Part shown: positions 1-64,000 of the stretch, one piece after another
How the letters are laid out: every line of letters starts with the position of its first letter
How positions within the stretch are numbered: the stretch's first letter is position 1
From: Lachnospiraceae bacterium
GTDB taxonomy: Bacteria; Bacillota; Clostridia; Lachnospirales; Lachnospiraceae
Assembly (NCBI GenBank): GCA_017431345.1
Contig: JAFRLH010000033.1
Coordinates: 1 to 64,000, forward strand
Length of the DNA: 64,000 bases
Direction of reading: 5' to 3'
The notes under the pieces: generated by a model
Told to the model about the DNA's origin: nothing
The model's input: the letters and a program-made list of their open reading frames with translations, nothing else
The model's database searches: none
Made by a program: the position numbers and the translations under genes

Positions 1-264
1 AAAGCCTTCAAACCGGAACAGGCTGGAATCCATCTTTTTCCTTGTTACAAAGGTACCTTTCCCGTGCTTCTTTACAACCAGATCATTTTCTGCGAGCTCC
101 GCGATGGCTGCACGGACCGTTACACGGCTGACGCCGTAGATTTCGCACAATTTTGCTTCACTGGGCAGCGCCTGCCCTTCCCGGTATTCTCCGGTTCCGA
201 TCTTATGTTTAATGTCATCGTAGATCTGTTGATATAATGTCACTTCGCTTTGCGTTTCAAGCAT
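1..264 (-). CDS. GntR-family transcriptional regulator, C-terminus missing
   Basis: The first 88 codons of a GntR-type repressor; the rest lies beyond the window edge. The visible part is the winged helix-turn-helix: an N-terminal helix (LYQQIYDDIK), the typical GEYREGQALPSE turn, the recognition helix region (YGVSRVTVRAAI) and the wing (KKHGKGTFV). The ligand-binding domain is not visible, so the subfamily (HutC-like would fit sugar operons) cannot be read. The start at 264 follows GGAGAAAGAG. It is divergent from the Amadori-type ABC operon, and its own promoter region carries the same operator motif found at the transporter and deglycase promoters. I infer that it is the local repressor and autoregulates. 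Confidence 0.9.
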   Translation of the reverse strand, partial: MLETQSEVTLYQQIYDDIKHKIGTGEYREGQALPSEAKLCEIYGVSRVTVRAAIAELAENDLVVKKHGKGTFVTRKKMDSSLFRFEGF

Positions 265-305
265 CTCTTTCTCCGCCTTTGCTTTCTGTTTGATTAATCC
301 TCTAA

Positions 306-335
306 TATACAGGAGGTATTAACACGTCTTGTCAA
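306..335 (-). promoter_or_regulatory. gntR promoter with embedded operator
   Basis: On the minus strand, TTGACA (330-335) and TGTATA (306-311) are 18 bp apart. The operator core AAGACGTGTTA (320-330 read on minus) lies between them, which would let the GntR protein block its own promoter. Confidence 0.6.
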
Positions 336-752
336 AATTGTATCATGTATTAACTTGTATGTCAATGTATTGCGTTTTTTTCTGTGATCTGATCTGTGCA
401 ACGATGCCGGGCATAAAATCATCTGAAAAGGAAAACGATACCCCATAATGATATTGCATTGATATGTTATTCATGGAATTTTTCTGAAATGGGATTATTT
501 AAAAAAGATGCTACCCTTTTTTAGAGAATAATAATCTTGCAATGCATAAATAAAGGGTAACGCAGATTTGAAAAAAGTCTTATCTGCCCAAATGTAATCG
601 TAAAAACAATTCTGGAAGTGAGAGATGGGGTATCGTCAGTTAATTAATACCTGTCGAGTACCCAAAACGAAAAAATAATTCTTTCCTGCAGGTCGGCTGT
701 ATCGTGCAGTCAGAATCAAGATGACAGAATCCGAAAAAAAGAATAAAACCTA

Positions 753-781
753 TTGACACTTGTTATATGACGTGTTATGAT
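753..781 (+). promoter_or_regulatory. sigma-A promoter of the Amadori ABC operon
   Basis: TTGACA (753-758), a 17-bp spacer and TATGAT (776-781). The -10 overlaps operator copy 1 at 767-778, fitting repression by the divergent GntR regulator. Confidence 0.75.
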
Positions 782-812
782 AAGCACACGAAAGACGTAA
801 TAACACGTCTTA
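767..812. promoter_or_regulatory. pair of inverted GntR operators
   Basis: Copy 1 (ATGACGTGTTAT, 767-778) and copy 2 on the opposite strand (ATAACACGTCTT, 800-811) share the core GACGTGTTAT. Their centres are about 33 bp apart, near three helical turns, so two dimers could bind the same face. Copies also occur in the gntR promoter and before the first deglycase gene. Confidence 0.7.
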
Positions 813-854
813 TAACAAACCGGAAAAACCGGGAACAATTAAGGAGGACCAGAA

Positions 855-2219
855 ATGAAAAAGTACAGATGGTTGGCACTTTGTCTTGCAGTCGTGATGT
901 GCTTCGGTATGCTCGCCGGATGCGGCAGCTCAGGGGATGCCCCTGCTGAGACGGAAGCGGCAGGCGAAACAGAAGCGGCAGCAGAAGGCGGCGATGAGGC
1001 AGCAGCACCTGCAAGCGGCGACCAGGTAACGATCAAATTCGTGCACAAGTTCCCCGAAGAGAACAGAATGAAGTTCTTTGAAGAAGTGGTAGCGAATTTT
1101 GAGGCGGCGAATCCGAACATCAAGATCGAGATGACAGCTTACGGCGATGAAGAGATCAAGGACAAGACCCGTGTTCTTCTCGGAAGCGCAGATGCTCCTG
1201 ACATCTACTTCACCTGGAGCGGTGAGCGTATCACACAGTATGTTGACACCGGCAATACGCTTGATATTTCAAGCTATCTGGAAGAGGATTCCGCATGGAA
1301 GGACAGCTTCAACCCCGTCATGCTGGAGGCCTGCAATAAGAATGGTTCCTACTGGTGCGTACCGTGGGATTATTCTTCCAAGGAAATGGTCTATAACAAA
1401 GCTGTCTTTGAAGCAGCCGGTATTACCGAAGTTCCCACTACATGGGCACAGCTTCTTGAGGACTGCGAGAAGATCAAAGCAGCCGGTTATGTTCCGATCG
1501 CAATGGGCAATCAGTATCCCTGGGTTGTCTGCCACTATCTGACAAGCCTGAATGACAAGATGGTTCCGAAGGATGTCATCGCGAAGAACTACTCTCTGGA
1601 AGATCCCAACTTTACCGATCCCGGTTATGCACAGGCCATGGATCTCGTAAAGGAACTGTATGACAAAGAGTACTTCAACCAGGATGCCAATTCCGCGACA
1701 TGGGAAATGTCCCAGTCTATGGTACAGGAAGGCAAAGCGGGCATGATTTATGAGGAAGTACAGAACCTTGTAAACTATAATTCTGCTCTTGGCGAGGAAG
1801 GCTGGGGCTATTTCGATCTTCCCGAGGTCGAAGGCGCAGCAGGTGAGACCGGTTATATCACCGGCGGACCTGATGTATTCATGGTCAACTCCGCATCTGC
1901 TCATCCGGATGAAGCGATCACATTCCTGAAGTATATCACCAGCGATGAAGTCCAGGCGAAGATGGCTTATGAGCTTGGCTTCCTGCCTGCGACCAAGGTG
2001 GAGCTGGATCCTGCACAGTGCTGCCCCGGTATCGTCGATATCATCGAGAAGAATCTCAATGCGCCCGGCATGTCCGAATGGCTTGACTGCGTACTGAACC
2101 AGACCGTTTCCGAAACATGGCTGGAAGGATGCCAGACCATTTTCGCCGATGATGACGGTGCTTCAGTTATGGAGAAGGTCACTGCAACGGCGGTGGAAGT
2201 AAAGGAAGATATGGAATAA
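855..2219 (+). CDS. ABC transporter sugar-type solute-binding lipoprotein
   Basis: A 454-residue family 1 extracellular solute-binding protein. The N-terminus has a lysine-containing start, a hydrophobic core and the lipobox LAGC, so Cys23 should be lipidated and the protein anchored outside the membrane. An acidic, Ala/Glu-rich linker (about residues 25-52) leads into the two-lobed binding domain. The start follows AAGGAGG. It is the first gene of an operon with two permeases, a FrlD-like kinase and two FrlB-like deglycases, which suggests an Amadori compound such as fructoselysine as ligand, by analogy with FrlO of Bacillus. The ligand is inferred from neighbours, not from binding residues. 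Confidence 0.85.
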   Translation: MKKYRWLALCLAVVMCFGMLAGCGSSGDAPAETEAAGETEAAAEGGDEAAAPASGDQVTIKFVHKFPEENRMKFFEEVVANFEAANPNIKIEMTAYGDEEIKDKTRVLLGSADAPDIYFTWSGERITQYVDTGNTLDISSYLEEDSAWKDSFNPVMLEACNKNGSYWCVPWDYSSKEMVYNKAVFEAAGITEVPTTWAQLLEDCEKIKAAGYVPIAMGNQYPWVVCHYLTSLNDKMVPKDVIAKNYSLEDPNFTDPGYAQAMDLVKELYDKEYFNQDANSATWEMSQSMVQEGKAGMIYEEVQNLVNYNSALGEEGWGYFDLPEVEGAAGETGYITGGPDVFMVNSASAHPDEAITFLKYITSDEVQAKMAYELGFLPATKVELDPAQCCPGIVDIIEKNLNAPGMSEWLDCVLNQTVSETWLEGCQTIFADDDGASVMEKVTATAVEVKEDME

Positions 2220-2255
2220 TCATTCCGGAATCACAGCAACAGCAAAACTGAAAAA

Positions 2256-2282
2256 GGCCGCAGACCGGTAAGGAATGCGGCC
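2256..2282 (+). terminator. intercistronic hairpin after the binding-protein gene
   Basis: A perfect 7-bp stem, GGCCGCA with TGCGGCC, and a 13-nt loop, without a strong T-run. It probably stabilises the binding-protein mRNA or partly terminates transcription, a common way to make more binding protein than permease. Confidence 0.55.
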
Positions 2283-2307
2283 TTATACACAAAAAGGAGA
2301 AGACCGA

Positions 2308-3213
2308 ATGAGTGCGCTGAAAAGGAACCGCATGGCTGTGCTGGTATTCCTGGCACCGGCTGTCATTCTTGTGGGTCTGCTGGTATTCTTCCCAGTCCTT
2401 CTGAATATCTATTACAGTCTGTTCAAATGGACGGCCTATTCAGCCGATATGAAATTCGTCGGTCTGAAGTATTATCAGAAGCTCTTCAGCGATCCCAAGA
2501 TAGCCCTTTCCATCAAGAACAATGTAATGTATGCCGTGGTCTCCCTGATCTTCCAGACCGGTCTGGGACTGATCATTGCACATCTTTTCGTAACATTCGC
2601 AAACACAAAATACGCGGCGATCACCCGCGTGGTCATTTTTATCCCTGCTGTCATTTCCCTGACCGCGATCGGCCTTTTGTGGGTCATCGCCTACAATCCT
2701 TCCCTCGGTTTCGTCAATGCGATCCTGGAAGCGGTAGGCCTCGGCAGATTTGCCCATGACTGGCTGGGCGACGCCAATACGGCGATGATGTCGATCATCA
2801 TGGTGTCGCAGTGGCAGTATATCGGAGAAATGGTCATGCTGTATACCGTTGGTCTGCAGGCTGTTCCCACAGATATTTATGAGGCAGCGACGATCGACGG
2901 CGCCAGCAACTGGCAGACATTCCTGCATGTCACAGTGCCCATGATCCGATCCACCATCCTTATGAATATGACGATCACCATTATCGGAGCGTTCATGGTG
3001 TTCGATGAAGTCTATGTTATGACGAGCGGCGGTCCGGGCGGTGCTACGGAAACGCTTGCCACACTGATGTATGAAACCGGTTTCCGAAAGGATAACATGG
3101 GCTACGCCAGCGCGATCGGCGTGCTCCTGTTCCTGATCACGTTTGCATTCTCGTTTATCCAGATGAGGCTGTATAACGTAAATGAAATGATGGGGAGGAG
3201 CAAGGAATCATGA
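2308..3213 (+). CDS. ABC transporter permease (sugar type, MalF-like)
   Basis: A 301-residue inner-membrane permease with about six membrane segments and the EAA loop (EAATIDGASNWQTFLHVTVP) that contacts the ATPase. The start at 2308 is preferred because AAAAGGAG lies 7-10 bases upstream; an earlier in-frame ATG at 2275 sits in the preceding hairpin. It pairs with the next permease, whose start overlaps its stop. No ATPase is encoded here, so a shared MsmX-type ATPase from elsewhere is expected, as known for the Bacillus frl importer. It moves the substrate delivered by the upstream lipoprotein. Confidence 0.87.
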   Translation: MSALKRNRMAVLVFLAPAVILVGLLVFFPVLLNIYYSLFKWTAYSADMKFVGLKYYQKLFSDPKIALSIKNNVMYAVVSLIFQTGLGLIIAHLFVTFANTKYAAITRVVIFIPAVISLTAIGLLWVIAYNPSLGFVNAILEAVGLGRFAHDWLGDANTAMMSIIMVSQWQYIGEMVMLYTVGLQAVPTDIYEAATIDGASNWQTFLHVTVPMIRSTILMNMTITIIGAFMVFDEVYVMTSGGPGGATETLATLMYETGFRKDNMGYASAIGVLLFLITFAFSFIQMRLYNVNEMMGRSKES

Positions 3214-4037
3214 GTATGGCAACGAGAACAAAAAGAGGCATCATCCATCTGATCATGACTGCCTACATGATTATTATCGTTTTCCCGCTCCTCTGGATGC
3301 TGATCAGCGGATTCAAGAGCAATTCCGAGATCTTCGGTTCGCCCTGGAGCTTTCCGTCCAGCCTGAATCCCAAAAACTATATTTATGCCTGGCAGACATA
3401 CATCCAGAGAGCGACCCTGAACAGCCTGTTCTTTACAATTCTGGGTACTGTGCTGACCGTCCTGATCGCAGGTATGGCTGCTTACGCCGTGATCCGTTTC
3501 CGGCTGAAGTCTTCCTACATCATTTTCCTGTTCATTCTCTCAGGAATGATGCTGGCGCCGCAGTGCTCTCTGATCCCGATCTACAAGATGCTCGGTATCA
3601 CCCACCTGTACAATACCAGGATCGGCCTTTTGCTGCCGTATGTAGCTTACCGGATTCCGTTCTCCTTCTTCATGATGTGGTCGTTCATGGTAACGCTGCC
3701 GATTGAAGTGGAGGAGGCAGCGACGATCGACGGCTGCAGTGTATTCGGAACATTTTTCCGGGTCGTCATGCCCATGTGCAAGCCTGCTATCGCAACAACG
3801 GCTGTCATGTGCGCCCGCTTTATCTGGAATGACTTCGCTTTCGCGCTGGTATTTACGGAAGGAAAGGCCCTGCAGACCGTGCCGCTGTCAATCTTTTCCA
3901 TGCGGTCGACTTCCCAGACAGACTGGGGTGTGCTGCTCGGCGGTCTGACACTGGCTGCACTGCCGATGGTCATCATGTATATCGTGCTGCAGAAATACTT
4001 TGTCTCCGGCGCCAATTCCGGTGCTGTAAAGGGATGA
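3210..4037 (+). CDS. ABC transporter permease (sugar type, MalG-like)
   Basis: A 275-residue permease of the carbohydrate ABC family, partner of the preceding gene. Its ATG overlaps the upstream TGA (ATGA), indicating translational coupling. It has about six hydrophobic segments and the EAA loop EAATIDGCSVFGTFFRVVMP. The two permeases form the membrane channel of the putative Amadori importer. Confidence 0.87.
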   Translation: MSMATRTKRGIIHLIMTAYMIIIVFPLLWMLISGFKSNSEIFGSPWSFPSSLNPKNYIYAWQTYIQRATLNSLFFTILGTVLTVLIAGMAAYAVIRFRLKSSYIIFLFILSGMMLAPQCSLIPIYKMLGITHLYNTRIGLLLPYVAYRIPFSFFMMWSFMVTLPIEVEEAATIDGCSVFGTFFRVVMPMCKPAIATTAVMCARFIWNDFAFALVFTEGKALQTVPLSIFSMRSTSQTDWGVLLGGLTLAALPMVIMYIVLQKYFVSGANSGAVKG

Positions 4038-4063
4038 TGAAACGCCCGTAAAAGGAGCCTGAA

Positions 4064-4993
4064 ATGATTAAAATAGCATGCGTCGGCGATAATGTCGTAG
4101 ATATCAATTATATAGACGGAATGATCCATCCGGGGGGAAACTGCGTAAATGTGGCTGTTTACTGCAGGCAGATGGGACATCAGGCCGCGTATGTCGGGGT
4201 GCTGGCGGATGATGAGAACGCAAAGATCGTGACGGATTCGCTGACGGCATTTGGTGTGGACTGGCACATGTGCCCGGTCCTGCACGGGGAGACCGGAAGG
4301 TGTCCGTGCAGACTTGTCGACGGGGAGAGGATCCTCTCCGATGAGAATGACGGCGGTCTTGTGAAATCGGATCCGCTTGTGCTGACCGATGAGATCCTGG
4401 CGTATCTGAAAGGCTTTGATCTCGTACACAACAGCTGCTACAGCTATTTTGACGAACAGCTTTACAAGATTAAGGAGATCGGTGTCCCGCTTCTTTATGA
4501 TTTCTCCACCGTATGGAACAGGGATCCCGCACGGCTTAAGCTGGTACTGGATTCAGCGGATTACGTACTGTTTTCCGAAATTGAAACGCTGTCCGAAGAA
4601 GAAAACCGGCAGATGCTGCTCGATGCCGTCGATAAGTACGGCGTCAGGCTCGCTGTCATGACGATGGGCATCAAAGGCGCGTTCGTCTATGACGGCAGGA
4701 AAATCTATGAGAAAGCTCCCTATAATGTGGACGCCGGCGCAATCGACACGACCGGCTGCGGCGATTCCTGGATCAGCGGATTCATTACGACCTATGTGGA
4801 GATCATGGGAAGAATGAACGCGATGAAGAAAGCATCGGATGACGCGTTCATTACCGAAGCGGATGTACAGGATGTCCATGAACATGCCGTGGAAATGGCG
4901 ATGTGTATGGGAAACCTGCGCGCCAGGGCTACCTGCCGCGTAAAAGGGGCCTACCCCTACGGCGTGCCGATCAGGGACCCGGAGAAGGGATGA
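4064..4993 (+). CDS. frlD: PfkB-family sugar kinase, fructoselysine 6-kinase-like
   Basis: A 309-residue ribokinase-fold kinase. The N-terminus (CVGDNVVDI, then GGNCVNVAVYC) closely resembles remembered FrlD of E. coli, and the ATP/anion-hole motif is DTTGCGD (residues 228-234) with Asp234 as the likely catalytic base. Cys232 replaces the usual Ala of the DTxGAGD signature. FrlD phosphorylates fructoselysine at O6 before deglycation. Its place between an importer and two FrlB-like SIS enzymes makes an Amadori-product kinase the best reading; the exact amine (lysine, arginine, other) cannot be told. RBS AAAGGAG lies upstream. Confidence 0.78.
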   Translation: MIKIACVGDNVVDINYIDGMIHPGGNCVNVAVYCRQMGHQAAYVGVLADDENAKIVTDSLTAFGVDWHMCPVLHGETGRCPCRLVDGERILSDENDGGLVKSDPLVLTDEILAYLKGFDLVHNSCYSYFDEQLYKIKEIGVPLLYDFSTVWNRDPARLKLVLDSADYVLFSEIETLSEEENRQMLLDAVDKYGVRLAVMTMGIKGAFVYDGRKIYEKAPYNVDAGAIDTTGCGDSWISGFITTYVEIMGRMNAMKKASDDAFITEADVQDVHEHAVEMAMCMGNLRARATCRVKGAYPYGVPIRDPEKG

Positions 4994-5284
4994 TCTTTCC
5001 TGCTGACGGAGCAGGAAACGGGATACTTTAAACCGCAGTGATCCTGATGATCCAAGTGTCAGGATCCTGCATGATTCTGTCATTCTGAAGGCTGCCTGCA
5101 GCCTGAAGAATCCACCGCTGGCAGATTGCGGCTTATGAAAAACCGCATGTTTCAAAGCGATGATCCTTCGGAACCGAAGTTCCTCAGGATGACAAAAATT
5201 TTTACCTTTGGATAATACGTCATAAGACGTGTTATAGATAAGACCGATTTAGTTTTCAAATTCATATTACAGGAGGTCATGAAA
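4994..5284. repeat. intergenic region with two degenerate dispersed-repeat copies and an operator
   Basis: A 291-bp gap. Around 5089-5115 is a repeat-like hairpin (GTCATTCTGAAG with a GGCTGC/GCAGCC core and CTGAAGAATCC). Around 5160-5200 is an inverted copy (GATCCTTCGG, CTCAGGATGAC). Related sequences occur at 15852, 20083, 20179 and 33408. The right end carries the deglycase promoter and operator. Confidence 0.5.
5224..5235 (+). promoter_or_regulatory. GntR operator before the deglycase genes
   Basis: AAGACGTGTTAT matches the operators at 320-330, 767-778 and 800-811. It overlaps a plausible -10 region. This shows a second promoter inside the cluster under the same regulator. Confidence 0.65.
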
Positions 5285-6289
5285 ATGAAAGACATCAACA
5301 AAGAAAAGGTTGTCGATGGAGCAAAGAAACTCACCGCACTCCGCGGCGCTATGGAAAAGATCGCTGATCAGGTAACTGAAAAGGGTTTTGAGAACCTTCT
5401 TTTCACATCCGCCGGCGGTTCTCTGGCAGCGCTTTCTCCGTTCTGTGAGATGGTCAAGCATATGTCCACGATCCCGACTTTCACAGAGATCCCGGCAGAG
5501 CTGATGGTCACCGGAAATCCCATGATCACGGACAAGACCGTTGCTGTGCTTACCTCCAAATCCGGTGATACCAAAGAGACTGTTGCTGTCGCCGGCTGGC
5601 TGAAGGAAAAAGGCGTGACCGTTGTTTCCATGTGCGGAGAAGCCGATTCCCCGCTCTCGAAGGTTTCCGATTACAGTGTCAATTATGCCGATGCAGAGCC
5701 GCATGATCTCCTTGGTATCTACTTTGTTGGAAAGCTTCTGCAGAATCACGGCGATTTTGAAGATTACAATGTATTCGCAGATCAGCTGGAGAACCTTCCC
5801 GAGATCCTTGTAAAGACCGCAGAGGAATCTGTCGGTGTTGCGGAAGAGTATGTTTCCTATTTTGATCCGGAAGATAAGGAGTATCAGATCTGGACAGCAT
5901 CCGGCAATACCTGGGGACACACCTATTCCATGGCTATGTGCGTACTGGAAGAGTGCCAGTGGCTGAGAACGAAATCCGTACATTCCGCAGAGTTCTTCCA
6001 CGGAACACTGGAGATGGTGGAGCGCAATGTACTCGTCTGCGTAGGCATGGGCGAAGGTCCCACGAGACCGCTTGACGAGCGTGTGATCCGTTTTGCGGAA
6101 GGCCATACGAACCAGCTTGTCGTCTTCGATACAAAGACACTGTCCATCCCCGGCATCGACGAGAAGTACCGCTGGCTGCTCTCTCCCGTACTGCTTTGGG
6201 AAATGTTCGCAAGAACCTATCATCACCTTGCAGACGTAAGGAAGCATGATATGGATATCAGAAGATACTACAGAAGACTGAACTATTGA
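5285..6289 (+). CDS. frlB: SIS-domain sugar isomerase, FrlB-like fructosamine deglycase (copy 1)
   Basis: A 334-residue protein with two SIS domains, cytoplasmic. FrlB splits fructoselysine 6-phosphate into glucose 6-phosphate and lysine. Family features visible are the sugar-phosphate loop (TSKSGDTKET), the SAEFFHGTLEMVE segment matching remembered FrlB EFRHGPLEIVE, and the C-terminal RRYYRRLNY, matching the RRYYGGLVEY end of E. coli FrlB. The start at 5285 is 8 bases after AGGAGG; the ATG at 5279 is too close. It has its own operator-bearing promoter and a second deglycase downstream. Confidence 0.8.
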   Translation: MKDINKEKVVDGAKKLTALRGAMEKIADQVTEKGFENLLFTSAGGSLAALSPFCEMVKHMSTIPTFTEIPAELMVTGNPMITDKTVAVLTSKSGDTKETVAVAGWLKEKGVTVVSMCGEADSPLSKVSDYSVNYADAEPHDLLGIYFVGKLLQNHGDFEDYNVFADQLENLPEILVKTAEESVGVAEEYVSYFDPEDKEYQIWTASGNTWGHTYSMAMCVLEECQWLRTKSVHSAEFFHGTLEMVERNVLVCVGMGEGPTRPLDERVIRFAEGHTNQLVVFDTKTLSIPGIDEKYRWLLSPVLLWEMFARTYHHLADVRKHDMDIRRYYRRLNY

Positions 6290-6339
6290 TTGTACAAGAA
6301 ATGAAAATATCAATAAAACAAGATCAGGAGGATATAAAA

Positions 6340-7356
6340 ATGTTTAATTTTGACGTACCGCGCTATGAGAAAGTTGTCAGTGATGCCATCGCCCTTCGCC
6401 CCCAGATCGAAGCAGCTGTAGACAAGATCTGTGAAGAAGGCTACACCAACCTGTATTTCATCGGCTGCGGCGGCACCTATGCCCATTCGCTGCCCATGAA
6501 GTTCTGGATCGATACCGCCAGCACAAAGATCAACGCTGTCAGCGTGATTGCTGCCGAGTTCATGGCTGCACCGCCCAAATCCTTCTCAAAGGATTCTGTC
6601 TGCGTATTCTCCACCCGCAGCGGAAATACCAAAGAGATCGTTGCCGCTGCGAAATTCTGCAAGGAAGCCGGCGCAAGGACGATCGTTTATGTTTCCAATG
6701 ACAATACGCCTGTCTGCGAATATGCGGATTACAAGCTGTTCAGCTTTGCCGAGGATGACTGCCTGTGCGAAGCGATCTACACCTACATGATCACCCTGAT
6801 CGCCCGTTTCCTGAAGAACGCCGGCGAGTTCCCGAAGTATGATCAGTTCGTGGAAGAGTATGCACAGATCGTTCCTTATCTGCTGAAGGGCAAAGAGCAG
6901 TATGAAGACAGATGCAAGACCATGGCGGAGTCCTTCAAGGACGTGGATTATCATATGGTCGTCGGTTCCGGCATGCTCTGGGGCGAGGCTTATGACTATG
7001 CAATGTGCATCCTTGAGGAGATGCAGTGGCTGAAGACCAAGTCCATCCATGCTGCGGAGTATTTCCATGGCACGATCGAACTCACCGAAGAGGATACCAG
7101 CATGATCCTGTTCTACGGCGAAGATGAGACCAGACCGCTCATGGACCGTGTGCTGAACTTCGCACAGAAGGTCTCCAAGGTCATCAATATCTTTGATACA
7201 AAGGAAGTAGAGCTTCCGTTCAGCGAGCCCGAGTTCAGAAAGATCGTTTCCCCGATGATCATGTATGCGATCACCGAGCGTCTTTCCTGCCATATCGAGC
7301 ATGTCCGCGATCATAAGCTCACAATTCGCCGTTATTATCGTCAGATGGAGTATTGA
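6340..7356 (+). CDS. frlB: SIS-domain sugar isomerase, FrlB-like fructosamine deglycase (copy 2)
   Basis: A 338-residue paralogue of the preceding gene. It has the SIS loop STRSGNTKE, the segment AAEYFHGTIELTE and the C-terminal RRYYRQMEY. The start at 6340 follows AGGAGG by 8 bases; an in-frame extension back to 6286 lacks a ribosome site. The two copies are clearly diverged, so they may act on different substrates, as known for the paired GfrE and GfrF deglycases of Salmonella (glucoselysine and fructoselysine phosphates), or form one complex. Which one does what is unknown. Confidence 0.78.
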   Translation: MFNFDVPRYEKVVSDAIALRPQIEAAVDKICEEGYTNLYFIGCGGTYAHSLPMKFWIDTASTKINAVSVIAAEFMAAPPKSFSKDSVCVFSTRSGNTKEIVAAAKFCKEAGARTIVYVSNDNTPVCEYADYKLFSFAEDDCLCEAIYTYMITLIARFLKNAGEFPKYDQFVEEYAQIVPYLLKGKEQYEDRCKTMAESFKDVDYHMVVGSGMLWGEAYDYAMCILEEMQWLKTKSIHAAEYFHGTIELTEEDTSMILFYGEDETRPLMDRVLNFAQKVSKVINIFDTKEVELPFSEPEFRKIVSPMIMYAITERLSCHIEHVRDHKLTIRRYYRQMEY

Positions 7357-7446
7357 TGTATAAGCTCCCGCGGCGCGGCCGGACATCCGGGAGTGCCTGC
7401 ATTCACGGATACTAAGCTATGGCGCGGGCTTTCATCCTTCATATCA

Positions 7447-7485
7447 TGTATAAGTCCGGAGCAATCCGGGCTTATACATATTTTC
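7447..7485 (+). terminator. terminator or attenuator between deglycase and exporter genes
   Basis: A 14-bp stem with one wobble (TGTATAAGTCCGGA with TCCGGGCTTATACA), a GCAA loop and a short T-rich tail. It should end most transcripts of the deglycase operon; readthrough would give the EamA gene. Confidence 0.7.
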
Positions 7486-7508
7486 CTGTTTACAAGGAGC
7501 ATTTATAA

Positions 7509-8402
7509 ATGGGTATCCTTTACATCCTGCTGGCAGCCTTGCTTTTCGGTTCCAATCCTTCGGTTGAGAATATCCTTCTGTCTTCCGGCCTTACTGCAGA
7601 CCTCGTGGCGTTTGCGGTGGTCGCGGTCAGCGGGATCCTGGCATTCCTGGCCGGAATCATCCGGAAAGAATCTTTCCGTCTTACCCGTTCCCAACTGGCG
7701 GCCGCCGTGCTGACCGGCCTGATCGGCAGAGGGCTGACAGAGGTGTGCCTGATCCAGGCGTATACCCTGGTACCGCCGGGCGTAGCGACAATGGTCCACT
7801 TTTTCTTTCCCACCGTTGTCTGCGCGGCTTCCATCCTCCTTTTTCACGAGAAGCTGACATGGTACAAAGCGGCAGCTGTCGTTCTCTCAGTCTGCGGCCT
7901 TTATGGAATCGCGGACGGGCAGACCGGGGGAAGCATTGCCGGCGTGCTGTTCGCCGGAGTCACCAGCCTGACATTTGCATTTTACTACCTGATGACGGAA
8001 CGATCATCCTTAAAGGAGATTCCGCCGATGGTCATGATCTTTTATGTGCACCTGTTCGGCGCGATCACATGCGCGGCACCGCTGATCGCAAAGGGAAAGT
8101 CTCTCGCGGTAATCAGCGGAGGACAGTGGCTTCTGCTGATCCTCAGCGGCTCCATGTGTTTTGTTGCCTTCATTCTGCTGAACAAGGGGATCCCTATGGT
8201 TGGCGGCGGTACAGCAGCCTTCATCAATATGCTGGAGCCGGTGACGAGCCTGATGCTCAGCGTGATCCTCTTTAAAAGCAGGCTTTCTGTTATGACAGCC
8301 GTCGGTTGTTTTCTGATCGTCGGCGCACTGTTCATAAGCGCAATGGAAACACACAGAGGTACAGAGGAACCATCAGCAGTTTTAGAAATGCAGCAGAAAT
8401 AA
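7509..8402 (+). CDS. EamA/DMT-family transporter
   Basis: A 297-residue membrane protein with about ten hydrophobic segments in two EamA repeats, the drug/metabolite transporter fold. Members export amino acids, sugars or other metabolites. The start follows AAGGAG. It lies just after a leaky terminator behind two deglycase genes, so export of the amine released from Amadori compounds (for example lysine) is a reasonable but unproven idea. It could equally be an unrelated permease. Confidence 0.8.
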   Translation: MGILYILLAALLFGSNPSVENILLSSGLTADLVAFAVVAVSGILAFLAGIIRKESFRLTRSQLAAAVLTGLIGRGLTEVCLIQAYTLVPPGVATMVHFFFPTVVCAASILLFHEKLTWYKAAAVVLSVCGLYGIADGQTGGSIAGVLFAGVTSLTFAFYYLMTERSSLKEIPPMVMIFYVHLFGAITCAAPLIAKGKSLAVISGGQWLLLILSGSMCFVAFILLNKGIPMVGGGTAAFINMLEPVTSLMLSVILFKSRLSVMTAVGCFLIVGALFISAMETHRGTEEPSAVLEMQQK

Positions 8403-8439
8403 AGATCTTATAAAATTATTAAGAACGTGCAAAAAGTAC

Positions 8440-8468
8440 TTGCGTTATAACAAAACCGGGAGTATAAT
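8440..8468 (+). promoter_or_regulatory. sigma-A promoter of the leader RNA and TlpA-like gene
   Basis: TTGCGT (8440-8445), a 17-bp spacer and TATAAT (8463-8468). It is followed by a structured leader and then the lipoprotein gene. Confidence 0.7.
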
Positions 8469-8620
8469 GACACTGTAGATGAGAGTTGTCTATATATTAC
8501 GAGTTTCTGTCGTAAGAAGAAAGTCCGTATGCGAACTGATGGAAAGGGCAGTGGCAGCCCGCCGGATGCATATGGGCTTTCTTCTTGTCCGGAAAAATTT
8601 CCCGCCTAGTGTTGACAGGA
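8469..8620 (+). ncRNA. structured 5' leader RNA, class unknown
   Basis: About 150 nt between the promoter and the lipoprotein gene that can fold into a junction. P1 is GACACT (8470s) with AGTGTT (about 8610). One arm is TTACGA with TCGTAA (6 bp). A long arm pairs GAAGAAAGTCC with GGGCTTTCTTC (11 bp) and is extended inside by GTATGC with GCATAT and GGGC with GCCC. It does not match a riboswitch class I can recall. A regulatory leader or a processed small RNA are both possible. Confidence 0.5.
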
Positions 8621-8686
8621 AGAAAAGGTCAGATAGAATAAAAACAAGTCAGGAAGGAACAGTATTCAGCAAGGAGGAAACGGTTT

Positions 8687-9331
8687 ATGAAAAAGAAAAT
8701 AGCATGTTCGCTGCTCATATTTGCACTGGCGGCGTCCCTTACCGCGTGCGGAGGATCCGGAACAGCCCCGACGGAATCTGCAGCTTCCGCAGCGGAAACA
8801 ACACAGGCAGAGGGCGGAGCTGCTGAAACGGAAGCGGCACAGAAGGAGACCACGGAGACGGACGCAGAAACTGCGCAGGCGGAAGACGGTGGCGGACTTG
8901 CCTTTGAAACCACGGATCTTGAAGGAAACGCCGTCAGCGCATCAGATATTTTCCGTGCGCACAAGCTGACGATGATCAATATCTGGGGGACCTACTGCGG
9001 TCCCTGCATAGGGGAGATGCCGGATCTGGAAGTGCTGAACACGAGGCTTGCGGAAAAAGACTGCGCTATCATAGGAATCGTCTGTGATGTACGCGGATCC
9101 GGTGATACGAAGACCATCGGAATCGCGAAGGATATCATCAGCCAGACGGGCGTGACGTATCTGAATCTGCTGCCGTGGGAGACGTTCTGGGACGAGCTGC
9201 CCGCGGAATTAATTCCCACCACCTATTTTATCACGTCGGACGGACAGGTGGTCGGGGAAGCGGCTGTCGGTGCGCGCGGCGCGGACGAATACGAGGCGCT
9301 GGTCGATGAGCTGCTGGCGGAGATGGAATAA
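8687..9331 (+). CDS. TlpA/ResA-like thiol-disulfide lipoprotein
   Basis: A 214-residue lipoprotein: lipobox LTAC with Cys21, an Ala/Thr/Glu-rich low-complexity linker (residues about 25-70), then a thioredoxin-fold domain with WGTYCGPC, active-site Cys104 and Cys107. The cis-proline region is IPTTYF. TlpA/ResA proteins act outside the membrane as thiol reductants for partner proteins. No cytochrome or CcdA gene is adjacent, so its electron donor and substrate are unknown. RBS AAGGAGG. A structured leader precedes it and a strong terminator follows. Confidence 0.83.
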   Translation: MKKKIACSLLIFALAASLTACGGSGTAPTESAASAAETTQAEGGAAETEAAQKETTETDAETAQAEDGGGLAFETTDLEGNAVSASDIFRAHKLTMINIWGTYCGPCIGEMPDLEVLNTRLAEKDCAIIGIVCDVRGSGDTKTIGIAKDIISQTGVTYLNLLPWETFWDELPAELIPTTYFITSDGQVVGEAAVGARGADEYEALVDELLAEME

Positions 9332-9370
9332 AGACAGAATGGCGGAATTACCTGAAAAAGAATCCTGCAT

Positions 9371-9402
9371 TTCCCCGGATCAGGCGTCCGGGGAATTTTT
9401 TC
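9371..9402 (+). terminator. rho-independent terminator
   Basis: Perfect 9-bp stem TTCCCCGGA/TCCGGGGAA followed by a run of T. It ends the TlpA-like transcript. Confidence 0.9.
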
Positions 9403-9410
9403 CGCCCTCC

Positions 9411-9439
9411 TTGCCTTTCCATTAAAAAACTGATATCAT
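9411..9439 (+). promoter_or_regulatory. promoter of parE-parC
   Basis: TTGCCT (9411-9416), a 17-bp spacer and TATCAT (9434-9439), 36 bases before the parE start. Confidence 0.6.
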
Positions 9440-9474
9440 ATCTGGTGGTTCAGCGATAAGGAGAGATACAATAT

Positions 9475-11394
<1,920 letters not shown>

Positions 11395-11418
11395 CAATAA
11401 TAAAAAAGGATCAGAAAA

Positions 11419-13734
11419 TTGGCTGACAGGAAGAAATCAGGAAAAACAAATAAAAATACGGAAAACAAGCCCCCGGTGATCCCGGAGGAGGACCGCATCC
11501 TGCGCACGGAATTCTCCGAGGAGATGAGCCGGTCCTACCTGGATTATGCCATGAGCGTTATCGTTGCGCGCGCGATCCCGGATGTCCGGGACGGACTGAA
11601 ACCCGTGCAGCGCCGTACCCTTTACGCCATGCATGAGCTGGGCGTCCGGCATGACAGACCGCACAGAAAGAGCGCCCGTATCGTTGGCGATACCATGGGT
11701 AAGTACCATCCGCACGGCGACAGTTCCATTTACGAGGCGCTTGTCGTAATGGCGCAGGACTGGAAAAAGGGAGAGATCCTGGTAGACGGACATGGCAATT
11801 TCGGCTCGATCGAAGGCGACGGCGCAGCAGCGGCACGATATACCGAAGCCAGGCTGACAGAACTGACGGAGAGCGCTTTTCTGGCTGATCTGGACAAGGA
11901 TGTGGTCGACTATACACCGAACTTCGATGAGACAGAGAAGGAGCCGACTGTGCTCCCGGTAAAGATCCCGAATATTCTGGTAAACGGCGCTGACGGCATC
12001 GCCGTCGGCATGAAGACCAGCATTCCCACGCATAATTTAAGGGAGACCATCGCGGCCATGAAGCTGCTGATGAAGCAGCCGACCATTTCGACCGAGGAAC
12101 TGATGACGGTCATCCCCGGCCCGGATTTCCCGACCGGCGGTATCATTACCAATCAGAATGAGCTGCTTTCGATCTATGAGACCGGGACAGGCCGGCTGCG
12201 TCTGCGCGGAAAGCTGGAATTCGAGAAAGCAGCGAAACGTTCCGAAAGGGATAAACTGGTGGTCACGGAGATCCCGTATACGATGATCGGCGCCGGGATA
12301 GCCAAATTCATCTCGGACGTCGCTGCGCTGATGGAGGCGAAGAAGCTGCCGGAGGTCGTGGATATCTCCAACCAGTCCTCCAAGGAAGGCATCCGGATCG
12401 TGTTTGAACTGAAGAGCGGTGCGGACGTGGACCGGGTGAAGAACCTGCTGTATAAGAAGACCGGGCTGGAGGACACCTTCGGCGTCAATATGCTCGCCGT
12501 CGTGGAAGGCACGCCCAGAACCGTCGGACTGAAGGCGATCCTTTACGAGTGCGTGCAGTTCCAGATCGAACTCAACACCAGAAAATACAACAACCTGCTG
12601 CGTAAGGAACGCGAGAAAGCCGAGGTGCAGGAAGGCCTGATCACGGCAATCGACGTCATTGACACCATCATCGAGATCATCCGCGGCAGCAAGAATATCA
12701 AGATCGCCAGAGCCGCGCTGATGGGCGACTGCTCGGAAGTCAAATTCAAGACAAAAGCCGCACAGCGGATCGCAAAAACACTGGCATTTACCGAACGCCA
12801 GGCGAATGCTATACTGGAGATGAGGCTGTCGAAACTGATCGGCCTGGAGATCCTGCAGCTGACCGAAGAGCATGAAGAAACGCTCCGGAAGATCGGACAG
12901 TATGAACGGATCCTTTCCTCACCGCGCGTGATGACGAATACGATCATCAAGGAACTGGATGCCTGTGCAGAGAAATTCGGCCGAGACCGCAGGACAGTGA
13001 TTGAAGAGACTGAGGCTGCCCAGGAAGTGAAGGAAGAGGTCGTAGAGCAGGAACTGGTCTTTGCACTGGACCGCTTCGGTTATGCAAAATCCTTCGATCC
13101 GCAGGTCTATGCCAGAAATGAAGAGGGCATAAAGAGTGAAAATGTGCACATTTTCCCGGTCATGAATACCGGAAAGATCTACATTTTCACCGATACCGGA
13201 AGGCTGCATCAGGTGAAGATGAGCGACGTGCCGGCCTGCAGGGCGAAGGACAAAGGGCAGCCGCTTGATAATTTCAGCAATTTTGAGAGCAGGAAGGAAC
13301 GTATCGTCGGAATCTTCCCGGAAAGCATTGTTGAGAAGGAAAAATTCGTATTTGTCACCGCAGCGGGCATGGTGAAGATCGTGGAAGGAGCGGAGTTCGT
13401 CTCCGGCAGAAAGACGGTCGCTGCCACGAAGCTGAATGAAGGAGACGCCGTTGTTTCCGTACTTGCGCTTACCGACAGCCAGCTCGTGCTGATGACGGAG
13501 GACGGCTATGCACTTCGTTTTGCCGTCAGCGAGATCAGTGAGATGAAGAAGACGAGCGTCGGAGTGAAGGGCATGCAGCTGCAGGCGAAGGATCATGTGA
13601 AGAACGCCTGGCTGGTGTCGCCGCGCGCAAAGAAAGAAGACGGTACGCCGCAGGACGGCCCGGACTGGAGTTCTGTAAAGCTCTTAAAGCGCGGAGCAAA
13701 GGGAACGAAGATCCGGAAGAAAAGCGGGACCTGA
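11419..13734 (+). CDS. parC: DNA topoisomerase IV subunit A (GyrA/ParC family)
   Basis: A 771-residue cleavage subunit, starting with TTG after AAAGGAT. The quinolone-determining region reads HPHGDSSIYEALVVMAQ, with Ser and Glu at the usual resistance positions, so no classical resistance change is seen. The catalytic tyrosine is in AARYTEARLTE. The C-terminal beta-propeller (from about residue 530) lacks an obvious QRRGGKG-type GyrA box, which supports topoisomerase IV rather than gyrase. It lies 24 bases after parE. Confidence 0.83.
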   Translation: MADRKKSGKTNKNTENKPPVIPEEDRILRTEFSEEMSRSYLDYAMSVIVARAIPDVRDGLKPVQRRTLYAMHELGVRHDRPHRKSARIVGDTMGKYHPHGDSSIYEALVVMAQDWKKGEILVDGHGNFGSIEGDGAAAARYTEARLTELTESAFLADLDKDVVDYTPNFDETEKEPTVLPVKIPNILVNGADGIAVGMKTSIPTHNLRETIAAMKLLMKQPTISTEELMTVIPGPDFPTGGIITNQNELLSIYETGTGRLRLRGKLEFEKAAKRSERDKLVVTEIPYTMIGAGIAKFISDVAALMEAKKLPEVVDISNQSSKEGIRIVFELKSGADVDRVKNLLYKKTGLEDTFGVNMLAVVEGTPRTVGLKAILYECVQFQIELNTRKYNNLLRKEREKAEVQEGLITAIDVIDTIIEIIRGSKNIKIARAALMGDCSEVKFKTKAAQRIAKTLAFTERQANAILEMRLSKLIGLEILQLTEEHEETLRKIGQYERILSSPRVMTNTIIKELDACAEKFGRDRRTVIEETEAAQEVKEEVVEQELVFALDRFGYAKSFDPQVYARNEEGIKSENVHIFPVMNTGKIYIFTDTGRLHQVKMSDVPACRAKDKGQPLDNFSNFESRKERIVGIFPESIVEKEKFVFVTAAGMVKIVEGAEFVSGRKTVAATKLNEGDAVVSVLALTDSQLVLMTEDGYALRFAVSEISEMKKTSVGVKGMQLQAKDHVKNAWLVSPRAKKEDGTPQDGPDWSSVKLLKRGAKGTKIRKKSGT

Positions 13735-13808
13735 TCGCGGCAGAAAATCGGAAATGGGCAGGAAGTACCTGCATGGCAGATAGAATAAAGGCATAAAAGG
13801 AGAGCGTC

Positions 13809-15794
13809 ATGAAGGATGGATTTGTCAAGACCGCGGCAGTATCGCCGCAGGTGACGTTAGCTGATCCTGAAGCTAACCGGAAAGAGATCGAAAGGCTGAT
13901 GAAGCAGGCGGCGGCACGGGGCGCGAAGATCATCGTGTTTCCGGAGCTGGCGATGACCGGCTATACCTGCGGAGACCTGTTCTTCCACAAACGGCTGATC
14001 GAAGCGGCGTATGACGAGCTGATCGAACTGGCCAAAGAGACAGAAGACCTGGACGCCATCGTCTTCGTCGGTACGCCGTGGGTGAGCGGCGGAAAACTGT
14101 ACAGCTGCATTGCCGCATTAAGCGACGGTGAGCTGATCGGGCTTGTACCGAAATACAATATCGCAGCGAGTGAACGGAGATATTTTGTCCCCGGAAATGA
14201 AGAGACATTTGACGTCGAGATCCTGGACGAAGATACTGATGAGGAGTATGAACCGGATGACGACGATGATGACGATGACGACGACTGGGATGATTATGGC
14301 GTAGATGTGAGTTACGTTCCCTTCGGAACAAATCTGATCTTCTCCTGTGAAGAGTATCCGGATCTGAAAATCGCAGCGGAAGTGGGCGGAGATCTTTTTG
14401 CGCCTGTGTCTCCGGGTCTGTATCATGCACAGGCCGGCGCCTCTGTGATCGTGAACTGTGCTGCTGATGACGAAGCAGCAGGCAGGGCAGCGGTCAGAAG
14501 ATCCGTTGTCAGCGACCAGTCCCTGCGCATCCATGCGGCCTATGTGTTCGCAAATGCAGGATATGGGGAATCTACCACAGACTGTGTATTCGGCGGCCAC
14601 AGCGTCATTGCGCAGAACGGGAGAGTGCTTGCGGAGAGCAAACGTTTTGAGAAGGAGTCGATTATCTACGCGGATGTGGACGTCGATATGCTTCTGGCGG
14701 AAAGACAGCGGATCACTGCCTTTGAAGCGGCGGATGAAGAGGATTACGAAACGGTTGATTTCAGCCTGAAACTGACGGATACGAAGCTGGAGAAGCAGAT
14801 CCCGAAGAATCCGTTCATCCCTGAAGAGGCGGCTGCCAGAGACGAGAGATTTGAAGAGATCCTGATGATGCAGGCGATGGGGCTTGTCAGAAGACTGGAT
14901 CATACCGGCTGCAAACATGCTGTCATCGGTATCTCCGGCGGGCTGGATTCCACGCTTGCTCTGCTCGTGACAGTGAAAGCGTTCGATATTCTCGGACTCC
15001 CGAAGGACGGCATCTGCGCTGTTACGATGCCCTGTTTCGGCACGACCGACCGGACTTACAATAACGCCTGCCGTATGGCTGAATCTACCGGTGCCAAGCT
15101 GATGGAGATCCCGATCCGTGAAGCGGTCCGGGTGCATTTTAAGGATATCGGTCATGATGAGAATAACCACGACGTTACTTATGAGAACGCCCAGGCAAGA
15201 GAGCGGACACAGGTCCTGATGGATATCGGCAATCAGATCGGCGGTATGGTGATCGGTACCGGCGACATGTCCGAACTGGCGCTCGGCTGGGCTACCTACA
15301 ACGGCGACCACATGTCGATGTACGATGTGAACGGTGATGTGCCGAAGACGCTGATGCGCCATCTGGTGAGATATTACGCGGATACCTGCGGAGATGAAAA
15401 ACTGAAGGCAACGCTGTATGACGTGCTGGATACGCCGGTGAGTCCGGAGCTTCTGCCGCCCGAAGAGGGTGTGATCGCGCAGAAGACGGAGGATCTTGTG
15501 GGGCCTTACGAACTGCATGATTTCTTCCTGTTCTATATGCTCCGGTTCGGCTTCCCGCCTGCAAAGATCTACCGCATGGCCATGACGGCGTTTGACGGAG
15601 AGTATGATGCAGCGACGATCAAAAAATGGCTGTATACATTCTTCCGGAGATTCTTCAGTCAGCAGTATAAGCGGAGCTGCCTGCCCGACGGACCGAAGGT
15701 CGGATCGGTAGGCGTGTCGCCGAGAGGCGCGTTGGCCATGCCGAGCGACGCATGCGCGAGGCTGTGGCTGAAGCAGATCGAAGGACTGGAGTAA
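13809..15794 (+). CDS. nadE: NAD(+) synthetase with degenerate glutaminase domain
   Basis: A 661-residue protein with an N-terminal nitrilase-type glutaminase domain (about 1-300) and a C-terminal NAD synthetase domain (about 345-661) with the PP-loop SGGLDST. It amidates nicotinic acid adenine dinucleotide to NAD. In glutamine-dependent enzymes a Glu-Lys-Cys triad frees ammonia. Here Glu46 (FPEL) and Lys115 (VPKYN) are kept, but the cysteine position (normally in EICED) reads EVGGD, giving Gly193. An extra acidic segment of about 20 residues (near 140-163, ten consecutive Asp) sits before it. I infer ammonia dependence or another nitrogen source. RBS AAAGGAG. Confidence 0.85.
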   Translation: MKDGFVKTAAVSPQVTLADPEANRKEIERLMKQAAARGAKIIVFPELAMTGYTCGDLFFHKRLIEAAYDELIELAKETEDLDAIVFVGTPWVSGGKLYSCIAALSDGELIGLVPKYNIAASERRYFVPGNEETFDVEILDEDTDEEYEPDDDDDDDDDDWDDYGVDVSYVPFGTNLIFSCEEYPDLKIAAEVGGDLFAPVSPGLYHAQAGASVIVNCAADDEAAGRAAVRRSVVSDQSLRIHAAYVFANAGYGESTTDCVFGGHSVIAQNGRVLAESKRFEKESIIYADVDVDMLLAERQRITAFEAADEEDYETVDFSLKLTDTKLEKQIPKNPFIPEEAAARDERFEEILMMQAMGLVRRLDHTGCKHAVIGISGGLDSTLALLVTVKAFDILGLPKDGICAVTMPCFGTTDRTYNNACRMAESTGAKLMEIPIREAVRVHFKDIGHDENNHDVTYENAQARERTQVLMDIGNQIGGMVIGTGDMSELALGWATYNGDHMSMYDVNGDVPKTLMRHLVRYYADTCGDEKLKATLYDVLDTPVSPELLPPEEGVIAQKTEDLVGPYELHDFFLFYMLRFGFPPAKIYRMAMTAFDGEYDAATIKKWLYTFFRRFFSQQYKRSCLPDGPKVGSVGVSPRGALAMPSDACARLWLKQIEGLE

Positions 15795-15851
15795 CGGCGG
15801 GGTCTGCCGGCCGGGAATCGAGGAGGCTGGCATCAGAAAACCCCGGAGACT

Positions 15852-15906
15852 GTCATCCGGAGGAGCGAAGCGACGAAGGATCCTCGAAGTAACGACTGCA
15901 GTTTTA
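15852..15906 (+). repeat. dispersed intergenic repeat, copy 2
   Basis: GTCATCC, then AGCGAAGCGACGAAGGATCC and GTAACGACTGCAGT. It shares this layout with copies at 20083-20139 and 20179-20236. It lies after nadE in a 283-bp gap. Confidence 0.65.
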
Positions 15907-16003
15907 CGAAATACGAAAGACGCAATCGGCGGATCTTTCAGGACTGCCGCCTCTTCGGAAGACAGATGAAGCGATGTTGTATCATGAATTTCAAGAAAAG
16001 TAT

Positions 16004-16032
16004 TTGATACTGATACTTTAGTGTGCTATCAT
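16004..16032 (+). promoter_or_regulatory. promoter of the AICAR transformylase gene
   Basis: TTGATA (16004-16009), 17-bp spacer, TATCAT (16027-16032). Confidence 0.65.
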
Positions 16033-16077
16033 ATCGCAGTACAAGAAGATCATTCTCCATCAAGAAAGGATCCACCT

Positions 16078-17253
16078 ATGAAAGAACTCGAATTAAAGTA
16101 CGGCTGCAACCCGAATCAGAAACCGGCCCGCGTTTTCATGAAGAAAGGAGAACTCCCTTTCACCGTTCTTAACGGCAAGCCCGGATTCATCAACCTGCTG
16201 GATGCGTTCAACAGCTGGCAGCTCGTCAAAGAGCTGAAGGAAGCTACCGGCCTCCCTGCAGCAGCATCTTTCAAGCATGTTTCCCCTGCCGGCGCGGCTG
16301 TTTCAGTACCGCTTTCGGATGTTGAACAGCAGATCTATTTCGTGGAGGGCGTAGAACTGACTCCCATGTCGACTGCCTATATCCGTGCAAGAGGCTCTGA
16401 CCGCATGTCTTCCTATGGCGATTTTGCAGCGCTTTCCGATGAATGTGACGAAGCGACAGCAGCTTACCTCGCAAGAGAGGTTTCCGACGGTGTTATTGCT
16501 CCTTCCTATTCGCCGGAGGCACTGGAGATCCTGAAGAAAAAGAAAAAAGGCAATTACCTTGTCATGCAGATGGATCCTGCCTATAAGCCCGAACCGCTGG
16601 AGCAGAAAGATGTCTTCGGCATTACCTTCGAGCAGCTGAGAAATGATTTCCCGATCAACGAGGAACTGTTCACAAAGAATATTCCGACAAAGAACAAGAA
16701 CATGACGCCGGAAGCAATCCGGGATCTGATCGTGGCGATGATCACCCTGAAGTATACGCAGTCCAATTCTGTCTGCTATGTCAAGGGCGGACAGGCAGTC
16801 GGCATCGGCGCCGGACAGCAGTCACGTGTCCACTGCACGAGGCTGGCCGGAAACAAAGCCGACAACTGGTTCCTGCGTCAGCATGAGAAAGTGCTGAATC
16901 TGCCGTTCCTCGATGACATTCGCAGGCCCAACAGGGATAATGCGATCGACGTTTACATTTCCGATGATTATGATGACGTGCTTCGTGACGGCGCCTGGCA
17001 GGAGGTGTTCAAATTCCGACCTGAGCCGCTGACGAAGGAAGAAAAGAAAGCCTGGCTGAAGCAGATGGAAGGCCTGGCACTCGGCTCGGATGCCTTCTTC
17101 CCGTTCGGAGATAATATCGAGAGAGCGTACCGCTCCGGTGTAAAGTATGTTGCGGAAGCCGGCGGTTCGATCAGAGATGACAATGTCATCGAAACAGCCG
17201 ACAGATATGACATGTGCATGGCATTTATCGGCATGAGACTTTTCCACCATTGA
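16078..17253 (+). CDS. purH: stand-alone AICAR transformylase (PurH C-domain type)
   Basis: A 391-residue protein matching only the formyltransferase part of PurH. It begins ELELKYGCNPNQKPARVF and has ASFKHVSPAGAAVS with the Lys-His pair of the active site, and ends in the PurH-like MAFIGMRLFHH. It transfers a formyl group from 10-formyl-THF to AICAR in purine synthesis. The IMP cyclohydrolase half is absent, so ring closure must be done by another protein, a known arrangement in many clostridia. The start at 16078 follows GAAAGGA; an earlier ATG at 16021 overlaps the promoter. It is monocistronic, with its own promoter and terminator. Confidence 0.87.
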   Translation: MKELELKYGCNPNQKPARVFMKKGELPFTVLNGKPGFINLLDAFNSWQLVKELKEATGLPAAASFKHVSPAGAAVSVPLSDVEQQIYFVEGVELTPMSTAYIRARGSDRMSSYGDFAALSDECDEATAAYLAREVSDGVIAPSYSPEALEILKKKKKGNYLVMQMDPAYKPEPLEQKDVFGITFEQLRNDFPINEELFTKNIPTKNKNMTPEAIRDLIVAMITLKYTQSNSVCYVKGGQAVGIGAGQQSRVHCTRLAGNKADNWFLRQHEKVLNLPFLDDIRRPNRDNAIDVYISDDYDDVLRDGAWQEVFKFRPEPLTKEEKKAWLKQMEGLALGSDAFFPFGDNIERAYRSGVKYVAEAGGSIRDDNVIETADRYDMCMAFIGMRLFHH

Positions 17254-17257
17254 TGAG

Positions 17258-17282
17258 AAAGCGCCCGAAAGGGCGCTTTTTT
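17258..17282 (+). terminator. rho-independent terminator of purH
   Basis: AAAGCGCCC, GAAA tetraloop, GGGCGCTTT and a T-run. Confidence 0.92.
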
Positions 17283-17312
17283 GTTGCCTTTCTCTCCCTG
17301 CACAGCCGGGGA

Positions 17313-17428
17313 ACTACGGACGAAAAATGAGAGAAGAGAGATTTCGACCGTAAGAAGCAAGCCGGAATTGCTGCGGAGCAGAAGAAACTTACGGACGAAA
17401 AGAGAGAGAAGCAGAGTTTCGTCCGTAT
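17313..17428. repeat. two tandem terminator-like hairpins
   Basis: Unit 1 pairs TACGGACGAAA (17315-17325) with TTTCGACCGTA (17342-17352). Unit 2 pairs TACGGACGAAA (17390-17400) with TTTCGTCCGTA (17417-17427), a perfect 11-bp stem. The period is 75 bp. They follow the purH terminator. A similar tandem set with other stem sequences lies at 21434-21620. Confidence 0.65.
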
Positions 17429-17516
17429 TCGTTGTTTTCAGAAAGAACTCCTAGTTATTTTGCAATAGATATGATATAATCATATCAGCTATGCGAACAG
17501 GTGAGGTTTACAGAAA

Positions 17517-18563
17517 ATGTGTGAATACAGCGTAAGTGAAATCAGGCCGTCAGATAAACGGTCGATCAGGAAAATGGAAGCCCTGCTGGAAAAGGAAGGC
17601 ATCAGCAGGGACAAGAATCTGGATCTGTCGATCGGATTGTTTGATGATGATTACAATCTGGTCGCTACCGGATCATGCTTTAAAAATACTCTCCGGTGTA
17701 TGGCGGTGGATTCCGATCATCAGGGAGAAGGTCTGCTGAACAGGGTGGTCTCGCACCTGATGGACGAACAGTTCGCCCGCGGGAACCGGGATCTGTTCCT
17801 GTACACAAAATGCAATTCCGCCAAATTCTTCGGAGATCTCGGCTTTTATGAGATCGCAAGAGTCCCGGACCGGGTCGTCTTCATGGAGAACAGACGCGAC
17901 GGATTCCCCGGCTATCTCAGGGAACTGGAGAAAACGAAGGTGGAGGCAAAATCGGTCGCCGCTGTGGTCATGAACGCCAACCCGTTCACGCTCGGGCATC
18001 AGTATTTACTGGAGAAGGCATCCGCGGAGAACGATTATGTCCATGTTTTTATGGTGTCTGAGGATGCTTCTCTGATCCCGTACAGCGTCCGCGAGAAGCT
18101 GATCCGGGAGGGGAGCGCGCATCTGAAGAACCTGATCTATCATGCTTCCGGCAGCTATATTATTTCGAACGCCACCTTCCCTTCTTATTTCCTGAAGGAT
18201 GAGGATATCGTGATCGAGTCCCACGCAAGGCTGGATATCCGGGTATTCACGCACATCGCGAAAGCGCTCGGGATCACCAGAAGATATGTCGGCGACGAAC
18301 CGACCAGCCGAGTGACCTCCATTTACAACAGAGTGATGGCGGAAGAACTTGCGGAAGAAGGCGTGGAATGCATCATTGTTCCCAGGAAGGAACTGGACGG
18401 TGTGCCGATCAGCGCTTCCAACGTGCGAAAAGCGATCAAGGAAGACAGACTTTCCGACATCAGGGAGCTGGTTCCGCAGAGCACCTATGATTATTTTGCT
18501 TCCGATGAGGCAGCGGAAGTCGTGAACAGGATACGGAAGGCGGAAGAAGTAGTGCATTACTGA
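17517..18563 (+). CDS. citC: [citrate (pro-3S)-lyase] ligase
   Basis: A 348-residue enzyme with an N-terminal GNAT-like acetyltransferase half (about 1-135, CMAVDSDHQGEGLLNRVV) and a C-terminal nucleotidyltransferase half with NANPFTLGHQYLL (HxGH-type motif) and ISASNVRKAI. CitC acetylates the phosphoribosyl-dephospho-CoA group of citrate lyase using ATP. No citD, citE, citF, citX or citG lies nearby, so it is an orphan here; partners may be elsewhere or it may serve another carrier. The start at 17517 follows a weak AGGTGAGG. Confidence 0.8.
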   Translation: MCEYSVSEIRPSDKRSIRKMEALLEKEGISRDKNLDLSIGLFDDDYNLVATGSCFKNTLRCMAVDSDHQGEGLLNRVVSHLMDEQFARGNRDLFLYTKCNSAKFFGDLGFYEIARVPDRVVFMENRRDGFPGYLRELEKTKVEAKSVAAVVMNANPFTLGHQYLLEKASAENDYVHVFMVSEDASLIPYSVREKLIREGSAHLKNLIYHASGSYIISNATFPSYFLKDEDIVIESHARLDIRVFTHIAKALGITRRYVGDEPTSRVTSIYNRVMAEELAEEGVECIIVPRKELDGVPISASNVRKAIKEDRLSDIRELVPQSTYDYFASDEAAEVVNRIRKAEEVVHY

Positions 18564-18635
18564 CCCCCGGCAGTGTGACCGCCTGATGATATAGACAGCA
18601 GCTGTAGTTTAACTACTTTTTATGAGGAGACAAGA

Positions 18636-20072
18636 ATGAAAAAAGTATTGTTTGCAGCGTCAGAGTGTGTGCCTTTTGTCAAGACCGGAGGACTGGCGGA
18701 CGTGGCCGGTTCGCTTCCCAAGTATTTTGACGCGGAGAAATATGATGTCCGGGTCATGCTCCCGAAATATCTGTGCATTTCCGAGGAGTACAGGGAGGAG
18801 ATGGAATATGTCACCCATTTCTATATGTACTATTACGGCAGGAACAGATATGTGGGCGTGATGAAGCTTGTCCGCGACGGCGTCACCTTCTATTTCATTG
18901 ACAACGAAGAATATTACAGCGGAAATTCGCCTTATTCGGATCATCTTTATGACCTTGAAAAATTCGGCTTTTTCTCGAAAGCCTGTCTGTCCGTGCTTCC
19001 GTCGATCGGATTCCGCCCGGACATCATCCATTGCCATGACTGGCATACCGGACTGATTCCCGTATATCTGAAGACCGTGTTTGCCGCAGATGAATTCTAT
19101 AACGGCATCAAGACGATCATCACGATCCACAATCTCCGGTTCCAGGGCAATTACAATATCGATAAGGTGAAAGAGATGACCGGCCTTCCGGATTATCTGT
19201 TTACCAGCGACAAGCTCGAAGCGTACAGAGACGCGAATTATCTGAAGGGCGGCCTGGTGTATTCGGATTACATCACCACGGTCAGCGAGACTTATACGGA
19301 AGAGATCAAGACGCCGTTCTACGGAGAGAAACTGGACGGTCTGCTGTGGGCAAGGTCGAATTCGCTGAAGGGGATCCTGAACGGGCTGGATTATGATGAA
19401 TGGAATCCGGAGACGGATGAGTTCATTGCACAGAAATTTTCGGTCAAGACTTTCCGTGATGGAAAGAAAAAGAACAAACTGGCGCTGCAGAGAGAGCTGG
19501 GACTGAACCAGGATGCCGGAACGATGATGGTCGGGATCATTTCCAGGCTGACAGACCAGAAAGGCTTCGATCTGATCCAGAGAGTCATGGAAGAACTGGT
19601 GGCAGAGGGCATTCAGTTCGTGGTGCTGGGCACCGGCGAATGGAAATATGAAGAGTTGTTCAAATCGTATGCAGGCAGATTCCCGGGACAGATCTCCGCG
19701 AACATTTTCTATTCGAATGCGCTTTCCCACAGGATCTATGCATCCTGCGATGCGTTCCTGATGCCTTCCCTGTTCGAACCGTGCGGCCTCAGCCAGCTGA
19801 TGAGCCTGCGGTACGGGACACTGCCGATCGTCCGCGAGACCGGCGGCCTGAAGGATACGGTCATTCCGTACAATATGTTCGACAACACGGGTACGGGATT
19901 CACGTTTACGAATTATAATGCGCATGAGATGCTGGATACAGTGCGCAGAGCGAAGGAATTGTTCACGGACAACAAGCGCCGCTGGAACCAGATGTGCGAG
20001 CGTGGGATGAAGTGCGATTATTCGTGGAACGCGTCCGCAAAGAAATACGAAGAACTGTACGACCAGCTTTGA
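18636..20072 (+). CDS. glgA: glycogen synthase (GT5)
   Basis: A 478-residue ADP-glucose-dependent starch/glycogen synthase, the usual family length. The N-terminal SECVPFVKTGGLADV holds the KTGGL ADP-glucose motif. ISRLTDQKGFDL and the C-terminal FEPCGLSQLMSLRYGTLPIVRETGGL are the donor-binding segments of the second Rossmann domain. RBS GAGGAGA. No glgB, glgC or glgP is adjacent, so it is isolated from the rest of glycogen metabolism; a cytoplasmic alpha-amylase lies 5.7 kb away. Confidence 0.9.
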   Translation: MKKVLFAASECVPFVKTGGLADVAGSLPKYFDAEKYDVRVMLPKYLCISEEYREEMEYVTHFYMYYYGRNRYVGVMKLVRDGVTFYFIDNEEYYSGNSPYSDHLYDLEKFGFFSKACLSVLPSIGFRPDIIHCHDWHTGLIPVYLKTVFAADEFYNGIKTIITIHNLRFQGNYNIDKVKEMTGLPDYLFTSDKLEAYRDANYLKGGLVYSDYITTVSETYTEEIKTPFYGEKLDGLLWARSNSLKGILNGLDYDEWNPETDEFIAQKFSVKTFRDGKKKNKLALQRELGLNQDAGTMMVGIISRLTDQKGFDLIQRVMEELVAEGIQFVVLGTGEWKYEELFKSYAGRFPGQISANIFYSNALSHRIYASCDAFLMPSLFEPCGLSQLMSLRYGTLPIVRETGGLKDTVIPYNMFDNTGTGFTFTNYNAHEMLDTVRRAKELFTDNKRRWNQMCERGMKCDYSWNASAKKYEELYDQL

Positions 20073-20082
20073 CTGAGGCTTC

Positions 20083-20139
20083 TGTCGTCCTGAAGGGAGC
20101 GTGCGACCGAAGGATCCACGCTGTAATGACTGCGGTCTT
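20083..20139 (+). repeat. dispersed intergenic repeat, copy 3a
   Basis: GTCGTCCTGAAGGGAGCG, CGAAGGATCC, GTAATGACTGCGGT. It is the first of two copies in tandem between glgA and cbiD. Confidence 0.6.
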
Positions 20140-20178
20140 AGCAGAACCGAAGAGAGTGAAAACACAGACAGTCTGTCT

Positions 20179-20236
20179 GTTATCCAGGGAAGCGAAGCGA
20201 CGAAGGATCCGCGCCGTAAAAACTGCAGTCATACGG
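20179..20236 (+). repeat. dispersed intergenic repeat, copy 3b
   Basis: GTTATCC, AGCGAAGCGACGAAGGATCC, GTAAAAACTGCAGT. It starts 96 bp after copy 3a and best matches the copy at 15852. Confidence 0.65.
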
Positions 20237-20267
20237 AAGGGCAGTGCAGAGTCTTCGGAGAAGAATA

Positions 20268-21413
20268 ATGAAGGTTATTTCAGAAAAAGAAAAACAATAC
20301 ATCACGGTCGGTAATAAAAAGCTGGAACTCGGCTTTACCACCGGAAGCTGTGCCGCCGCTGCCGCAAAGGGAGCGGCGCAGCTTTTGCTTGCCGGGAAAG
20401 CACCGGAAAGCGTGGACTTGCTGACACCGGAAGGGATCCTCCTGAAGCTGCGGCCGGAATTCTGCCGGCTGACGGAAGACGGCGCCGCAGTCTGCGGCAT
20501 CAAAAAGCATGCCGGCGATGACCCGGATATTACAGATGGAATGACGGTGGCAGTGAAGCTTGTTCCGCGAGGCGGATCAAAAGCGGATGCCGGTATCCGG
20601 CTCACTGCCGGCGATGGCGTCGGTACAGTCACTCTCCCCGGGCTTGAACAGCCGGTCGGTGCCCCGGCAATCAATAAAGTGCCGCGGCAGATGATTCGGG
20701 CAGCAGTGAGAGAAGCTTTTGAGGAAGCCGGGATCGGACGCGAAGAGATCAGCCTGACAGCGGAAATCTCTGTGCCCGGCGGCACAGAGATCGCCCAAAA
20801 AACATTTAATCCGAAGCTCGGGATCGTAGGCGGTATTTCGATCCTTGGCACCAGCGGAATCGTGAAACCCATGAGCAGAAAGGCACTGAAGGATACGATC
20901 AGCCTGGAACTGGATGTAAAAGCTGCCGCCGGAACCGACCCGCTGATCCTGTGCCCGGGAAATTACGGCACAGCATTTCTGAAGGCGGAATACGGAATCG
21001 ATCCGGAAGGCGCAGTCAGATACGGAAACTATTTCGGCTATGTGCTCGATGAAGCCGCAGCAAAAGGATTTAAGAATATCCTGATCGTGAGTCATATCGG
21101 GAAGCTAATCAAAGTCGCGGGCGGGATCATGAATACGCATTCCCGCGCAGCGGACTGCCGGATGGAGATCATGGCAGCGCATGCGCTGCTGGCAGGAGCG
21201 GATGCGGCGCAGGCAAGGAAGATCCTCTCCTGCGTGACGACCGACGCAGCGCTGGAATTGCTGGAGGAGTACGGCATGACGGAAGCGGTCATGCGGTCGC
21301 TTGCCGAAAAGATCAGGGAAGTGATCACTGCCAGAGCCGGAGCGGACAGCAGAATTGCTGCTGTTGCTTTTGCACGCGACAGGGTATTGTTTAAGACAGA
21401 CAGCATTGTGTAA
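20268..21413 (+). CDS. cbiD: cobalt-precorrin-5B C1-methyltransferase
   Basis: A 381-residue CbiD of the anaerobic cobalamin pathway; it methylates C1 of the corrin ring, and with CbiG it removes the two-carbon fragment and contracts the ring. The N-terminal LGFTTGSCAAAAAKGA and the mid motif PKLGIVGGISILGTSGIV are family hallmarks. The start at 20268 follows GGAGAAG. It is separated from cbiF-cbiA by an opposing operon and an amylase, so this pathway is split here. Confidence 0.9.
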   Translation: MKVISEKEKQYITVGNKKLELGFTTGSCAAAAAKGAAQLLLAGKAPESVDLLTPEGILLKLRPEFCRLTEDGAAVCGIKKHAGDDPDITDGMTVAVKLVPRGGSKADAGIRLTAGDGVGTVTLPGLEQPVGAPAINKVPRQMIRAAVREAFEEAGIGREEISLTAEISVPGGTEIAQKTFNPKLGIVGGISILGTSGIVKPMSRKALKDTISLELDVKAAAGTDPLILCPGNYGTAFLKAEYGIDPEGAVRYGNYFGYVLDEAAAKGFKNILIVSHIGKLIKVAGGIMNTHSRAADCRMEIMAAHALLAGADAAQARKILSCVTTDAALELLEEYGMTEAVMRSLAEKIREVITARAGADSRIAAVAFARDRVLFKTDSIV

Positions 21414-21433
21414 ATAGAATCAGTATGAGAAGA

Positions 21434-21620
21434 AAAGTGACCCGGATTGGAGAATATGGCAATCCGGGTCACTTTTTTGCTGCTTGAAGCTTGTAAACGA
21501 GAGATAAAAGTGACCTGAATCGAGTGAAGAGAAGAAACAGGTCATTTATCTTGCTGTCTGGAGCATGTGAAAGGAAGAAAAAGTGACCCTGATTCGAATA
21601 AAGAAAGAATCAGGTCACTT
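21434..21620. repeat. three tandem terminator-like hairpins
   Basis: T1 (21434-21478) pairs AAGTGACCCGGATTG with CAATCCGGGTCACTT and has a T-run, so it is the cbiD terminator. T2 (21506-21547) pairs AAAGTGACCTG with CAGGTCATTT. T3 (21579-21620) pairs AAGTGACCCTGATTC with GAATCAGGTCACTT, one bulge. The period is about 72-73 bp and the spacers are also similar. Stems differ between units but remain paired. Confidence 0.75.
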
Positions 21621-21683
21621 CGGAAGAGATCTGTGTGTAATTTCATATGTCAGGCAGCGGGATCAGTATTTCATGCGGCAGAA

Positions 21684-23294
21684 TCAGTACTTCCTGATCC
21701 TTGCGATAAATCTTGAAAAGTCATCATACTTCCACAGCACCGGCGTGGGATACAGCGGGTTCGCTTCCTTCATCGCCCATTTGATGATCTGATCGACATC
21801 CTCGTCTTTGATCATGTCGACATATTCCGGAATGCCCATCTTTTCCTTCATCTTCTCGATCCAGCGGATGAACTTCTCGGCTTTTTCCGCATCGTTCCTG
21901 CCATCCATGCCGCAGACTTCCGCCAGTTCGGCAAGCGGCTTGTCAACAACATGGCCGAATTCGCGCATGACATGCGGCAGAAGGATGGACATCGCCAGCC
22001 CGTGCGGAACGCCGTACAGACCGCCCAGCGTATGGCCGATCGCGTGCACATATCCCACACATCCTCTGGTGAAGGCGCGGCCGGCGAAGAACGCGGCTTT
22101 CTGCATGTTCTGGCGGGCTTTGAGATTCGATCCGTCTTTATACGCTTTGTAGAGATTTTTGTAGATCAGGCGGACAGCGCGTTTTGCGAGAACATTTTCC
22201 AGTTTTGTATTATAGGTATGGTTCGTATAGGCTTCGACCGCGTGGCAGAGAGCGTCCATACCGGTCGTGGCAGTAATGAACGGCGGCAGTCCGACAGTCA
22301 GTTCCGGGTCCAGCACGGCATATTGCGGAATGATGATGGGATCATTAATGGAAGCTTTGCGGTGTGTTGCGGAATCCGTTATAACTGCGGCCACCGTTGT
22401 CTCTGAACCGGTGCCGGCGGTTGTCGGAATGGCGAAGAAAAGCGGTACTCTTTTGTGGACTTTCAGAAGTCCCTGGAGCTGCCGTACACTTTTCTTCGGA
22501 TGCACGGCTTTTGCACCGATCGCTTTCGCACAGTCCATCGGCGAGCCGCCGCCCATGGCGACAAGCGCCTGGCAGCCGTTTTCTTTGTAGATCTTATAGC
22601 CGGCTTCCACATCATCGCTCGTGGGATTCGGGGAGACATCGGAGAACAGCGCGTACTGAATGCCTTCTTCCTCGAGCGCGGAAAGAAGTCTGTCCGGCAG
22701 CCCGATCTTCATCAGGCCGTTATCCGTGACCACAAGCACTTTCCCGGCGCCTTTTTCCTTCAGCATCGCCGGAAGCTTTTTGATGGATCCCGGACCCTCG
22801 ATATACTCCGGCATCCTGTAACCGAGAAAATAGTTTGCGCCTACCATCACTGTCTGGAACGTTTTGCAGTACAGTGTATACATGGTGACATCCTCCTTTT
22901 CGTTTGTTTTCGGTTCTTCATAGCTTATTTTAATTGCCGATTTCGGACATTTGGAAGCGCAGACGCCGCAGCGGAAGCACTTCTCCTGATCGATCGTGAA
23001 GGGGGATTTCCGTTCGCCGTAAGGCGCGCCGGCCTTGCAGACGCGGCTGCAGAGGGAGCAGCCGATGCAGGCTTCGGGATCAATGGTCACGGATGCGATC
23101 TTTTTCTGATCCAGATCCGTAAAAATGGAATCTGTGGGACAGACGTCGGCACACTGTCCGCAGCCGACACATTTTTCCGGATCAATACTGTATTTCGACT
23201 TGACTTCATCCACCGGTTCCGGTGCGCCGAACAGGCATTCATAAGCGCATGCTCCGCAGCCGACGCAGCGGTTCGTATCTATTCTGTATGCCAT
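21684..23294 (-). CDS. polyferredoxin - iron-containing alcohol dehydrogenase fusion
   Basis: A 536-residue fusion. Residues 1-137 hold four CxxCxxCxxxC motifs (CVGCGACAYEC, CVGCGQCADVC, CIGCSLCSRVC, CFRCGVCASKC), so four [4Fe-4S] clusters. Residues 138-536 are a full-length group III alcohol dehydrogenase: GGGSPMDCAKAIG for NAD(P), and iron ligands in GMDALCHAVEAY and HAIGHTLGGLYGVPHG. Junction codons carry a perfect internal ribosome site (AAAGGAGG before the ATG at 22883), so a separate 399-residue dehydrogenase could also be made. It is the third gene of the AOR operon; I infer reduction of aldehydes to alcohols with electrons passed through the clusters, or the reverse. The start at 23294 follows AGGAGG. 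Confidence 0.85.
   Translation of the reverse strand: MAYRIDTNRCVGCGACAYECLFGAPEPVDEVKSKYSIDPEKCVGCGQCADVCPTDSIFTDLDQKKIASVTIDPEACIGCSLCSRVCKAGAPYGERKSPFTIDQEKCFRCGVCASKCPKSAIKISYEEPKTNEKEDVTMYTLYCKTFQTVMVGANYFLGYRMPEYIEGPGSIKKLPAMLKEKGAGKVLVVTDNGLMKIGLPDRLLSALEEEGIQYALFSDVSPNPTSDDVEAGYKIYKENGCQALVAMGGGSPMDCAKAIGAKAVHPKKSVRQLQGLLKVHKRVPLFFAIPTTAGTGSETTVAAVITDSATHRKASINDPIIIPQYAVLDPELTVGLPPFITATTGMDALCHAVEAYTNHTYNTKLENVLAKRAVRLIYKNLYKAYKDGSNLKARQNMQKAAFFAGRAFTRGCVGYVHAIGHTLGGLYGVPHGLAMSILLPHVMREFGHVVDKPLAELAEVCGMDGRNDAEKAEKFIRWIEKMKEKMGIPEYVDMIKDEDVDQIIKWAMKEANPLYPTPVLWKYDDFSRFIARIRKY
22883..22895 (-). promoter_or_regulatory. internal ribosome-binding site inside the fusion gene
   Basis: On the minus strand AAAGGAGG is followed 6-7 bases later by ATG at 22883, exactly where the ferredoxin part ends and the alcohol dehydrogenase begins. 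The frame is open through it. Confidence 0.65.
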
Positions 23295-23296
23295 GG

Positions 23297-23584
23297 TCAG
23301 CCTCCTGATGCAGGGGAGAGGAGCCAGATTTCGTCGCCGTCTTTCAGTTGCTGCCGTTTTTTCGAGCATCTGTCTCCGTTGATGTAAACGATCGCGTCGC
23401 TGAAGGAGAGCGGCGCAGGATGGCGAAGGCCGGGCTTTGCCGCCAGTCGGTCTTTATAGATCAGCTCGGCTCTGTCATTCAGCAGTGCGAAGATATCGGA
23501 GAGCCTGTCGGCCTGCACCTGCTCGTTTGCAAGATGGGTGTCGATCCGCAGCACGCCGAAAAGCTTCACGGTCACTTCAGCCAT
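23297..23584 (-). CDS. MoaD/ThiS-like small sulfur carrier protein
   Basis: A 95-residue ubiquitin-fold protein with N-terminal TVKLFGVLR and C-terminal LLSPASGG. The terminal Gly-Gly is the site adenylated and thiocarboxylated in MoaD, which supplies dithiolene sulfur to molybdopterin. It overlaps the AOR gene by 8 bases and is followed by the fusion gene 2 bases later. Its GGA GGC codons for the terminal Gly-Gly are also the AGGAGG ribosome site of the next gene. The context suggests that it serves the pterin cofactor of the AOR. It is slightly longer than ordinary MoaD (about 80). Confidence 0.82.
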   Translation of the reverse strand: MAEVTVKLFGVLRIDTHLANEQVQADRLSDIFALLNDRAELIYKDRLAAKPGLRHPAPLSFSDAIVYINGDRCSKKRQQLKDGDEIWLLSPASGG

Positions 23585-25514
23585 TCTTCCTCGCCTCCTT
23601 TACGATCTGGTCATAATAGCCCCTGTCGATGTCCACGCCGAATCGCTTCAGCGTGCTGTAAGTCGGGATCCCGTCCTTCCAGCCGCGGGCTCTGTTGTAA
23701 TCTTTCAGAAGACGTTCCAGCGGCACCTTCGTCCTGGGATCGTTCGGATCCTGGGGTGTTTTGGTCAGTCTCTTCGGCAGGACGTCCGCGTTCGCTTTCT
23801 GTCCCAGGATGATATTGCAGATCCGCTCCATGTTGTAACCGTGGGAACCTGCCGTCAGCGCTGTGCCGACGGTCGCATGGAAATCACAGACGTAATTCAG
23901 TGCATATGTATGCTGGATCAGCGGGATATTGATGTGTGCCAGGCGTGTGAACTTGTTGAGGATGTTGACGACCGGTCCGAAATAAGGGAACACCTTCAGG
24001 ATCATCTGTGTCAGCGGCCAGTTCGGTTTCTCCACCAGAAATCCAGGGAAAACAGCGTAGCTCGTGAAGAGACAGGAGCCGCAGGCGGAGATCGCTTCCA
24101 TCAGGTTCTGGAACATGATCGTCATGGCGGCTTTGCCGTGGGGCGTAAGGGAATCGACATCCAGCCCAAGTCCTTCCAGAACGACCATGTAGCCTGCGTT
24201 CAGATGGCACCCGCCGCGGTTCGCGGTCGCATAGCCGAGGCCCTGGCCGACGGCATGCCGGGGTTCATAAGCAGCAAGCTCCATGCCTTTGGCATGAATG
24301 GCGAATTCCTTCCCGCCGAACTTTTCACTCATCCGTTTTGTGCCGTTCGCAAGATCGTCCCCGATGCCTTCGCGGAAAGCGATCTGGCGGAAGACTTCGG
24401 AGATATTGTCGGTCTTTCCGAATTCCAGACCGCAGTCCCACATCCCTTTTTCATTCAGCTCCATGGCAAAGGCAATGGAACCGGCAGAGGAGATCGCATC
24501 CATACCGAGTTCGTCGAGTTCATAGTTCCAGCGGAGGATCATTTCGATATCGTCGTTCATGATGTTCGGACCGAGCAGGCCGAGCGTCTCGAGCTCCGGG
24601 CCTTTGACGGTCTTTCCGTCCACTTTGACAGATCTTCCGCAGCGGATCACGCAGGTGGAGCAGGCTGAATTGGAGACCAGATGTTTTTCCGCCAGTTCTT
24701 CGCCGGAGACTTTCTCAAATCCTTTGAATCTGCCCGCCGAGAAATTCTTTGTCGCGAGAATGCTGTGCGCCTGCATGGGCGCGATCAGCCCGGCCGTCCC
24801 GAGCTTCGGGAGCTGTCTTCCCGTGAGCGGATGCGTCTGCAGCGTCTTCACCCATTTCTTATTAAATTTCTTCAGCTTGCGGGGATGCGCGATCTTACAT
24901 TTCTTCGTACCCTTAACGGTCACCGCTTTCAGATTCTTGTCCCCGAATACAGCGCCGACGCCGCCTCTGCCGGAGGTGCGTTCGCCGGAAAAAACGCAGG
25001 AGTAAAGGACTTTGTTCTCGCCGGCGGGGCCGATCACCAGTTTGGCAGTATCTTTCGGCAGCTTCTCCTGCGCCTCGGAGATCTTCATCCCCCGGAGACC
25101 GGAGGCGTCTTCGAACGTTACATCATTTTCGGTGATGTGAACGGTGGTGGGACGATCCGCCCGGCCGGTGATGATGCATGCGTCATATCCGGCGCGTTTC
25201 AGTGTCAGGCCGAAATCACCTCCGCAGTTCGAAGAAGTGATGATGCCGGTAAGCGGTGAAATGGTGGAAATGTTGAATCTGGAAGTGTTCGGACATCCCG
25301 ATCCGGTCAGCGGACCGGTGGTGACCACGATCCAGTTGTCCGCATCAAAAGCCTTCATGCCGGGCCGGATATGGGAGAAAAGAATATCCGCCGCCATGAT
25401 CTTGCCGCCGATGGTACGCTTCCTGTCAGTGTCTGTCCACGGATATAGCTCGTGTGTTCCCGAAGACAGATCGATCTTCAGTACCTTTCCCATGTATCCA
25501 TACAGTTCAGACAT
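23577..25514 (-). CDS. aor: aldehyde:ferredoxin oxidoreductase family enzyme
   Basis: A 645-residue AOR-family enzyme with tungsto- or molybdo-bispterin and one [4Fe-4S] cluster. Seen: the N-terminal YMGKVLKIDLSSG, the GPLTGSGCPNTSRF and RGGVGAVFGDKNLKAV segments of the pterin domain, the cluster motif CSTCVIRC with a late Cys in SACGSCLF. It oxidises aldehydes to acids with ferredoxin, or reduces acids when ferredoxin is very low potential. It heads a three-gene operon with a MoaD-like protein and a ferredoxin-ADH fusion. The substrate is not deducible. The start follows GAGGTGAT. Confidence 0.88.
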   Translation of the reverse strand: MSELYGYMGKVLKIDLSSGTHELYPWTDTDRKRTIGGKIMAADILFSHIRPGMKAFDADNWIVVTTGPLTGSGCPNTSRFNISTISPLTGIITSSNCGGDFGLTLKRAGYDACIITGRADRPTTVHITENDVTFEDASGLRGMKISEAQEKLPKDTAKLVIGPAGENKVLYSCVFSGERTSGRGGVGAVFGDKNLKAVTVKGTKKCKIAHPRKLKKFNKKWVKTLQTHPLTGRQLPKLGTAGLIAPMQAHSILATKNFSAGRFKGFEKVSGEELAEKHLVSNSACSTCVIRCGRSVKVDGKTVKGPELETLGLLGPNIMNDDIEMILRWNYELDELGMDAISSAGSIAFAMELNEKGMWDCGLEFGKTDNISEVFRQIAFREGIGDDLANGTKRMSEKFGGKEFAIHAKGMELAAYEPRHAVGQGLGYATANRGGCHLNAGYMVVLEGLGLDVDSLTPHGKAAMTIMFQNLMEAISACGSCLFTSYAVFPGFLVEKPNWPLTQMILKVFPYFGPVVNILNKFTRLAHINIPLIQHTYALNYVCDFHATVGTALTAGSHGYNMERICNIILGQKANADVLPKRLTKTPQDPNDPRTKVPLERLLKDYNRARGWKDGIPTYSTLKRFGVDIDRGYYDQIVKEARKNG

Positions 25515-25742
25515 AATGCATCACCTCGTTTCGGAACAGATAACGGCAGTTTCTTTGATTTTGCTCTGTTTGCATCCTGATTTTATCATATTTCTATGAA
25601 ACTGTATATCTTTTTCGGTCTAAAATCGTGACAAAATCATCTGCAGGAAGTAGTATAATAGGCAGGTGAGGAAAGAAACAAAATGACAGCTGCATAGAGG
25701 ACGGATCTCACGTCCCGTTACAAAGACAGGAGATCGGAAAAT

Positions 25743-27212
25743 ATGACAAACGAAACAATGATGCAGTATTTTGAATGGTATCTTCCGAATGACGGGCTCT
25801 GGTGGAAACGCTGCGCCGCGAAGGCGGAGAGCCTGCACGATCTCGGGATCACCCAGGTATGGCTTCCCCCTGCTTATAAGGGAACCTGTCAGGACGATGT
25901 CGGCTACGGCGTCTATGACATGTACGATCTGGGGGAATTTGACCAGAAGGGTACCGTGCGCACAAAATACGGAACGAAAGAAGAATATATTGAAGCGATA
26001 AAGGCATTGCAGAATACCGGGATCAAGGTGTTCGCAGATATCGTCCTGAACCACCGGATGGGCGGCGATGAGACGGAAGAGATCACGGCTGTGACGGACT
26101 CGCCGGAGGACAGGAATCAGCAGATCGGCGGAGAACAGAAAGTAAAAGTCTGGTCGAAATTCACATTCCCGGGCAGACACGGGAAGTACAGTGATTTCAC
26201 CTGGAACCATACGCATTTCACCGGCACGGACTGGGATGAGAATTCCAAAGCCGAGGATATGATCTTCCGGTTTACGGGCAAACACTGGGAGCCGGACGTC
26301 GATCCCGAAAGAGGCAACTTCGACTATCTGATGGGTATGAACGTGGACATGGATAATCCCGAAGTCATCCGGGAGACAGCGAAATGGCTCTTATGGTATG
26401 TCAATGAGACCGGTGTGGACGGTCTGCGGCTGGATGCCGTAAAGCATATCAGTTTCCTTTTCTACAGGGATCTGCTGGCCGGGCTCCGCAGGGATTCAGG
26501 GAAAGCGTTCCCTGCAGTCGGAGAGTACTGGAGCGGCGAGATCGACAGACTGAAATATTACCTGGACATGGTCGAGAATGAAATGTCATTGTTCGACGTC
26601 GCGCTGCATTACAACTTTTATCATGCTTCCTGCAGCAATGACGAATACAGCATGAAGACCATTTTTGACAATACGCTCGTGAAGGAACGGCCGGACAAAG
26701 CGGTCACCTTCGTCGACAATCACGATACGCAGTACGGGCAGAGCCTGCAGTCTTTCGTGGAAGACTGGTTCAAACAGCCTGCTTATGCGATGATCCTGCT
26801 GCGGCAGGACGGCATTCCCTGCGTTTTCTATACGGATTACTATGGCAATCCGGCACAGAACAGGCCGCTGGTACCGAATCTCGGAAAACTGATCAAATTA
26901 AGGAGCAGATACGCCTACGGCGAGCAGGAGGATTACCTGGATGACGACCATGTGATCGGCTGGGTGCGCCGCGGCGATGAGGAACATCCGGGTTCCGGCG
27001 TCGCAGTCGTTCTTTCCAACGGAGAAGCCGGATCGAAGCGCATGGAGATGGGAACCGCTTTTGCGGGAAAGGAATTCCATGACGCGCTGGGAATCTGCCC
27101 GGATCCCGTGCTGATCGGGGAAGACGGATTCGGGGAATTCGGTACGGAAGGCAGGAGTGTGTCCGTGTGGGTGCTGCCGGATGCGTTTGAAGACTTAATC
27201 GTCAACGAGTGA
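25743..27212 (+). CDS. amyA: cytoplasmic alpha-amylase (GH13)
   Basis: A 489-residue GH13 amylase, subfamily 5-like, without a signal peptide, so intracellular. The order is FEWYLPNDG at the start, then FADIVLNHRMGG (region I), GLRLDAVKH with nucleophile Asp (II), VGEYWSGE with acid Glu (III) and FVDNHDTQ (IV). It probably hydrolyses internal glycogen or imported maltodextrins. RBS AGGAG. It is divergent from the AOR operon across a 228-bp region with a TATAAT at 25654-25659. Confidence 0.9.
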   Translation: MTNETMMQYFEWYLPNDGLWWKRCAAKAESLHDLGITQVWLPPAYKGTCQDDVGYGVYDMYDLGEFDQKGTVRTKYGTKEEYIEAIKALQNTGIKVFADIVLNHRMGGDETEEITAVTDSPEDRNQQIGGEQKVKVWSKFTFPGRHGKYSDFTWNHTHFTGTDWDENSKAEDMIFRFTGKHWEPDVDPERGNFDYLMGMNVDMDNPEVIRETAKWLLWYVNETGVDGLRLDAVKHISFLFYRDLLAGLRRDSGKAFPAVGEYWSGEIDRLKYYLDMVENEMSLFDVALHYNFYHASCSNDEYSMKTIFDNTLVKERPDKAVTFVDNHDTQYGQSLQSFVEDWFKQPAYAMILLRQDGIPCVFYTDYYGNPAQNRPLVPNLGKLIKLRSRYAYGEQEDYLDDDHVIGWVRRGDEEHPGSGVAVVLSNGEAGSKRMEMGTAFAGKEFHDALGICPDPVLIGEDGFGEFGTEGRSVSVWVLPDAFEDLIVNE

Positions 27213-27281
27213 TCGAACCGGCTTGGGGAAAGGCCGGGTGAAGACGGCTGCAGACAGGCAGTCGGGAGCTTGCAGTTGTTT

Positions 27282-27310
27282 TTGACACACAGACACCTGG
27301 AATATATACT
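27282..27310 (+). promoter_or_regulatory. promoter of the cbi operon
   Basis: TTGACA (27282-27287), 17-bp spacer, TATACT (27305-27310). A small hairpin (ATGTCCC GCAG GGGACAT, 27328-27345) lies in the short leader. No cobalamin riboswitch is visible. Confidence 0.75.
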
Positions 27311-27364
27311 GGATGATGACAGGGTTAATGTCCCGCAGGGGACATCAGCAAACGGAGAAAAAGT

Positions 27365-28123
27365 ATGGTCCATTTTGTCGGCGCGGGTCCGGGCGCTCCG
27401 GATCTGATCACAATCAGGGGTAAAAAGCTGATCGCGGAAGCGGATGTCATCATTTATGCGGGTTCGCTGGTGAACCCGCAGCTGCTGAATGATGCAAAGC
27501 CCGGCTGCGCGATCCATAACAGCGCTTATATGACGCTCGATGAAACGTCGGCAGTCATAAAGCACGCAGAAGCGGAAGGTCTGACAACAGTCAGGCTCCA
27601 TACCGGTGATCCGTCGATCTACGGCGCGATCGCGGAGCAGATGCATGAGCTGGATCTTCTGGGGATCCGCTATGATGTGTGCCCGGGCGTAAGCTCGTTC
27701 GTGGCAGCTGCTGCAGTGCTGGATCAGGAATATACCAAACCGGGGATCAGCCAGAGCGTGATCATTACGAGGGCTGCAGGGAGGACGCCGGTGCCGGAGA
27801 AAGAGCGCATCGGTTCTTTTGCGGCGCATCAGGCGACGATGGTGCTGTTCCTTTCGGCGGGCAAATGGGAAGCGTGCCGGGAGCAGCTGCTGGAGGGCTA
27901 TCCGGAGGATACGCCGGCGGCAATTGTTTACAAGGCGACCTGGGAGGATGAGAGGATCCTCCGGTGTACGGTCGGTACGCTTGCGGAAACCGGAGAGGCT
28001 TCGGGAATCACCGGCACAGCACTGATCATTGTCGGGGATGTGCTGGGGGAGGAAGCGCCGAAGTCGAAGCTGTATGATCCGGCGTTTGAGACGGCGTTCC
28101 GGAGCAGTCATAATAAAAGATAA
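27365..28123 (+). CDS. cbiF: cobalt-precorrin-4 C11-methyltransferase
   Basis: A 252-residue SAM-dependent uroporphyrin/precorrin methylase, the usual size of CbiF/CobM. The N-terminal VHFVGAGPGAPDLITIRG glycine-rich loop and LHTGDPSIYGAI are family motifs. It methylates C11 of the corrin intermediate. It is the first gene of a five-gene operon (cbiF-G-H-JET-A) with short gaps or overlaps, driven by a strong promoter. RBS GGAG. Confidence 0.9.
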   Translation: MVHFVGAGPGAPDLITIRGKKLIAEADVIIYAGSLVNPQLLNDAKPGCAIHNSAYMTLDETSAVIKHAEAEGLTTVRLHTGDPSIYGAIAEQMHELDLLGIRYDVCPGVSSFVAAAAVLDQEYTKPGISQSVIITRAAGRTPVPEKERIGSFAAHQATMVLFLSAGKWEACREQLLEGYPEDTPAAIVYKATWEDERILRCTVGTLAETGEASGITGTALIIVGDVLGEEAPKSKLYDPAFETAFRSSHNKR

Positions 28124-28135
28124 GGGATCGATATT

Positions 28136-29200
28136 ATGAAATCATTTATTCTCAGTTTTACTCTTAAAGGCGGCGAGACTGCCTCAAAGATCCGGGATCT
28201 TTGCCCCGAACTCTCCGCAGTCACGATCTGCATGCCCGCTTTCGCAGACCAGCTTGAGCAGGTCCCGTTTGATGAGCCGCTGCGCGCCTGGGTCGGAAGG
28301 CATTTTGCAGAGGATGATCTGCTGGTCTTTATCGGCGCAGCCGGCATTGCCGTCCGGCTGATCGCACCGCATATCCAGTCGAAGGATACGGATCCTGCCG
28401 TGGTCGTGGTCGATGAAGACGCCGGCTTCGTGATCCCGATCCTGTCAGGGCATCTGGGCGGCGCCAATGAATATGCAGAACTGATCGCGGAGAGGATGGA
28501 CGCCGTTCCGGTCATCACAACGGCAACAGATGTCCGGAAAACATTTTCCGTGGATACCTGGGCAAAAAAAAACGGCCTGCACATTGATTCGCTGACAGCG
28601 GCGAAAAAGATCTCCGCTGCGGTACTGTCCGGAAAGCCGGTCGGGTTTTTTGCCGATGCGTATATTACGGTAAAAGGTGAGATTCCCGGATGCCTGAAAA
28701 AGCTGCAGGAGAAAGAAGCCCGCAGTTGGGAGGGGGAGCTGATCTCTGTTTCTGCCAGAGATCTTTTCCCGGAAAAGGAGGGAGTACTCCCTCTTGTTCC
28801 GTCGTGCGTGACGCTGGGGATCGGATGCCGGCGGGATACGGATCCTGTACTTCTGAGACAGGAGACTGCCGCAGCGCTTGCGCAGCATCATATCTTCCCG
28901 GAGAGCATCGGGAAGATCGCGAGCATAGATATCAAAAAATATGAGAAAGCATTGACTGATCTTGCGGAGAATCTGCATGTCCCGTTCGAGACTTTTACGG
29001 CAGAGGAACTGGCGCACGCAGAGGGTGCGTTCGCTTCTTCGGATTTTGTAAAGCAGGTCGCAGGCGTGGATAATGTTTGTGAAAGAGCCGCCTCCCTCGA
29101 TACAGATGGCGGGACAGTCCTCATGGAAAAACATGTGGGCACAGGCATGACGGCGGCAGCTTATGCTGCCTGCACGGAGGTGACGTTTTGGGAGAACTGA
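28136..29200 (+). CDS. cbiG: cobalt-precorrin 5A hydrolase
   Basis: A 354-residue CbiG. The N-terminal region has VFIGAAGIAVRLIAPH, the central PILSGHLGGANEYAE, and the C-terminal half has LGIGCRRDTDPV, all CbiG features. It opens the delta-lactone and releases a two-carbon unit, acting with CbiD in oxygen-free ring contraction. Its 3' end overlaps cbiH by 13 bases. Confidence 0.9.
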   Translation: MKSFILSFTLKGGETASKIRDLCPELSAVTICMPAFADQLEQVPFDEPLRAWVGRHFAEDDLLVFIGAAGIAVRLIAPHIQSKDTDPAVVVVDEDAGFVIPILSGHLGGANEYAELIAERMDAVPVITTATDVRKTFSVDTWAKKNGLHIDSLTAAKKISAAVLSGKPVGFFADAYITVKGEIPGCLKKLQEKEARSWEGELISVSARDLFPEKEGVLPLVPSCVTLGIGCRRDTDPVLLRQETAAALAQHHIFPESIGKIASIDIKKYEKALTDLAENLHVPFETFTAEELAHAEGAFASSDFVKQVAGVDNVCERAASLDTDGGTVLMEKHVGTGMTAAAYAACTEVTFWEN

Positions 29201-29916
29201 CCGTTCTCGGGCTGGGCCCGGGTGCACCGGAAAAAAGAACTGCGGAAGTGCAGCATGCCCTGGAAACGGCGGATCTGATCGTCGGTTATACAGCCTATGT
29301 TGATCCGTTAAGGGCAGAACTGCCGGAGAAGAGGTTCTTTACATCCGGTATGATGAAGGAGATCGACCGGTGCCGGCTGGCCCTGGAAGCGGCTTCCGAA
29401 GGAAAGAACGTCGTGCTGGTCTCTTCGGGCGATGCCGGAGTTTACGGTATGGCAAGCCCGGTCCTTGAGCTTGCGCCGCAGTTCCCGGAGGTACAGATCC
29501 GCATCCTTCCCGGTATTACAGCCGCCCTGTCAGGCGCAGCGCTGCTCGGCGCGCCGCTCGGACATGATTTTGCAGTGATCAGCCTGAGCGACCGGCTGAC
29601 ACCGTGGGAGGAGATCACCCGCAGGGCAGAACTGCTGGCGGAAGCGGGCATGCCGATCGTGATCTATAATCCGGGCAGTCATTCGCGCAGGGGGTATCTT
29701 AAGGAGATCTGCGGTATCCTGCTGGAAAAGCTGCCCGCGGATACGCCGTGCGGAATGGCGCGGAATATCGGGAGAGAAGGGGAATCCGCCGAGATCCTTA
29801 CGCTTGCGGAACTGGCACAGAGAGAACCGGATATGTTTACAACTGTTTTTATAGGAGACAGAACAACGCGTATGCTGAACGGCAGGATGGTGACGCCGCG
29901 CGGTTATGATGTATAA
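29188..29916 (+). CDS. cbiH: precorrin-3B / cobalt-factor III C17-methyltransferase
   Basis: A 242-residue precorrin methylase, CbiH/CobJ type, with LTVLGLGPGAPEKRT and VSSGDAGVYGMA. It methylates C17 and begins ring contraction. The start is TTG at 29188, preceded by CGGAGGTG within the cbiG coding end. It is translationally coupled to its neighbours in the cbi operon. Confidence 0.88.
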   Translation: MGELTVLGLGPGAPEKRTAEVQHALETADLIVGYTAYVDPLRAELPEKRFFTSGMMKEIDRCRLALEAASEGKNVVLVSSGDAGVYGMASPVLELAPQFPEVQIRILPGITAALSGAALLGAPLGHDFAVISLSDRLTPWEEITRRAELLAEAGMPIVIYNPGSHSRRGYLKEICGILLEKLPADTPCGMARNIGREGESAEILTLAELAQREPDMFTTVFIGDRTTRMLNGRMVTPRGYDV

Positions 29917-29929
29917 CGGAGGGAGAAAA

Positions 29930-31966
29930 ATGAGCAGGATCATACTGTTTGCGGGAACATCGGAAGGCAGGAGGCTGGCACAGCTGCTGACGAAATACGG
30001 GAAGGATGTTCTTGTCTGTGTCGCAACGGAATATGGCGAAGAAGTGCTGAAGGATGTCCCGCCGGAAAATGTCCGGACCGGACGGATGGACGCGGCGGAA
30101 ATGGAAGCGCTGATGCGTGAGGAAGAAGGATGCACGGTAATAGATGCTACGCATCCTTACGCCACGGCAGTCAGTGAAAATATCAGAACTGCCTGCAGTG
30201 CCTCCGGCACGCAATATATCCGGCTGCTGCGGCCTTCTGTGGAAGAGGAGATCCGCGGGGACAGGGATGCTGCGATCGTGGATACCGTAAAGGAAGCGGC
30301 GGATTTCCTGGCAGAACATGAGGGAAATGCGCTCATTACGACCGGCAGCAAGGAACTGCAGCCATTCGGTTCGGTGCCCGGTGCAGCAGCCCGGTTCATG
30401 GTAAGGGTGCTGCCGACGGCGGAATCGATTATGGCCTGCAGGGAGGCCGGCTTCGACGGAAAGAACATCATTGCCGCGCAGGGACCGTTTTCCGAGGACG
30501 CCAATTATCTGCTGCTGAAGGAGAATGATATCTCATGGCTGGTCACCAAGGAATCCGGCGATCAGGGCGGCTTTCAGGAAAAACGGACAGCGGCAAAAAG
30601 AGCCGGCGCGAAGATCATACTGATCCGGAGACCGACGAAAGAAGGCGGCTTAAGCTTTGCCGATACAGTAAAGGAACTGTGCCCGGAAGCGGTCAACGAG
30701 GTGAAGACGATCGCGCCGATTTCCGTTTCACAGCGGAAGATCTGGCTGATCGGCGCCGGCATGGGCGCTGTACCGCAGCTGACCGAGGAGGCACTTGATG
30801 TGATTGCAGAAGCGGATGTGCTGATCGGTTCTTCCCGCCTGATCAAATCGCTGTCCCCGTTCAAAAAGCCTGCGCTGGAATCCTACAAGAGCGAAGAGAT
30901 CCTTCCGTTCATTCACAGGCATCCGGAGTATCATACGGTTGCCATCGTGCTTTCCGGTGATGTAGGATTCTATTCCGGCGCCAAAAAACTGCTTGCCGGA
31001 ATGCAGGAAGACAAAGTCGAGCTGATCTGCGGTATTTCGTCTGTCCAGTATTTCTGCGCAAAATGCAGGATCCCGTGGGAGGATGTCTGCCTGGTCAGCG
31101 CCCACGGCCGTGACGGCAATCTGGCAGCTGCGATCCGCAGACATAAGAAAGTCTTTTCCCTTGTCGGAAGCAGGAAAGCGCTTTCGGATACTGCTGCGCA
31201 GCTCACGGATTTCGGATACGGGAACCTCACGGTAAGAGTGGGCGTGAACCTTTCTTATGAAGATGAAAAAGTGTACGCGACTACCTTGTCCGCGCTCGCA
31301 AAGAATGCGCCGACCGGGCTTACTGTACTGATCATTGAGAATCCGGATGCCGACAATTATGTCGTCACCCATGGTATTCCGGATGATGCGTTCTTAAGAG
31401 CCGAAGTACCGATGACAAAAGAAGAGATCCGCTCGGTTGCCTTGTCCAAACTGAGACTGACAAAAGATGCGATCGTATATGATATCGGCTCCGGGACCGG
31501 TTCCGTAGCGGTCGAGGCAGCGAGACAGGCGGAGAACGGGCTCGTTCTCGCGATCGAGAAAAAAATGCCTGCGGTCGAACTGATCGGCAGGAATGCCAGA
31601 CATTTCGGCGTGACCAATCTGGAAGTGATCGCGGGAGAGGCCCCGGAAGCGCTGTGCGATCTGCCGGCACCCACGCATGCGTTCATCGGCGGAAGCTGCG
31701 GAAGAATGGCCGAGATCTGTGAACAGCTGCGGATGAAGAATCCCAGAGTGAGGATCGTGGTCAGTGCGGTATCGCTGGAGAGCATCGGTGCGCTGACAAA
31801 CTATCTCAACGAGCACGCTCCCATTCATTATGAAGTGACGCAGATTACCGCGGCAAGATCCAAAAAACTCGGTGATTATCATATGATGACCGGACTGAAC
31901 CCGGTGGTGGTTGCAGCCTTCGACGACGACGAACGCCGGAACGAAAAGGGAGAGCTGAAATGGTAA
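29930..31966 (+). CDS. CbiJ-CbiE-CbiT triple fusion
   Basis: A 678-residue protein carrying three consecutive corrin enzymes. Residues 1 to about 255: precorrin-6A reductase (CbiJ/CobK), with FAGTSEGRRLAQLL and DATHPYA. About 269-470: CbiE C5-methyltransferase, with WLIGAGMGAVPQLTEEA and LSGDVGFYSGAKKL. About 493-678: CbiT C15-methyltransferase/decarboxylase, with YDIGSGTGSVAVEAAR. Together they would take precorrin-6A to precorrin-8. The start at 29930 follows GGAGGGAG; a spurious extension to 29906 overlaps cbiH. CbiET fusions (CobL) are common; the added CbiJ is less so. Confidence 0.87.
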   Translation: MSRIILFAGTSEGRRLAQLLTKYGKDVLVCVATEYGEEVLKDVPPENVRTGRMDAAEMEALMREEEGCTVIDATHPYATAVSENIRTACSASGTQYIRLLRPSVEEEIRGDRDAAIVDTVKEAADFLAEHEGNALITTGSKELQPFGSVPGAAARFMVRVLPTAESIMACREAGFDGKNIIAAQGPFSEDANYLLLKENDISWLVTKESGDQGGFQEKRTAAKRAGAKIILIRRPTKEGGLSFADTVKELCPEAVNEVKTIAPISVSQRKIWLIGAGMGAVPQLTEEALDVIAEADVLIGSSRLIKSLSPFKKPALESYKSEEILPFIHRHPEYHTVAIVLSGDVGFYSGAKKLLAGMQEDKVELICGISSVQYFCAKCRIPWEDVCLVSAHGRDGNLAAAIRRHKKVFSLVGSRKALSDTAAQLTDFGYGNLTVRVGVNLSYEDEKVYATTLSALAKNAPTGLTVLIIENPDADNYVVTHGIPDDAFLRAEVPMTKEEIRSVALSKLRLTKDAIVYDIGSGTGSVAVEAARQAENGLVLAIEKKMPAVELIGRNARHFGVTNLEVIAGEAPEALCDLPAPTHAFIGGSCGRMAEICEQLRMKNPRVRIVVSAVSLESIGALTNYLNEHAPIHYEVTQITAARSKKLGDYHMMTGLNPVVVAAFDDDERRNEKGELKW

Positions 31967-33390
31967 AGGAAGCCGGCGGCAGATTCGCATTATCCGGAAA
32001 AGAAGCCGTGGCTGTGGGAACAGGAGCGCTGACTTTCACTGAAGGTGCTCCGGCGGGGCTGTCTTCCTGCCCCAGGATCATCATTGCCGCTCCTGCAAGC
32101 GGCAGCGGGAAGACGATGCTCACCTGCGGATTGATGAAGGCTTTCCGTGACCGGGGACTTGCTGTGCATGGGATGAAATGCGGGCCGGATTTCATCGACC
32201 CGCTGTTCCATGCGAAGATCCTTGGGGTAAAAAGTCGGAATATTGATGGTTTCCTGATGAACCGGGAGCAAATGCGGGCGACGCTGTACAGGCACGGAAA
32301 AGATGCGGATATCACCGTCATGGAAGGCGTGATGGGATATTACGACGGGATCGGCGGTTCCTCTGTCGCGCTTTCGACCTACGAAACGGCAGCGGTCACG
32401 CGGACGCCGGTGCTGCTTGTTGTTGACTGCTCCGGCTGCGGCGTCAGCATTGTGCCGATGATCAGGGGATTGAAGGATTACAGATCGGACGCAGGCATCG
32501 CGGGCGTGATCCTGAACAATATCTCTGACGGGCTGGCGGAGAAGCTGGCGGAAGTCATCCTCGAGGAAACGGATCTTCCTGTGGTCGGCAGTCTGCCGAA
32601 AGACCCGGCACTCGCGGTCGGGAGCAGGCATCTGGGGCTGGTGCTGCCGGATGAAATAAAGGATATTGAAGAAAAGCTGGCAGGGCTTGCCGGACGGATC
32701 GCGGAGTATTTTGATCTGGACAAGATCCTGGAGATCGCCGGGAAGGCGCCGGAGGTCAGGGAATGTTCAAGCGGTATTGCAGCCGGGCTGGAAGATGCAC
32801 CGGCCAAGCGTATCGCTGTCGCTGCGGACGAGGCATTCTGCTTTATGTATGACGACAATGAAGATGCGCTGAGGGAAGCGGGTGCGGAGATCGTGCACTT
32901 TTCGCCGCTGCACGATGAACATCTTCCTGAAAACATCAGTGGAATCATTCTTCCGGGCGGTTATCCGGAGCTGTACTGCAAGGCGCTATCGGAAAATGTT
33001 TCGATGCGGGCGGAGATAAAGCAGGCCCATGCATCGGGCATGCCGCTCATGGCGGAATGCGGCGGTTTCCTGTATCTGCATGACAGTCTGAAGGATATGG
33101 ATGGAACTGTATGGCCGTTGGTCGGACTGCTTGACGCAGAGGCGTATTACGCCGGGAAGACCGGAAGATTCGGCTATATTACGGTCATGGATAAAGAGAC
33201 CGGGAGAGAAGTGCGTGCGCATGAATTCCATGCGTATGAGAGTACGGACCCGGGAAGTGCATGCATGGCTGTGAAGCCGGTCAGCGGCAGAAACTGGAAA
33301 TGCATGCATAAAGTGAATGGCGGTCTGTGGGGCTTCCCGCATCTGTATTATCCTTCCTGTCCGGAGATCGTGGAGGCATTCCTGAAATAA
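31960..33390 (+). CDS. cbiA: cobyrinic acid a,c-diamide synthase
   Basis: A 476-residue CbiA/CobB. An N-terminal extension of about 37 residues precedes the P-loop region PRIIIAAPASGSGKT. DFIDPLFH and the C-terminal glutamine amidotransferase part with LPGGYPELY and AECGGFLYLH (nucleophile Cys) follow. It amidates two side chains of cobyrinate using glutamine and ATP. It overlaps the preceding fusion gene by 7 bases and closes the operon; cbiP, cbiB, cbiC and cbiL are not in this window. Confidence 0.88.
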   Translation: MVKEAGGRFALSGKEAVAVGTGALTFTEGAPAGLSSCPRIIIAAPASGSGKTMLTCGLMKAFRDRGLAVHGMKCGPDFIDPLFHAKILGVKSRNIDGFLMNREQMRATLYRHGKDADITVMEGVMGYYDGIGGSSVALSTYETAAVTRTPVLLVVDCSGCGVSIVPMIRGLKDYRSDAGIAGVILNNISDGLAEKLAEVILEETDLPVVGSLPKDPALAVGSRHLGLVLPDEIKDIEEKLAGLAGRIAEYFDLDKILEIAGKAPEVRECSSGIAAGLEDAPAKRIAVAADEAFCFMYDDNEDALREAGAEIVHFSPLHDEHLPENISGIILPGGYPELYCKALSENVSMRAEIKQAHASGMPLMAECGGFLYLHDSLKDMDGTVWPLVGLLDAEAYYAGKTGRFGYITVMDKETGREVRAHEFHAYESTDPGSACMAVKPVSGRNWKCMHKVNGGLWGFPHLYYPSCPEIVEAFLK

Positions 33391-33407
33391 GATTAATATA
33401 TTAAAAT

Positions 33408-33480
33408 GTCATCCTTCGACAAGCTCAGGATGACATTTTTAAGGGCTTTTCAGCAGTTACCGGACAAGCTCAGGATGACA
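33408..33480. repeat. dispersed intergenic repeat copies and terminator after cbiA
   Basis: TGTCATCCTTCGACAAGCTC with AGGATGACAT and a T-run makes a terminator-like hairpin (33407-33440). A second partial copy (GGACAAGCTCAGGATGACAT plus T-run) follows to about 33485. Both recall the repeat family at 5.1, 15.8 and 20.1 kb. Confidence 0.6.
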
Positions 33481-33485
33481 TTTTT

Positions 33486-33526
33486 AATGGCCTTTCAGCA
33501 GTCTTTTTTCTGCTGAAAGGCCATTT
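33486..33526. terminator. bidirectional terminator between cbiA and clpB
   Basis: A 15-bp stem, AATGGCCTTTCAGCA paired with TGCTGAAAGGCCATT, T-rich in both directions. It separates convergent operons. Confidence 0.8.
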
Positions 33527-33532
33527 GCATTT

Positions 33533-36121
33533 TTACTGGATATACAGTTCCCCGTCCGCAGCATCCACCACGATATCGGTATTCTCGGAAATATCTCCCG
33601 CAATGATCCGCTTCGCGATCATCGTCTCCAGCTTCCGCTGCAGATATCGCTTGATCGGTCTGGCGCCGAAGTTCGGGTCATAAGCATCCTCGATCACCTG
33701 GTCCTTTGCGGCTTCCGTAAGCGATACGGTCAGTCTCTTGTCCTCCAGCCTCTTGTTGAGATTGGCGACAAGCAGATCCACGATCTTCGCGATCTGATCC
33801 CGCATCAGCGGATGATAGATGACGATCTCATCAAGCCTGTTCAGGAATTCGGGACGGAAACTCTTCTTCAGCAGTGCATCTACAGCATCCAGTGCTTCTT
33901 CGCTGATATTGCCGGCGCTGTCGATCCCTTCCAGCAGGTAAGACGATCCCAGGTTGCTCGTCAGGATAATGATGGTGTTCTTGAAGTCCACCGTACGCCC
34001 CTGGGAATCGGTGATCCGGCCGTCGTCCAGCACCTGCAGCAGGATATTGAACACATCCGGATGCGCCTTCTCGACCTCATCCAGCAGGATGACGGAGTAA
34101 GGATGGCGCCTTACCGCCTCGGTCAGCTGGCCGCCTTCTTCATATCCGACATATCCGGGAGGTGCTCCGACCAGTCTGGACACCGAGAACTTCTCCATGT
34201 ATTCACTCATATCGATTCGCACGATATTGTGTTCGTCGTCGAACAATGCTTCCGCAAGTGCTTTGGCCAGTTCTGTCTTGCCGACGCCGGTAGGGCCGAG
34301 GAACAGGAACGAGCCGATCGGCCTGTTGGCGTCCTGGATGCCTGCACGGGATCTGAGGATCGCTTCCGCGACTTTCGTTACGGCTTCATCCTGTCCGATC
34401 ACCCGTTTGTGAAGGATGTCGTCCAGATGCAGGAGCTTCTCGCGTTCGCCTTCCATCAGTTTGGATACCGGAATGCCGGTCCATCTGGCGACGATCCGGG
34501 CGATCTCTTCATCGGTCACGGCATCACGCAGCAGAGAGTCGCCTTTCTGCGCCTTCCCTTCATGCGCTTCGGCTTCTTCGAGCTCTTTCTTCAGAACTGG
34601 CAGTCTGCCGTATTTCAGCTCGGCCGCTTTGTTCAGATCATAATCTCTTTCGGCGCGTTCGATCTCAAGCCCGACAGCTTCGATCTCTTCACGCAGTTTC
34701 TGCACTTTTCCGATGGAATCCTTCTCATTCTCCCAGCGTGCTTTCATTTCATTGAACTGTTCACGCATTTCGGAAAGCTCTTTCTGCACTTCCGCCAGAT
34801 GCTCCTTCGAGAGCTGGTCGTCTTCCTTCTTGAGAGCCGCTTCCTCGATCTCGTGCTGCATGATCTTCCTGGCGATCTCGTCAAGTTCCGTAGGCATCGA
34901 ATCCATTTCGGTCTTGATCAGCGCGCAGGCTTCATCGACCAGGTCGATGGCTTTATCCGGCAGGAAACGGTCGCTGATATAGCGGTCGGAGAGCACGGCG
35001 GCTGCAATGAGCGCCTGGTCGTGGATCTTCACGCCGTGGAAGACTTCATACCGTTCTTTCAGGCCGCGGAGGATGGAAATGGTGTCCTCTACAGTCGGTT
35101 CTTCGACCATGACAGGCTGGAAACGTCTCTCCAGCGCGGCATCCTTTTCGATATACTTTCTGTATTCATCAAGCGTGGTAGCACCGATGCAGTGCAGTTC
35201 GCCCCTGGCCAGCATGGGTTTTAAGAGGTTGCCGGCGTCCATGGCGCCTTCGCTCTTGCCCGCACCGACGATATTGTGCAGCTCATCGATGAAAAGGATG
35301 ATCTCGCCTTCGCTCTTGCGGACTTCTTCAAGGACTGCCTTCAGCCTTTCTTCAAATTCCCCTCTGTACTTGGCGCCGGCCAGCAGCGCGCCCATATCCA
35401 GCGAGAATAGCTTCCGGTCTTTCAGATTGGAAGGTACGTCACCGGCCACGATCCGGAGCGCCAGGCCTTCGGCGATGGCTGTTTTGCCGACGCCGGGCTC
35501 ACCGATCAGGACGGGATTGTTCTTGGTCTTCCTGGAAAGGATCCGGATGACATTTCTGATCTCGGAATCCCTGCCGATCACGGGATCGAGTTTGCCCTCA
35601 CGGGCGGTCTCCACCAGATCTCTGCCATATTTGGTAAGAACATCATAGGTGTCCTCGGGATTGTCATTCGTTACATGAGCATGTCCTCTGACGGCCTGAA
35701 GGGCGTTCAGGAATTCCTTCCTGCTGATGCCGAACATTTTCATGATCTCTTTCATGTCTTTGTCGGCATATTCCATCATGGACAGCATCAGATGCTCAAC
35801 GGATACATAATCGTCCTGCATCTTTTTCGCCTGTGTCTCGGCTTCCGTAAGCGCGCGGTTCAGCGCCTGGGAAACATACACATTTCCGGTATTGCCGCTT
35901 ACCTTCGGATAAGAGGAGATAATGCTGTCGACCCTGGCCTTGACGGAAGACGGATCGAGCGTCATTTTTGTGAAGAGCTGCGGGATCAGACCGTTTTCCT
36001 GAGCAAGGAGCGCGGAGAGAAGATGCATCTCTTCGATCTGCGAATTCTGGTTCCTGATCGCGATATTCTGAGCTTCCTGGATGGACTCCATGGATTTCTG
36101 CGTAAATTTCTGTATATTCAT
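33533..36121 (-). CDS. clpB: ATP-dependent chaperone ClpB
   Basis: An 862-residue Hsp100 disaggregase, full family length. The N domain begins [21 protein letters not shown]1 has Walker A GEPGVGKT and the coiled-coil middle domain follows (about 400-530). AAA2 has [10 protein letters not shown]. It rescues aggregated proteins with DnaK. RBS GGAGG. No CIRCE element is seen. It lies 54 bases downstream of a ribbon-helix-helix protein gene on the same strand and may be cotranscribed with it. Confidence 0.95.
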
Positions 36122-36175
36122 AAGATCACCTCCTTACGATGATAGCTGTATTCTGTAATCAATGATTTGCGGATG

Positions 36176-36841
36176 TCAGATGATCACGGTATTCTTATCC
36201 GACATCCAGCTGCAGATCAGACGGTCGAGCTGCTGGAACAGCAGGATGTCCTGCTGCTGCCAGTTGGCGAAATAATGCTTGATGGCAGTGTCCAGCATGT
36301 TGATGTAATCGGTAATGGCTGCCCCGATATCATCGCCCGAATAGAACGGCAGGTTCAGCGGCACAAAGAGAGGCCTGATGATATGGCCGTCACTGTATTC
36401 CGCGCCTGTCCCGCCGGGAAGATATCTTGAAAGTCTCCCGTTCTCCGCGCGGCTCCAGATCATGAAGAACCGCTCCAGATGGGAGAGCAACGCAGCATTC
36501 TGCGTCCGGAAAGAAACGGTAAGTTCACCGCACAGCTCCGGCCGGTCCGGCGCCAGCGTGAGCTGATATTTTATGTTCGGCTTGTATTTGAACGACAGCG
36601 GACTTTTGAAAGTCAGCATCGAACCTCTGGCGGAAGTGAGCATCTGAAAAGTGTCTTCCATCTGTTTTGTAATGTAGGAAGAGATCTCGCGGATGCGCAT
36701 CTCCGGCGTAACATAGGAAATATGTTCGGCAAGGATCCGGTCGACCATATTCGACCGGCTTGTATTCTGCTCGTAAGCCATTCTGTCTATGGCTGCTATG
36801 ATATCGTCCGACAGCACCAGGCTGTATATGCTCTTATTCAT
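36176..36841 (-). CDS. ribbon-helix-helix-type protein of unknown function
   Basis: A 221-residue protein. Residues 1-45 resemble an RHH/CopG DNA-binding arm and helices (YSLVLSDDIIAAIDRMAYEQ, then TSRSNMVDRILAEHI). The rest has no family I recognise; it contains a beta-rich segment and a conserved-looking aromatic C-terminus. The strong promoter upstream and clpB downstream suggest a shared transcript. A role in heat or stress control of clpB is conceivable but unsupported by any binding site I can prove. RBS GGAGGCGA. Confidence 0.6.
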   Translation of the reverse strand: MNKSIYSLVLSDDIIAAIDRMAYEQNTSRSNMVDRILAEHISYVTPEMRIREISSYITKQMEDTFQMLTSARGSMLTFKSPLSFKYKPNIKYQLTLAPDRPELCGELTVSFRTQNAALLSHLERFFMIWSRAENGRLSRYLPGGTGAEYSDGHIIRPLFVPLNLPFYSGDDIGAAITDYINMLDTAIKHYFANWQQQDILLFQQLDRLICSWMSDKNTVII

Positions 36842-36873
36842 GTCATCGCCTCCGATCTGTTCTGTCTGATATC

Positions 36874-36901
36874 ATTGTAGCACAGCAAAATAATTTGTCA
36901 A
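36874..36901 (-). promoter_or_regulatory. promoter of the RHH-clpB unit
   Basis: On minus, TTGACA (36896-36901), 16-bp spacer, TACAAT (36874-36879). Just upstream is TATTAATACTTAATAA, an AT-rich near-palindrome that could be an operator. Confidence 0.7.
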
Positions 36902-37017
36902 TAAAATTATTAAGTATTAATACAAGTTTAAGAGAAGGGCTGAAAAAAGGACAGCACCTGCGAATCGTCTGTGATCTGCAGGTGCTGTCCTTCTTCCGTC
37001 TGTTTTTCAAATGCTGT

Positions 37018-38307
37018 TTATTTCACTTCGTTCACGATCCCCAGGAACAGCGGGATCCCGCTTTCGCTGTCGATGATCGCATAGACAAAAGGCCTGTTCA
37101 GATATACCTTTTTGATTTTGGCGTCCGGCCTGAAAACAGAGTTCGCTTTCATGACTACAGCTGTCACGGCAGCTGCCTCTGTGCCGTCCTTGTCAAGCTT
37201 GATATAGGTCTTATGCAGGATATCGTCGACGGAGACTGACTGGGCTGTCATATTCCGGAAATCCGCTTTTTTGGTGAAGGCTGTTTTGACGCCTGCCTTC
37301 CGCAGCGGCTTTTTCAGGGAAGTCTTGTATTCGTAGGAGAATTCCGGCATGCGTGTTTCCACGGTCACGCCTTCCGAAGTGCGGTTCCGGTACCCTTTTA
37401 TCCATTTGGCGCCGGTGAGCTTTTTCGCATATGTCCGCGCGGACATGCCTTTCGGAGGAAGCAGCGCCGCAAATGCTGTTTCGCCGCCTTCGTAATACTT
37501 TACGAATCCTTTTCCGCCGGCGATCTCCAGATAAATATGTTCCTTGCCTTCCAGCATATCGACCTTTTTCTTTTTTCCGGCAGAGGATGTAAAAGTGCGC
37601 TTCACTGTATCCCGATACGGCGTCGCCCAGCTTCCTTTAAAATAGACAGCGTTCATCAGGACGGCTCTCGCGGAGGGATCCAGCCGATCGATGATCTGTG
37701 CGATCTTTCCGTGCGTATGATTGTAAGTCCAGTTGTTCATGTCCTTTACGGTACTGCTGTCAAAGGGAGCCTTATAAAGATCGGCGCCATAGACCTGTAC
37801 GATCTTCTTCAGATATTTTTTCTTTATGCTGATCAGGCCTTTTCTGTACCAGAATGAATTTGCGGTGTCATAGCGGATGGATCTGGAGGCGGCCAGCCTT
37901 CTGTGGAGTCCGTTCAGGCGCTTCCCGTAAGTGCCCGTTTTCGTACCGCCCAGCGCCTTGTTCAATTCTTTATACGTCTTTCCTTTTGCGCCGGCCTCCA
38001 TCATGGCAAGGACAGTAATGACAGAATCCGGCGAAAGGAGGATGTTCTCGTTTTTCTTCCCGGCAAGAACAGTCTCTTTAAACAGGGAAAATGAAGTGTC
38101 CGAGGCAGCATCGGCAAAGCGCTTCGTTGTTTTTTTGTACAGTTTTTTCGCAGAGGAATATCGTTCGGAGACCCGGACAGATTTATTGCTGAGCGGCCGT
38201 TCGGCAAAATCATCCGCATACGCCGGCTGCCCCGGCATAAACGCAGTCAGGAAAAGCAGTACAGCGCACAATACGGAAACAGTCCGTCTGAAAACAGTTT
38301 GATCCAT
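37018..38307 (-). CDS. secreted serpin
   Basis: A 429-residue serine protease inhibitor. A cleavable signal peptide (hydrophobic stretch VLCAVLLFLTAFMPGQ, likely cut after AYA) shows export. The serpin core includes NILLSPDSVITVLAMMEAGAKG, a motif like the family's strand-6B/helix-B signature. The reactive loop hinge DGTEAAAVTAVVM keeps small residues, which is typical of inhibitory serpins, and the end PFVYAIIDSESGIPLFLGIV matches the serpin signature. The target protease is unknown; P1-P1' may be near Asn-Ser by simple counting. The start at 38307 follows GAAAGGAA; an ORF extension to 38496 runs through the next gene. Confidence 0.88.
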   Translation of the reverse strand: MDQTVFRRTVSVLCAVLLFLTAFMPGQPAYADDFAERPLSNKSVRVSERYSSAKKLYKKTTKRFADAASDTSFSLFKETVLAGKKNENILLSPDSVITVLAMMEAGAKGKTYKELNKALGGTKTGTYGKRLNGLHRRLAASRSIRYDTANSFWYRKGLISIKKKYLKKIVQVYGADLYKAPFDSSTVKDMNNWTYNHTHGKIAQIIDRLDPSARAVLMNAVYFKGSWATPYRDTVKRTFTSSAGKKKKVDMLEGKEHIYLEIAGGKGFVKYYEGGETAFAALLPPKGMSARTYAKKLTGAKWIKGYRNRTSEGVTVETRMPEFSYEYKTSLKKPLRKAGVKTAFTKKADFRNMTAQSVSVDDILHKTYIKLDKDGTEAAAVTAVVMKANSVFRPDAKIKKVYLNRPFVYAIIDSESGIPLFLGIVNEVK

Positions 38308-38332
38308 TTTTTCATTCCTTTCTTTATAAAAA

Positions 38333-38503
38333 TCAGTTCTGATGCCTGACGATGGCATACTCATCATCATGTCTGTAGAACGGGCAGGTCTTTCTGCCGC
38401 TGCCAAGAAGCCTGGCGTAATCGTCTTCATCCATATTGACGGAACAGTAATATGTTTCGTCTTCGTCATCCCATTCATAGTAGCTGCAGTCTTCACAATT
38501 CAT
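38333..38503 (-). CDS. small Cys-containing acidic protein
   Basis: A 56-residue protein: MNCEDCSYYEWDDEDETYYC at the start, later TCPFYRHDDEYAIVRHQN. Four cysteines (two as CxxC) could bind a metal. It resembles short clostridial proteins of the DUF6472 type, from memory. Function unknown. The start at 38503 follows AGAGGTGA. It sits 25 bases upstream of the serpin gene on the same strand. Confidence 0.65.
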   Translation of the reverse strand: MNCEDCSYYEWDDEDETYYCSVNMDEDDYARLLGSGRKTCPFYRHDDEYAIVRHQN

Positions 38504-38663
38504 CGTACGGTCACCTCTGTTCTCTGTCCCGGCGGTCATAAGTATAGATTAACTATAGCACAGAATGGAAAAAAGGGATATAATAAGAACAACGGAAGCC
38601 GGTCATCGGACAGGGAGAGACCCGTAAAGGCATTCCGCAGCAGGATAAGAAGGAGGAAAAATC

Positions 38664-38885
38664 ATGGCAGAACTGAATATCAATGAGATCGTAAAGGCAA
38701 TCGAAGGCATACTGAAGGCTGATCCCGGACTGATCGAGAAAGCGAAGAAGGATCCTTCCGGTGCGATCAAAGCGGCCACAGGCCTGGATATTTCTCCGAA
38801 GCAGCTTGCCGACGCCGCAAAGCAGCTGGAAGGCAAGGTGGACCTCGCGCAGGTCGGTGAGTTCCTGAAGAATCTGAAGCTGTAA
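38664..38885 (+). CDS. small conserved-looking helical protein
   Basis: A 73-residue protein, mostly amphipathic helix by composition (many Lys, Ala, Leu, Asp), with no membrane segment. RBS AAGGAGGAA lies 6-7 bases before the ATG and a TATAAT lies at about 38577. It starts an apparent operon with thiamine diphosphokinase and a flavin reductase. I do not recognise a family. The strong translation signals make it very likely to be a real gene. Confidence 0.7.
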   Translation: MAELNINEIVKAIEGILKADPGLIEKAKKDPSGAIKAATGLDISPKQLADAAKQLEGKVDLAQVGEFLKNLKL

Positions 38886-38902
38886 GGGAGACCGGAAACA
38901 GA

Positions 38903-39547
38903 ATGAGAACAGAGGATGCCGGGAAGGTCTGCTGCCTTATAGGCGCAGGCCTTTTCGGCGAAGAATTTATTTCCCCCGGGAAAGGCGGTCTGATCATTGC
39001 CTGCGACGGTGGGATCAGATCGTGTAAGGAAAAGGGCATCAGGCCGGATATCCTCATAGGCGATTTTGATTCGCTGGGCTATGTGCCTGACGGCGGAGAG
39101 GTGATTACGCTGCCTGTGAGGAAGGATGTCACGGATCTTTGGGCTGCCTATGAAGAAGGAAAGCGCAGAGGGTACCGGATTTTCCGGATTTTCGGAGCGG
39201 CGGGAGGAGCAAGGCCTTCGCATACGATCGCGAATATCCAGATGCTGTCCCATATGGCTGTGAACGGCTGCAGGGGAGTGCTGTACGGCCCCGGTGCGGA
39301 ATACTGTGTCCTGCGCAATGATCAATTGAAAATCGAACGGTCGGAAATGGAAGGGACGAAGCATATTTCTGTCCTCTCTCTGTCAGACAGAGCGGAAGGC
39401 GTGACCATCAAAGGGCTTTCGTATGAACTGGATGACGCGGTGCTCACAAATGAATTTCCCCTGGGCGTCGGCAATCTGCCGGATGGCAGGGATGCTGAGA
39501 TCTCGGTCAGGAACGGAACGCTGCTTGTCATCACGGAAAGGGCATGA
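38903..39547 (+). CDS. thiN: thiamine diphosphokinase
   Basis: A 214-residue thiamine pyrophosphokinase. ACDGGIRSC and PDILIGDFDSLG are the catalytic acidic motifs, VRKDVTDLWAAYEEG resembles the conserved KDxTD motif, and GAAGGARPSHTIANIQML is the GGR-DH-like motif. It converts thiamine to thiamine diphosphate with ATP. RBS GGGAGA. It overlaps an upstream-start reading of the next gene and is probably in one operon with it. Confidence 0.87.
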   Translation: MRTEDAGKVCCLIGAGLFGEEFISPGKGGLIIACDGGIRSCKEKGIRPDILIGDFDSLGYVPDGGEVITLPVRKDVTDLWAAYEEGKRRGYRIFRIFGAAGGARPSHTIANIQMLSHMAVNGCRGVLYGPGAEYCVLRNDQLKIERSEMEGTKHISVLSLSDRAEGVTIKGLSYELDDAVLTNEFPLGVGNLPDGRDAEISVRNGTLLVITERA

Positions 39548-39573
39548 CAGCGGTTCGCAAAGAAGGTGTGAAT

Positions 39574-40164
39574 ATGGAGAAGATCAGTTTTAAACCCGGA
39601 AATATGGTCTACCCGGTGCCGGCGGTCATGGTATCGTGCGGAAAATACGGAGAAAAAACCAATATCGTGACTGCGGCATGGACGGGAACGGTGTGCTCGG
39701 ATCCGCCGATGGCGTATGTGTCGCTGCGGCCGGAACGGTATTCTTATGGCGTCATTGAAGAATCCGGCGAATATGTGATCAATCTGGTGACGGAAGATCT
39801 GGCGAAAGCCATGGATTACTGCGGTGTGCGTTCCGGGAGGGATGTCGACAAATGGAAGGAATGCGGTCTTACCCCGATCCCTTCTGAAACGGTAAAATGC
39901 CCGGCGATCGCAGAGTCTCCCGTGAATATCGAGTGCAGGGTGACGCAGAAACTCGGACTCGGATCACACCATATGTTCCTGGCAGAAGTGACTGCGGTAA
40001 GGGTCGACGGAAAATATATGAAGGATACAGGCGCTTTCGATCTGAATGCGTCCCGTCTGCTGGCTTATTCCCACGGAACTTATTTCGGACTCGGGAAGAA
40101 ACTCGGAACTTTTGGATACAGTGTCAGAAAGACGAAGGACGGAAGACCTAAGCGGAAGAAATGA
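39574..40164 (+). CDS. flavin reductase-like (flavoredoxin) protein
   Basis: A 196-residue split-barrel FMN protein. PAVMVSCGKYGEKTNIVTAAWTG and DPPMAYVSLRPERYSY are typical of the flavin reductase-like domain, followed by EFVINLV-type (EYVINLVTEDL). The likely job is binding FMN for electron transfer in the cytoplasm; the partner is unknown. I chose the ATG at 39574 (after AAGAAGGTG) over 39544, which overlaps the thiN stop. Confidence 0.8.
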   Translation: MEKISFKPGNMVYPVPAVMVSCGKYGEKTNIVTAAWTGTVCSDPPMAYVSLRPERYSYGVIEESGEYVINLVTEDLAKAMDYCGVRSGRDVDKWKECGLTPIPSETVKCPAIAESPVNIECRVTQKLGLGSHHMFLAEVTAVRVDGKYMKDTGAFDLNASRLLAYSHGTYFGLGKKLGTFGYSVRKTKDGRPKRKK

Positions 40165-40205
40165 AACAGGATCCGGAGAGAACACAGTGCCTATACAGAA
40201 ATGCA

Positions 40206-40234
40206 CAAAAAAAGATCATCCGTAAGGATGGTCT
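40206..40234 (-). terminator. terminator of the tRNA-Leu transcript
   Basis: On minus, AGACCATCC, TTAC loop, GGATGATCT and a T-run. Confidence 0.75.
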
Positions 40235-40240
40235 TTTTGC

Positions 40241-40323
40241 TGCGGGAGATGGGACTTGAACCCACACGCACTTTGTGCACATGATCCTTAGTCATGCCTG
40301 TCTGCCAGTTCCAGCACTCCCGC
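40241..40323 (-). tRNA. tRNA-Leu, anticodon AAG
   Basis: An 83-nt class II tRNA. Acceptor GCGGGAG/CTCCCGC, anticodon stem CATGA/TCATG with loop CTAAGGA, giving anticodon AAG, a long variable arm (TGCAC/GTGCG) and T arm GGGTTCAAGTCCC. CCA is not encoded (GCA follows the discriminator A). A34 would normally be edited to inosine. Confidence 0.85.
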
Positions 40324-40351
40324 ATCCGTATGATGCCCGTGAAAAAAAGAA

Positions 40352-40436
40352 TGCGGATGGCGGGACTTGAACCCGCACCCAAGTAATATGGACATGAACC
40401 TGAATCATGCGCGTATGCCAATTCCGCCACATCCGC
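40352..40436 (-). tRNA. tRNA-Leu, anticodon CAG
   Basis: An 85-nt class II tRNA. Acceptor GCGGATG/CATCCGC, anticodon stem CATGA/TCATG with loop TTCAGGT, anticodon CAG, long variable arm, T arm CGGGTTCAAGTCCCG. It is first in a two-tRNA transcript. Confidence 0.9.
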
Positions 40437-40461
40437 ATCTGTCGCTTTCGCGTGCCTAGTT

Positions 40462-40490
40462 ATAGTAGCACTAATAAAAATCCTTGTCAA
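40462..40490 (-). promoter_or_regulatory. promoter of the two tRNA-Leu genes
   Basis: On minus, TTGACA (40485-40490), 17-bp spacer, TACTAT (40462-40467). Confidence 0.8.
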
Positions 40491-40554
40491 TCACAAATTT
40501 GATTTTTTGACAAATTATTTCTGCAGTCAGATCGCGCGAAAACATCCTGTGCGT

Positions 40555-40582
40555 TTGCATTATTCTGCATTTGTGCTATCAT
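40555..40582 (+). promoter_or_regulatory. promoter of the yggS-like gene
   Basis: TTGCAT (40555-40560), 16-bp spacer, TATCAT (40577-40582). Confidence 0.55.
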
Positions 40583-40613
40583 AGCGGGGAACACTCTTGA
40601 AGGAGACAGGAAA

Positions 40614-41303
40614 ATGGTCACGGAGAATTATAAAGCAGTTGAAAAACGTGTGTGCGAAGCAGCCGCCCGGGCCGGGAGAGACAGAAACGAGATCGTGCTC
40701 ATCGCCGTAAGCAAAACAAAACCGGTGGAACTTGTGCTGGAACTGACGGAAGCCGGTGTCAGGGATTTCGGGGAGAACCATGCGCAGGAACTGGTACAGA
40801 AGTATGAGGTGATCCATGAAGGGATCAACTGGCATTTCATCGGGCATCTGCAGCGGAACAAGGTGAAATACGTGGTCGGCAGAGCCTGCCTGATCCATTC
40901 GGTATCGTCGCTGCGCCTGGCAGAGGAGATCAATAAGGAGTCCCTGAAAAAAGGCGTTGTTTCCGATATCCTGATGGAAGTCAATATCGCGGATGAAGAG
41001 ACGAAATCAGGCATTTCCGACGAGGAAGCCGAAACGCTTTTAAGACAGATCTCTGAACTTCCGGCACTGCGGGTAAAAGGACTGATGGCCATCGCCCCGC
41101 CTGTGGACGATCCGGAAGAGAACCGCGGCTATTTCAGGCAGATGCGGGCGCTCAGGGATAAGTTCAATACGCTGGGACTGCCGAATGTCGATCTGAAAGA
41201 ACTGTCCATGGGAATGACAGGTGATTTTGAAGTGGCCATAGAAGAGGGCGCTACAATGGTACGCGTTGGGACGGCTATCTTCGGCGAACGGCATTACGAT
41301 TGA
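40614..41303 (+). CDS. yggS: YggS/PROSC-family PLP homeostasis protein
   Basis: A 229-residue single-domain PLP-binding barrel. IVLIAVSKTKPVELV contains the PLP lysine, and FGENHAQELVQKYE, WHFIGHLQRNKVKY and LSMGMTGDFEVAIEEGATMVRVGTAIFG are the family landmarks. It binds pyridoxal phosphate and balances B6 and amino acid pools; no catalytic activity is established. In many Firmicutes it lies near sepF and divisome genes, but not here. RBS AAGGAGA. Confidence 0.92.
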   Translation: MVTENYKAVEKRVCEAAARAGRDRNEIVLIAVSKTKPVELVLELTEAGVRDFGENHAQELVQKYEVIHEGINWHFIGHLQRNKVKYVVGRACLIHSVSSLRLAEEINKESLKKGVVSDILMEVNIADEETKSGISDEEAETLLRQISELPALRVKGLMAIAPPVDDPEENRGYFRQMRALRDKFNTLGLPNVDLKELSMGMTGDFEVAIEEGATMVRVGTAIFGERHYD

Positions 41304-41345
41304 ATAAATGATGCCGGTGATTTATATAATAAATAAAAATGCCCG

Positions 41346-41374
41346 TTGAACTTTCGAAAGTTTTGTGATATAAA
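41346..41374 (+). promoter_or_regulatory. lrp-type gene promoter with palindromic candidate operator
   Basis: TTGAAC (41346-41351), 17-bp spacer, TATAAA (41369-41374). A perfect 14-bp palindrome, AACTTTCGAAAGTT (41349-41362), lies between them and could bind the Lrp protein for autoregulation. Confidence 0.6.
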
Positions 41375-41425
41375 TAGTCAATAAGATGTCACGCTGTCGG
41401 CGGAAGTTTTAAAGGAAGAAGAAAT

Positions 41426-41866
41426 ATGGATAAGATCGACCGCAAACTGATCAGGCTGCTGCAGGAAAATGCCCGTTATACACTGAAACAGCTTTCGGAA
41501 AAGGTATACCTTTCCTCGCCTGCTGTCGCCGCAAGGATCGAAAAGCTCGAGGAACTGGGGATCATCACCGGCTATCATGCCGATGTCAGTCTGGAAAAAA
41601 TGGGATATCATATTACGGCGTTCATCAATATCGAGATGGATCCGAAACAGAAAGCAAGCTTTATTCCCTATATTACCACTGTACCGAATGTCATAGAGTG
41701 CAGTGTCGTATCCGGCAGCTTCGCGGTGCTTCTGAAGGTCGGCTTCCCGAACACCTCCGATCTGGATCTGTTCATCGGACAGCTTCAGAAATACGGACAT
41801 ACGGAGACGCAGATCGTTTTTTCGGTTCCGGTGTCCTACAGGGGGCTTGCGATCTCTGAAGAATAA
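41426..41866 (+). CDS. Lrp/AsnC-family transcriptional regulator
   Basis: A 146-residue regulator of normal family length. The N-terminal HTH (DKIDRKLIRLLQENARYTLK, then YLSSPAVAARIEKLEELGII) is followed by the RAM ligand domain (about 65-146), which binds amino acids and forms octamers. No amino acid gene is adjacent. It is monocistronic between its own promoter and a strong terminator. RBS AAGGAAGA. Confidence 0.9.
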   Translation: MDKIDRKLIRLLQENARYTLKQLSEKVYLSSPAVAARIEKLEELGIITGYHADVSLEKMGYHITAFINIEMDPKQKASFIPYITTVPNVIECSVVSGSFAVLLKVGFPNTSDLDLFIGQLQKYGHTETQIVFSVPVSYRGLAISEE

Positions 41867-41880
41867 GGAAACAGAACAGA

Positions 41881-41917
41881 ACGGACGGTGCACAGCGAGT
41901 GCATCGTCCGTTTTTTA
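41881..41917 (+). terminator. terminator of the lrp-type gene
   Basis: ACGGACGGTGCAC paired with GTGCATCGTCCGT (one mismatch), followed by a T-run. It also overlaps the end of the convergent DUF5662 gene. Confidence 0.85.
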
Positions 41918-42463
41918 ATACGTTTTATGGTGTTTCCGGTAGTGCCTGATATAGGCGATCGTATAATCTTCGCCCTTTATCTTTACCATATACAGGAGCC
42001 TTCCGAGGAACTTCGCTGTCTCGGGATGAAGAAGAGGAGATACGCCGCCTTTCATAAAATAGTTGTAGGCCATATCCTGTGTATATTTATCCCCGTTGTA
42101 GGTCCGGCAGGCGGCGAGCCGGTCGCAGAACATCTCAAGAACATATTTCAGCGGCATCTTTACACCGTGCAGCATCCCGTCTTTCTGCGAAAGAGAGTAA
42201 TCCGTCCAGTATTCCATATGATGCCGGTTCCGGCCCTTGTGGTGGATCCAGGCGGTGGAGAAGCCTGTGTCGCGGCGCTCGGCGTCGTTCGGACTGCGGA
42301 ATCCCTGATAATACTTCATTCCCGGTATAAACTCGGACGGGGAATACTTTGAAAGATCATGCGTCAGTCCCTGATAATACAGACCGATCCGGAAGCAGTA
42401 TCTCATAACGAGCAGACGGTGTTCCGTGATCGTCTTAAAATGTGAGATTATATGAGTCTTCAT
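41915..42463 (-). CDS. DUF5662-family protein
   Basis: A 182-residue cytoplasmic protein matching, from memory, DUF5662. It is rich in His and Tyr: THDLSKYSPSEF near residue 35, WIHHKGRNRHHMEYW near 72 and the Asp/Arg pair in MFCDRLAACRTY. The His/Asp pattern suggests metal binding or hydrolase chemistry, as in HD-like folds, but the function is unknown. It is common in gut clostridia. No clear operon partner. Confidence 0.75.
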   Translation of the reverse strand: MKTHIISHFKTITEHRLLVMRYCFRIGLYYQGLTHDLSKYSPSEFIPGMKYYQGFRSPNDAERRDTGFSTAWIHHKGRNRHHMEYWTDYSLSQKDGMLHGVKMPLKYVLEMFCDRLAACRTYNGDKYTQDMAYNYFMKGGVSPLLHPETAKFLGRLLYMVKIKGEDYTIAYIRHYRKHHKTY

Positions 42464-42565
42464 TGGCTTATCCCTGAAAAACAGCGAAAAATAATGTATT
42501 TGGTATTATTCTTCCTGTAAAAAAGAATAACATATATATTTTTTGCTTTCAAGCGTGTTAGTACA

Positions 42566-42594
42566 TTGACTTTTGTTTGGATGAATGCTATAAT
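42566..42594 (+). promoter_or_regulatory. promoter of the HTH-only regulator
   Basis: TTGACT (42566-42571), 17-bp spacer, TATAAT (42589-42594). Confidence 0.75.
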
Positions 42595-42644
42595 CCGATT
42601 GTTTTCGGGGAAATCTACAGTATTAGTATCAGGAGGTCGGAAAA

Positions 42645-42890
42645 TTGCAGCAGGGAAGCTACGGCAAATGCAGCCGTGTTCTGGACATATATACCCGTTT
42701 CATGGAAGGAGAAGTAATCAGAAAGAGGGAAGCGGCGGATTTTTACAAGATCAATGAACGTTCTGTGCAGCGGGATATTGACGACATCAGAGCGTTTCTT
42801 GATGACAGGCGTGTCTACGAACCGCAGGATCATCGCCGCATCGAGTATGACAGACTGCATAAAGGATTTATAATGACAGGGAACAGTTGA
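42645..42890 (+). CDS. HTH-only protein related to WYL-domain regulators
   Basis: An 81-residue protein starting with TTG, 8 bases after AGGAGG. It matches the N-terminal winged HTH of YafY/WYL regulators: KCSRVLDIYTRFMEGEVI, then NERSVQRDIDDIRAFLDDR. The WYL ligand domain that normally follows (about 200 residues) is absent: the stop lies inside a terminator hairpin. It may be a naturally minimal DNA-binding protein that competes with full-length paralogues, or a truncated remnant. The good promoter and RBS favour an active gene. Confidence 0.72.
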   Translation: MQQGSYGKCSRVLDIYTRFMEGEVIRKREAADFYKINERSVQRDIDDIRAFLDDRRVYEPQDHRRIEYDRLHKGFIMTGNS

Positions 42891-42908
42891 AAAGACTGTT
42901 CCTTTTTT
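42880..42908 (+). terminator. terminator overlapping the HTH gene stop
   Basis: GGAACAGT, 7-nt loop, ACTGTTCC, then six T. Confidence 0.88.
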
Positions 42909-43009
42909 GTGCAACAAATCGGGAAGAAAAAGCCGTTCGGGAAAAAATTAAAAAAAAACGAAATATTTTCTGAATTTGTTTCAAAATGACATCGTTTGTC
43001 TAATGCAAG

Positions 43010-43018
43010 TGTTATACT
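43010..43018 (+). promoter_or_regulatory. extended -10 promoter of the small RNA
   Basis: TGTTATACT, a TGn extended -10, with no good -35 at the usual distance. It lies about 7 bases before the first G of the stem-loop RNA. Confidence 0.5.
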
Positions 43019-43024
43019 GATAAT

Positions 43025-43100
43025 GGCTTTGTTGCAGAGGGTGCCATCCCCGCTCAGAAGATTATCCTTCCGGTATTTCTCTGTAATAAAGCCTTTTTTA
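43025..43100 (+). ncRNA. putative ~75-nt small RNA or attenuator
   Basis: GGCTTTGTTGCAGAG (43025-43039) pairs over 15 positions, two of them G-U wobbles, with CTCTGTAATAAAGCC (43079-43093) and is followed by seven T. The 39-nt loop contains GGGTGCCATCCC. With an extended -10 just upstream, this looks like a complete small transcription unit. It may be an independent sRNA or control the SPFH gene 150 bp downstream. Confidence 0.6.
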
Positions 43101-43252
43101 TTTTACAAGGCCGTTAAAATGTGATACATTTACTGTAATTGAAACAATACAGAGGCGCTGAAGAACCGGCGTGTATTGCTTTGATCATAAATATACCGGC
43201 AGGAGACTGTCCGGTATGGCAGTATGAGTGTAGAGATAAAGGAGGAAGGATA

Positions 43253-44596
43253 ATGGGTCTTATTGCAGCTGCACTTAATTCGGCAGGCGGAGTCATGGCT
43301 GATCAGTGGAAGGAATATTTCTACTGCCCGTCTCTTACAAACGATGTTCTGGTGGTAAAGGGACAGAAGAAAGTCTCCGGCAGATCATCCAATACCAAGG
43401 GATCCGACAATATCATTTCGAACGGATCCGTGATCGCCGTCAATGAAGGCCAGTGCATGATCCTTGTTGATCAGGGAAAAGTCACCGAGCTCTGCTCGGA
43501 ACCGGGAGAGTTCATCTACGACAGCTCGACAGAACCCTCGCTCTTTGCGTCCGGGGATCTGGCAAAGAATATCAAGGAAGTATTCGCTACGATCGGCAAG
43601 AGAGTCGGTTTCGGCGGGCTGGAAGCAAAGGATCAGAGAGTCTATTTCGTGAATATCAAGGAGATCATGGGCAATAAATACGGAACGCCCAATCCGGTTC
43701 CGTTCCGCGTTGTCGACACCAATATCGGCCTGGATATGGATGTCTCCATCAAGTGCTTCGGAGAATACAGCTACCGGATCACCAATCCTATTCTTTTCTA
43801 TACAAATGTCTGCGGCAACATCAACGGTACCTTCAAGAGATCCGAGATCGACGGCCAGCTCAAGAGCGAACTCCTGACCGCCCTGCAGCCTGCTTTTGCA
43901 AAGATCTCTGAAATGGGCATCCGTTACAGCGCGCTTCCCGGCCATACATTCGAGATCGCGAACGCCCTGAACGAAGTGCTTACGGCAAAATGGGGAGATC
44001 TCCGCGGAATCGAGATCGTATCCTTTGGCGTATCGGGTGTGAAAGCTTCCGAGGAAGACGAAGCGGCCATCAAGGAACTCCAGAAGACCGCGGTTTATCA
44101 GAACGCGAACATGGCTGCCGCTACTTTGGTCAATGCACAGGCGGAAGCGATGAAGGCAGCTGCTTCGAATCAGAATGCAGGGCCCGCAATGGCGTTTATG
44201 GGAATGAACATGGCCCAGCAGGCCGGCGGCATGAATGCACAGGATCTCTTCGCAATGGGCGCACAGCAGCAGGCAGCCAAACAGCAGGCGGCTGCACAGA
44301 CGCAGGAGCCTGCAAAGATGAAAGCAGGCGGAGATTCCTGGACATGCTCCTGCGGCGCCGTCAATACCGGAAAGTTCTGCGCGGAGTGCGGTTCTCCGAA
44401 GCCTGAAGACGGCTGGACCTGCGAATGCGGCGCAAAGAACAAAGGCAAATTCTGCACGAACTGCGGAAAGAAGAAACCGGCAGGCGCTCCGCTGTATAAA
44501 TGCGACAAGTGCGGCTGGGAGCCCGAAGATCCCTATCATCCTCCGAAGTTCTGCCCGGAATGCGGGGATCCGTTTGATGAGAATGATCAGGTATAA
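43253..44596 (+). CDS. SPFH-domain protein with C-terminal zinc ribbons (YdjI-like)
   Basis: A 447-residue protein. The SPFH/band-7-like part (about 30-290, including VNEGQCMILVDQGKV and the RYSALPGHTFEIANALNEVL region) is followed by an Ala/Gln/Met-rich hinge (about 300-355) and three zinc ribbon motifs: CSCGAVNTGKFCAECG, CECGAKNKGKFCTNCG and CDKCG to CPECG. It matches the YdjI / virion core protein group that works with PspA-like membrane stress systems in Bacillus; no PspA gene is adjacent. The start at 43253 follows AAAGGAGGAAGG. A terminator hairpin follows at 44615-44654. Confidence 0.82.
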   Translation: MGLIAAALNSAGGVMADQWKEYFYCPSLTNDVLVVKGQKKVSGRSSNTKGSDNIISNGSVIAVNEGQCMILVDQGKVTELCSEPGEFIYDSSTEPSLFASGDLAKNIKEVFATIGKRVGFGGLEAKDQRVYFVNIKEIMGNKYGTPNPVPFRVVDTNIGLDMDVSIKCFGEYSYRITNPILFYTNVCGNINGTFKRSEIDGQLKSELLTALQPAFAKISEMGIRYSALPGHTFEIANALNEVLTAKWGDLRGIEIVSFGVSGVKASEEDEAAIKELQKTAVYQNANMAAATLVNAQAEAMKAAASNQNAGPAMAFMGMNMAQQAGGMNAQDLFAMGAQQQAAKQQAAAQTQEPAKMKAGGDSWTCSCGAVNTGKFCAECGSPKPEDGWTCECGAKNKGKFCTNCGKKKPAGAPLYKCDKCGWEPEDPYHPPKFCPECGDPFDENDQV

Positions 44597-44614
44597 ATAA
44601 TCTGTTTAAAGTTG

Positions 44615-44654
44615 CAGCCGGGGAATGCAGGAATAGATTCCGATTCCCCGGCTG
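44615..44654 (+). terminator. terminator of the SPFH gene
   Basis: CAGCCGGGGAAT (44615-44626) pairs perfectly with ATTCCCCGGCTG (44643-44654); a weak T-rich tail follows. Confidence 0.75.
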
Positions 44655-44750
44655 TAATATTTTCATGAATAAATATTCATAGATAATTAAAGTTTCCGGA
44701 TGCGCTTCTATGATATACTTATAGTCAGATTTTATTGCGGAGCTGTATGG

Positions 44751-46250
44751 ATGGAAACGATTTTAAATGCTTTTGAAAACGCAGCTGCCCGTTTTCCGGA
44801 CAACACAGCCGTTGCCGGAGAAGGCGGTGAATATTCCTACAGAGACCTCTCAGAGGAGGCGAAGCGGATCGGGAATGCGATCTGCAGCCGCGGGTATTTC
44901 AGATCCGCTGCTGCGGTCTTTCTTCCGAAATCTTTTGCATGCATCGCATCGATGCTCGGCGTCCTGTATTCCGGGAATTATTATACAGTGCTGGATACCG
45001 AAAGCCCGTCTTCCCGTATAAGCAGTATTCTGGAGATACTGGATCCGGCGGTTATTATCACTTCGAAACAATATCTGGAGATTCTGCCGGAGACGACCGC
45101 GGAGATCCTTCTGACAGATACAATAACAAAAGGAACTGCTGATGAAGCACTTCTGGCATCTGTCCGGCGTTCTGTGACAGATGCAGACCTCATGTACGCG
45201 CTGTTCACATCCGGTTCCACCGGGAAGCCGAAAGGCGCTCTGCTCACGCACCGGGCCGTGTACTCCTATATGAACTGGGTGCGGGAGACATTTTCGTTTC
45301 ATGAGGAAACGGTGTTCGGCAGTCAGACGCCGCTCTATTTTTCCATGTCAGTCACGGATCTGTTCGGCGCGCTGACGGCGGGAGGGACCTACGTGATCCT
45401 GGACAAAAAGGCCTTCTCTTTCCCGCTTATGCTTCTGGAACAGCTGAATAAATTCCGCGTCAATACCCTGTACTGGGTACCTTCAGCGCTTGGGATCCTG
45501 TGCGGATGGGACGCGCTGTCCTATGCAAAACCGGAATACGTCACGCGCATTTTCTTCGCCGGTGAATCGATGCCGGTGAAATACCTGAATTACTGGCGGA
45601 AGCATCTGCCGGACGCGGAATATTATAACCTGTTCGGTCCGACCGAGACGACGGATATCTGTCTCTGGTATAAAGTGGATCGGGATTTCGCCGAAGAGGA
45701 GGCAATCCCGGCAGGCATTCCCTGTAAGAACTGTGATTCCTTTGTCCTGACGGAGGACGGCAGACGGGCAGAGACGGGAGAGCGCGGAGAACTGTATGTG
45801 CGGGGCTCGTTCCTGGCGTCCGGTTATCTGAAGGAGCCGGAGAAGACAGCAGCGGCCTTTGTGCAGAATCCGCTTCATCAGGATTATCCGGAGACGGTCT
45901 ACCGTACCGGCGATCTGATGCAGGTCGGAGAGGACGGGAATCTTCACTATCTGGGCAGGAAAGACAGTCAGATCAAGCACATGGGCTATCGGATCGAACC
46001 CGGCGAGATCGAGCGTGCCGCCATGTCTCTTGACGGCATCAATATGTGTGCGGTCATCTATGACAATATTCGGGATACGATCATCCTGATCTATCAGGGA
46101 GAAGCGGGGGAAAAAGAAGCTGATACGGGCATCCGGGCGCTGGTACCGGAGTACATGGTACCCGGAAGATATGAGAAACTGCCTGCGCTGCCGCTGAACG
46201 CGAACGGCAAGACGGACAGAAAAGCGCTGAAAAAGATGTTTGTTGAATAA
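44751..46250 (+). CDS. dltA: DltA-like amino acid adenylation enzyme
   Basis: A 499-residue adenylate-forming enzyme of DltA length. Core motifs: YALFTSGSTGKPKGALLTHR (P-loop), YYNLFGPTETTD (A5), YRTGDLMQVGEDG (A7), and a final Lys in NANGKTDRKALK. It would activate an amino acid (D-Ala in true DltA) and load it on the next gene's carrier protein. The start METILNAFE at 44751 lies 8 bases after GGAG; an extension to 44700 covers the promoter. It is the first of four genes that form an acylation system, with an MBOAT and an SGNH protein downstream. Confidence 0.8.
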   Translation: METILNAFENAAARFPDNTAVAGEGGEYSYRDLSEEAKRIGNAICSRGYFRSAAAVFLPKSFACIASMLGVLYSGNYYTVLDTESPSSRISSILEILDPAVIITSKQYLEILPETTAEILLTDTITKGTADEALLASVRRSVTDADLMYALFTSGSTGKPKGALLTHRAVYSYMNWVRETFSFHEETVFGSQTPLYFSMSVTDLFGALTAGGTYVILDKKAFSFPLMLLEQLNKFRVNTLYWVPSALGILCGWDALSYAKPEYVTRIFFAGESMPVKYLNYWRKHLPDAEYYNLFGPTETTDICLWYKVDRDFAEEEAIPAGIPCKNCDSFVLTEDGRRAETGERGELYVRGSFLASGYLKEPEKTAAAFVQNPLHQDYPETVYRTGDLMQVGEDGNLHYLGRKDSQIKHMGYRIEPGEIERAAMSLDGINMCAVIYDNIRDTIILIYQGEAGEKEADTGIRALVPEYMVPGRYEKLPALPLNANGKTDRKALKKMFVE

Positions 46251-46268
46251 CAGAGGAAAACAGGTATT

Positions 46269-46496
46269 ATGGAAGAAATCATTGCGATCCTGAACAGTAT
46301 TCATCCCGGTGTGGATTTTGAGAAGGAACAGCACCTGATCGATGACGGGCTGCTCAGTTCCATGGAGATCATGATGCTTGCTGCCAGACTGGAGAAGGAA
46401 TTTGACATCAAGATCCGTCTGCCGGAGATCCGGCCGGAGAACTTTCAGAATGCAGCTGCTGTCAGTGCGATGGTAGACAGGCTGATGGATGACTGA
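46269..46496 (+). CDS. dltC: acyl/aminoacyl carrier protein (DltC-like)
   Basis: A 75-residue carrier protein. DDGLLSSMEIMML holds the phosphopantetheine serine (Ser31), where DltC usually has LLDSM; the Asp before it is Ser30 here. It would receive the activated group from the upstream enzyme and hand it to the MBOAT. Gene order A-C-B-D differs from the usual A-B-C-D. It lies 18 bases after the adenylation gene. Confidence 0.82.
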   Translation: MEEIIAILNSIHPGVDFEKEQHLIDDGLLSSMEIMMLAARLEKEFDIKIRLPEIRPENFQNAAAVSAMVDRLMDD

Positions 46497-46501
46497 AGGG
46501 T

Positions 46502-48085
46502 ATGGTCTATAATTCGTTCGTTTATTTATTACTGTTCCTGCCGGCGGCGGTGCTGCTCTACCATGCGATCCCGTCACCGGTCCGTTTTTATGTAATTCCG
46601 GCTGCAAGCATCCTCTTTCTGTCGTGCTTCGGACCAGCCGGGATCTTTTTTGTGTTCGCAGACGCGGCTGTTCTGTACCTCTGTACGCTTTTTATCGGAA
46701 AGAAGGATGAAGAGCGGAAAAAAGCATGCGAAGGACTCGACCGGAAAGCCAAAAAGGCGGTAAGGGCACAGTATGACAGAAAAAAAGCCCGGGCGCTGAA
46801 GCTCGGACTGATCCTGCTGTTCGGCATCCTGTTCGCGACAAAATATCTGGAATTCTTCACGGGGATCCTGAACGGGATCCTGCACGCAGCCGGGATACAG
46901 ACTATCTTCACGGCGCCGGCTCTTCCGCTGCCGCTGGGCGTCTCTTTCTATACGCTTTCCGGTGCAGGTTATCTGATCGATGTGTACATGGGAGACAGCA
47001 GACCGGAGAAGAATTTTGTTAAAGTGTTTGCCTTCCTCTGTTTCTTCCCGACGATTACGGAAGGCCCGATCTGCCGCTTCGGACAGCTGTCCGAAACCAT
47101 GTTCGCAGGCCGCAGGTTCTCCTTTGAGGAATTCTGTGCTGCCGTGCAGCGGATCCTGTTCGGCCTGTTCCAGAAAGTCGTGCTTGCGGACCAGCTGGGC
47201 AACCTGATCCGGGAGATCTTCGGGAATTACGGGAAATACAGCGGCACCGCCATCGCTGCCGGGATCATCCTGTACACGGTCCAGATCTATATGGATTTCT
47301 GCGGCTGTATTCATATCGCCGCGGGCAGCGCGGAACTGTTCGGAATCAAACTGCCGGAGAATTTCAGGCAGCCGTTCTTTTCACAGAATGTCGACGAATT
47401 CTGGCGCAGATGGCATATCACACTCGGTGCATGGCTCAGGGATTATGTCTTCTATCCGGTATCCCTGTCGCGTCCGCTGATGGAACTCAGCAAAAAGCTC
47501 CAGGGCAGGATCGATCCCTATTACGCAGCGCTGATCCCGACTTCGATCTCGCTGTTTGCAGTATGGTTCTCCAACGGTCTCTGGCACGGTGCACAGGGGA
47601 AATATATTTTCTACGGCCTGTATTACTATCTCATTATGATCACGGGGAAACTGCTCACGCCGCTTTTCCGGAAATTCATGCCGGATGAGAAGGATGCGGG
47701 CAGAGGCGTGAGGCTCTTCAGGATACTCAGGACATGGCTCTTTGTCGCGGCAGGCATGACGATCTTCCGCGCAGATACCCTGCGCGATGCGGCAGCAATG
47801 CTGTCGGGAATCTTTTCACGCGGCGCCGGTCTGGCAGGATTCGGCGCAGCCATGAGCGCAGCGGGCATCACAAGGATCCAGCTGCTGATGGTATTCTGCG
47901 GCGTCCTGCTCATGTTCGTGATAGGATATTATAAAGAACGCGGGACGGATATACGGCAGGTGATCGCTGCCCGCCCGCTTGCGGTAAGGTATGCCGTCTA
48001 TCTGGGACTTATGGCCGCAATCATCGTGCTCGGTGCATACGGGACCGGCTTCGGCGCAAATGATTTCCTGTATGCGAAATTTTAG
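46502..48085 (+). CDS. MBOAT O-acyltransferase, AlgI/DltB type
   Basis: A 527-residue polytopic membrane protein, about 10-12 segments. FWRRWHITLGAWLRDYVFYP (His305) and FSNGLWHGAQGKYIFYGLYY (His362, the likely catalytic His) are AlgI/DltB MBOAT landmarks. At 527 residues it is longer than usual DltB (about 400) and nearer AlgI size. A basic cytoplasmic loop (about 75-100) follows the third segment. It probably transfers the carrier-bound group across the membrane to a cell-surface polymer. It lies 6 bases after dltC. Confidence 0.85.
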   Translation: MVYNSFVYLLLFLPAAVLLYHAIPSPVRFYVIPAASILFLSCFGPAGIFFVFADAAVLYLCTLFIGKKDEERKKACEGLDRKAKKAVRAQYDRKKARALKLGLILLFGILFATKYLEFFTGILNGILHAAGIQTIFTAPALPLPLGVSFYTLSGAGYLIDVYMGDSRPEKNFVKVFAFLCFFPTITEGPICRFGQLSETMFAGRRFSFEEFCAAVQRILFGLFQKVVLADQLGNLIREIFGNYGKYSGTAIAAGIILYTVQIYMDFCGCIHIAAGSAELFGIKLPENFRQPFFSQNVDEFWRRWHITLGAWLRDYVFYPVSLSRPLMELSKKLQGRIDPYYAALIPTSISLFAVWFSNGLWHGAQGKYIFYGLYYYLIMITGKLLTPLFRKFMPDEKDAGRGVRLFRILRTWLFVAAGMTIFRADTLRDAAAMLSGIFSRGAGLAGFGAAMSAAGITRIQLLMVFCGVLLMFVIGYYKERGTDIRQVIAARPLAVRYAVYLGLMAAIIVLGAYGTGFGANDFLYAKF

Positions 48086-48097
48086 GAGGACCGGAAT

Positions 48098-49072
48098 ATG
48101 CATAAGAACAGGAAAAGATATTCGTTCCGGATCATCCTGCTGTTTGTCCTGACGCTGCTGCTTCTGATGGCGTCTTCCTGGGTCTGTACGGTGTTGTACC
48201 GCAATCCGGGTGTGCTGGACAATAATAATTCTCTGGGGATCCTGGAGGAACCGGAAAACACGATCGATGTCGTTGCTGTCGGAGACAGCGATGTATACAG
48301 CGCCGTGAATCCGATGATCCTCTGGAAGAAGCACGGCATCACGGCTTATGACTGGTCAGAAGCCGGTGCGAAGATGTATGACTGCAGGTATTACCTGAAA
48401 CATATCTGCAGCAGACAGACGCCCCGGGTCGTCATGATCTCCGTCAACTCCCTGTTCGCGGACGACACGCGCACGGATATCCTGGACAGGAAGATCAGGG
48501 CGGCGCTGGCATACCGTTTTCCGGTTTTTGAGTATCATAGGTACTGGAGAAAAATCAAAATGTTCCCGGAATGCCTGCATTCGGCGCATGCGGTGACAAA
48601 GGGGTTCTATGCCAGGGCGTCGCGGGAGCCGGCACCGAAGAAAAAGATCCGAAGATATATGAAACCATCCGGCGGGACTGTCTCCGTCCCGGCGGAGGCG
48701 GAAAAGGAGCTGATGCGCTGTGTTGAGCTGGCAGAAGGCAGCGGCGCAAAGGTCCTGCTGATCGCCATTCCGTGTGTGAAAGACTGGTCTTTTGAGAAAA
48801 GTGCAGCTATGACGGATCTCGCAGAAACCGAAGGACTGGATTTGCTGGATCTTTCCCTGCAGCCGGAAGTGAAGATCAACTGGAGAAAGGATACCTGTGA
48901 CGGCGGAGAGCATCTGAATTACCGCGGTGCCCGGAAGGTCAGCAGGTTCCTGGGAGATTATCTGAAAGCGCATTACGATCTGCCGGATCACAAAGGGGAA
49001 AACGGATTTGACAGATGGGAGGAAGATTATATACTGTATAAAAAAGCTCTTGCGGAAAGGCTTGCCGAATAA
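48098..49072 (+). CDS. membrane-anchored SGNH-type protein (DltD/AlgX-like role)
   Basis: A 324-residue protein with one N-terminal membrane anchor (about 12-34) and an outside domain. VVAVGDSDVYSAVNP carries the GDS serine (Ser64) and DGGEHLNYRGA (His272) the C-terminal catalytic motif of SGNH enzymes. By position it fills the DltD slot: receiving or transferring the acyl group outside the membrane. It is not close enough to classical DltD for me to use that name. RBS AGGAGG, 13 bases after the MBOAT gene. Confidence 0.75.
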   Translation: MHKNRKRYSFRIILLFVLTLLLLMASSWVCTVLYRNPGVLDNNNSLGILEEPENTIDVVAVGDSDVYSAVNPMILWKKHGITAYDWSEAGAKMYDCRYYLKHICSRQTPRVVMISVNSLFADDTRTDILDRKIRAALAYRFPVFEYHRYWRKIKMFPECLHSAHAVTKGFYARASREPAPKKKIRRYMKPSGGTVSVPAEAEKELMRCVELAEGSGAKVLLIAIPCVKDWSFEKSAAMTDLAETEGLDLLDLSLQPEVKINWRKDTCDGGEHLNYRGARKVSRFLGDYLKAHYDLPDHKGENGFDRWEEDYILYKKALAERLAE

Positions 49073-49075
49073 TCT

Positions 49076-51718
49076 ATGAACAAAAGAATCGTAACAGGTC
49101 TTCTTGCCCACGTCGACGCCGGGAAAACAACGCTTTCCGAGGCGATGCTTTACAATTCAGGCGCAATCAGGAATATCGGAAGAGTGGACAGGAAGGATGC
49201 TTTTCTCGATACCGAAACGCTTGAAAAGGAACGCGGAATCACCATTTTCTCCAAACAGGCCCAGCTCGAATATAACGGAACGCAGATCACGATCCTGGAT
49301 ACGCCGGGCCATGTGGATTTTTCCGCTGAGATGGAGCGCACACTGCCGGTGCTGGACGCTGCGGTGCTGCTGATCGGCGGCAGGGACGGATTGATGGGGC
49401 ACACCCATACCCTGTGGAGGCTGCTTGCAAAACATCATATCCCGGTCTTTCTCTTCGTCAACAAGATGGATCAGCCGGATTCTGACAGAGACAGTATCAC
49501 AGAGGCTCTTAAGAAGGAGCTTTCGGATGCTGTCTTTGATATGTCCAAAGCCGGGGAGGAGGAGACGGCTGAAAGCCTGGCTCTGGCAGATGAGGAGGCG
49601 ATGGAGGAATATCTGTCCTCCGGAGAACTGTCGAAAGATACCCTGAAAAGGCTGATCAGGGAGCGGAAGGCATTCCCGTGCATGTTCGGATCCGCGCTGA
49701 AAAATGAAGGCGTGAAGGAATTTATGGACATCTTTACGGAATATGCATCCCAACCGGCTTATACGAATGAGCTGCAGGCAAGAGTGTATAAGATCACCAG
49801 GGATCCCGCCGGCGTCAGACTGACACATATAAAGCTGATGGGCGGAAATATTGCGAACCGCCTGCAGATCACCTATGCCGGAAGAGAAGGAATGCTGGCC
49901 GAGAAGATCACCGGGATCCGGGTATATTCCGGGACCGGTTTTAAGGCGCTTGATTCCGCGGAAGCCGGCATGATCGTCTGTGTGACGGGACTGTCGGAAA
50001 CGCGTCCCGGACAGCTGATCGGGAAGGAGGGAGCCGACTGGAACCGGTCGCTGTCTCCCGTGCTTACCTATGCCGTGAGACTCCCGGCAGGCATGGATGT
50101 CCCGGAGTTCATGAAGATCGCTGCGGTGCTCAATGAGGAGGAGCCGGAACTCTCGATCGAATGGGATGAAGAGACCAGGGAGGTCACAGCCCATCTGATG
50201 GGAGAAGTCCAGCTGGAGATCCTGAAGAGACTTCTTCACGACCGTTTCGGTACGGATGTCGAATTCGGGGAAGGCCGGATCATGTATCTGGAAACGATCG
50301 CCGATTCGGTCGAGGGCGTCGGACATTTCGAACCGCTCAGGCATTATGCGGAAGTCCACCTGCTGCTTTCCCCGGGTGAGCCGGGAAGCGGGCTCGCGTT
50401 TGATTCCAGACTGTCGACGGATATCCTTGCGACCAACTGGCAGCGGCTCATTATGACACATCTGGGCGAAAAGATCCACCGCGGCGTGCTGACCGGTGCA
50501 CCGCTTACGGACGTTCATATCAGTCTGGTGAATGGAAGGGCGCATGTTAAGCATACGGAAGGCGGGGATTTCCGGCAGGCTACTTACCGTGCGGTCCGGC
50601 AGGGGCTCATGCAGGCACATTCGGTCCTGCTGGAACCGTGGTATTCGTTCGTGCTCACAGTTCCGACAGAGATGACCGGAAGAGCGATGACGGATCTGGA
50701 ACGCCGCGGTGCTGCCATGGAGCCACCGGTGCCGGAAGGCGATATGACTGTGATACCGGGAGAAGGCCCCGTGGCTTCCATGCGCAATATCGCAAAGGAT
50801 ATTGCCGCCTATTCAAAGGGAAAAGGCCAGATCAGCCTGATGATGAGCGGATACCGGCCGTGCCATAACGCAGAAGAAGTGATCATGGAAAAAGGGTATG
50901 ATCCGGACGGCGATCTGCGCAATCCGTCAGGATCCGTTTTCTGCACGCACGGAGCAGGATACACAGTACCGTGGGATAAAGTACGGGAACACATGCATCT
51001 GGAACTTTTCGAAGATAAGAAAGCAGTTTCGGCGGGAGAGGAAGCGGCGTATATCCGCGAAGAGATCGCCCTCGGGACGGATGAGATCGACGATATAATA
51101 AGGAAGACATTTTATGCGAACGGCCGGGACAGATCGCTGGAGAGAAAGGGGATCGGCCGGAAAGAATACGCGCCGAAGAAGGATGCATCCCCTGTCAGAC
51201 GGGAGTACAAGCCCGTCAAAAGACTTCCGGCGTATCTCCTGGTGGACGGTTACAATATCATTTTCGCCTGGGATGAACTGAAATCGATGGCGAAAGACAA
51301 TATCGATGCGGCACGGGGGATGCTTCTGGATATTATGAGCAACTACCGGGGCATGAAGGATACGGAAGTGATCGTGGTATTCGACGCTTACCGCGTGCAG
51401 GGACATAAGACGGAATACTTTGACTATCACAACATCCATGTGGTCTATACACAGGAAGCGGAGACTGCGGATCAGTATATCGAACGGTTCACGCATGAAA
51501 ATGCCGCCAGGTATGAAATTACTGTCGCGACTTCGGACGGACTGGAGCAGATCATCATCCGGGGCGCGGGCAGCAGACTGATGTCGGCAGCAGATCTGAA
51601 AGAGGAGATCAGCAGGAGTTCGGAGGAGACACAGGAACAGATGGAAGCGTCCGGAAAAGAAAAATTCCGGCGCTTCATGCTGGATGATGCGCCGGAAATC
51701 AAGATCGATGACGTATAA
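49076..51718 (+). CDS. TetM/EF-G-like GTPase fused to NYN ribonuclease domain
   Basis: An 880-residue fusion. Residues 1 to about 650 form an EF-G-like translational GTPase of the TetM/TetO group: AHVDAGKTT (G1), RGITI (G2), DTPGHVDF (G3), NKMDQ (G4), then domains II-V. A basic linker (about 690-714) leads to a NYN/PIN nuclease domain (about 715-855): LLVDGYNIIF, VVFDAYR, TADQYIERF and VATSDGLEQ, with four acidic residues in the places seen in YacP/Rae1, the ribosome-bound RNase. I infer a ribosome-rescue or quality-control factor that enters the A site and cuts mRNA, not necessarily tetracycline resistance. It starts 4 bases after the SGNH gene and lacks a strong RBS. Confidence 0.85.
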   Translation: MNKRIVTGLLAHVDAGKTTLSEAMLYNSGAIRNIGRVDRKDAFLDTETLEKERGITIFSKQAQLEYNGTQITILDTPGHVDFSAEMERTLPVLDAAVLLIGGRDGLMGHTHTLWRLLAKHHIPVFLFVNKMDQPDSDRDSITEALKKELSDAVFDMSKAGEEETAESLALADEEAMEEYLSSGELSKDTLKRLIRERKAFPCMFGSALKNEGVKEFMDIFTEYASQPAYTNELQARVYKITRDPAGVRLTHIKLMGGNIANRLQITYAGREGMLAEKITGIRVYSGTGFKALDSAEAGMIVCVTGLSETRPGQLIGKEGADWNRSLSPVLTYAVRLPAGMDVPEFMKIAAVLNEEEPELSIEWDEETREVTAHLMGEVQLEILKRLLHDRFGTDVEFGEGRIMYLETIADSVEGVGHFEPLRHYAEVHLLLSPGEPGSGLAFDSRLSTDILATNWQRLIMTHLGEKIHRGVLTGAPLTDVHISLVNGRAHVKHTEGGDFRQATYRAVRQGLMQAHSVLLEPWYSFVLTVPTEMTGRAMTDLERRGAAMEPPVPEGDMTVIPGEGPVASMRNIAKDIAAYSKGKGQISLMMSGYRPCHNAEEVIMEKGYDPDGDLRNPSGSVFCTHGAGYTVPWDKVREHMHLELFEDKKAVSAGEEAAYIREEIALGTDEIDDIIRKTFYANGRDRSLERKGIGRKEYAPKKDASPVRREYKPVKRLPAYLLVDGYNIIFAWDELKSMAKDNIDAARGMLLDIMSNYRGMKDTEVIVVFDAYRVQGHKTEYFDYHNIHVVYTQEAETADQYIERFTHENAARYEITVATSDGLEQIIIRGAGSRLMSAADLKEEISRSSEETQEQMEASGKEKFRRFMLDDAPEIKIDDV

Positions 51719-51727
51719 AATAATATT

Positions 51728-52387
51728 TTATTCTTTCGTGTCAGGCGTAGCTCCTTCGATATAGGCCTGCACGATCTCTGAAATATCCTCTGCGGAAGCC
51801 TCGGTCATTCTCTCGATGATGCCGGGGCCTTCTTTCTCGGCAGGTGATTCATGAAGAGGCTGTGCTGCATCAATATAGGCATTGATGACAGCGGACGATT
51901 CTGCTGCGGAAGCTTCTGCAACGGTCTCGATGAAGCCGGGACCTTCCTTTTCAGCAGGCGCTTCGTGAAGCTGCTGTGCGCCTTCGACATAAGCATTGAT
52001 GACAGCGGCGGATTCTTCCGCAGAAGCTTCTGCAATGGTCTCGATGAAGCCGGGGCCTTCTTTTACGGCAGGCTCACGGACCTGTACATAGCTTTCTACA
52101 AAATTGTCTACCGTGGAGGACACTGCTTTGGCTTCCCTGTCGGTCAGGATGGCGAGAATATTTTTGCGGTTCTTCTCGATCTCTCTGGAATTCTCATTGA
52201 TCTTTGCATTGAACTGGTTCATGCGGGAATGTGCATTCTCAATGTGTTCGAGACCTTCCTCAACATGTTTGATATTATCTTCGATCCTGGCACGGTTTAC
52301 AAGCACCTGATTCTCCAGTCTTGTGAGCGCTCTGCTCAGTTCTTCCACCTGCGCTTCAAGAGCGGCGATTCTTTCTTCGGTCGTCAT
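51728..52387 (-). CDS. coiled-coil protein with three 38-residue repeats
   Basis: A 219-residue acidic protein. Residues 1-95 are predicted coiled coil (ERIAALEAQVEELSRALTRL with heptads). Then three tandem units of about 38 residues each begin KEGPGFIETIAEAS or close variants (the third KEGPGIIERMTEAS) and contain AAVINAYVEGAQ-like segments; the DNA repeats are also visible, which indicates recent duplication. No signal peptide or membrane segment is present. Function unknown. The start at 52387 follows AAGGAGGG. It is convergent with the GTPase-nuclease gene. Confidence 0.72.
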   Translation of the reverse strand: MTTEERIAALEAQVEELSRALTRLENQVLVNRARIEDNIKHVEEGLEHIENAHSRMNQFNAKINENSREIEKNRKNILAILTDREAKAVSSTVDNFVESYVQVREPAVKEGPGFIETIAEASAEESAAVINAYVEGAQQLHEAPAEKEGPGFIETVAEASAAESSAVINAYIDAAQPLHESPAEKEGPGIIERMTEASAEDISEIVQAYIEGATPDTKE

Positions 52388-52537
52388 GATCATCCCTCCT
52401 TCAATGCGGCAGCCGGCCTGGATCCGGCTGTTTTTATGGAAATCTGCAGTTCGCACAGGCATCCTGCTGCCGTCTGTCTTCTATCATAGCATTATTCGTA
52501 AATATTACAATTATATTTTTCGTAGTAATAAATATGA

Positions 52538-53461
52538 TTAATGTATTGGGTGACTGTCGGCCGGATCCACAGGATCGGCGGTCCCGACTTCGGGATCGTC
52601 CAGGCTCAGTCCGCCCAGCCTTTCCTTCCTGGCAGCGAAGTATACGTTGAATTCCGCGCCTACCATCAGGATCAGCAGACAGAAGTACAGCCACAGGAAC
52701 AGGAAGATGAGCGCGCCGAGGGAACCATACAGGGTTATATACTGAGATATATAAGTAACATATACAGAGAACAGTCCTGTAAAGATCATCCAGGCAGCGG
52801 TTGTCAGCGCGACGCCGGGAAAAGCATCCCCGAAGGTGCACTTCGTTCCGGCCAGATGCTTGTACCCGAAGGTACAGACAAGCACAAAGAGCGCGATCCC
52901 GATCAGGAACCGGAAGGCGTAAATGAATCTCGCCAAGGGCGTCAGGAACGGAATGTATTCGAACAGCATGGAATCGATAGTGTTTCCAAGCACCATGAAG
53001 CCGAGGGCGAACAGGATAAAGAGCAGGAATACGAAAGTGTATCCCACGCACCGGAAACGTCTTTTGAAATAGTTCTCGGTCTCTTTGATATGATAGATCC
53101 CGTGCAGTCCGTTCTGCAGGCTCATGATCCCTTTGGAAGCAGCCCATAAAGAGATCAGGATGTACAGGAACAGGACGGAAGTCGTGGGCACCCTGAACAG
53201 GTTCATGAGCACACGCTCGGCGATGTCGCCGAGGGAGCCTGGCAGGATATGGATCGCTTCCGAAAGGAGCGACATGGTCGTATCAGGGATCAGGAAGGAA
53301 GCAATGGGGACCAGGACAACGGCGAACGGGATCAGCGAGACGACCACAAAATAGGCTGTCTGGGCAGAGTAGAGCGTGATATTGTCTTCGATGAATTTAT
53401 CGACGATCTTCCAGAGGATCTCATACCATCTGCGCCAGCCTTTTTTCTCCACGGACGCCAT
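52538..53461 (-). CDS. YihY/BrkB-family membrane protein
   Basis: A 307-residue inner-membrane protein with about six segments. YSAQTAYFVVVSLIPFAVVL and GSLGALIFLFLWLYFCLLIL, with the AEFN motif near the end, are typical of YihY/UPF0761. It was long called ribonuclease BN in error; the true role is unknown, and membrane transport is one proposal. The acidic C-terminal tail (GLSLDDPEVGTADPVDPADS) is soluble. The start at 53461 is a choice between several ATGs; GGAAAGGAG lies very close. Confidence 0.82.
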   Translation of the reverse strand: MASVEKKGWRRWYEILWKIVDKFIEDNITLYSAQTAYFVVVSLIPFAVVLVPIASFLIPDTTMSLLSEAIHILPGSLGDIAERVLMNLFRVPTTSVLFLYILISLWAASKGIMSLQNGLHGIYHIKETENYFKRRFRCVGYTFVFLLFILFALGFMVLGNTIDSMLFEYIPFLTPLARFIYAFRFLIGIALFVLVCTFGYKHLAGTKCTFGDAFPGVALTTAAWMIFTGLFSVYVTYISQYITLYGSLGALIFLFLWLYFCLLILMVGAEFNVYFAARKERLGGLSLDDPEVGTADPVDPADSHPIH

Positions 53462-53606
53462 CTCCTTTCCTGCTTTTTTATTGAAAAATACTACCATAAA
53501 TGCAGGCCGGATGCAAGTAAGGGAGGTTCCGGGGTGAATCGTCCGAATCATCTGCCGCGCAGGAATGCACCCGCTTTGTCATGAACGTATTACCGTTGTT
53601 AACAGT

Positions 53607-53635
53607 TTGACAGTCTTTTAAAAATAGTATATCAT
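53607..53635 (+). promoter_or_regulatory. promoter of the DUF4914 gene
   Basis: TTGACA (53607-53612), 17-bp spacer, TATCAT (53630-53635). Confidence 0.8.
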
Positions 53636-53684
53636 TATGCGGAAAACAAATGCTCTATAAAGATCATTGCAGGAGGTAGAAAAC

Positions 53685-55580
53685 TTGTTTATCGATCCCG
53701 TTTTTTCTAAATTTGTACTGCCGGAGGATACAAAGGAAGCACTTGAGAATTCCGGCTGGCGTATTTATCCCGAGACAAAGGCACAGCTTACCGAACTCTG
53801 CTTCGGCCCGACGCATACTTCAAGATACGATGTGACATACACCATTCCCGGAAAGGGCGTCTTCAAGGAAGCGGAGGTGGTCCGCTGCAAGAACGGCGTG
53901 GTCGTCAATTTCATGGAAGACTACATGCGCCGCAGAGAGCCGAACTGCATGCGGATCGGCGATGACCTGCCTACGGACAAACCCCGTTTCAAGGACGTCT
54001 ACGGCTATGAATTCAGCAAGCTGCGTGCAGAAACGATGGAGTGGTTCAAAACACAGAATGTCATCCTGCTGCCGTTCCATGCGGGCGGAGAATACTATGG
54101 CTATGATGCGCTGATGGTCTGCCCTGCAAATGCCGCATTCTTCGCACTGGGCCTTGCCAACATGCAGGGCTTTGTGAGCATCAATGATATCGAAGACGGT
54201 TTTAGGCCGCGCGCGATCATCTATGTCGCCCCGCCGTTCAGGGAGACGCACTTTAACGGAAAACAGGTGGTCGTCCATCAGAGGACTGAAGAGCTTCACG
54301 AAGTATTCTCCTATAATCTGTATCCCGGTCCGTCCGCCAAGAAAGGGGTTTTCTCCGTCCTGATCGACATCGGCGAGAATGAAGGCTGGGTCACGAACCA
54401 TGCTTCCGCCTGCATTATGGAAACGCCTTACGAAAATGAAGTCGTGTTCATGCATGAGGGCGCATCCGGCGGCGGAAAGAGCGAGATGCTGGAAGAGATC
54501 CACAGGGAAGAGGACGGCAAGGTCGTACTCGGCACCCATACCATTTCGGGTGAAAAATTCTACCTGAATCTGGAGGAGACCTGCTCGATCCATCCGATTG
54601 CCGACGATATGGTCATGGCGCATAAGAGCTTCCAGGATGATTCCGGCAGGCTCGTGATCGCGGACGCCGAGAGCGGATGGTTCCTGCGCATGGACGGCGA
54701 CCAGTATTACGGCAATTCACCAATGTACGAGCGCATCAGCATACATCCCGATGAACCGCTGGAGTTCTTCAATATCGACGGCATCCCCGGCTCCACCTGC
54801 CTGATCTGGGAGCATGTGCTGGAATCGAACGGAAAGCCCTGCTCGAACCCCAGAGTGATCATTCCCAGAAAGATGATCGACAACATTGTTCCCGGCGACC
54901 AGCCGCAGGAGGTCAATGTGCGTTCCTTCGGCGTCCGGATGCCTCCGTCGACCGTGAATCATCCGGATTACGGCGTGATGGGCATGGTGCAGTTCATTCC
55001 CGCATCGCTCGCCTGGCTGTGGAGACTGGTCTGCCCGAGAGGGTTTAAAAATCCGTCGATCGCGGATGAAGGCGGTTCCGCTCTGAAAGCGGAGGGCGTC
55101 GGCTCCTACTGGCCTTTTGCGACCGGAAAGAAAGTCAGACAGGCGAACCTCCTGCTCGATCAGCTGGTCAGCACGCCCAAGACGCTGAATATCCTGATCC
55201 CGAACCAGCATATCGGTGCTTATCACATCGGATTCATGGGTGAGTGGCTTACGAGAGAGTATCTGTCCCGCCGTGTCGGCAATGTGAAAATGAAGCATCT
55301 TGTGCCTGCCCGCTGCCCGCTGTTCGGCTATTCCCTCGATGAGATGAAGATCGACGGACAGTACGTCAGAAGAACTTTCCTGCGGCCCGAGCTGCAGTCG
55401 AAACTGGGTGAGGCAGGGTATGACGCCGGCGCAGAGATCCTGAAGAATTTCTTTAAAGAACAGATCCAGCAGTTCGATACCGATGAACTGGATCCCATGG
55501 GAAAGCAGATCATCAAACTCTGCATGGAAGATGCGCCGCTTGAGGAGTACCTGGCGCTGACGCCGATGAAGCTGAGATAA
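53685..55580 (+). CDS. DUF4914-family P-loop protein (PEPCK-like)
   Basis: A 631-residue protein I match from memory to DUF4914. It starts with TTG 8 bases after AGGAGG. A clear Walker A motif, GASGGGKS (residues 259-266), resembles the kinase motif of the PEP carboxykinase / HPr kinase fold, with acidic and Arg-rich segments after it (DDMVMAHKSF, VIADAESGWFLR). It may bind a nucleotide and phosphorylate or decarboxylate an unknown substrate; this is inference. It ends in its own terminator, directly before ilvN. Confidence 0.75.
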   Translation: MFIDPVFSKFVLPEDTKEALENSGWRIYPETKAQLTELCFGPTHTSRYDVTYTIPGKGVFKEAEVVRCKNGVVVNFMEDYMRRREPNCMRIGDDLPTDKPRFKDVYGYEFSKLRAETMEWFKTQNVILLPFHAGGEYYGYDALMVCPANAAFFALGLANMQGFVSINDIEDGFRPRAIIYVAPPFRETHFNGKQVVVHQRTEELHEVFSYNLYPGPSAKKGVFSVLIDIGENEGWVTNHASACIMETPYENEVVFMHEGASGGGKSEMLEEIHREEDGKVVLGTHTISGEKFYLNLEETCSIHPIADDMVMAHKSFQDDSGRLVIADAESGWFLRMDGDQYYGNSPMYERISIHPDEPLEFFNIDGIPGSTCLIWEHVLESNGKPCSNPRVIIPRKMIDNIVPGDQPQEVNVRSFGVRMPPSTVNHPDYGVMGMVQFIPASLAWLWRLVCPRGFKNPSIADEGGSALKAEGVGSYWPFATGKKVRQANLLLDQLVSTPKTLNILIPNQHIGAYHIGFMGEWLTREYLSRRVGNVKMKHLVPARCPLFGYSLDEMKIDGQYVRRTFLRPELQSKLGEAGYDAGAEILKNFFKEQIQQFDTDELDPMGKQIIKLCMEDAPLEEYLALTPMKLR

Positions 55581-55594
55581 CTCTCAGCTTTTTT
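55570..55594 (+). terminator. terminator of the DUF4914 gene
   Basis: AGCTGAGA, TAAC loop holding the stop codon TAA, TCTCAGCT and a T-run. Confidence 0.85.
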
Positions 55595-55596
55595 GC

Positions 55597-55625
55597 TTGC
55601 AACACATTCTTGATTATGTTAGAAT
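55597..55625 (+). promoter_or_regulatory. promoter of ilvN-ilvC
   Basis: TTGCAA (55597-55602), 17-bp spacer, TAGAAT (55620-55625). The leader is too short for a T-box or attenuator. Confidence 0.7.
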
Positions 55626-55656
55626 CGGTTAAATACTGTTGAGGGGAGTAATGTCG

Positions 55657-57206
<1,550 letters not shown>

Positions 57207-57280
57207 TGAGACAGGAAGCTGTACCAAAGCCGAAGACGGGCAGCGGAACAGCAACACTTGAATCTGCAAGGAGAAACAGA

Positions 57281-58762
57281 ATGTATTTTAAAAGCACAAG
57301 AGATGATTCTCTGGCGTTCTCCTCATCAGAAGCAATACTTACAGGGCTCTCCCCGGAGGGAGGGCTCTTTGTGCCTGATGAGATGCCTGCGTTTGACAGA
57401 ACGTTTGCCGAACTTTCCGCACTCAGCTATCAGGATCTCGCCTATGAGGTGATGAAACTGTTTCTGACGGATTTCACGGAAGCGGAGCTCAGAGACTGCA
57501 TCGATCACGCTTATGATGAAAAATTCGACACGCCCGCCATTGCTCCGATCAAAGAAGCAGACGGCGCATTTTTCCTGGAGCTTTTCCACGGAAAGACGAT
57601 CGCGTTCAAGGATATGGCACTCTCCATCCTGCCGCATCTGATGACGGCTTCCGCGAAGAAATGCGGACTGGACAAGGAGATCGTGATCCTGACCGCCACC
57701 TCCGGCGATACCGGAAAGGCAGCGCTGGCCGGCTTCGACAGCGTGCCCGGAACGCGCATCATCGTTTTCTATCCAAAGGACGGCGTCAGCCCGATCCAGA
57801 AAAAGCAGATGGTCACCCAGCCCGGTTCGAACACCTTCGTTGTGGGCATCGAGGGGAATTTTGACGACGCACAGAACGGCGTGAAAGCCATCTCCGGAAA
57901 CGCGGAACTGAGAGCGGAGCTGGCAGAAGCCGGATTTACATTTTCTTCCGCCAATTCGATCAATATCGGAAGACTTGTCCCGCAGATCGTTTATTATGTC
58001 CACGCTTATGTCTCCCTGCTGAGGGAAGGAAAGATCGCGGACGGTGAGAAGATCAACATCGTTGTTCCGACCGGCAACTTCGGGAACATTCTCGCTGCGT
58101 TTTATGCGAAACAGATGGGCCTTCCGGTCCGTAAGCTGATCTGCGCGTCGAATGAGAACAAAGTCCTTTTTGATTTCTTCCGGACGGGCGTCTATGACAG
58201 GAACAGGGAATTCCATCTGACATCCTCGCCTTCCATGGATATCCTTCTCTCCAGCAACCTGGAAAGGCTGATCTGGCTGCTCTGCGGTCAGAATGCGCAG
58301 GAGAACCGGAAACTCATGCAGGAACTGAAGGAGACCGGAAAATATGAGATCTCTGATGCCATGAAGGCCGGCCTTGAATCCTTCTGCGGCTATTATGCTG
58401 ATGAAGAAGAGACGGCGAAGACCATCAGGAAGATCTTTGCGCGCGACAGCTATATCATCGATCCGCATACTGCCGTTGCAGCCTGCGCTTATGAGAAATA
58501 CAGGGAAGATACCGGAGACGATACGGTCACAGTGATCGCCTCGACCGCAAGCCCGTATAAATTCACGCATTCCGTACTGTCGGCAATTGATGAGAAGTAT
58601 GATGCTTATGCGGATTTCGATCTGATCGCTCCTTTACAGGAACTTTCAGGCGTTCCTGTACCCGGTGCGATCAGGGAGATCCTGGATGCGCCGGTAAAAC
58701 ATACCACTGTCTGCGGACGCGATGAAATGACAGCAGTCGTCAAAGGCTTCCTGGGTGTTTAA
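57281..58762 (+). CDS. thrC: threonine synthase
   Basis: A 493-residue PLP enzyme, fold type II. HGKTIAFKDMALSILPHL holds the PLP lysine, TATSGDTGKAALAGF the substrate loop and VPTGNFGNILAAFYAK the phosphate loop. It converts O-phosphohomoserine to threonine, the precursor for isoleucine, so it fits behind ilvC. The ATG at 57281 follows AAGGAG; an open stretch from 57206 is not used. An aminotransferase follows 2 bases later. Confidence 0.94.
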   Translation: MYFKSTRDDSLAFSSSEAILTGLSPEGGLFVPDEMPAFDRTFAELSALSYQDLAYEVMKLFLTDFTEAELRDCIDHAYDEKFDTPAIAPIKEADGAFFLELFHGKTIAFKDMALSILPHLMTASAKKCGLDKEIVILTATSGDTGKAALAGFDSVPGTRIIVFYPKDGVSPIQKKQMVTQPGSNTFVVGIEGNFDDAQNGVKAISGNAELRAELAEAGFTFSSANSINIGRLVPQIVYYVHAYVSLLREGKIADGEKINIVVPTGNFGNILAAFYAKQMGLPVRKLICASNENKVLFDFFRTGVYDRNREFHLTSSPSMDILLSSNLERLIWLLCGQNAQENRKLMQELKETGKYEISDAMKAGLESFCGYYADEEETAKTIRKIFARDSYIIDPHTAVAACAYEKYREDTGDDTVTVIASTASPYKFTHSVLSAIDEKYDAYADFDLIAPLQELSGVPVPGAIREILDAPVKHTTVCGRDEMTAVVKGFLGV

Positions 58763-58764
58763 GC

Positions 58765-59982
58765 ATGAAAGAATACGCAAAATCAAAAAAACTGGATAAT
58801 GTTTCCTACGATATCCGCGGCCCGGTCATGGACGAAGCCGGACGCATGGAGGCGGCGGGCATTCCGATCATGAAGCTGAATATCGGCAATCCTGCGCCGT
58901 TCGGCTTCCGCGCACCCGTACCGGTGATCGAAGCCATCTCTTCCAGGCTTTCCCAGACAGAAGGCTATTCGGACTCCAAGGGTATTACAGAGGCGAGAGA
59001 AGCGATCTGTGAATATGCGAAGAGCAAGAACATTCCGAACGTGGGGATCGACGATGTCTATACCGGCAACGGTGTCAGCGAGCTCATCACGATGTCCATG
59101 CAGGGACTCCTGGATACGGGTGACGAGATCCTTGTCCCGGCGCCGGATTATCCGCTCTGGACCGCGTCCGTTACACTGGCCGGCGGAAAAGCCGTGCATT
59201 ATATCTGCGACGAACAGGCCGGATGGCTTCCGGATATTGCGGATATGAAGAGGAAAGTGACGCCGAATACCAAGGGAATTGTCGTCATTAATCCGAACAA
59301 TCCGACCGGTGCACTGTATCCCGAATCCATTCTGAAGGAGATCGTGGAGATCGCAAGAGAGCACCAGCTCATCCTGTTTGCGGACGAGATCTATGACCGT
59401 CTGGTAATGGACGGGAAAAAGCATACCGCCCTGGCGTCACTTGCGCCGGATCTTTTCACGGTGTCGATGAACGGTCTGTCCAAATCCCACCTGCTCGCGG
59501 GGTACCGTGTCGGATGGATGTGCCTGGCCGGTGACAAGAGCCGGGTGAAAGGCTATATTGAAGGTCTGAACATGCTCTCGTCCATGAGATTGTGTTCCAA
59601 TGTTCCCGCCCAGTCACTGATCCCGACTGCGCTTGCATCGCTTGATTCCACGAACGAAATGCTTGTGCCGGGAGGGCGCGTGTATGAGCAGCGGGAAGCG
59701 ATCTATTCGGCGATCACAGAGATCCCGGGCGTTTCTGCCGTGAAACCGCAGGCCGCCTTTTATATCTTCCCGAAGGTAGATGTAAAGAAGTTCAACATAA
59801 AGGATGACGAGCAGTTCATGCTGGATTTCCTGAAGGAAAAGCATATCCTTTTCACAGCCGGGACAGGCTTCCACTGGATCAACCCGGACCATTTCCGGAT
59901 CGTGTATCTGCCGGCAAAGGAGCAGCTGGTAAAAGCCGGTGCTGAACTGGCGGACTTCCTCAGGACTTACAGACAGGCATAA
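58765..59982 (+). CDS. alaA: alanine aminotransferase-type (AlaA-like) enzyme
   Basis: A 405-residue class I aminotransferase. The N-terminal YDIRGPVMDEAGRM and the PLP lysine segment SMNGLSKSHLLAGYRVGWM match AlaA of E. coli. INPNNPTGALYP and a C-terminal Arg in HFRIVYLPA complete the pattern. It makes alanine from pyruvate and glutamate; a broader branched-chain role fits the neighbours. It starts 2 bases after thrC, so it is coupled to it. Confidence 0.88.
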   Translation: MKEYAKSKKLDNVSYDIRGPVMDEAGRMEAAGIPIMKLNIGNPAPFGFRAPVPVIEAISSRLSQTEGYSDSKGITEAREAICEYAKSKNIPNVGIDDVYTGNGVSELITMSMQGLLDTGDEILVPAPDYPLWTASVTLAGGKAVHYICDEQAGWLPDIADMKRKVTPNTKGIVVINPNNPTGALYPESILKEIVEIAREHQLILFADEIYDRLVMDGKKHTALASLAPDLFTVSMNGLSKSHLLAGYRVGWMCLAGDKSRVKGYIEGLNMLSSMRLCSNVPAQSLIPTALASLDSTNEMLVPGGRVYEQREAIYSAITEIPGVSAVKPQAAFYIFPKVDVKKFNIKDDEQFMLDFLKEKHILFTAGTGFHWINPDHFRIVYLPAKEQLVKAGAELADFLRTYRQA

Positions 59983-60007
59983 AAATCATTTTTACAGAAA
60001 CAGATCA

Positions 60008-60028
60008 CAGCCGGCCCGGTGCCGGCTG
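60008..60028 (+). terminator. hairpin before the cobD-like gene
   Basis: CAGCCGG with CCGGCTG, 7-nt loop, no T-run; an attenuating or stabilising stem rather than a clear terminator. Confidence 0.45.
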
Positions 60029-60053
60029 CTGACTTGCAGAAAGAGATACAGTT

Positions 60054-61085
60054 ATGAACAGACATGGCGGCGATATTTACGAGAACGGGATCCGGCTGGA
60101 TTTTTCGGCGAACGTGAATCCGTTCGGAATGCCGGAAGCGGCTGTAACCGAAGGCATGAATGCGGTAAGATATTCCGGATTTTATCCGGATCCGTACTGT
60201 ACGGAACTCAGGACAGCGCTAGGAAAAAGAGACCGGGTGGATCCTGACAATATCCTGTGCGGCGCGGGCATTACCGAGATCATTTATCTCCTCCTGAGCC
60301 GTTTCGGGATCAAAAAGATCACCATCCTTGATCCGTCCTTTTCGGAATTTGCTTATGCTGCCCGCATCTGCGGAAAAGAAGTGCAGCATATCATCCTGAA
60401 AGAGGAAGACGATTTCCGGCCGGATGAGAGCATCATAAACCGGATCGATGAGGATACCGGCCTGGTCTGTTTTTCCTCCCCGTCCAACCCTTCCGGTGTC
60501 GTTTACAGCGAAGAATTTATACAGAAACTCATCGATCATTGCCATGAGCGGCAGATCATGATCCTGGCAGATGAAGCTTTCAGGGATTGCTGCGAGAACA
60601 GGATCAGATACGATCTGACGAAATATCTTCAGGATCATCCCGGGATGATCCTGCTGCGGGCATTTACCAAGAGCCATGCGATGGCCGGACTGCGGTTCGG
60701 CTATATGATCGGCGCGGACAGGGCAGGGATCTGGACGTTAAGAGATATGATCCAGCCCTGGAATGTCTCGCTGCCGGCCCAGTGGGCAGCGCAGGCGGCG
60801 TGTGACGACAGGGTCTATCTGAAGCGGTTCAGGGAGTTCCTGAGAGAAGAGAAGCCGTATGTTGCGCGGAATCTCCGGGCGCTTGGGTTTCGGGTGTTTC
60901 CTTCGGAAGCAAATTATTTCCTGTTTAAAGGCGAAGCCGGACTGAAGGAGAGACTGCTGGAGAAGAAAATTCTCATCAGGGACTGCAGTGATTATGAAGG
61001 CCTGACAGAAGGGTTCTATCGGATCGCAGTCCGGAAGCATGAAGAGAATGAAATTCTTATGAAAACACTCAGGGAAATGGTATGA
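60054..61085 (+). CDS. cobD: threonine-phosphate decarboxylase / HisC-like aminotransferase
   Basis: A 343-residue fold type I PLP enzyme. The N-terminal NRHGGDIYENGIRLDFSANV is the hallmark of CobD; the PLP lysine is in LLRAFTKSHAMAGLRFGYM and SSPSNPSGVVY is the phosphate/substrate loop. CobD makes the aminopropanol phosphate linker of cobalamin from threonine phosphate, so it matches the cbi genes 27 kb away. HisC is the alternative; the HGGDIY motif favours CobD. RBS AAAGAGA. The next gene overlaps its stop (ATGA). Confidence 0.82.
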   Translation: MNRHGGDIYENGIRLDFSANVNPFGMPEAAVTEGMNAVRYSGFYPDPYCTELRTALGKRDRVDPDNILCGAGITEIIYLLLSRFGIKKITILDPSFSEFAYAARICGKEVQHIILKEEDDFRPDESIINRIDEDTGLVCFSSPSNPSGVVYSEEFIQKLIDHCHERQIMILADEAFRDCCENRIRYDLTKYLQDHPGMILLRAFTKSHAMAGLRFGYMIGADRAGIWTLRDMIQPWNVSLPAQWAAQAACDDRVYLKRFREFLREEKPYVARNLRALGFRVFPSEANYFLFKGEAGLKERLLEKKILIRDCSDYEGLTEGFYRIAVRKHEENEILMKTLREMV

Positions 61086-61666
61086 ATGCACTGATCTTTG
61101 TTGTTAACAGTATCCTGCTGGGGATCGGCCTGGCCATGGACGCGTTCTGCGTTTCCATGGTGAATTCCCTGCAGGAGCCGGATATGAGAGCGGGAAAGGC
61201 AGCTGCGGTGGCAGGCACATACGCCGGCTTTCAGTTCCTTATGCCCGTGATCGGGTGGATATTTGTCCATACGCTGATGGATCTCTTCACATGGTTCACC
61301 GGCCTGATCCCGTATATTGCTTTCTTTCTGCTGCTTTACATTGGCGGAGGCATGCTGAAGGATTCCCGGGAAGAGGAGGAAGAAGCGCATTTGTCCGGCA
61401 GGCTGACAGCCGGCGTGCTCGTAATGCAGGGACTTGCGACATCCATGGATGCGCTTTCTGTTGGATTCACCATGGCGGATTACACGCCGCTGGAGGCTTT
61501 CCTCTGTCCATGCATGATCGGTGCAGTCACGTTCCTGATCTGCCTGATCGGGCTGAAAATAGGAAAAGGAGCCGCGAAGCTCCTTAGAAAGAACGCCCTT
61601 ACTGCGGGCGGTATTATATTGATTCTGATCGGGACGCGGATCCTTGCAGGCCATTTATTCTTCTGA
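61082..61666 (+). CDS. mntP: MntP-family manganese efflux protein
   Basis: A 194-residue membrane protein with about six segments in two repeats. LGIGLAMDAFCVSMVNSL and GLATSMDALSVGFTMA carry the Asp of each half (MDAF, MDAL), the family signature. It exports Mn2+. The start overlaps the cobD stop, and its 3' end overlaps the opposing ABC-F gene by 12 bases. No yybP-ykoY leader is visible. Confidence 0.88.
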   Translation: MNALIFVVNSILLGIGLAMDAFCVSMVNSLQEPDMRAGKAAAVAGTYAGFQFLMPVIGWIFVHTLMDLFTWFTGLIPYIAFFLLLYIGGGMLKDSREEEEEAHLSGRLTAGVLVMQGLATSMDALSVGFTMADYTPLEAFLCPCMIGAVTFLICLIGLKIGKGAAKLLRKNALTAGGIILILIGTRILAGHLFF

Positions 61667-63574
61667 AAGAAGCTGCTCCCATTTTTCCATCAGCTCCATG
61701 AGTTCCTCCTGGAGCTTTTCTTTTTCAGAATTCAGTTCCATGAGCCGGCTGACATTCGTAAATACTTCTTCCTGTGTGAGCAGTTCGTCTATTTCGGCGG
61801 AACGCGTCTCCAGCTTTTCGATGGACGCTTCCGTCTTTTTTATATCGTTCTCATGCTTGCGCTTCCTGGCCTGCTCCTCTTTCTGCTGTTTCCAGTCGAG
61901 TGCGCCGGCAGCAGATGCGGTTTCAGGCTGCGCTGCTTTGCCGGCGGATGCTGCATCCGGCTTTGCCATGTTCTCCTTCTTTTCGAGATAGTAATCATAA
62001 TTGCCGAGATACTCGGTGAAATGTTCTCCCGAAAGTTCCAGGATACGGGTGCAGGTCTGGTTGACGAAATATCTGTCATGGGAGACGTACAGCAGCGTGC
62101 CTTCATAGGAAGAAAGCGCATTCTCCAGCACTTCCTTGGAGGGCATGTCCAGATGGTTCGTCGGCTCATCGAGAATCAGGAAATTGTAATCCGACAGGAT
62201 CAGCTTGCACAGCGCCAGCCGTCCCCTCTCTCCGCCGGAGAGCGCGGAGACCGGTTTGAATACGTCGTCTCCGGTGAAAAGGAAGGAGGCCAGCGTATTC
62301 CGGATCGTGGTATTGGTCAGGTTCGGATAGGCATCGGAGATTTCCTCGAACAGCGTATTTTCATCCGTCAGCAGCTGCTGCTCCTGGTCGTAGTAGCCGA
62401 TCTCTACTTTCGAACCCAGGGTAAGCGTTCCGGCGTCAGCGTCCGCAAGGCCGGTGATGATCTTCAAAAGCGTAGTCTTTCCGGTTCCGTTGTCGCCGAT
62501 GATCGCCACGCGCTCGCCGCGACGGATATGGATATTTACATCGGAAAAGAGTGTGTGGTCTCCGAAGGCTTTTGACAGTCCTTCGATCACCAGGACATCT
62601 TTCCCGCTTTCTTCGTGCGCGGAAAGCTTCAATACCATCTTGTCGGCAGGGCCGGCCGGTTTGTCCAGACGCTTCACCTTATCCAGCATCTTCTGCCGGC
62701 TTTCAGCGCGTTTGATCGACTTTTCACGGTTGAAAGAACGCAGCTTCTCGATCACTTCTTCCTGGTGTCTGATCATCTGGCGCTGGTTCATGTATGCTTT
62801 CAGGGCGTCTTCCCGCTGGCGTTTCTTCAGCGCGGCGTAGGCGGAGTAATTGCCTTTGTATTCAGTGACTTTCCCGCCGTCGACTTCGATTACTTTATCC
62901 GCTATACGGTCCAGGAAATATCTGTCATGCGCGACGACAATCACAGCGCCCGGATAAGCGCGGAGATATCCCTCCAGCCACTGGATGGAGCTGATGTCCA
63001 GATGGTTCGTGGGCTCGTCCAGCAGGATGCAGTCAGGCCTTGTCAGAAGGAGCTTTGCCAGCGCAACACGGGTTTTCTGGCCGCCGGAAAGCTTTCCGCA
63101 GCGCTTGTCAAATTCGTCTTCGGAGAACCCCATGCCTTTGAGGACGCCGGTCATCTCGCTTCTTGCAGCGTAGCCGTCCTTCAGCTCAAATTCGTGATTC
63201 AGGCGGCTGTATTCCTCCATCATGGAGGAGAGCGCGGCGCCTTCAGCCCCTTTCATCCGCTGCTCAAGGGCACGGATCGAATCCTCCATGGCGAGCACAT
63301 CCGCCTTGGCTTTGCGGATCTCTTCATAGATGGAACAGTCATCCGACAGCCCCTGATGCTGGGAGAGATAACCGATCGTCTTTCCTCTGGAGATGACGAC
63401 TTCACCGGCGTCGGCAGAGAGTTCGCCCATGATGATGCGCAGAAGCGTGGTCTTGCCGGCCCCGTTGCTGCCGACGATCGCCGCCTTGTCTTTATCGTCT
63501 ATCCGAAAAGAAGCCTCTGAAAAAAGCGTCTCTCCGTCAAAAGATTTTTCAAGATGATTCACAGATAATATCAT
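61655..63574 (-). CDS. ABC-F family ATPase (YdiF/Uup type)
   Basis: A 639-residue soluble protein with two ABC domains: GSNGAGKTT and LSGGQKTRVALAKLLL (first), GDNGTGKTT and LSGGERGRLALCKLIL (second). The P-site linker (about 225-320, rich in Lys, Arg and Glu) and a C-terminal coiled-coil extension (about 540-639) are present. ABC-F proteins bind the ribosomal E site and help with stalled or inhibited ribosomes. Nothing here identifies it as an antibiotic resistance member. It is convergent with mntP. Confidence 0.9.
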   Translation of the reverse strand: MILSVNHLEKSFDGETLFSEASFRIDDKDKAAIVGSNGAGKTTLLRIIMGELSADAGEVVISRGKTIGYLSQHQGLSDDCSIYEEIRKAKADVLAMEDSIRALEQRMKGAEGAALSSMMEEYSRLNHEFELKDGYAARSEMTGVLKGMGFSEDEFDKRCGKLSGGQKTRVALAKLLLTRPDCILLDEPTNHLDISSIQWLEGYLRAYPGAVIVVAHDRYFLDRIADKVIEVDGGKVTEYKGNYSAYAALKKRQREDALKAYMNQRQMIRHQEEVIEKLRSFNREKSIKRAESRQKMLDKVKRLDKPAGPADKMVLKLSAHEESGKDVLVIEGLSKAFGDHTLFSDVNIHIRRGERVAIIGDNGTGKTTLLKIITGLADADAGTLTLGSKVEIGYYDQEQQLLTDENTLFEEISDAYPNLTNTTIRNTLASFLFTGDDVFKPVSALSGGERGRLALCKLILSDYNFLILDEPTNHLDMPSKEVLENALSSYEGTLLYVSHDRYFVNQTCTRILELSGEHFTEYLGNYDYYLEKKENMAKPDAASAGKAAQPETASAAGALDWKQQKEEQARKRKHENDIKKTEASIEKLETRSAEIDELLTQEEVFTNVSRLMELNSEKEKLQEELMELMEKWEQLLSEE

Positions 63575-63773
63575 AATATGCTCCGTCTGATTTCTCTTAC
63601 GGGATTATAAATGATTTCAGCCGGGATAGCAAGACAGCCGGAAGGATCGCAAAGAATCCGATTGACAGAAGGCGCGCGGATGGATTAGTATTGTAATGCG
63701 CTTGATATATCAGCGATATATAAACTGCGCACAACATACCTGTTATTATGTACATGGGGTAAGGAGGCTCGTT

Positions 63774-64000
63774 ATGGCTGACGCGGACAGATCTGTCAAT
63801 ATGGCGCGCAGAGCTTTCTTTCTCGTACTGTTTTCCACCTGTGCAACAAGCACTTCTTCTCTGTTCATCCGGTTCAGCACATGTCCTTCGATGGTGCTGG
63901 TGGCATACAGGAATGTTATTGCCGCGCTACTGCTGCTCCCGCTGATCCTGACAAAATACAGAAGGGAAATGGCTTCTCTTGACCGGAAGACTGTTCTGGT
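63774..64000 (+). CDS. EamA-family transporter, C-terminus missing
   Basis: The first 75 codons of a DMT/EamA transporter that runs off the window. The visible part has a short polar N-terminus, then two hydrophobic segments (AFFLVLFSTC and LVAYRNVIAALLLLPLILTK), matching the start of the EamA repeat. RBS AAGGAGG, 9 bases before the ATG. It is a second such transporter besides that at 7509. The substrate is unknown. Confidence 0.7.
   Translation, partial: MADADRSVNMARRAFFLVLFSTCATSTSSLFIRFSTCPSMVLVAYRNVIAALLLLPLILTKYRREMASLDRKTVL

Follow-up and report, generated by a model that had tools for sequence, protein, structure and literature searches.

The 64,000-nucleotide stretch of Lachnospiraceae DNA analysed here (the window) carries a three-gene operon that probably encodes a Class II-like tungsten-type aldehyde:ferredoxin oxidoreductase, in which the polyferredoxin subunit WorS bears an NAD-type iron alcohol dehydrogenase (ADH) at its C-terminus and an aldehyde is shared between the two catalytic steps. 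The fused gene, a feature of some gut Lachnospiraceae, is one of eleven that we found, and what is new in this work is that all eleven retain a ribosome-binding site and an ATG where the ADH begins, which suggests that each gene may give two products, the fusion and a free ADH.

Results

The features of the locus, all on the minus strand, are as follows, with the basis for each in parentheses.

25514-23577, minus: worL, AOR/WOR large subunit, 645 aa (Pfam domains)
23584-23297, minus: worX, MoaD/ThiS-like protein, 95 aa, C-terminal Gly-Gly (Pfam ThiS and sequence)
23294-21684, minus: worS-adh fusion, 536 aa (Pfam and the same fused frame in 10 further sequences)
22917..23294, minus: WorS-like part, residues 1-126, 16 cluster cysteines in four motifs (four Fer4 stretches)
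22884..22916, minus: linker, residues 127-137 (drop in pairwise identity)
22897-22892 and 22883-22881, minus: candidate internal ribosome-binding site AGGAGG and ATG for a free ADH (Shine-Dalgarno-like stretch and ATG near the ADH start)
21684..22883, minus: iron-type (group III) ADH part, residues 138-536 (Pfam, motifs)

Open reading frames and Pfam matches bear out the layout described in an earlier note on this DNA, namely an AOR of 645 aa, an overlapping MoaD-like protein ending in Gly-Gly and, after a gap of 2 bases, a protein joining four [4Fe-4S] motifs to an iron-type ADH. worX begins, at its ATG, within worL, the two genes sharing 8 bases. The start of worS-adh at 23294 lies 2 bases past the worX stop, with a Shine-Dalgarno sequence built from the worX Gly-Gly codons GGA GGC; the mechanical open reading frame extends further upstream, to 23369. 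Both flanking genes, CbiD (20244-21413) and an alpha-amylase (25743-27212), are on the opposite strand. Promoter and terminator scans returned weak consensus sites only, with no terminator-like match at 21430-21620, and Rfam gave nothing at gathering score in 21000-26000. The operon comprises these three genes only and includes neither an FAD-binding WorN nor a bifurcating WorABC, which sets it apart from Class III and Class IV WORs.

WorL belongs to the AOR/WOR family by its AFOR_N (212.9 bits) and AFOR_C (343.3 bits) Pfam domains and by its pterin and [4Fe-4S] ligands, its nearest solved chain being P. furiosus AOR (1aor, E 1.3e-110). Residues C285, C288, C292 and C481 align with the cluster cysteines of the latter enzyme, which we take to be cluster ligands. 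By hand count on the alignment with 1aor, T240, E309, Y416 and H437 align with P. furiosus Thr243, Glu313, Tyr427 and His448, the residues named in PMC13328260. Across 88 aligned WorL sequences (four short rows, L097, L100, L101 and L102, having been dropped), the Glu, Tyr, His and four Cys positions are identical in all 88, and the Thr position holds T in 65 and S in 23. WorL retains the ligand residues of aldehyde-oxidising WORs and is expected to hold a W (or Mo)-bis-pterin and one [4Fe-4S] cluster.

WorX pairs a ubiquitin-like family match with a C-terminal Gly-Gly (...SPASGG), as is usual for MoaD/ThiS proteins; its ThiS score of 25.4 bits lies just above the Pfam cut-off of 22.5, and its moaD_arch score of 26.7 bits falls under the cut-off of 49.5. 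It would serve in maturation of the pterin cofactor. The MoaD-like protein of the earlier note is present in the operon, but it is not special to this locus, since WorX or MoaD adjoining WOR/AOR genes is a known arrangement.

Tungsten is presumably the metal of WorL. By tblastn, Tup-like and/or pterin-cofactor genes lie near seven of the ten other fused genes (L026, L028, L034, L096, L147, L148 and L150), and a ThiF gene lies near L152. Around the operon of the window, and around those of its two closest relatives (L024 and L025), no Tup or pterin-cofactor gene turned up; the source genome has Tup-like and MoeA genes on contig C54. The L026 matches are both below the NCBIfam cut-offs (TupA 139.8 against 400, TupB 129.7 against 320), and therefore these genes speak only tentatively for tungsten over molybdenum.

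The WorS part of the fusion stops roughly where stand-alone WorS proteins stop, and all 16 of its cysteines are invariant in an alignment of 30 of the 63 WorS sequences found. It is modelled as a double-ferredoxin-like fold (mean pLDDT 88), the best fold matches being the FwdF and RnfB polyferredoxins; no AorA chain of 8c0z is among the 50 fold matches listed, and by sequence a small chain of the W-AOR entry 9mqx is matched at E 4e-6 only. Because these matches to known small subunits are weak, we assign the WorS label from the order of the genes and the number of clusters. The operon thus resembles a Class II WOR in holding WorL and a four-[4Fe-4S] WorS together, with weak homology to published WorS by fold and sequence, and departs from that class, which has two subunits only and a stand-alone WorS, in that WorS is joined to an Fe-ADH. 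Among seven fused proteins, mean pairwise identity is 0.41 in the linker, 0.71 in WorS and 0.82 in the ADH core. A model of the full-length fusion scored too low (mean pLDDT 42) to bear on its geometry or on channelling.

The ADH part has the hallmarks of a group III iron-type ADH, with Pfam matches to Fe-ADH (167.8 bits) and ADH_Fe_C (150.4 bits), a GGGS nucleotide motif (GGGSPMDCAKA), the motifs TTAGTGSETT, D..CH, VHAIGH and PHG, and D-H-H-H metal ligands. The ligand positions are assumed from FucO-like ADHs and were read off the alignment with the nearest solved chain, the NAD-dependent methanol dehydrogenase 8zrl (E 1.4e-70). We take the conserved Asp of a VTD motif to suggest NAD.

The fused frame occurs in six of 79 relative loci and in four further Lachnospiraceae genomes (L104 and L105, being contigs of L024 and L025, are counted once), so that uniqueness of the gene order to the source genome, which the earlier note had named as grounds for refutation, is rejected. 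Because the same open frame recurs in these separately assembled MAGs, we reject an assembly or frameshift artefact as unlikely. A Clostridia-wide search of 391 sampled genomes gave no gene beyond the window's own at E <= 1e-120. Most relatives have WorL-WorX with a separate WorS, the arrangement published as Class II WOR, and it is the joining of the ADH that is derived.

A single origin of the fusion was rejected in the WorL tree (p-AU 1.3e-10; 34 of 88 aligned rows) and, weakly, in the ADH tree (p-AU 0.014; 24 of 37 rows), these p-values being not fully prospective, as the groups tested were named after the first trees were seen. The fused ADHs form one group together with two free ADHs (support 98/96 in one tree, 78/87 in another), and yet they sit on two types of WorS that are 29-39% identical. 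Given that the WorL trees reject one fused clade and that related ADHs are found on two WorS types, the fusion either has several origins or has been passed on by transfer. Two loci, L027 and L029, have a WorS without ADH and group with six fused genes at 100/100; monophyly of the seven fused genes in the window's group, to the exclusion of these two, was rejected (p-AU 1.3e-7). We read this as probable loss of the ADH in L027 and L029, and L034, which joins outside at 90/91, may have gained its ADH separately. As L027 and L029 keep WorS, the ADH is evidently dispensable. In L156, L157 and L158, more distant Fe-ADH genes adjoin WorL without being fused, and the genes are otherwise arranged; in L158 the ADH directly follows a WorX-like gene, WorS is upstream of WorL, and the ADH falls outside the fused group.

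The internal AGGAGG at 22897-22892, which the earlier note did not mention, stands 8 nt ahead of the in-frame ATG at the ADH start, and its predicted strength exceeds that of the worS site itself (-12.8 vs -10.3 kcal/mol). A Shine-Dalgarno-like stretch and ATG near the ADH start are found in 11 of 11 fused genes, and in each frame they rank first or close to first in strength among the ATGs. Taking one gene per lineage (which leaves out L024, L025 and either L026 or L028) and the ATG nearest to the ADH start (in L126 the ATG at -10, that at -20 being weaker), the combined p is 9e-6 by rank (1.6e-5 with L026 replacing L028) and 2.6e-4 by synonymous resampling, with single synonymous tests below 0.05 in only two of eight lineages.

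Discussion

In the mechanism that we think probable, WorL would oxidise an aldehyde to the acid and pass the electrons through its own cluster and those of WorS to ferredoxin, a carrier that we infer from the absence of other acceptor subunits. The ADH, using NAD(H), would turn that aldehyde into an alcohol and back, for a net and reversible reaction of alcohol + NAD+ + oxidised ferredoxin + H2O = acid + NADH + reduced ferredoxin. The tether would shorten the path of a toxic aldehyde and pull whichever step is unfavourable. That AOR and ADH together link acid, aldehyde and alcohol, as the earlier note proposed, is upheld by the recurrent fusions, by the established AOR-ADH pathway and by the company that free relatives of the ADH keep: an aldehyde dehydrogenase (ALDH) gene lies within the flanks in 21 of 24 loci examined. 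This pairing points to a shared aldehyde rather than to electron flow into the ADH, and WorL seems, from gene content, to occupy the place of the ALDH beside it.

We favour an oxidative or detoxifying direction in vivo. ALDHs in practice run one way, from aldehyde to acid, and the pairing of the free ADHs with them speaks against the same module working mainly in reverse, whereby WorL, fed by reduced ferredoxin, would turn carboxylic acids into aldehydes, and the tethered ADH would draw the aldehyde on to alcohol with NADH as an electron sink. That operation is unlikely in our estimation, even though the AOR-ADH pathway has been shown to run so in C. autoethanogenum (PMC12727526), and acetate reduction by a Thermoanaerobacter AOR doubled once AdhE removed the acetaldehyde (PMC10816221). 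The authors of the latter paper, however, interpreted the weak activity with acids as pointing to the oxidative removal of aldehydes.

The internal start bears on how the tethered ADH is supplied. It probably also yields free ADH, and therefore ADH oligomers could mix tethered and free subunits. The ribosome-binding site could be a relic of a pre-fusion ADH gene. One might also suppose that the fused frame is of little consequence, with the ADH made mostly from its own start and read-through from WorS a tolerated by-product of lost stops; the presence of the site in every fused gene, its greater predicted strength in the window, and the retention of WorS without ADH in L027 and L029 are in keeping with this. 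Nevertheless, no case of worS followed by this ADH with an intervening stop occurs among the loci examined (11 of 11 are fused), and the frame has no stop in linkers that have diverged, on either of the two WorS types, such that we consider this account quite improbable. More tentatively, and as a possibility to which we do not yet commit, the gene may make fusion and free ADH by design, so that an ADH oligomer with a few tethered subunits docks on an aldehyde:ferredoxin oxidoreductase, a natural metabolon that would take alcohol through aldehyde to acid and deliver NADH and reduced ferredoxin separately, evolved at least twice with the same ADH subfamily on different polyferredoxin subunits.

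Lastly, the earlier note had suggested that electrons are channelled within the fusion, the ferredoxin domain feeding those of AOR or ferredoxin straight to NAD(P) in the ADH domain; the two domains are indeed covalently joined, but we regard this as highly improbable and reject electron transfer into the ADH domain on family chemistry, as iron-type ADHs transfer hydride directly between NAD(P)H and a carbonyl, the ADH part matches only Fe-ADH families in Pfam with no flavin or cluster domain recognised, and the known NAD-reducing WORs have a separate FAD or bifurcating module (Class III WorN, Class IV WorABC).

The module that we favour, an aldehyde-sharing oxidoreductase with a tethered ADH, shares features with several known systems. 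Like the ferredoxin-linked Class II WORs (WorL and WorS; PfASOR and CbGOR; Putumbaka et al. 2026, PMC13328260), it combines a single large AFOR subunit with genes for a four-cluster polyferredoxin and a WorX-like protein, and no FAD subunit is in the operon, but here WorS is extended at its C-terminus by an entire Fe-ADH. Neither 'alcohol dehydrogenase' nor 'ADH' occurs in the main text of the Class II paper, where the one use of 'fused' concerns ModBC; our literature search, which covered papers without their supplements, found no description of a WorS-ADH fusion. AorABC of Aromatoleum aromaticum (Class III, a nanowire; PMC10413684) likewise has a large and a four-cluster small subunit, and the C-terminus of the small subunit matters for its assembly, yet that C-terminus is a filament helix and an FAD subunit serves NAD, whereas here the C-terminus is an ADH and the operon has no FAD subunit. 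The AOR-ADH pathway of C. autoethanogenum, Thermoanaerobacter and P. furiosus (with AdhA) is established and comprises the same two reactions with a shared aldehyde; as far as the accounts consulted say, the enzymes are separate proteins there, while here the ADH is joined to the electron subunit of the AOR. ADH-ALDH gene pairs of the same family (e.g. L149, L151, L153) also place a related ADH beside an aldehyde-to-acid enzyme (Pfam Aldedh), but the partner is an ALDH and there is no fusion. The aldehyde-alcohol dehydrogenase AdhE joins an Fe-ADH to an aldehyde-handling step, the aldehyde being handed on. Its other domain is a CoA-acylating ALDH, unlike the AOR partner that is reached here through WorS.

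A physiological role has been assigned for only five of 92 WOR clades, according to the abstract of PMC13328260. An ADH that is covalently joined, and that WORs either acquired repeatedly or exchanged, suggests what the metabolic partner of this uncharacterised WOR lineage is and leads to a testable prediction, the reaction alcohol + NAD+ + ferredoxin -> acid. If true, the fusion would be a natural example in which both steps of the AOR-ADH pathway are physically coupled, which is of interest for producing alcohols from acids, and a candidate case of metabolon stoichiometry tuned by internal translation initiation.

The operon

The three genes described in the earlier note were confirmed at their positions; the last line below adds a site within the third:

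25514-23577, minus strand: worL, AOR/WOR large subunit
23584-23297, minus strand: worX, MoaD/ThiS-like protein
23294-21684, minus strand: worS-adh, polyferredoxin small subunit (WorS) fused to an iron-type alcohol dehydrogenase (ADH)
22897-22892 (AGGAGG) and 22883-22881 (ATG), minus strand: putative internal start of the ADH

What that note had said of each product also held. WorL, called a 645-aa AOR-family enzyme, has AFOR_N and AFOR_C domains, and its closest chain in a search of solved structures is P. furiosus AOR; E309, Y416, H437 and four cysteines are identical in 88 of 88 aligned rows, 65 of which have T at the T240 position and the other 23 S. The MoaD-like protein with a Gly-Gly end, overlapping the AOR gene, is WorX (95 aa, ending ...SPASGG), which starts 8 bases inside worL; its Pfam ThiS match is weak yet over the cut-off, and it falls under the cut-off of the moaD_arch model. 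An earlier study had already described MoaD next to AOR (Iyer et al. 2006, PMC1779556). The third product (536 residues) does carry four Fer4 motifs, for four [4Fe-4S] clusters, followed by a complete iron-type ADH, and starts 2 bases past worX, whose Gly-Gly codons (GGA GGC) form part of the Shine-Dalgarno sequence for worS-adh. Genes for CbiD and an alpha-amylase flank the operon on the opposite strand. Between the convergent cbiD and worS-adh (21433-21620) lie three partly palindromic repeats, AAAAGTGACC..., 73 bp start to start, with no Rfam match at gathering score.

Distribution of the fusion

WorL and WorS with WorX are a Class II WOR in the scheme of Putumbaka et al. 2026 (PMC13328260). 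A WorL search of the genome collection gave 79 loci, mostly from ruminant and gut Clostridia MAGs, with a WorS-like gene in 63. WorS is fused to ADH in six of these (L024, L025, L026, L028, L034, L096) and is a separate ORF of 124-154 aa in the others, on the WorL strand in 56 and on the opposite strand in L093. No ADH directly follows a separate WorS in those loci, 44 of the 56 having at least 1200 nt of contig beyond WorS and 12 ending sooner; the 79 loci contain just one other ADH match above 150 bits, which has 32% identity and lies some 4 kb downstream in L053. In alignment, the linker of the fused protein starts at about the C-terminal end of stand-alone WorS, and 16 of 16 cluster cysteines are invariant across 30 aligned WorS (30 of the 63 entered). 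The WorS part gave a good structure model, whose closest structures among the matches listed are generic polyferredoxins; prediction for the whole fusion gave no usable model.

The same gene order, which the earlier note proposed to seek in clostridial genomes, recurs: WorL accompanies a fused WorS-ADH in 11 cases including the window. Further fused genes have four clusters (L123/L147, L124/L148) or two (L126/L150, L128/L152). The full-length fusion occurs in 3 of 11 genomes of the window's genus, the other two on the L024 and L025 contigs, and the L024 WorL is 99% identical to that of the window. At E <= 1e-80, 81 of 397 sampled family genomes match; among 25 of these for which loci were drawn, WorL stands beside ADH in five, all fused, the window among them. 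A class-wide sample of 391 genomes at the strict threshold of E <= 1e-120 returned only the window's own gene, and 17 of the 295 genomes sampled at order level had a WorL relative at E <= 1e-60. We recognised no description of the WorS-ADH fusion in a literature search that covered main texts, mostly of open-access papers; the words "fusion" and "fused" are absent from one review (PMC12096430).

Some irregular genes were also seen. The two-cluster WorS of L150 (7786-9237) and L152 (3640-5238) corresponds in alignment to the C-terminal pair of clusters of the four-cluster L147/L148, as would follow from loss of one half of the polyferredoxin. In L097 (2342-4302), WorL is split across two overlapping frames, identity running on from one into the other, which is either a frameshift or an assembly error.

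Origin of the fusion and exchange of partners

The 34-row WorL tree places the 11 fused genes at two separate positions, one being the window's group and the other uniting L147/L148 and L150/L152; a single clade for all fused WorL was rejected (p-AU 1.3e-10). The WorS parts are likewise of two types, 29-39% identical between types. The fused ADHs and two free ones, from L149 and L151, form one group, with support of 78/87 in one tree and 98/96 in a second (L024 and L028 left out, three others added); a clade of fused ADHs alone was weakly rejected in the first tree (p-AU 0.014). Hence either distinct WOR systems each acquired a related ADH, or the ADH part was transferred among them. Unfused L027 and L029 cluster with six fused genes at 100/100 in the WorL tree, L034 joining outside at 90/91; since a clade of the seven fused genes of the window's group without L027/L029 was rejected (p-AU 1.3e-7), the ADH was probably lost in these two. 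Elsewhere WorL has an unfused iron-type ADH as its neighbour. In L156 and L157 this ADH lies upstream; in L158 it follows a gene of WorX size that has a GG end and no Pfam match. All three ADHs fall outside the fused group.

Among 28 ADH loci examined (L106-L109, L123-L146), WorL is in the flanks of four, all fused. An aldehyde dehydrogenase lies within about 1.5 kb in 21 of the remaining 24, and three have neither partner; WOR therefore seems to occupy the place of the aldehyde dehydrogenase, and nothing else argues as strongly for a shared aldehyde as this exchange. The aldehyde dehydrogenases of L149, L151 and L153 match Pfam Aldedh, and the top NCBIfam model for that of L151, under its cut-off, is benzaldehyde dehydrogenase.

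A putative internal start for the ADH

All 11 fused genes have an in-frame ATG with a Shine-Dalgarno-like stretch near the ADH start, 4 to 10 codons upstream of a conserved Tyr/Trp-Cys (AAG GAG GAT GTC ACC ATG in the window, AGG GGA GGG ATC ACG ATG in L096). The linker residues vary and their register is shifted relative to the motif, which points to conservation of the nucleotides. Other ATGs of the same ORF are seldom as strong (0/40 in the window, 0/38 in L024, 0/43 in L025, 1/49 in L026, 0/53 in L028, 1/48 in L034, 0/36 in L096, 1/16 in L123, 0/45 in L124, 1/48 in L126 and 2/38 in L128); the combined rank p, one gene per lineage, is 9.1e-6 for an ATG picked for its place after the window had been seen. 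Synonymous-codon resampling in 8 lineages gave p of 0.009-0.157, below 0.05 in 2 of 8, and a combined p of 2.6e-4. Predicted pairing in the window is -12.8 kcal/mol at the internal start, versus -10.3 for worS, -14.0 for worX and -16.6 for worL. The site could alternatively be a relic of an unfused ADH gene; however, its occurrence across two fusion backgrounds whose linkers have diverged favours use, and both fusion and free ADH are probably made from one gene. Group III ADHs form dimers or larger assemblies, and mixed oligomers of tethered and free subunits would avoid crowding. This candidate start is testable, and we did not find it reported.

Cofactor genes and neighbours

In the 56 of 79 loci of at least 9 kb, TupA-like genes occur in 36, ThiF-like in 46, MoeA-like in 40 and MogA-like in 44. 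By tblastn, 7 of the 10 other fused genes have such genes nearby, with a ThiF gene near that of L152; L024 and L025, closest to the window, have no Tup-like or pterin-cofactor genes nearby. The 64-kb window holds only a remote ABC-transporter similarity to TupC (62033-63562) and none of the other cofactor genes, and contig C54 of the same genome carries TupABC-like and two MoeA-like genes. The TupA and TupB of L026 are under NCBIfam equivalog cut-offs, so the assignment of tungsten as the WorL metal stays tentative.

A GlpA/type-2 glycerol-3-phosphate oxidase-like FAD gene stands beside WOR operons in L026 (3507-5869), L028, L030, L034 (2384-4684), L096 and L155 (13689-14999; contig C54), accompanied in all except L155 by a pyridine-nucleotide oxidoreductase gene; in L034 the two share a single ORF, which includes a BFD [2Fe-2S] domain. 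In the window's genome the FAD gene adjoins Tup-like and MoeA genes. It is a possible metabolic partner. That genome has two further AORs. One (L154, contig C28, 2295-7980) lies in a run encoding a Fer4 small subunit, AFOR, a ThiS-like protein ending in GG, a [2Fe-2S] thioredoxin-like protein, a Nuo51-like protein and a Fer2/Fer4 protein, a gene arrangement that is characteristic of electron-bifurcating Class IV WORs; the other (L155, 4659-7282) has a 132-aa cysteine-rich gene and lies near Tup-like and MoeA-like genes.

Proposed function

Electrons from the aldehyde would leave the pterin metal and travel by way of the WorL cluster and then the WorS clusters to ferredoxin, and the ADH part would convert alcohol and aldehyde with NAD(H). 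The acid/aldehyde potential of -520 to -560 mV (PMC10816221) makes aldehyde oxidation to ferredoxin favourable, and this could pull NAD-linked alcohol oxidation; in reverse, aldehyde removal by ADH could pull acid reduction, as demonstrated with separate enzymes (PMC10816221, PMC12727526). In Pelobacter, ethanol is oxidised by an NAD-linked ADH activity, and W-dependent acetaldehyde:ferredoxin oxidoreductases are raised (PMC4275255). In AaAOR the small subunit has a C-terminal helix from which the filament is built (PMC10413684); in the window's fusion that C-terminus carries the ADH. The WorS-ADH operon is real and recurs, a variant within a known enzyme class for which a clear functional hypothesis can be stated.
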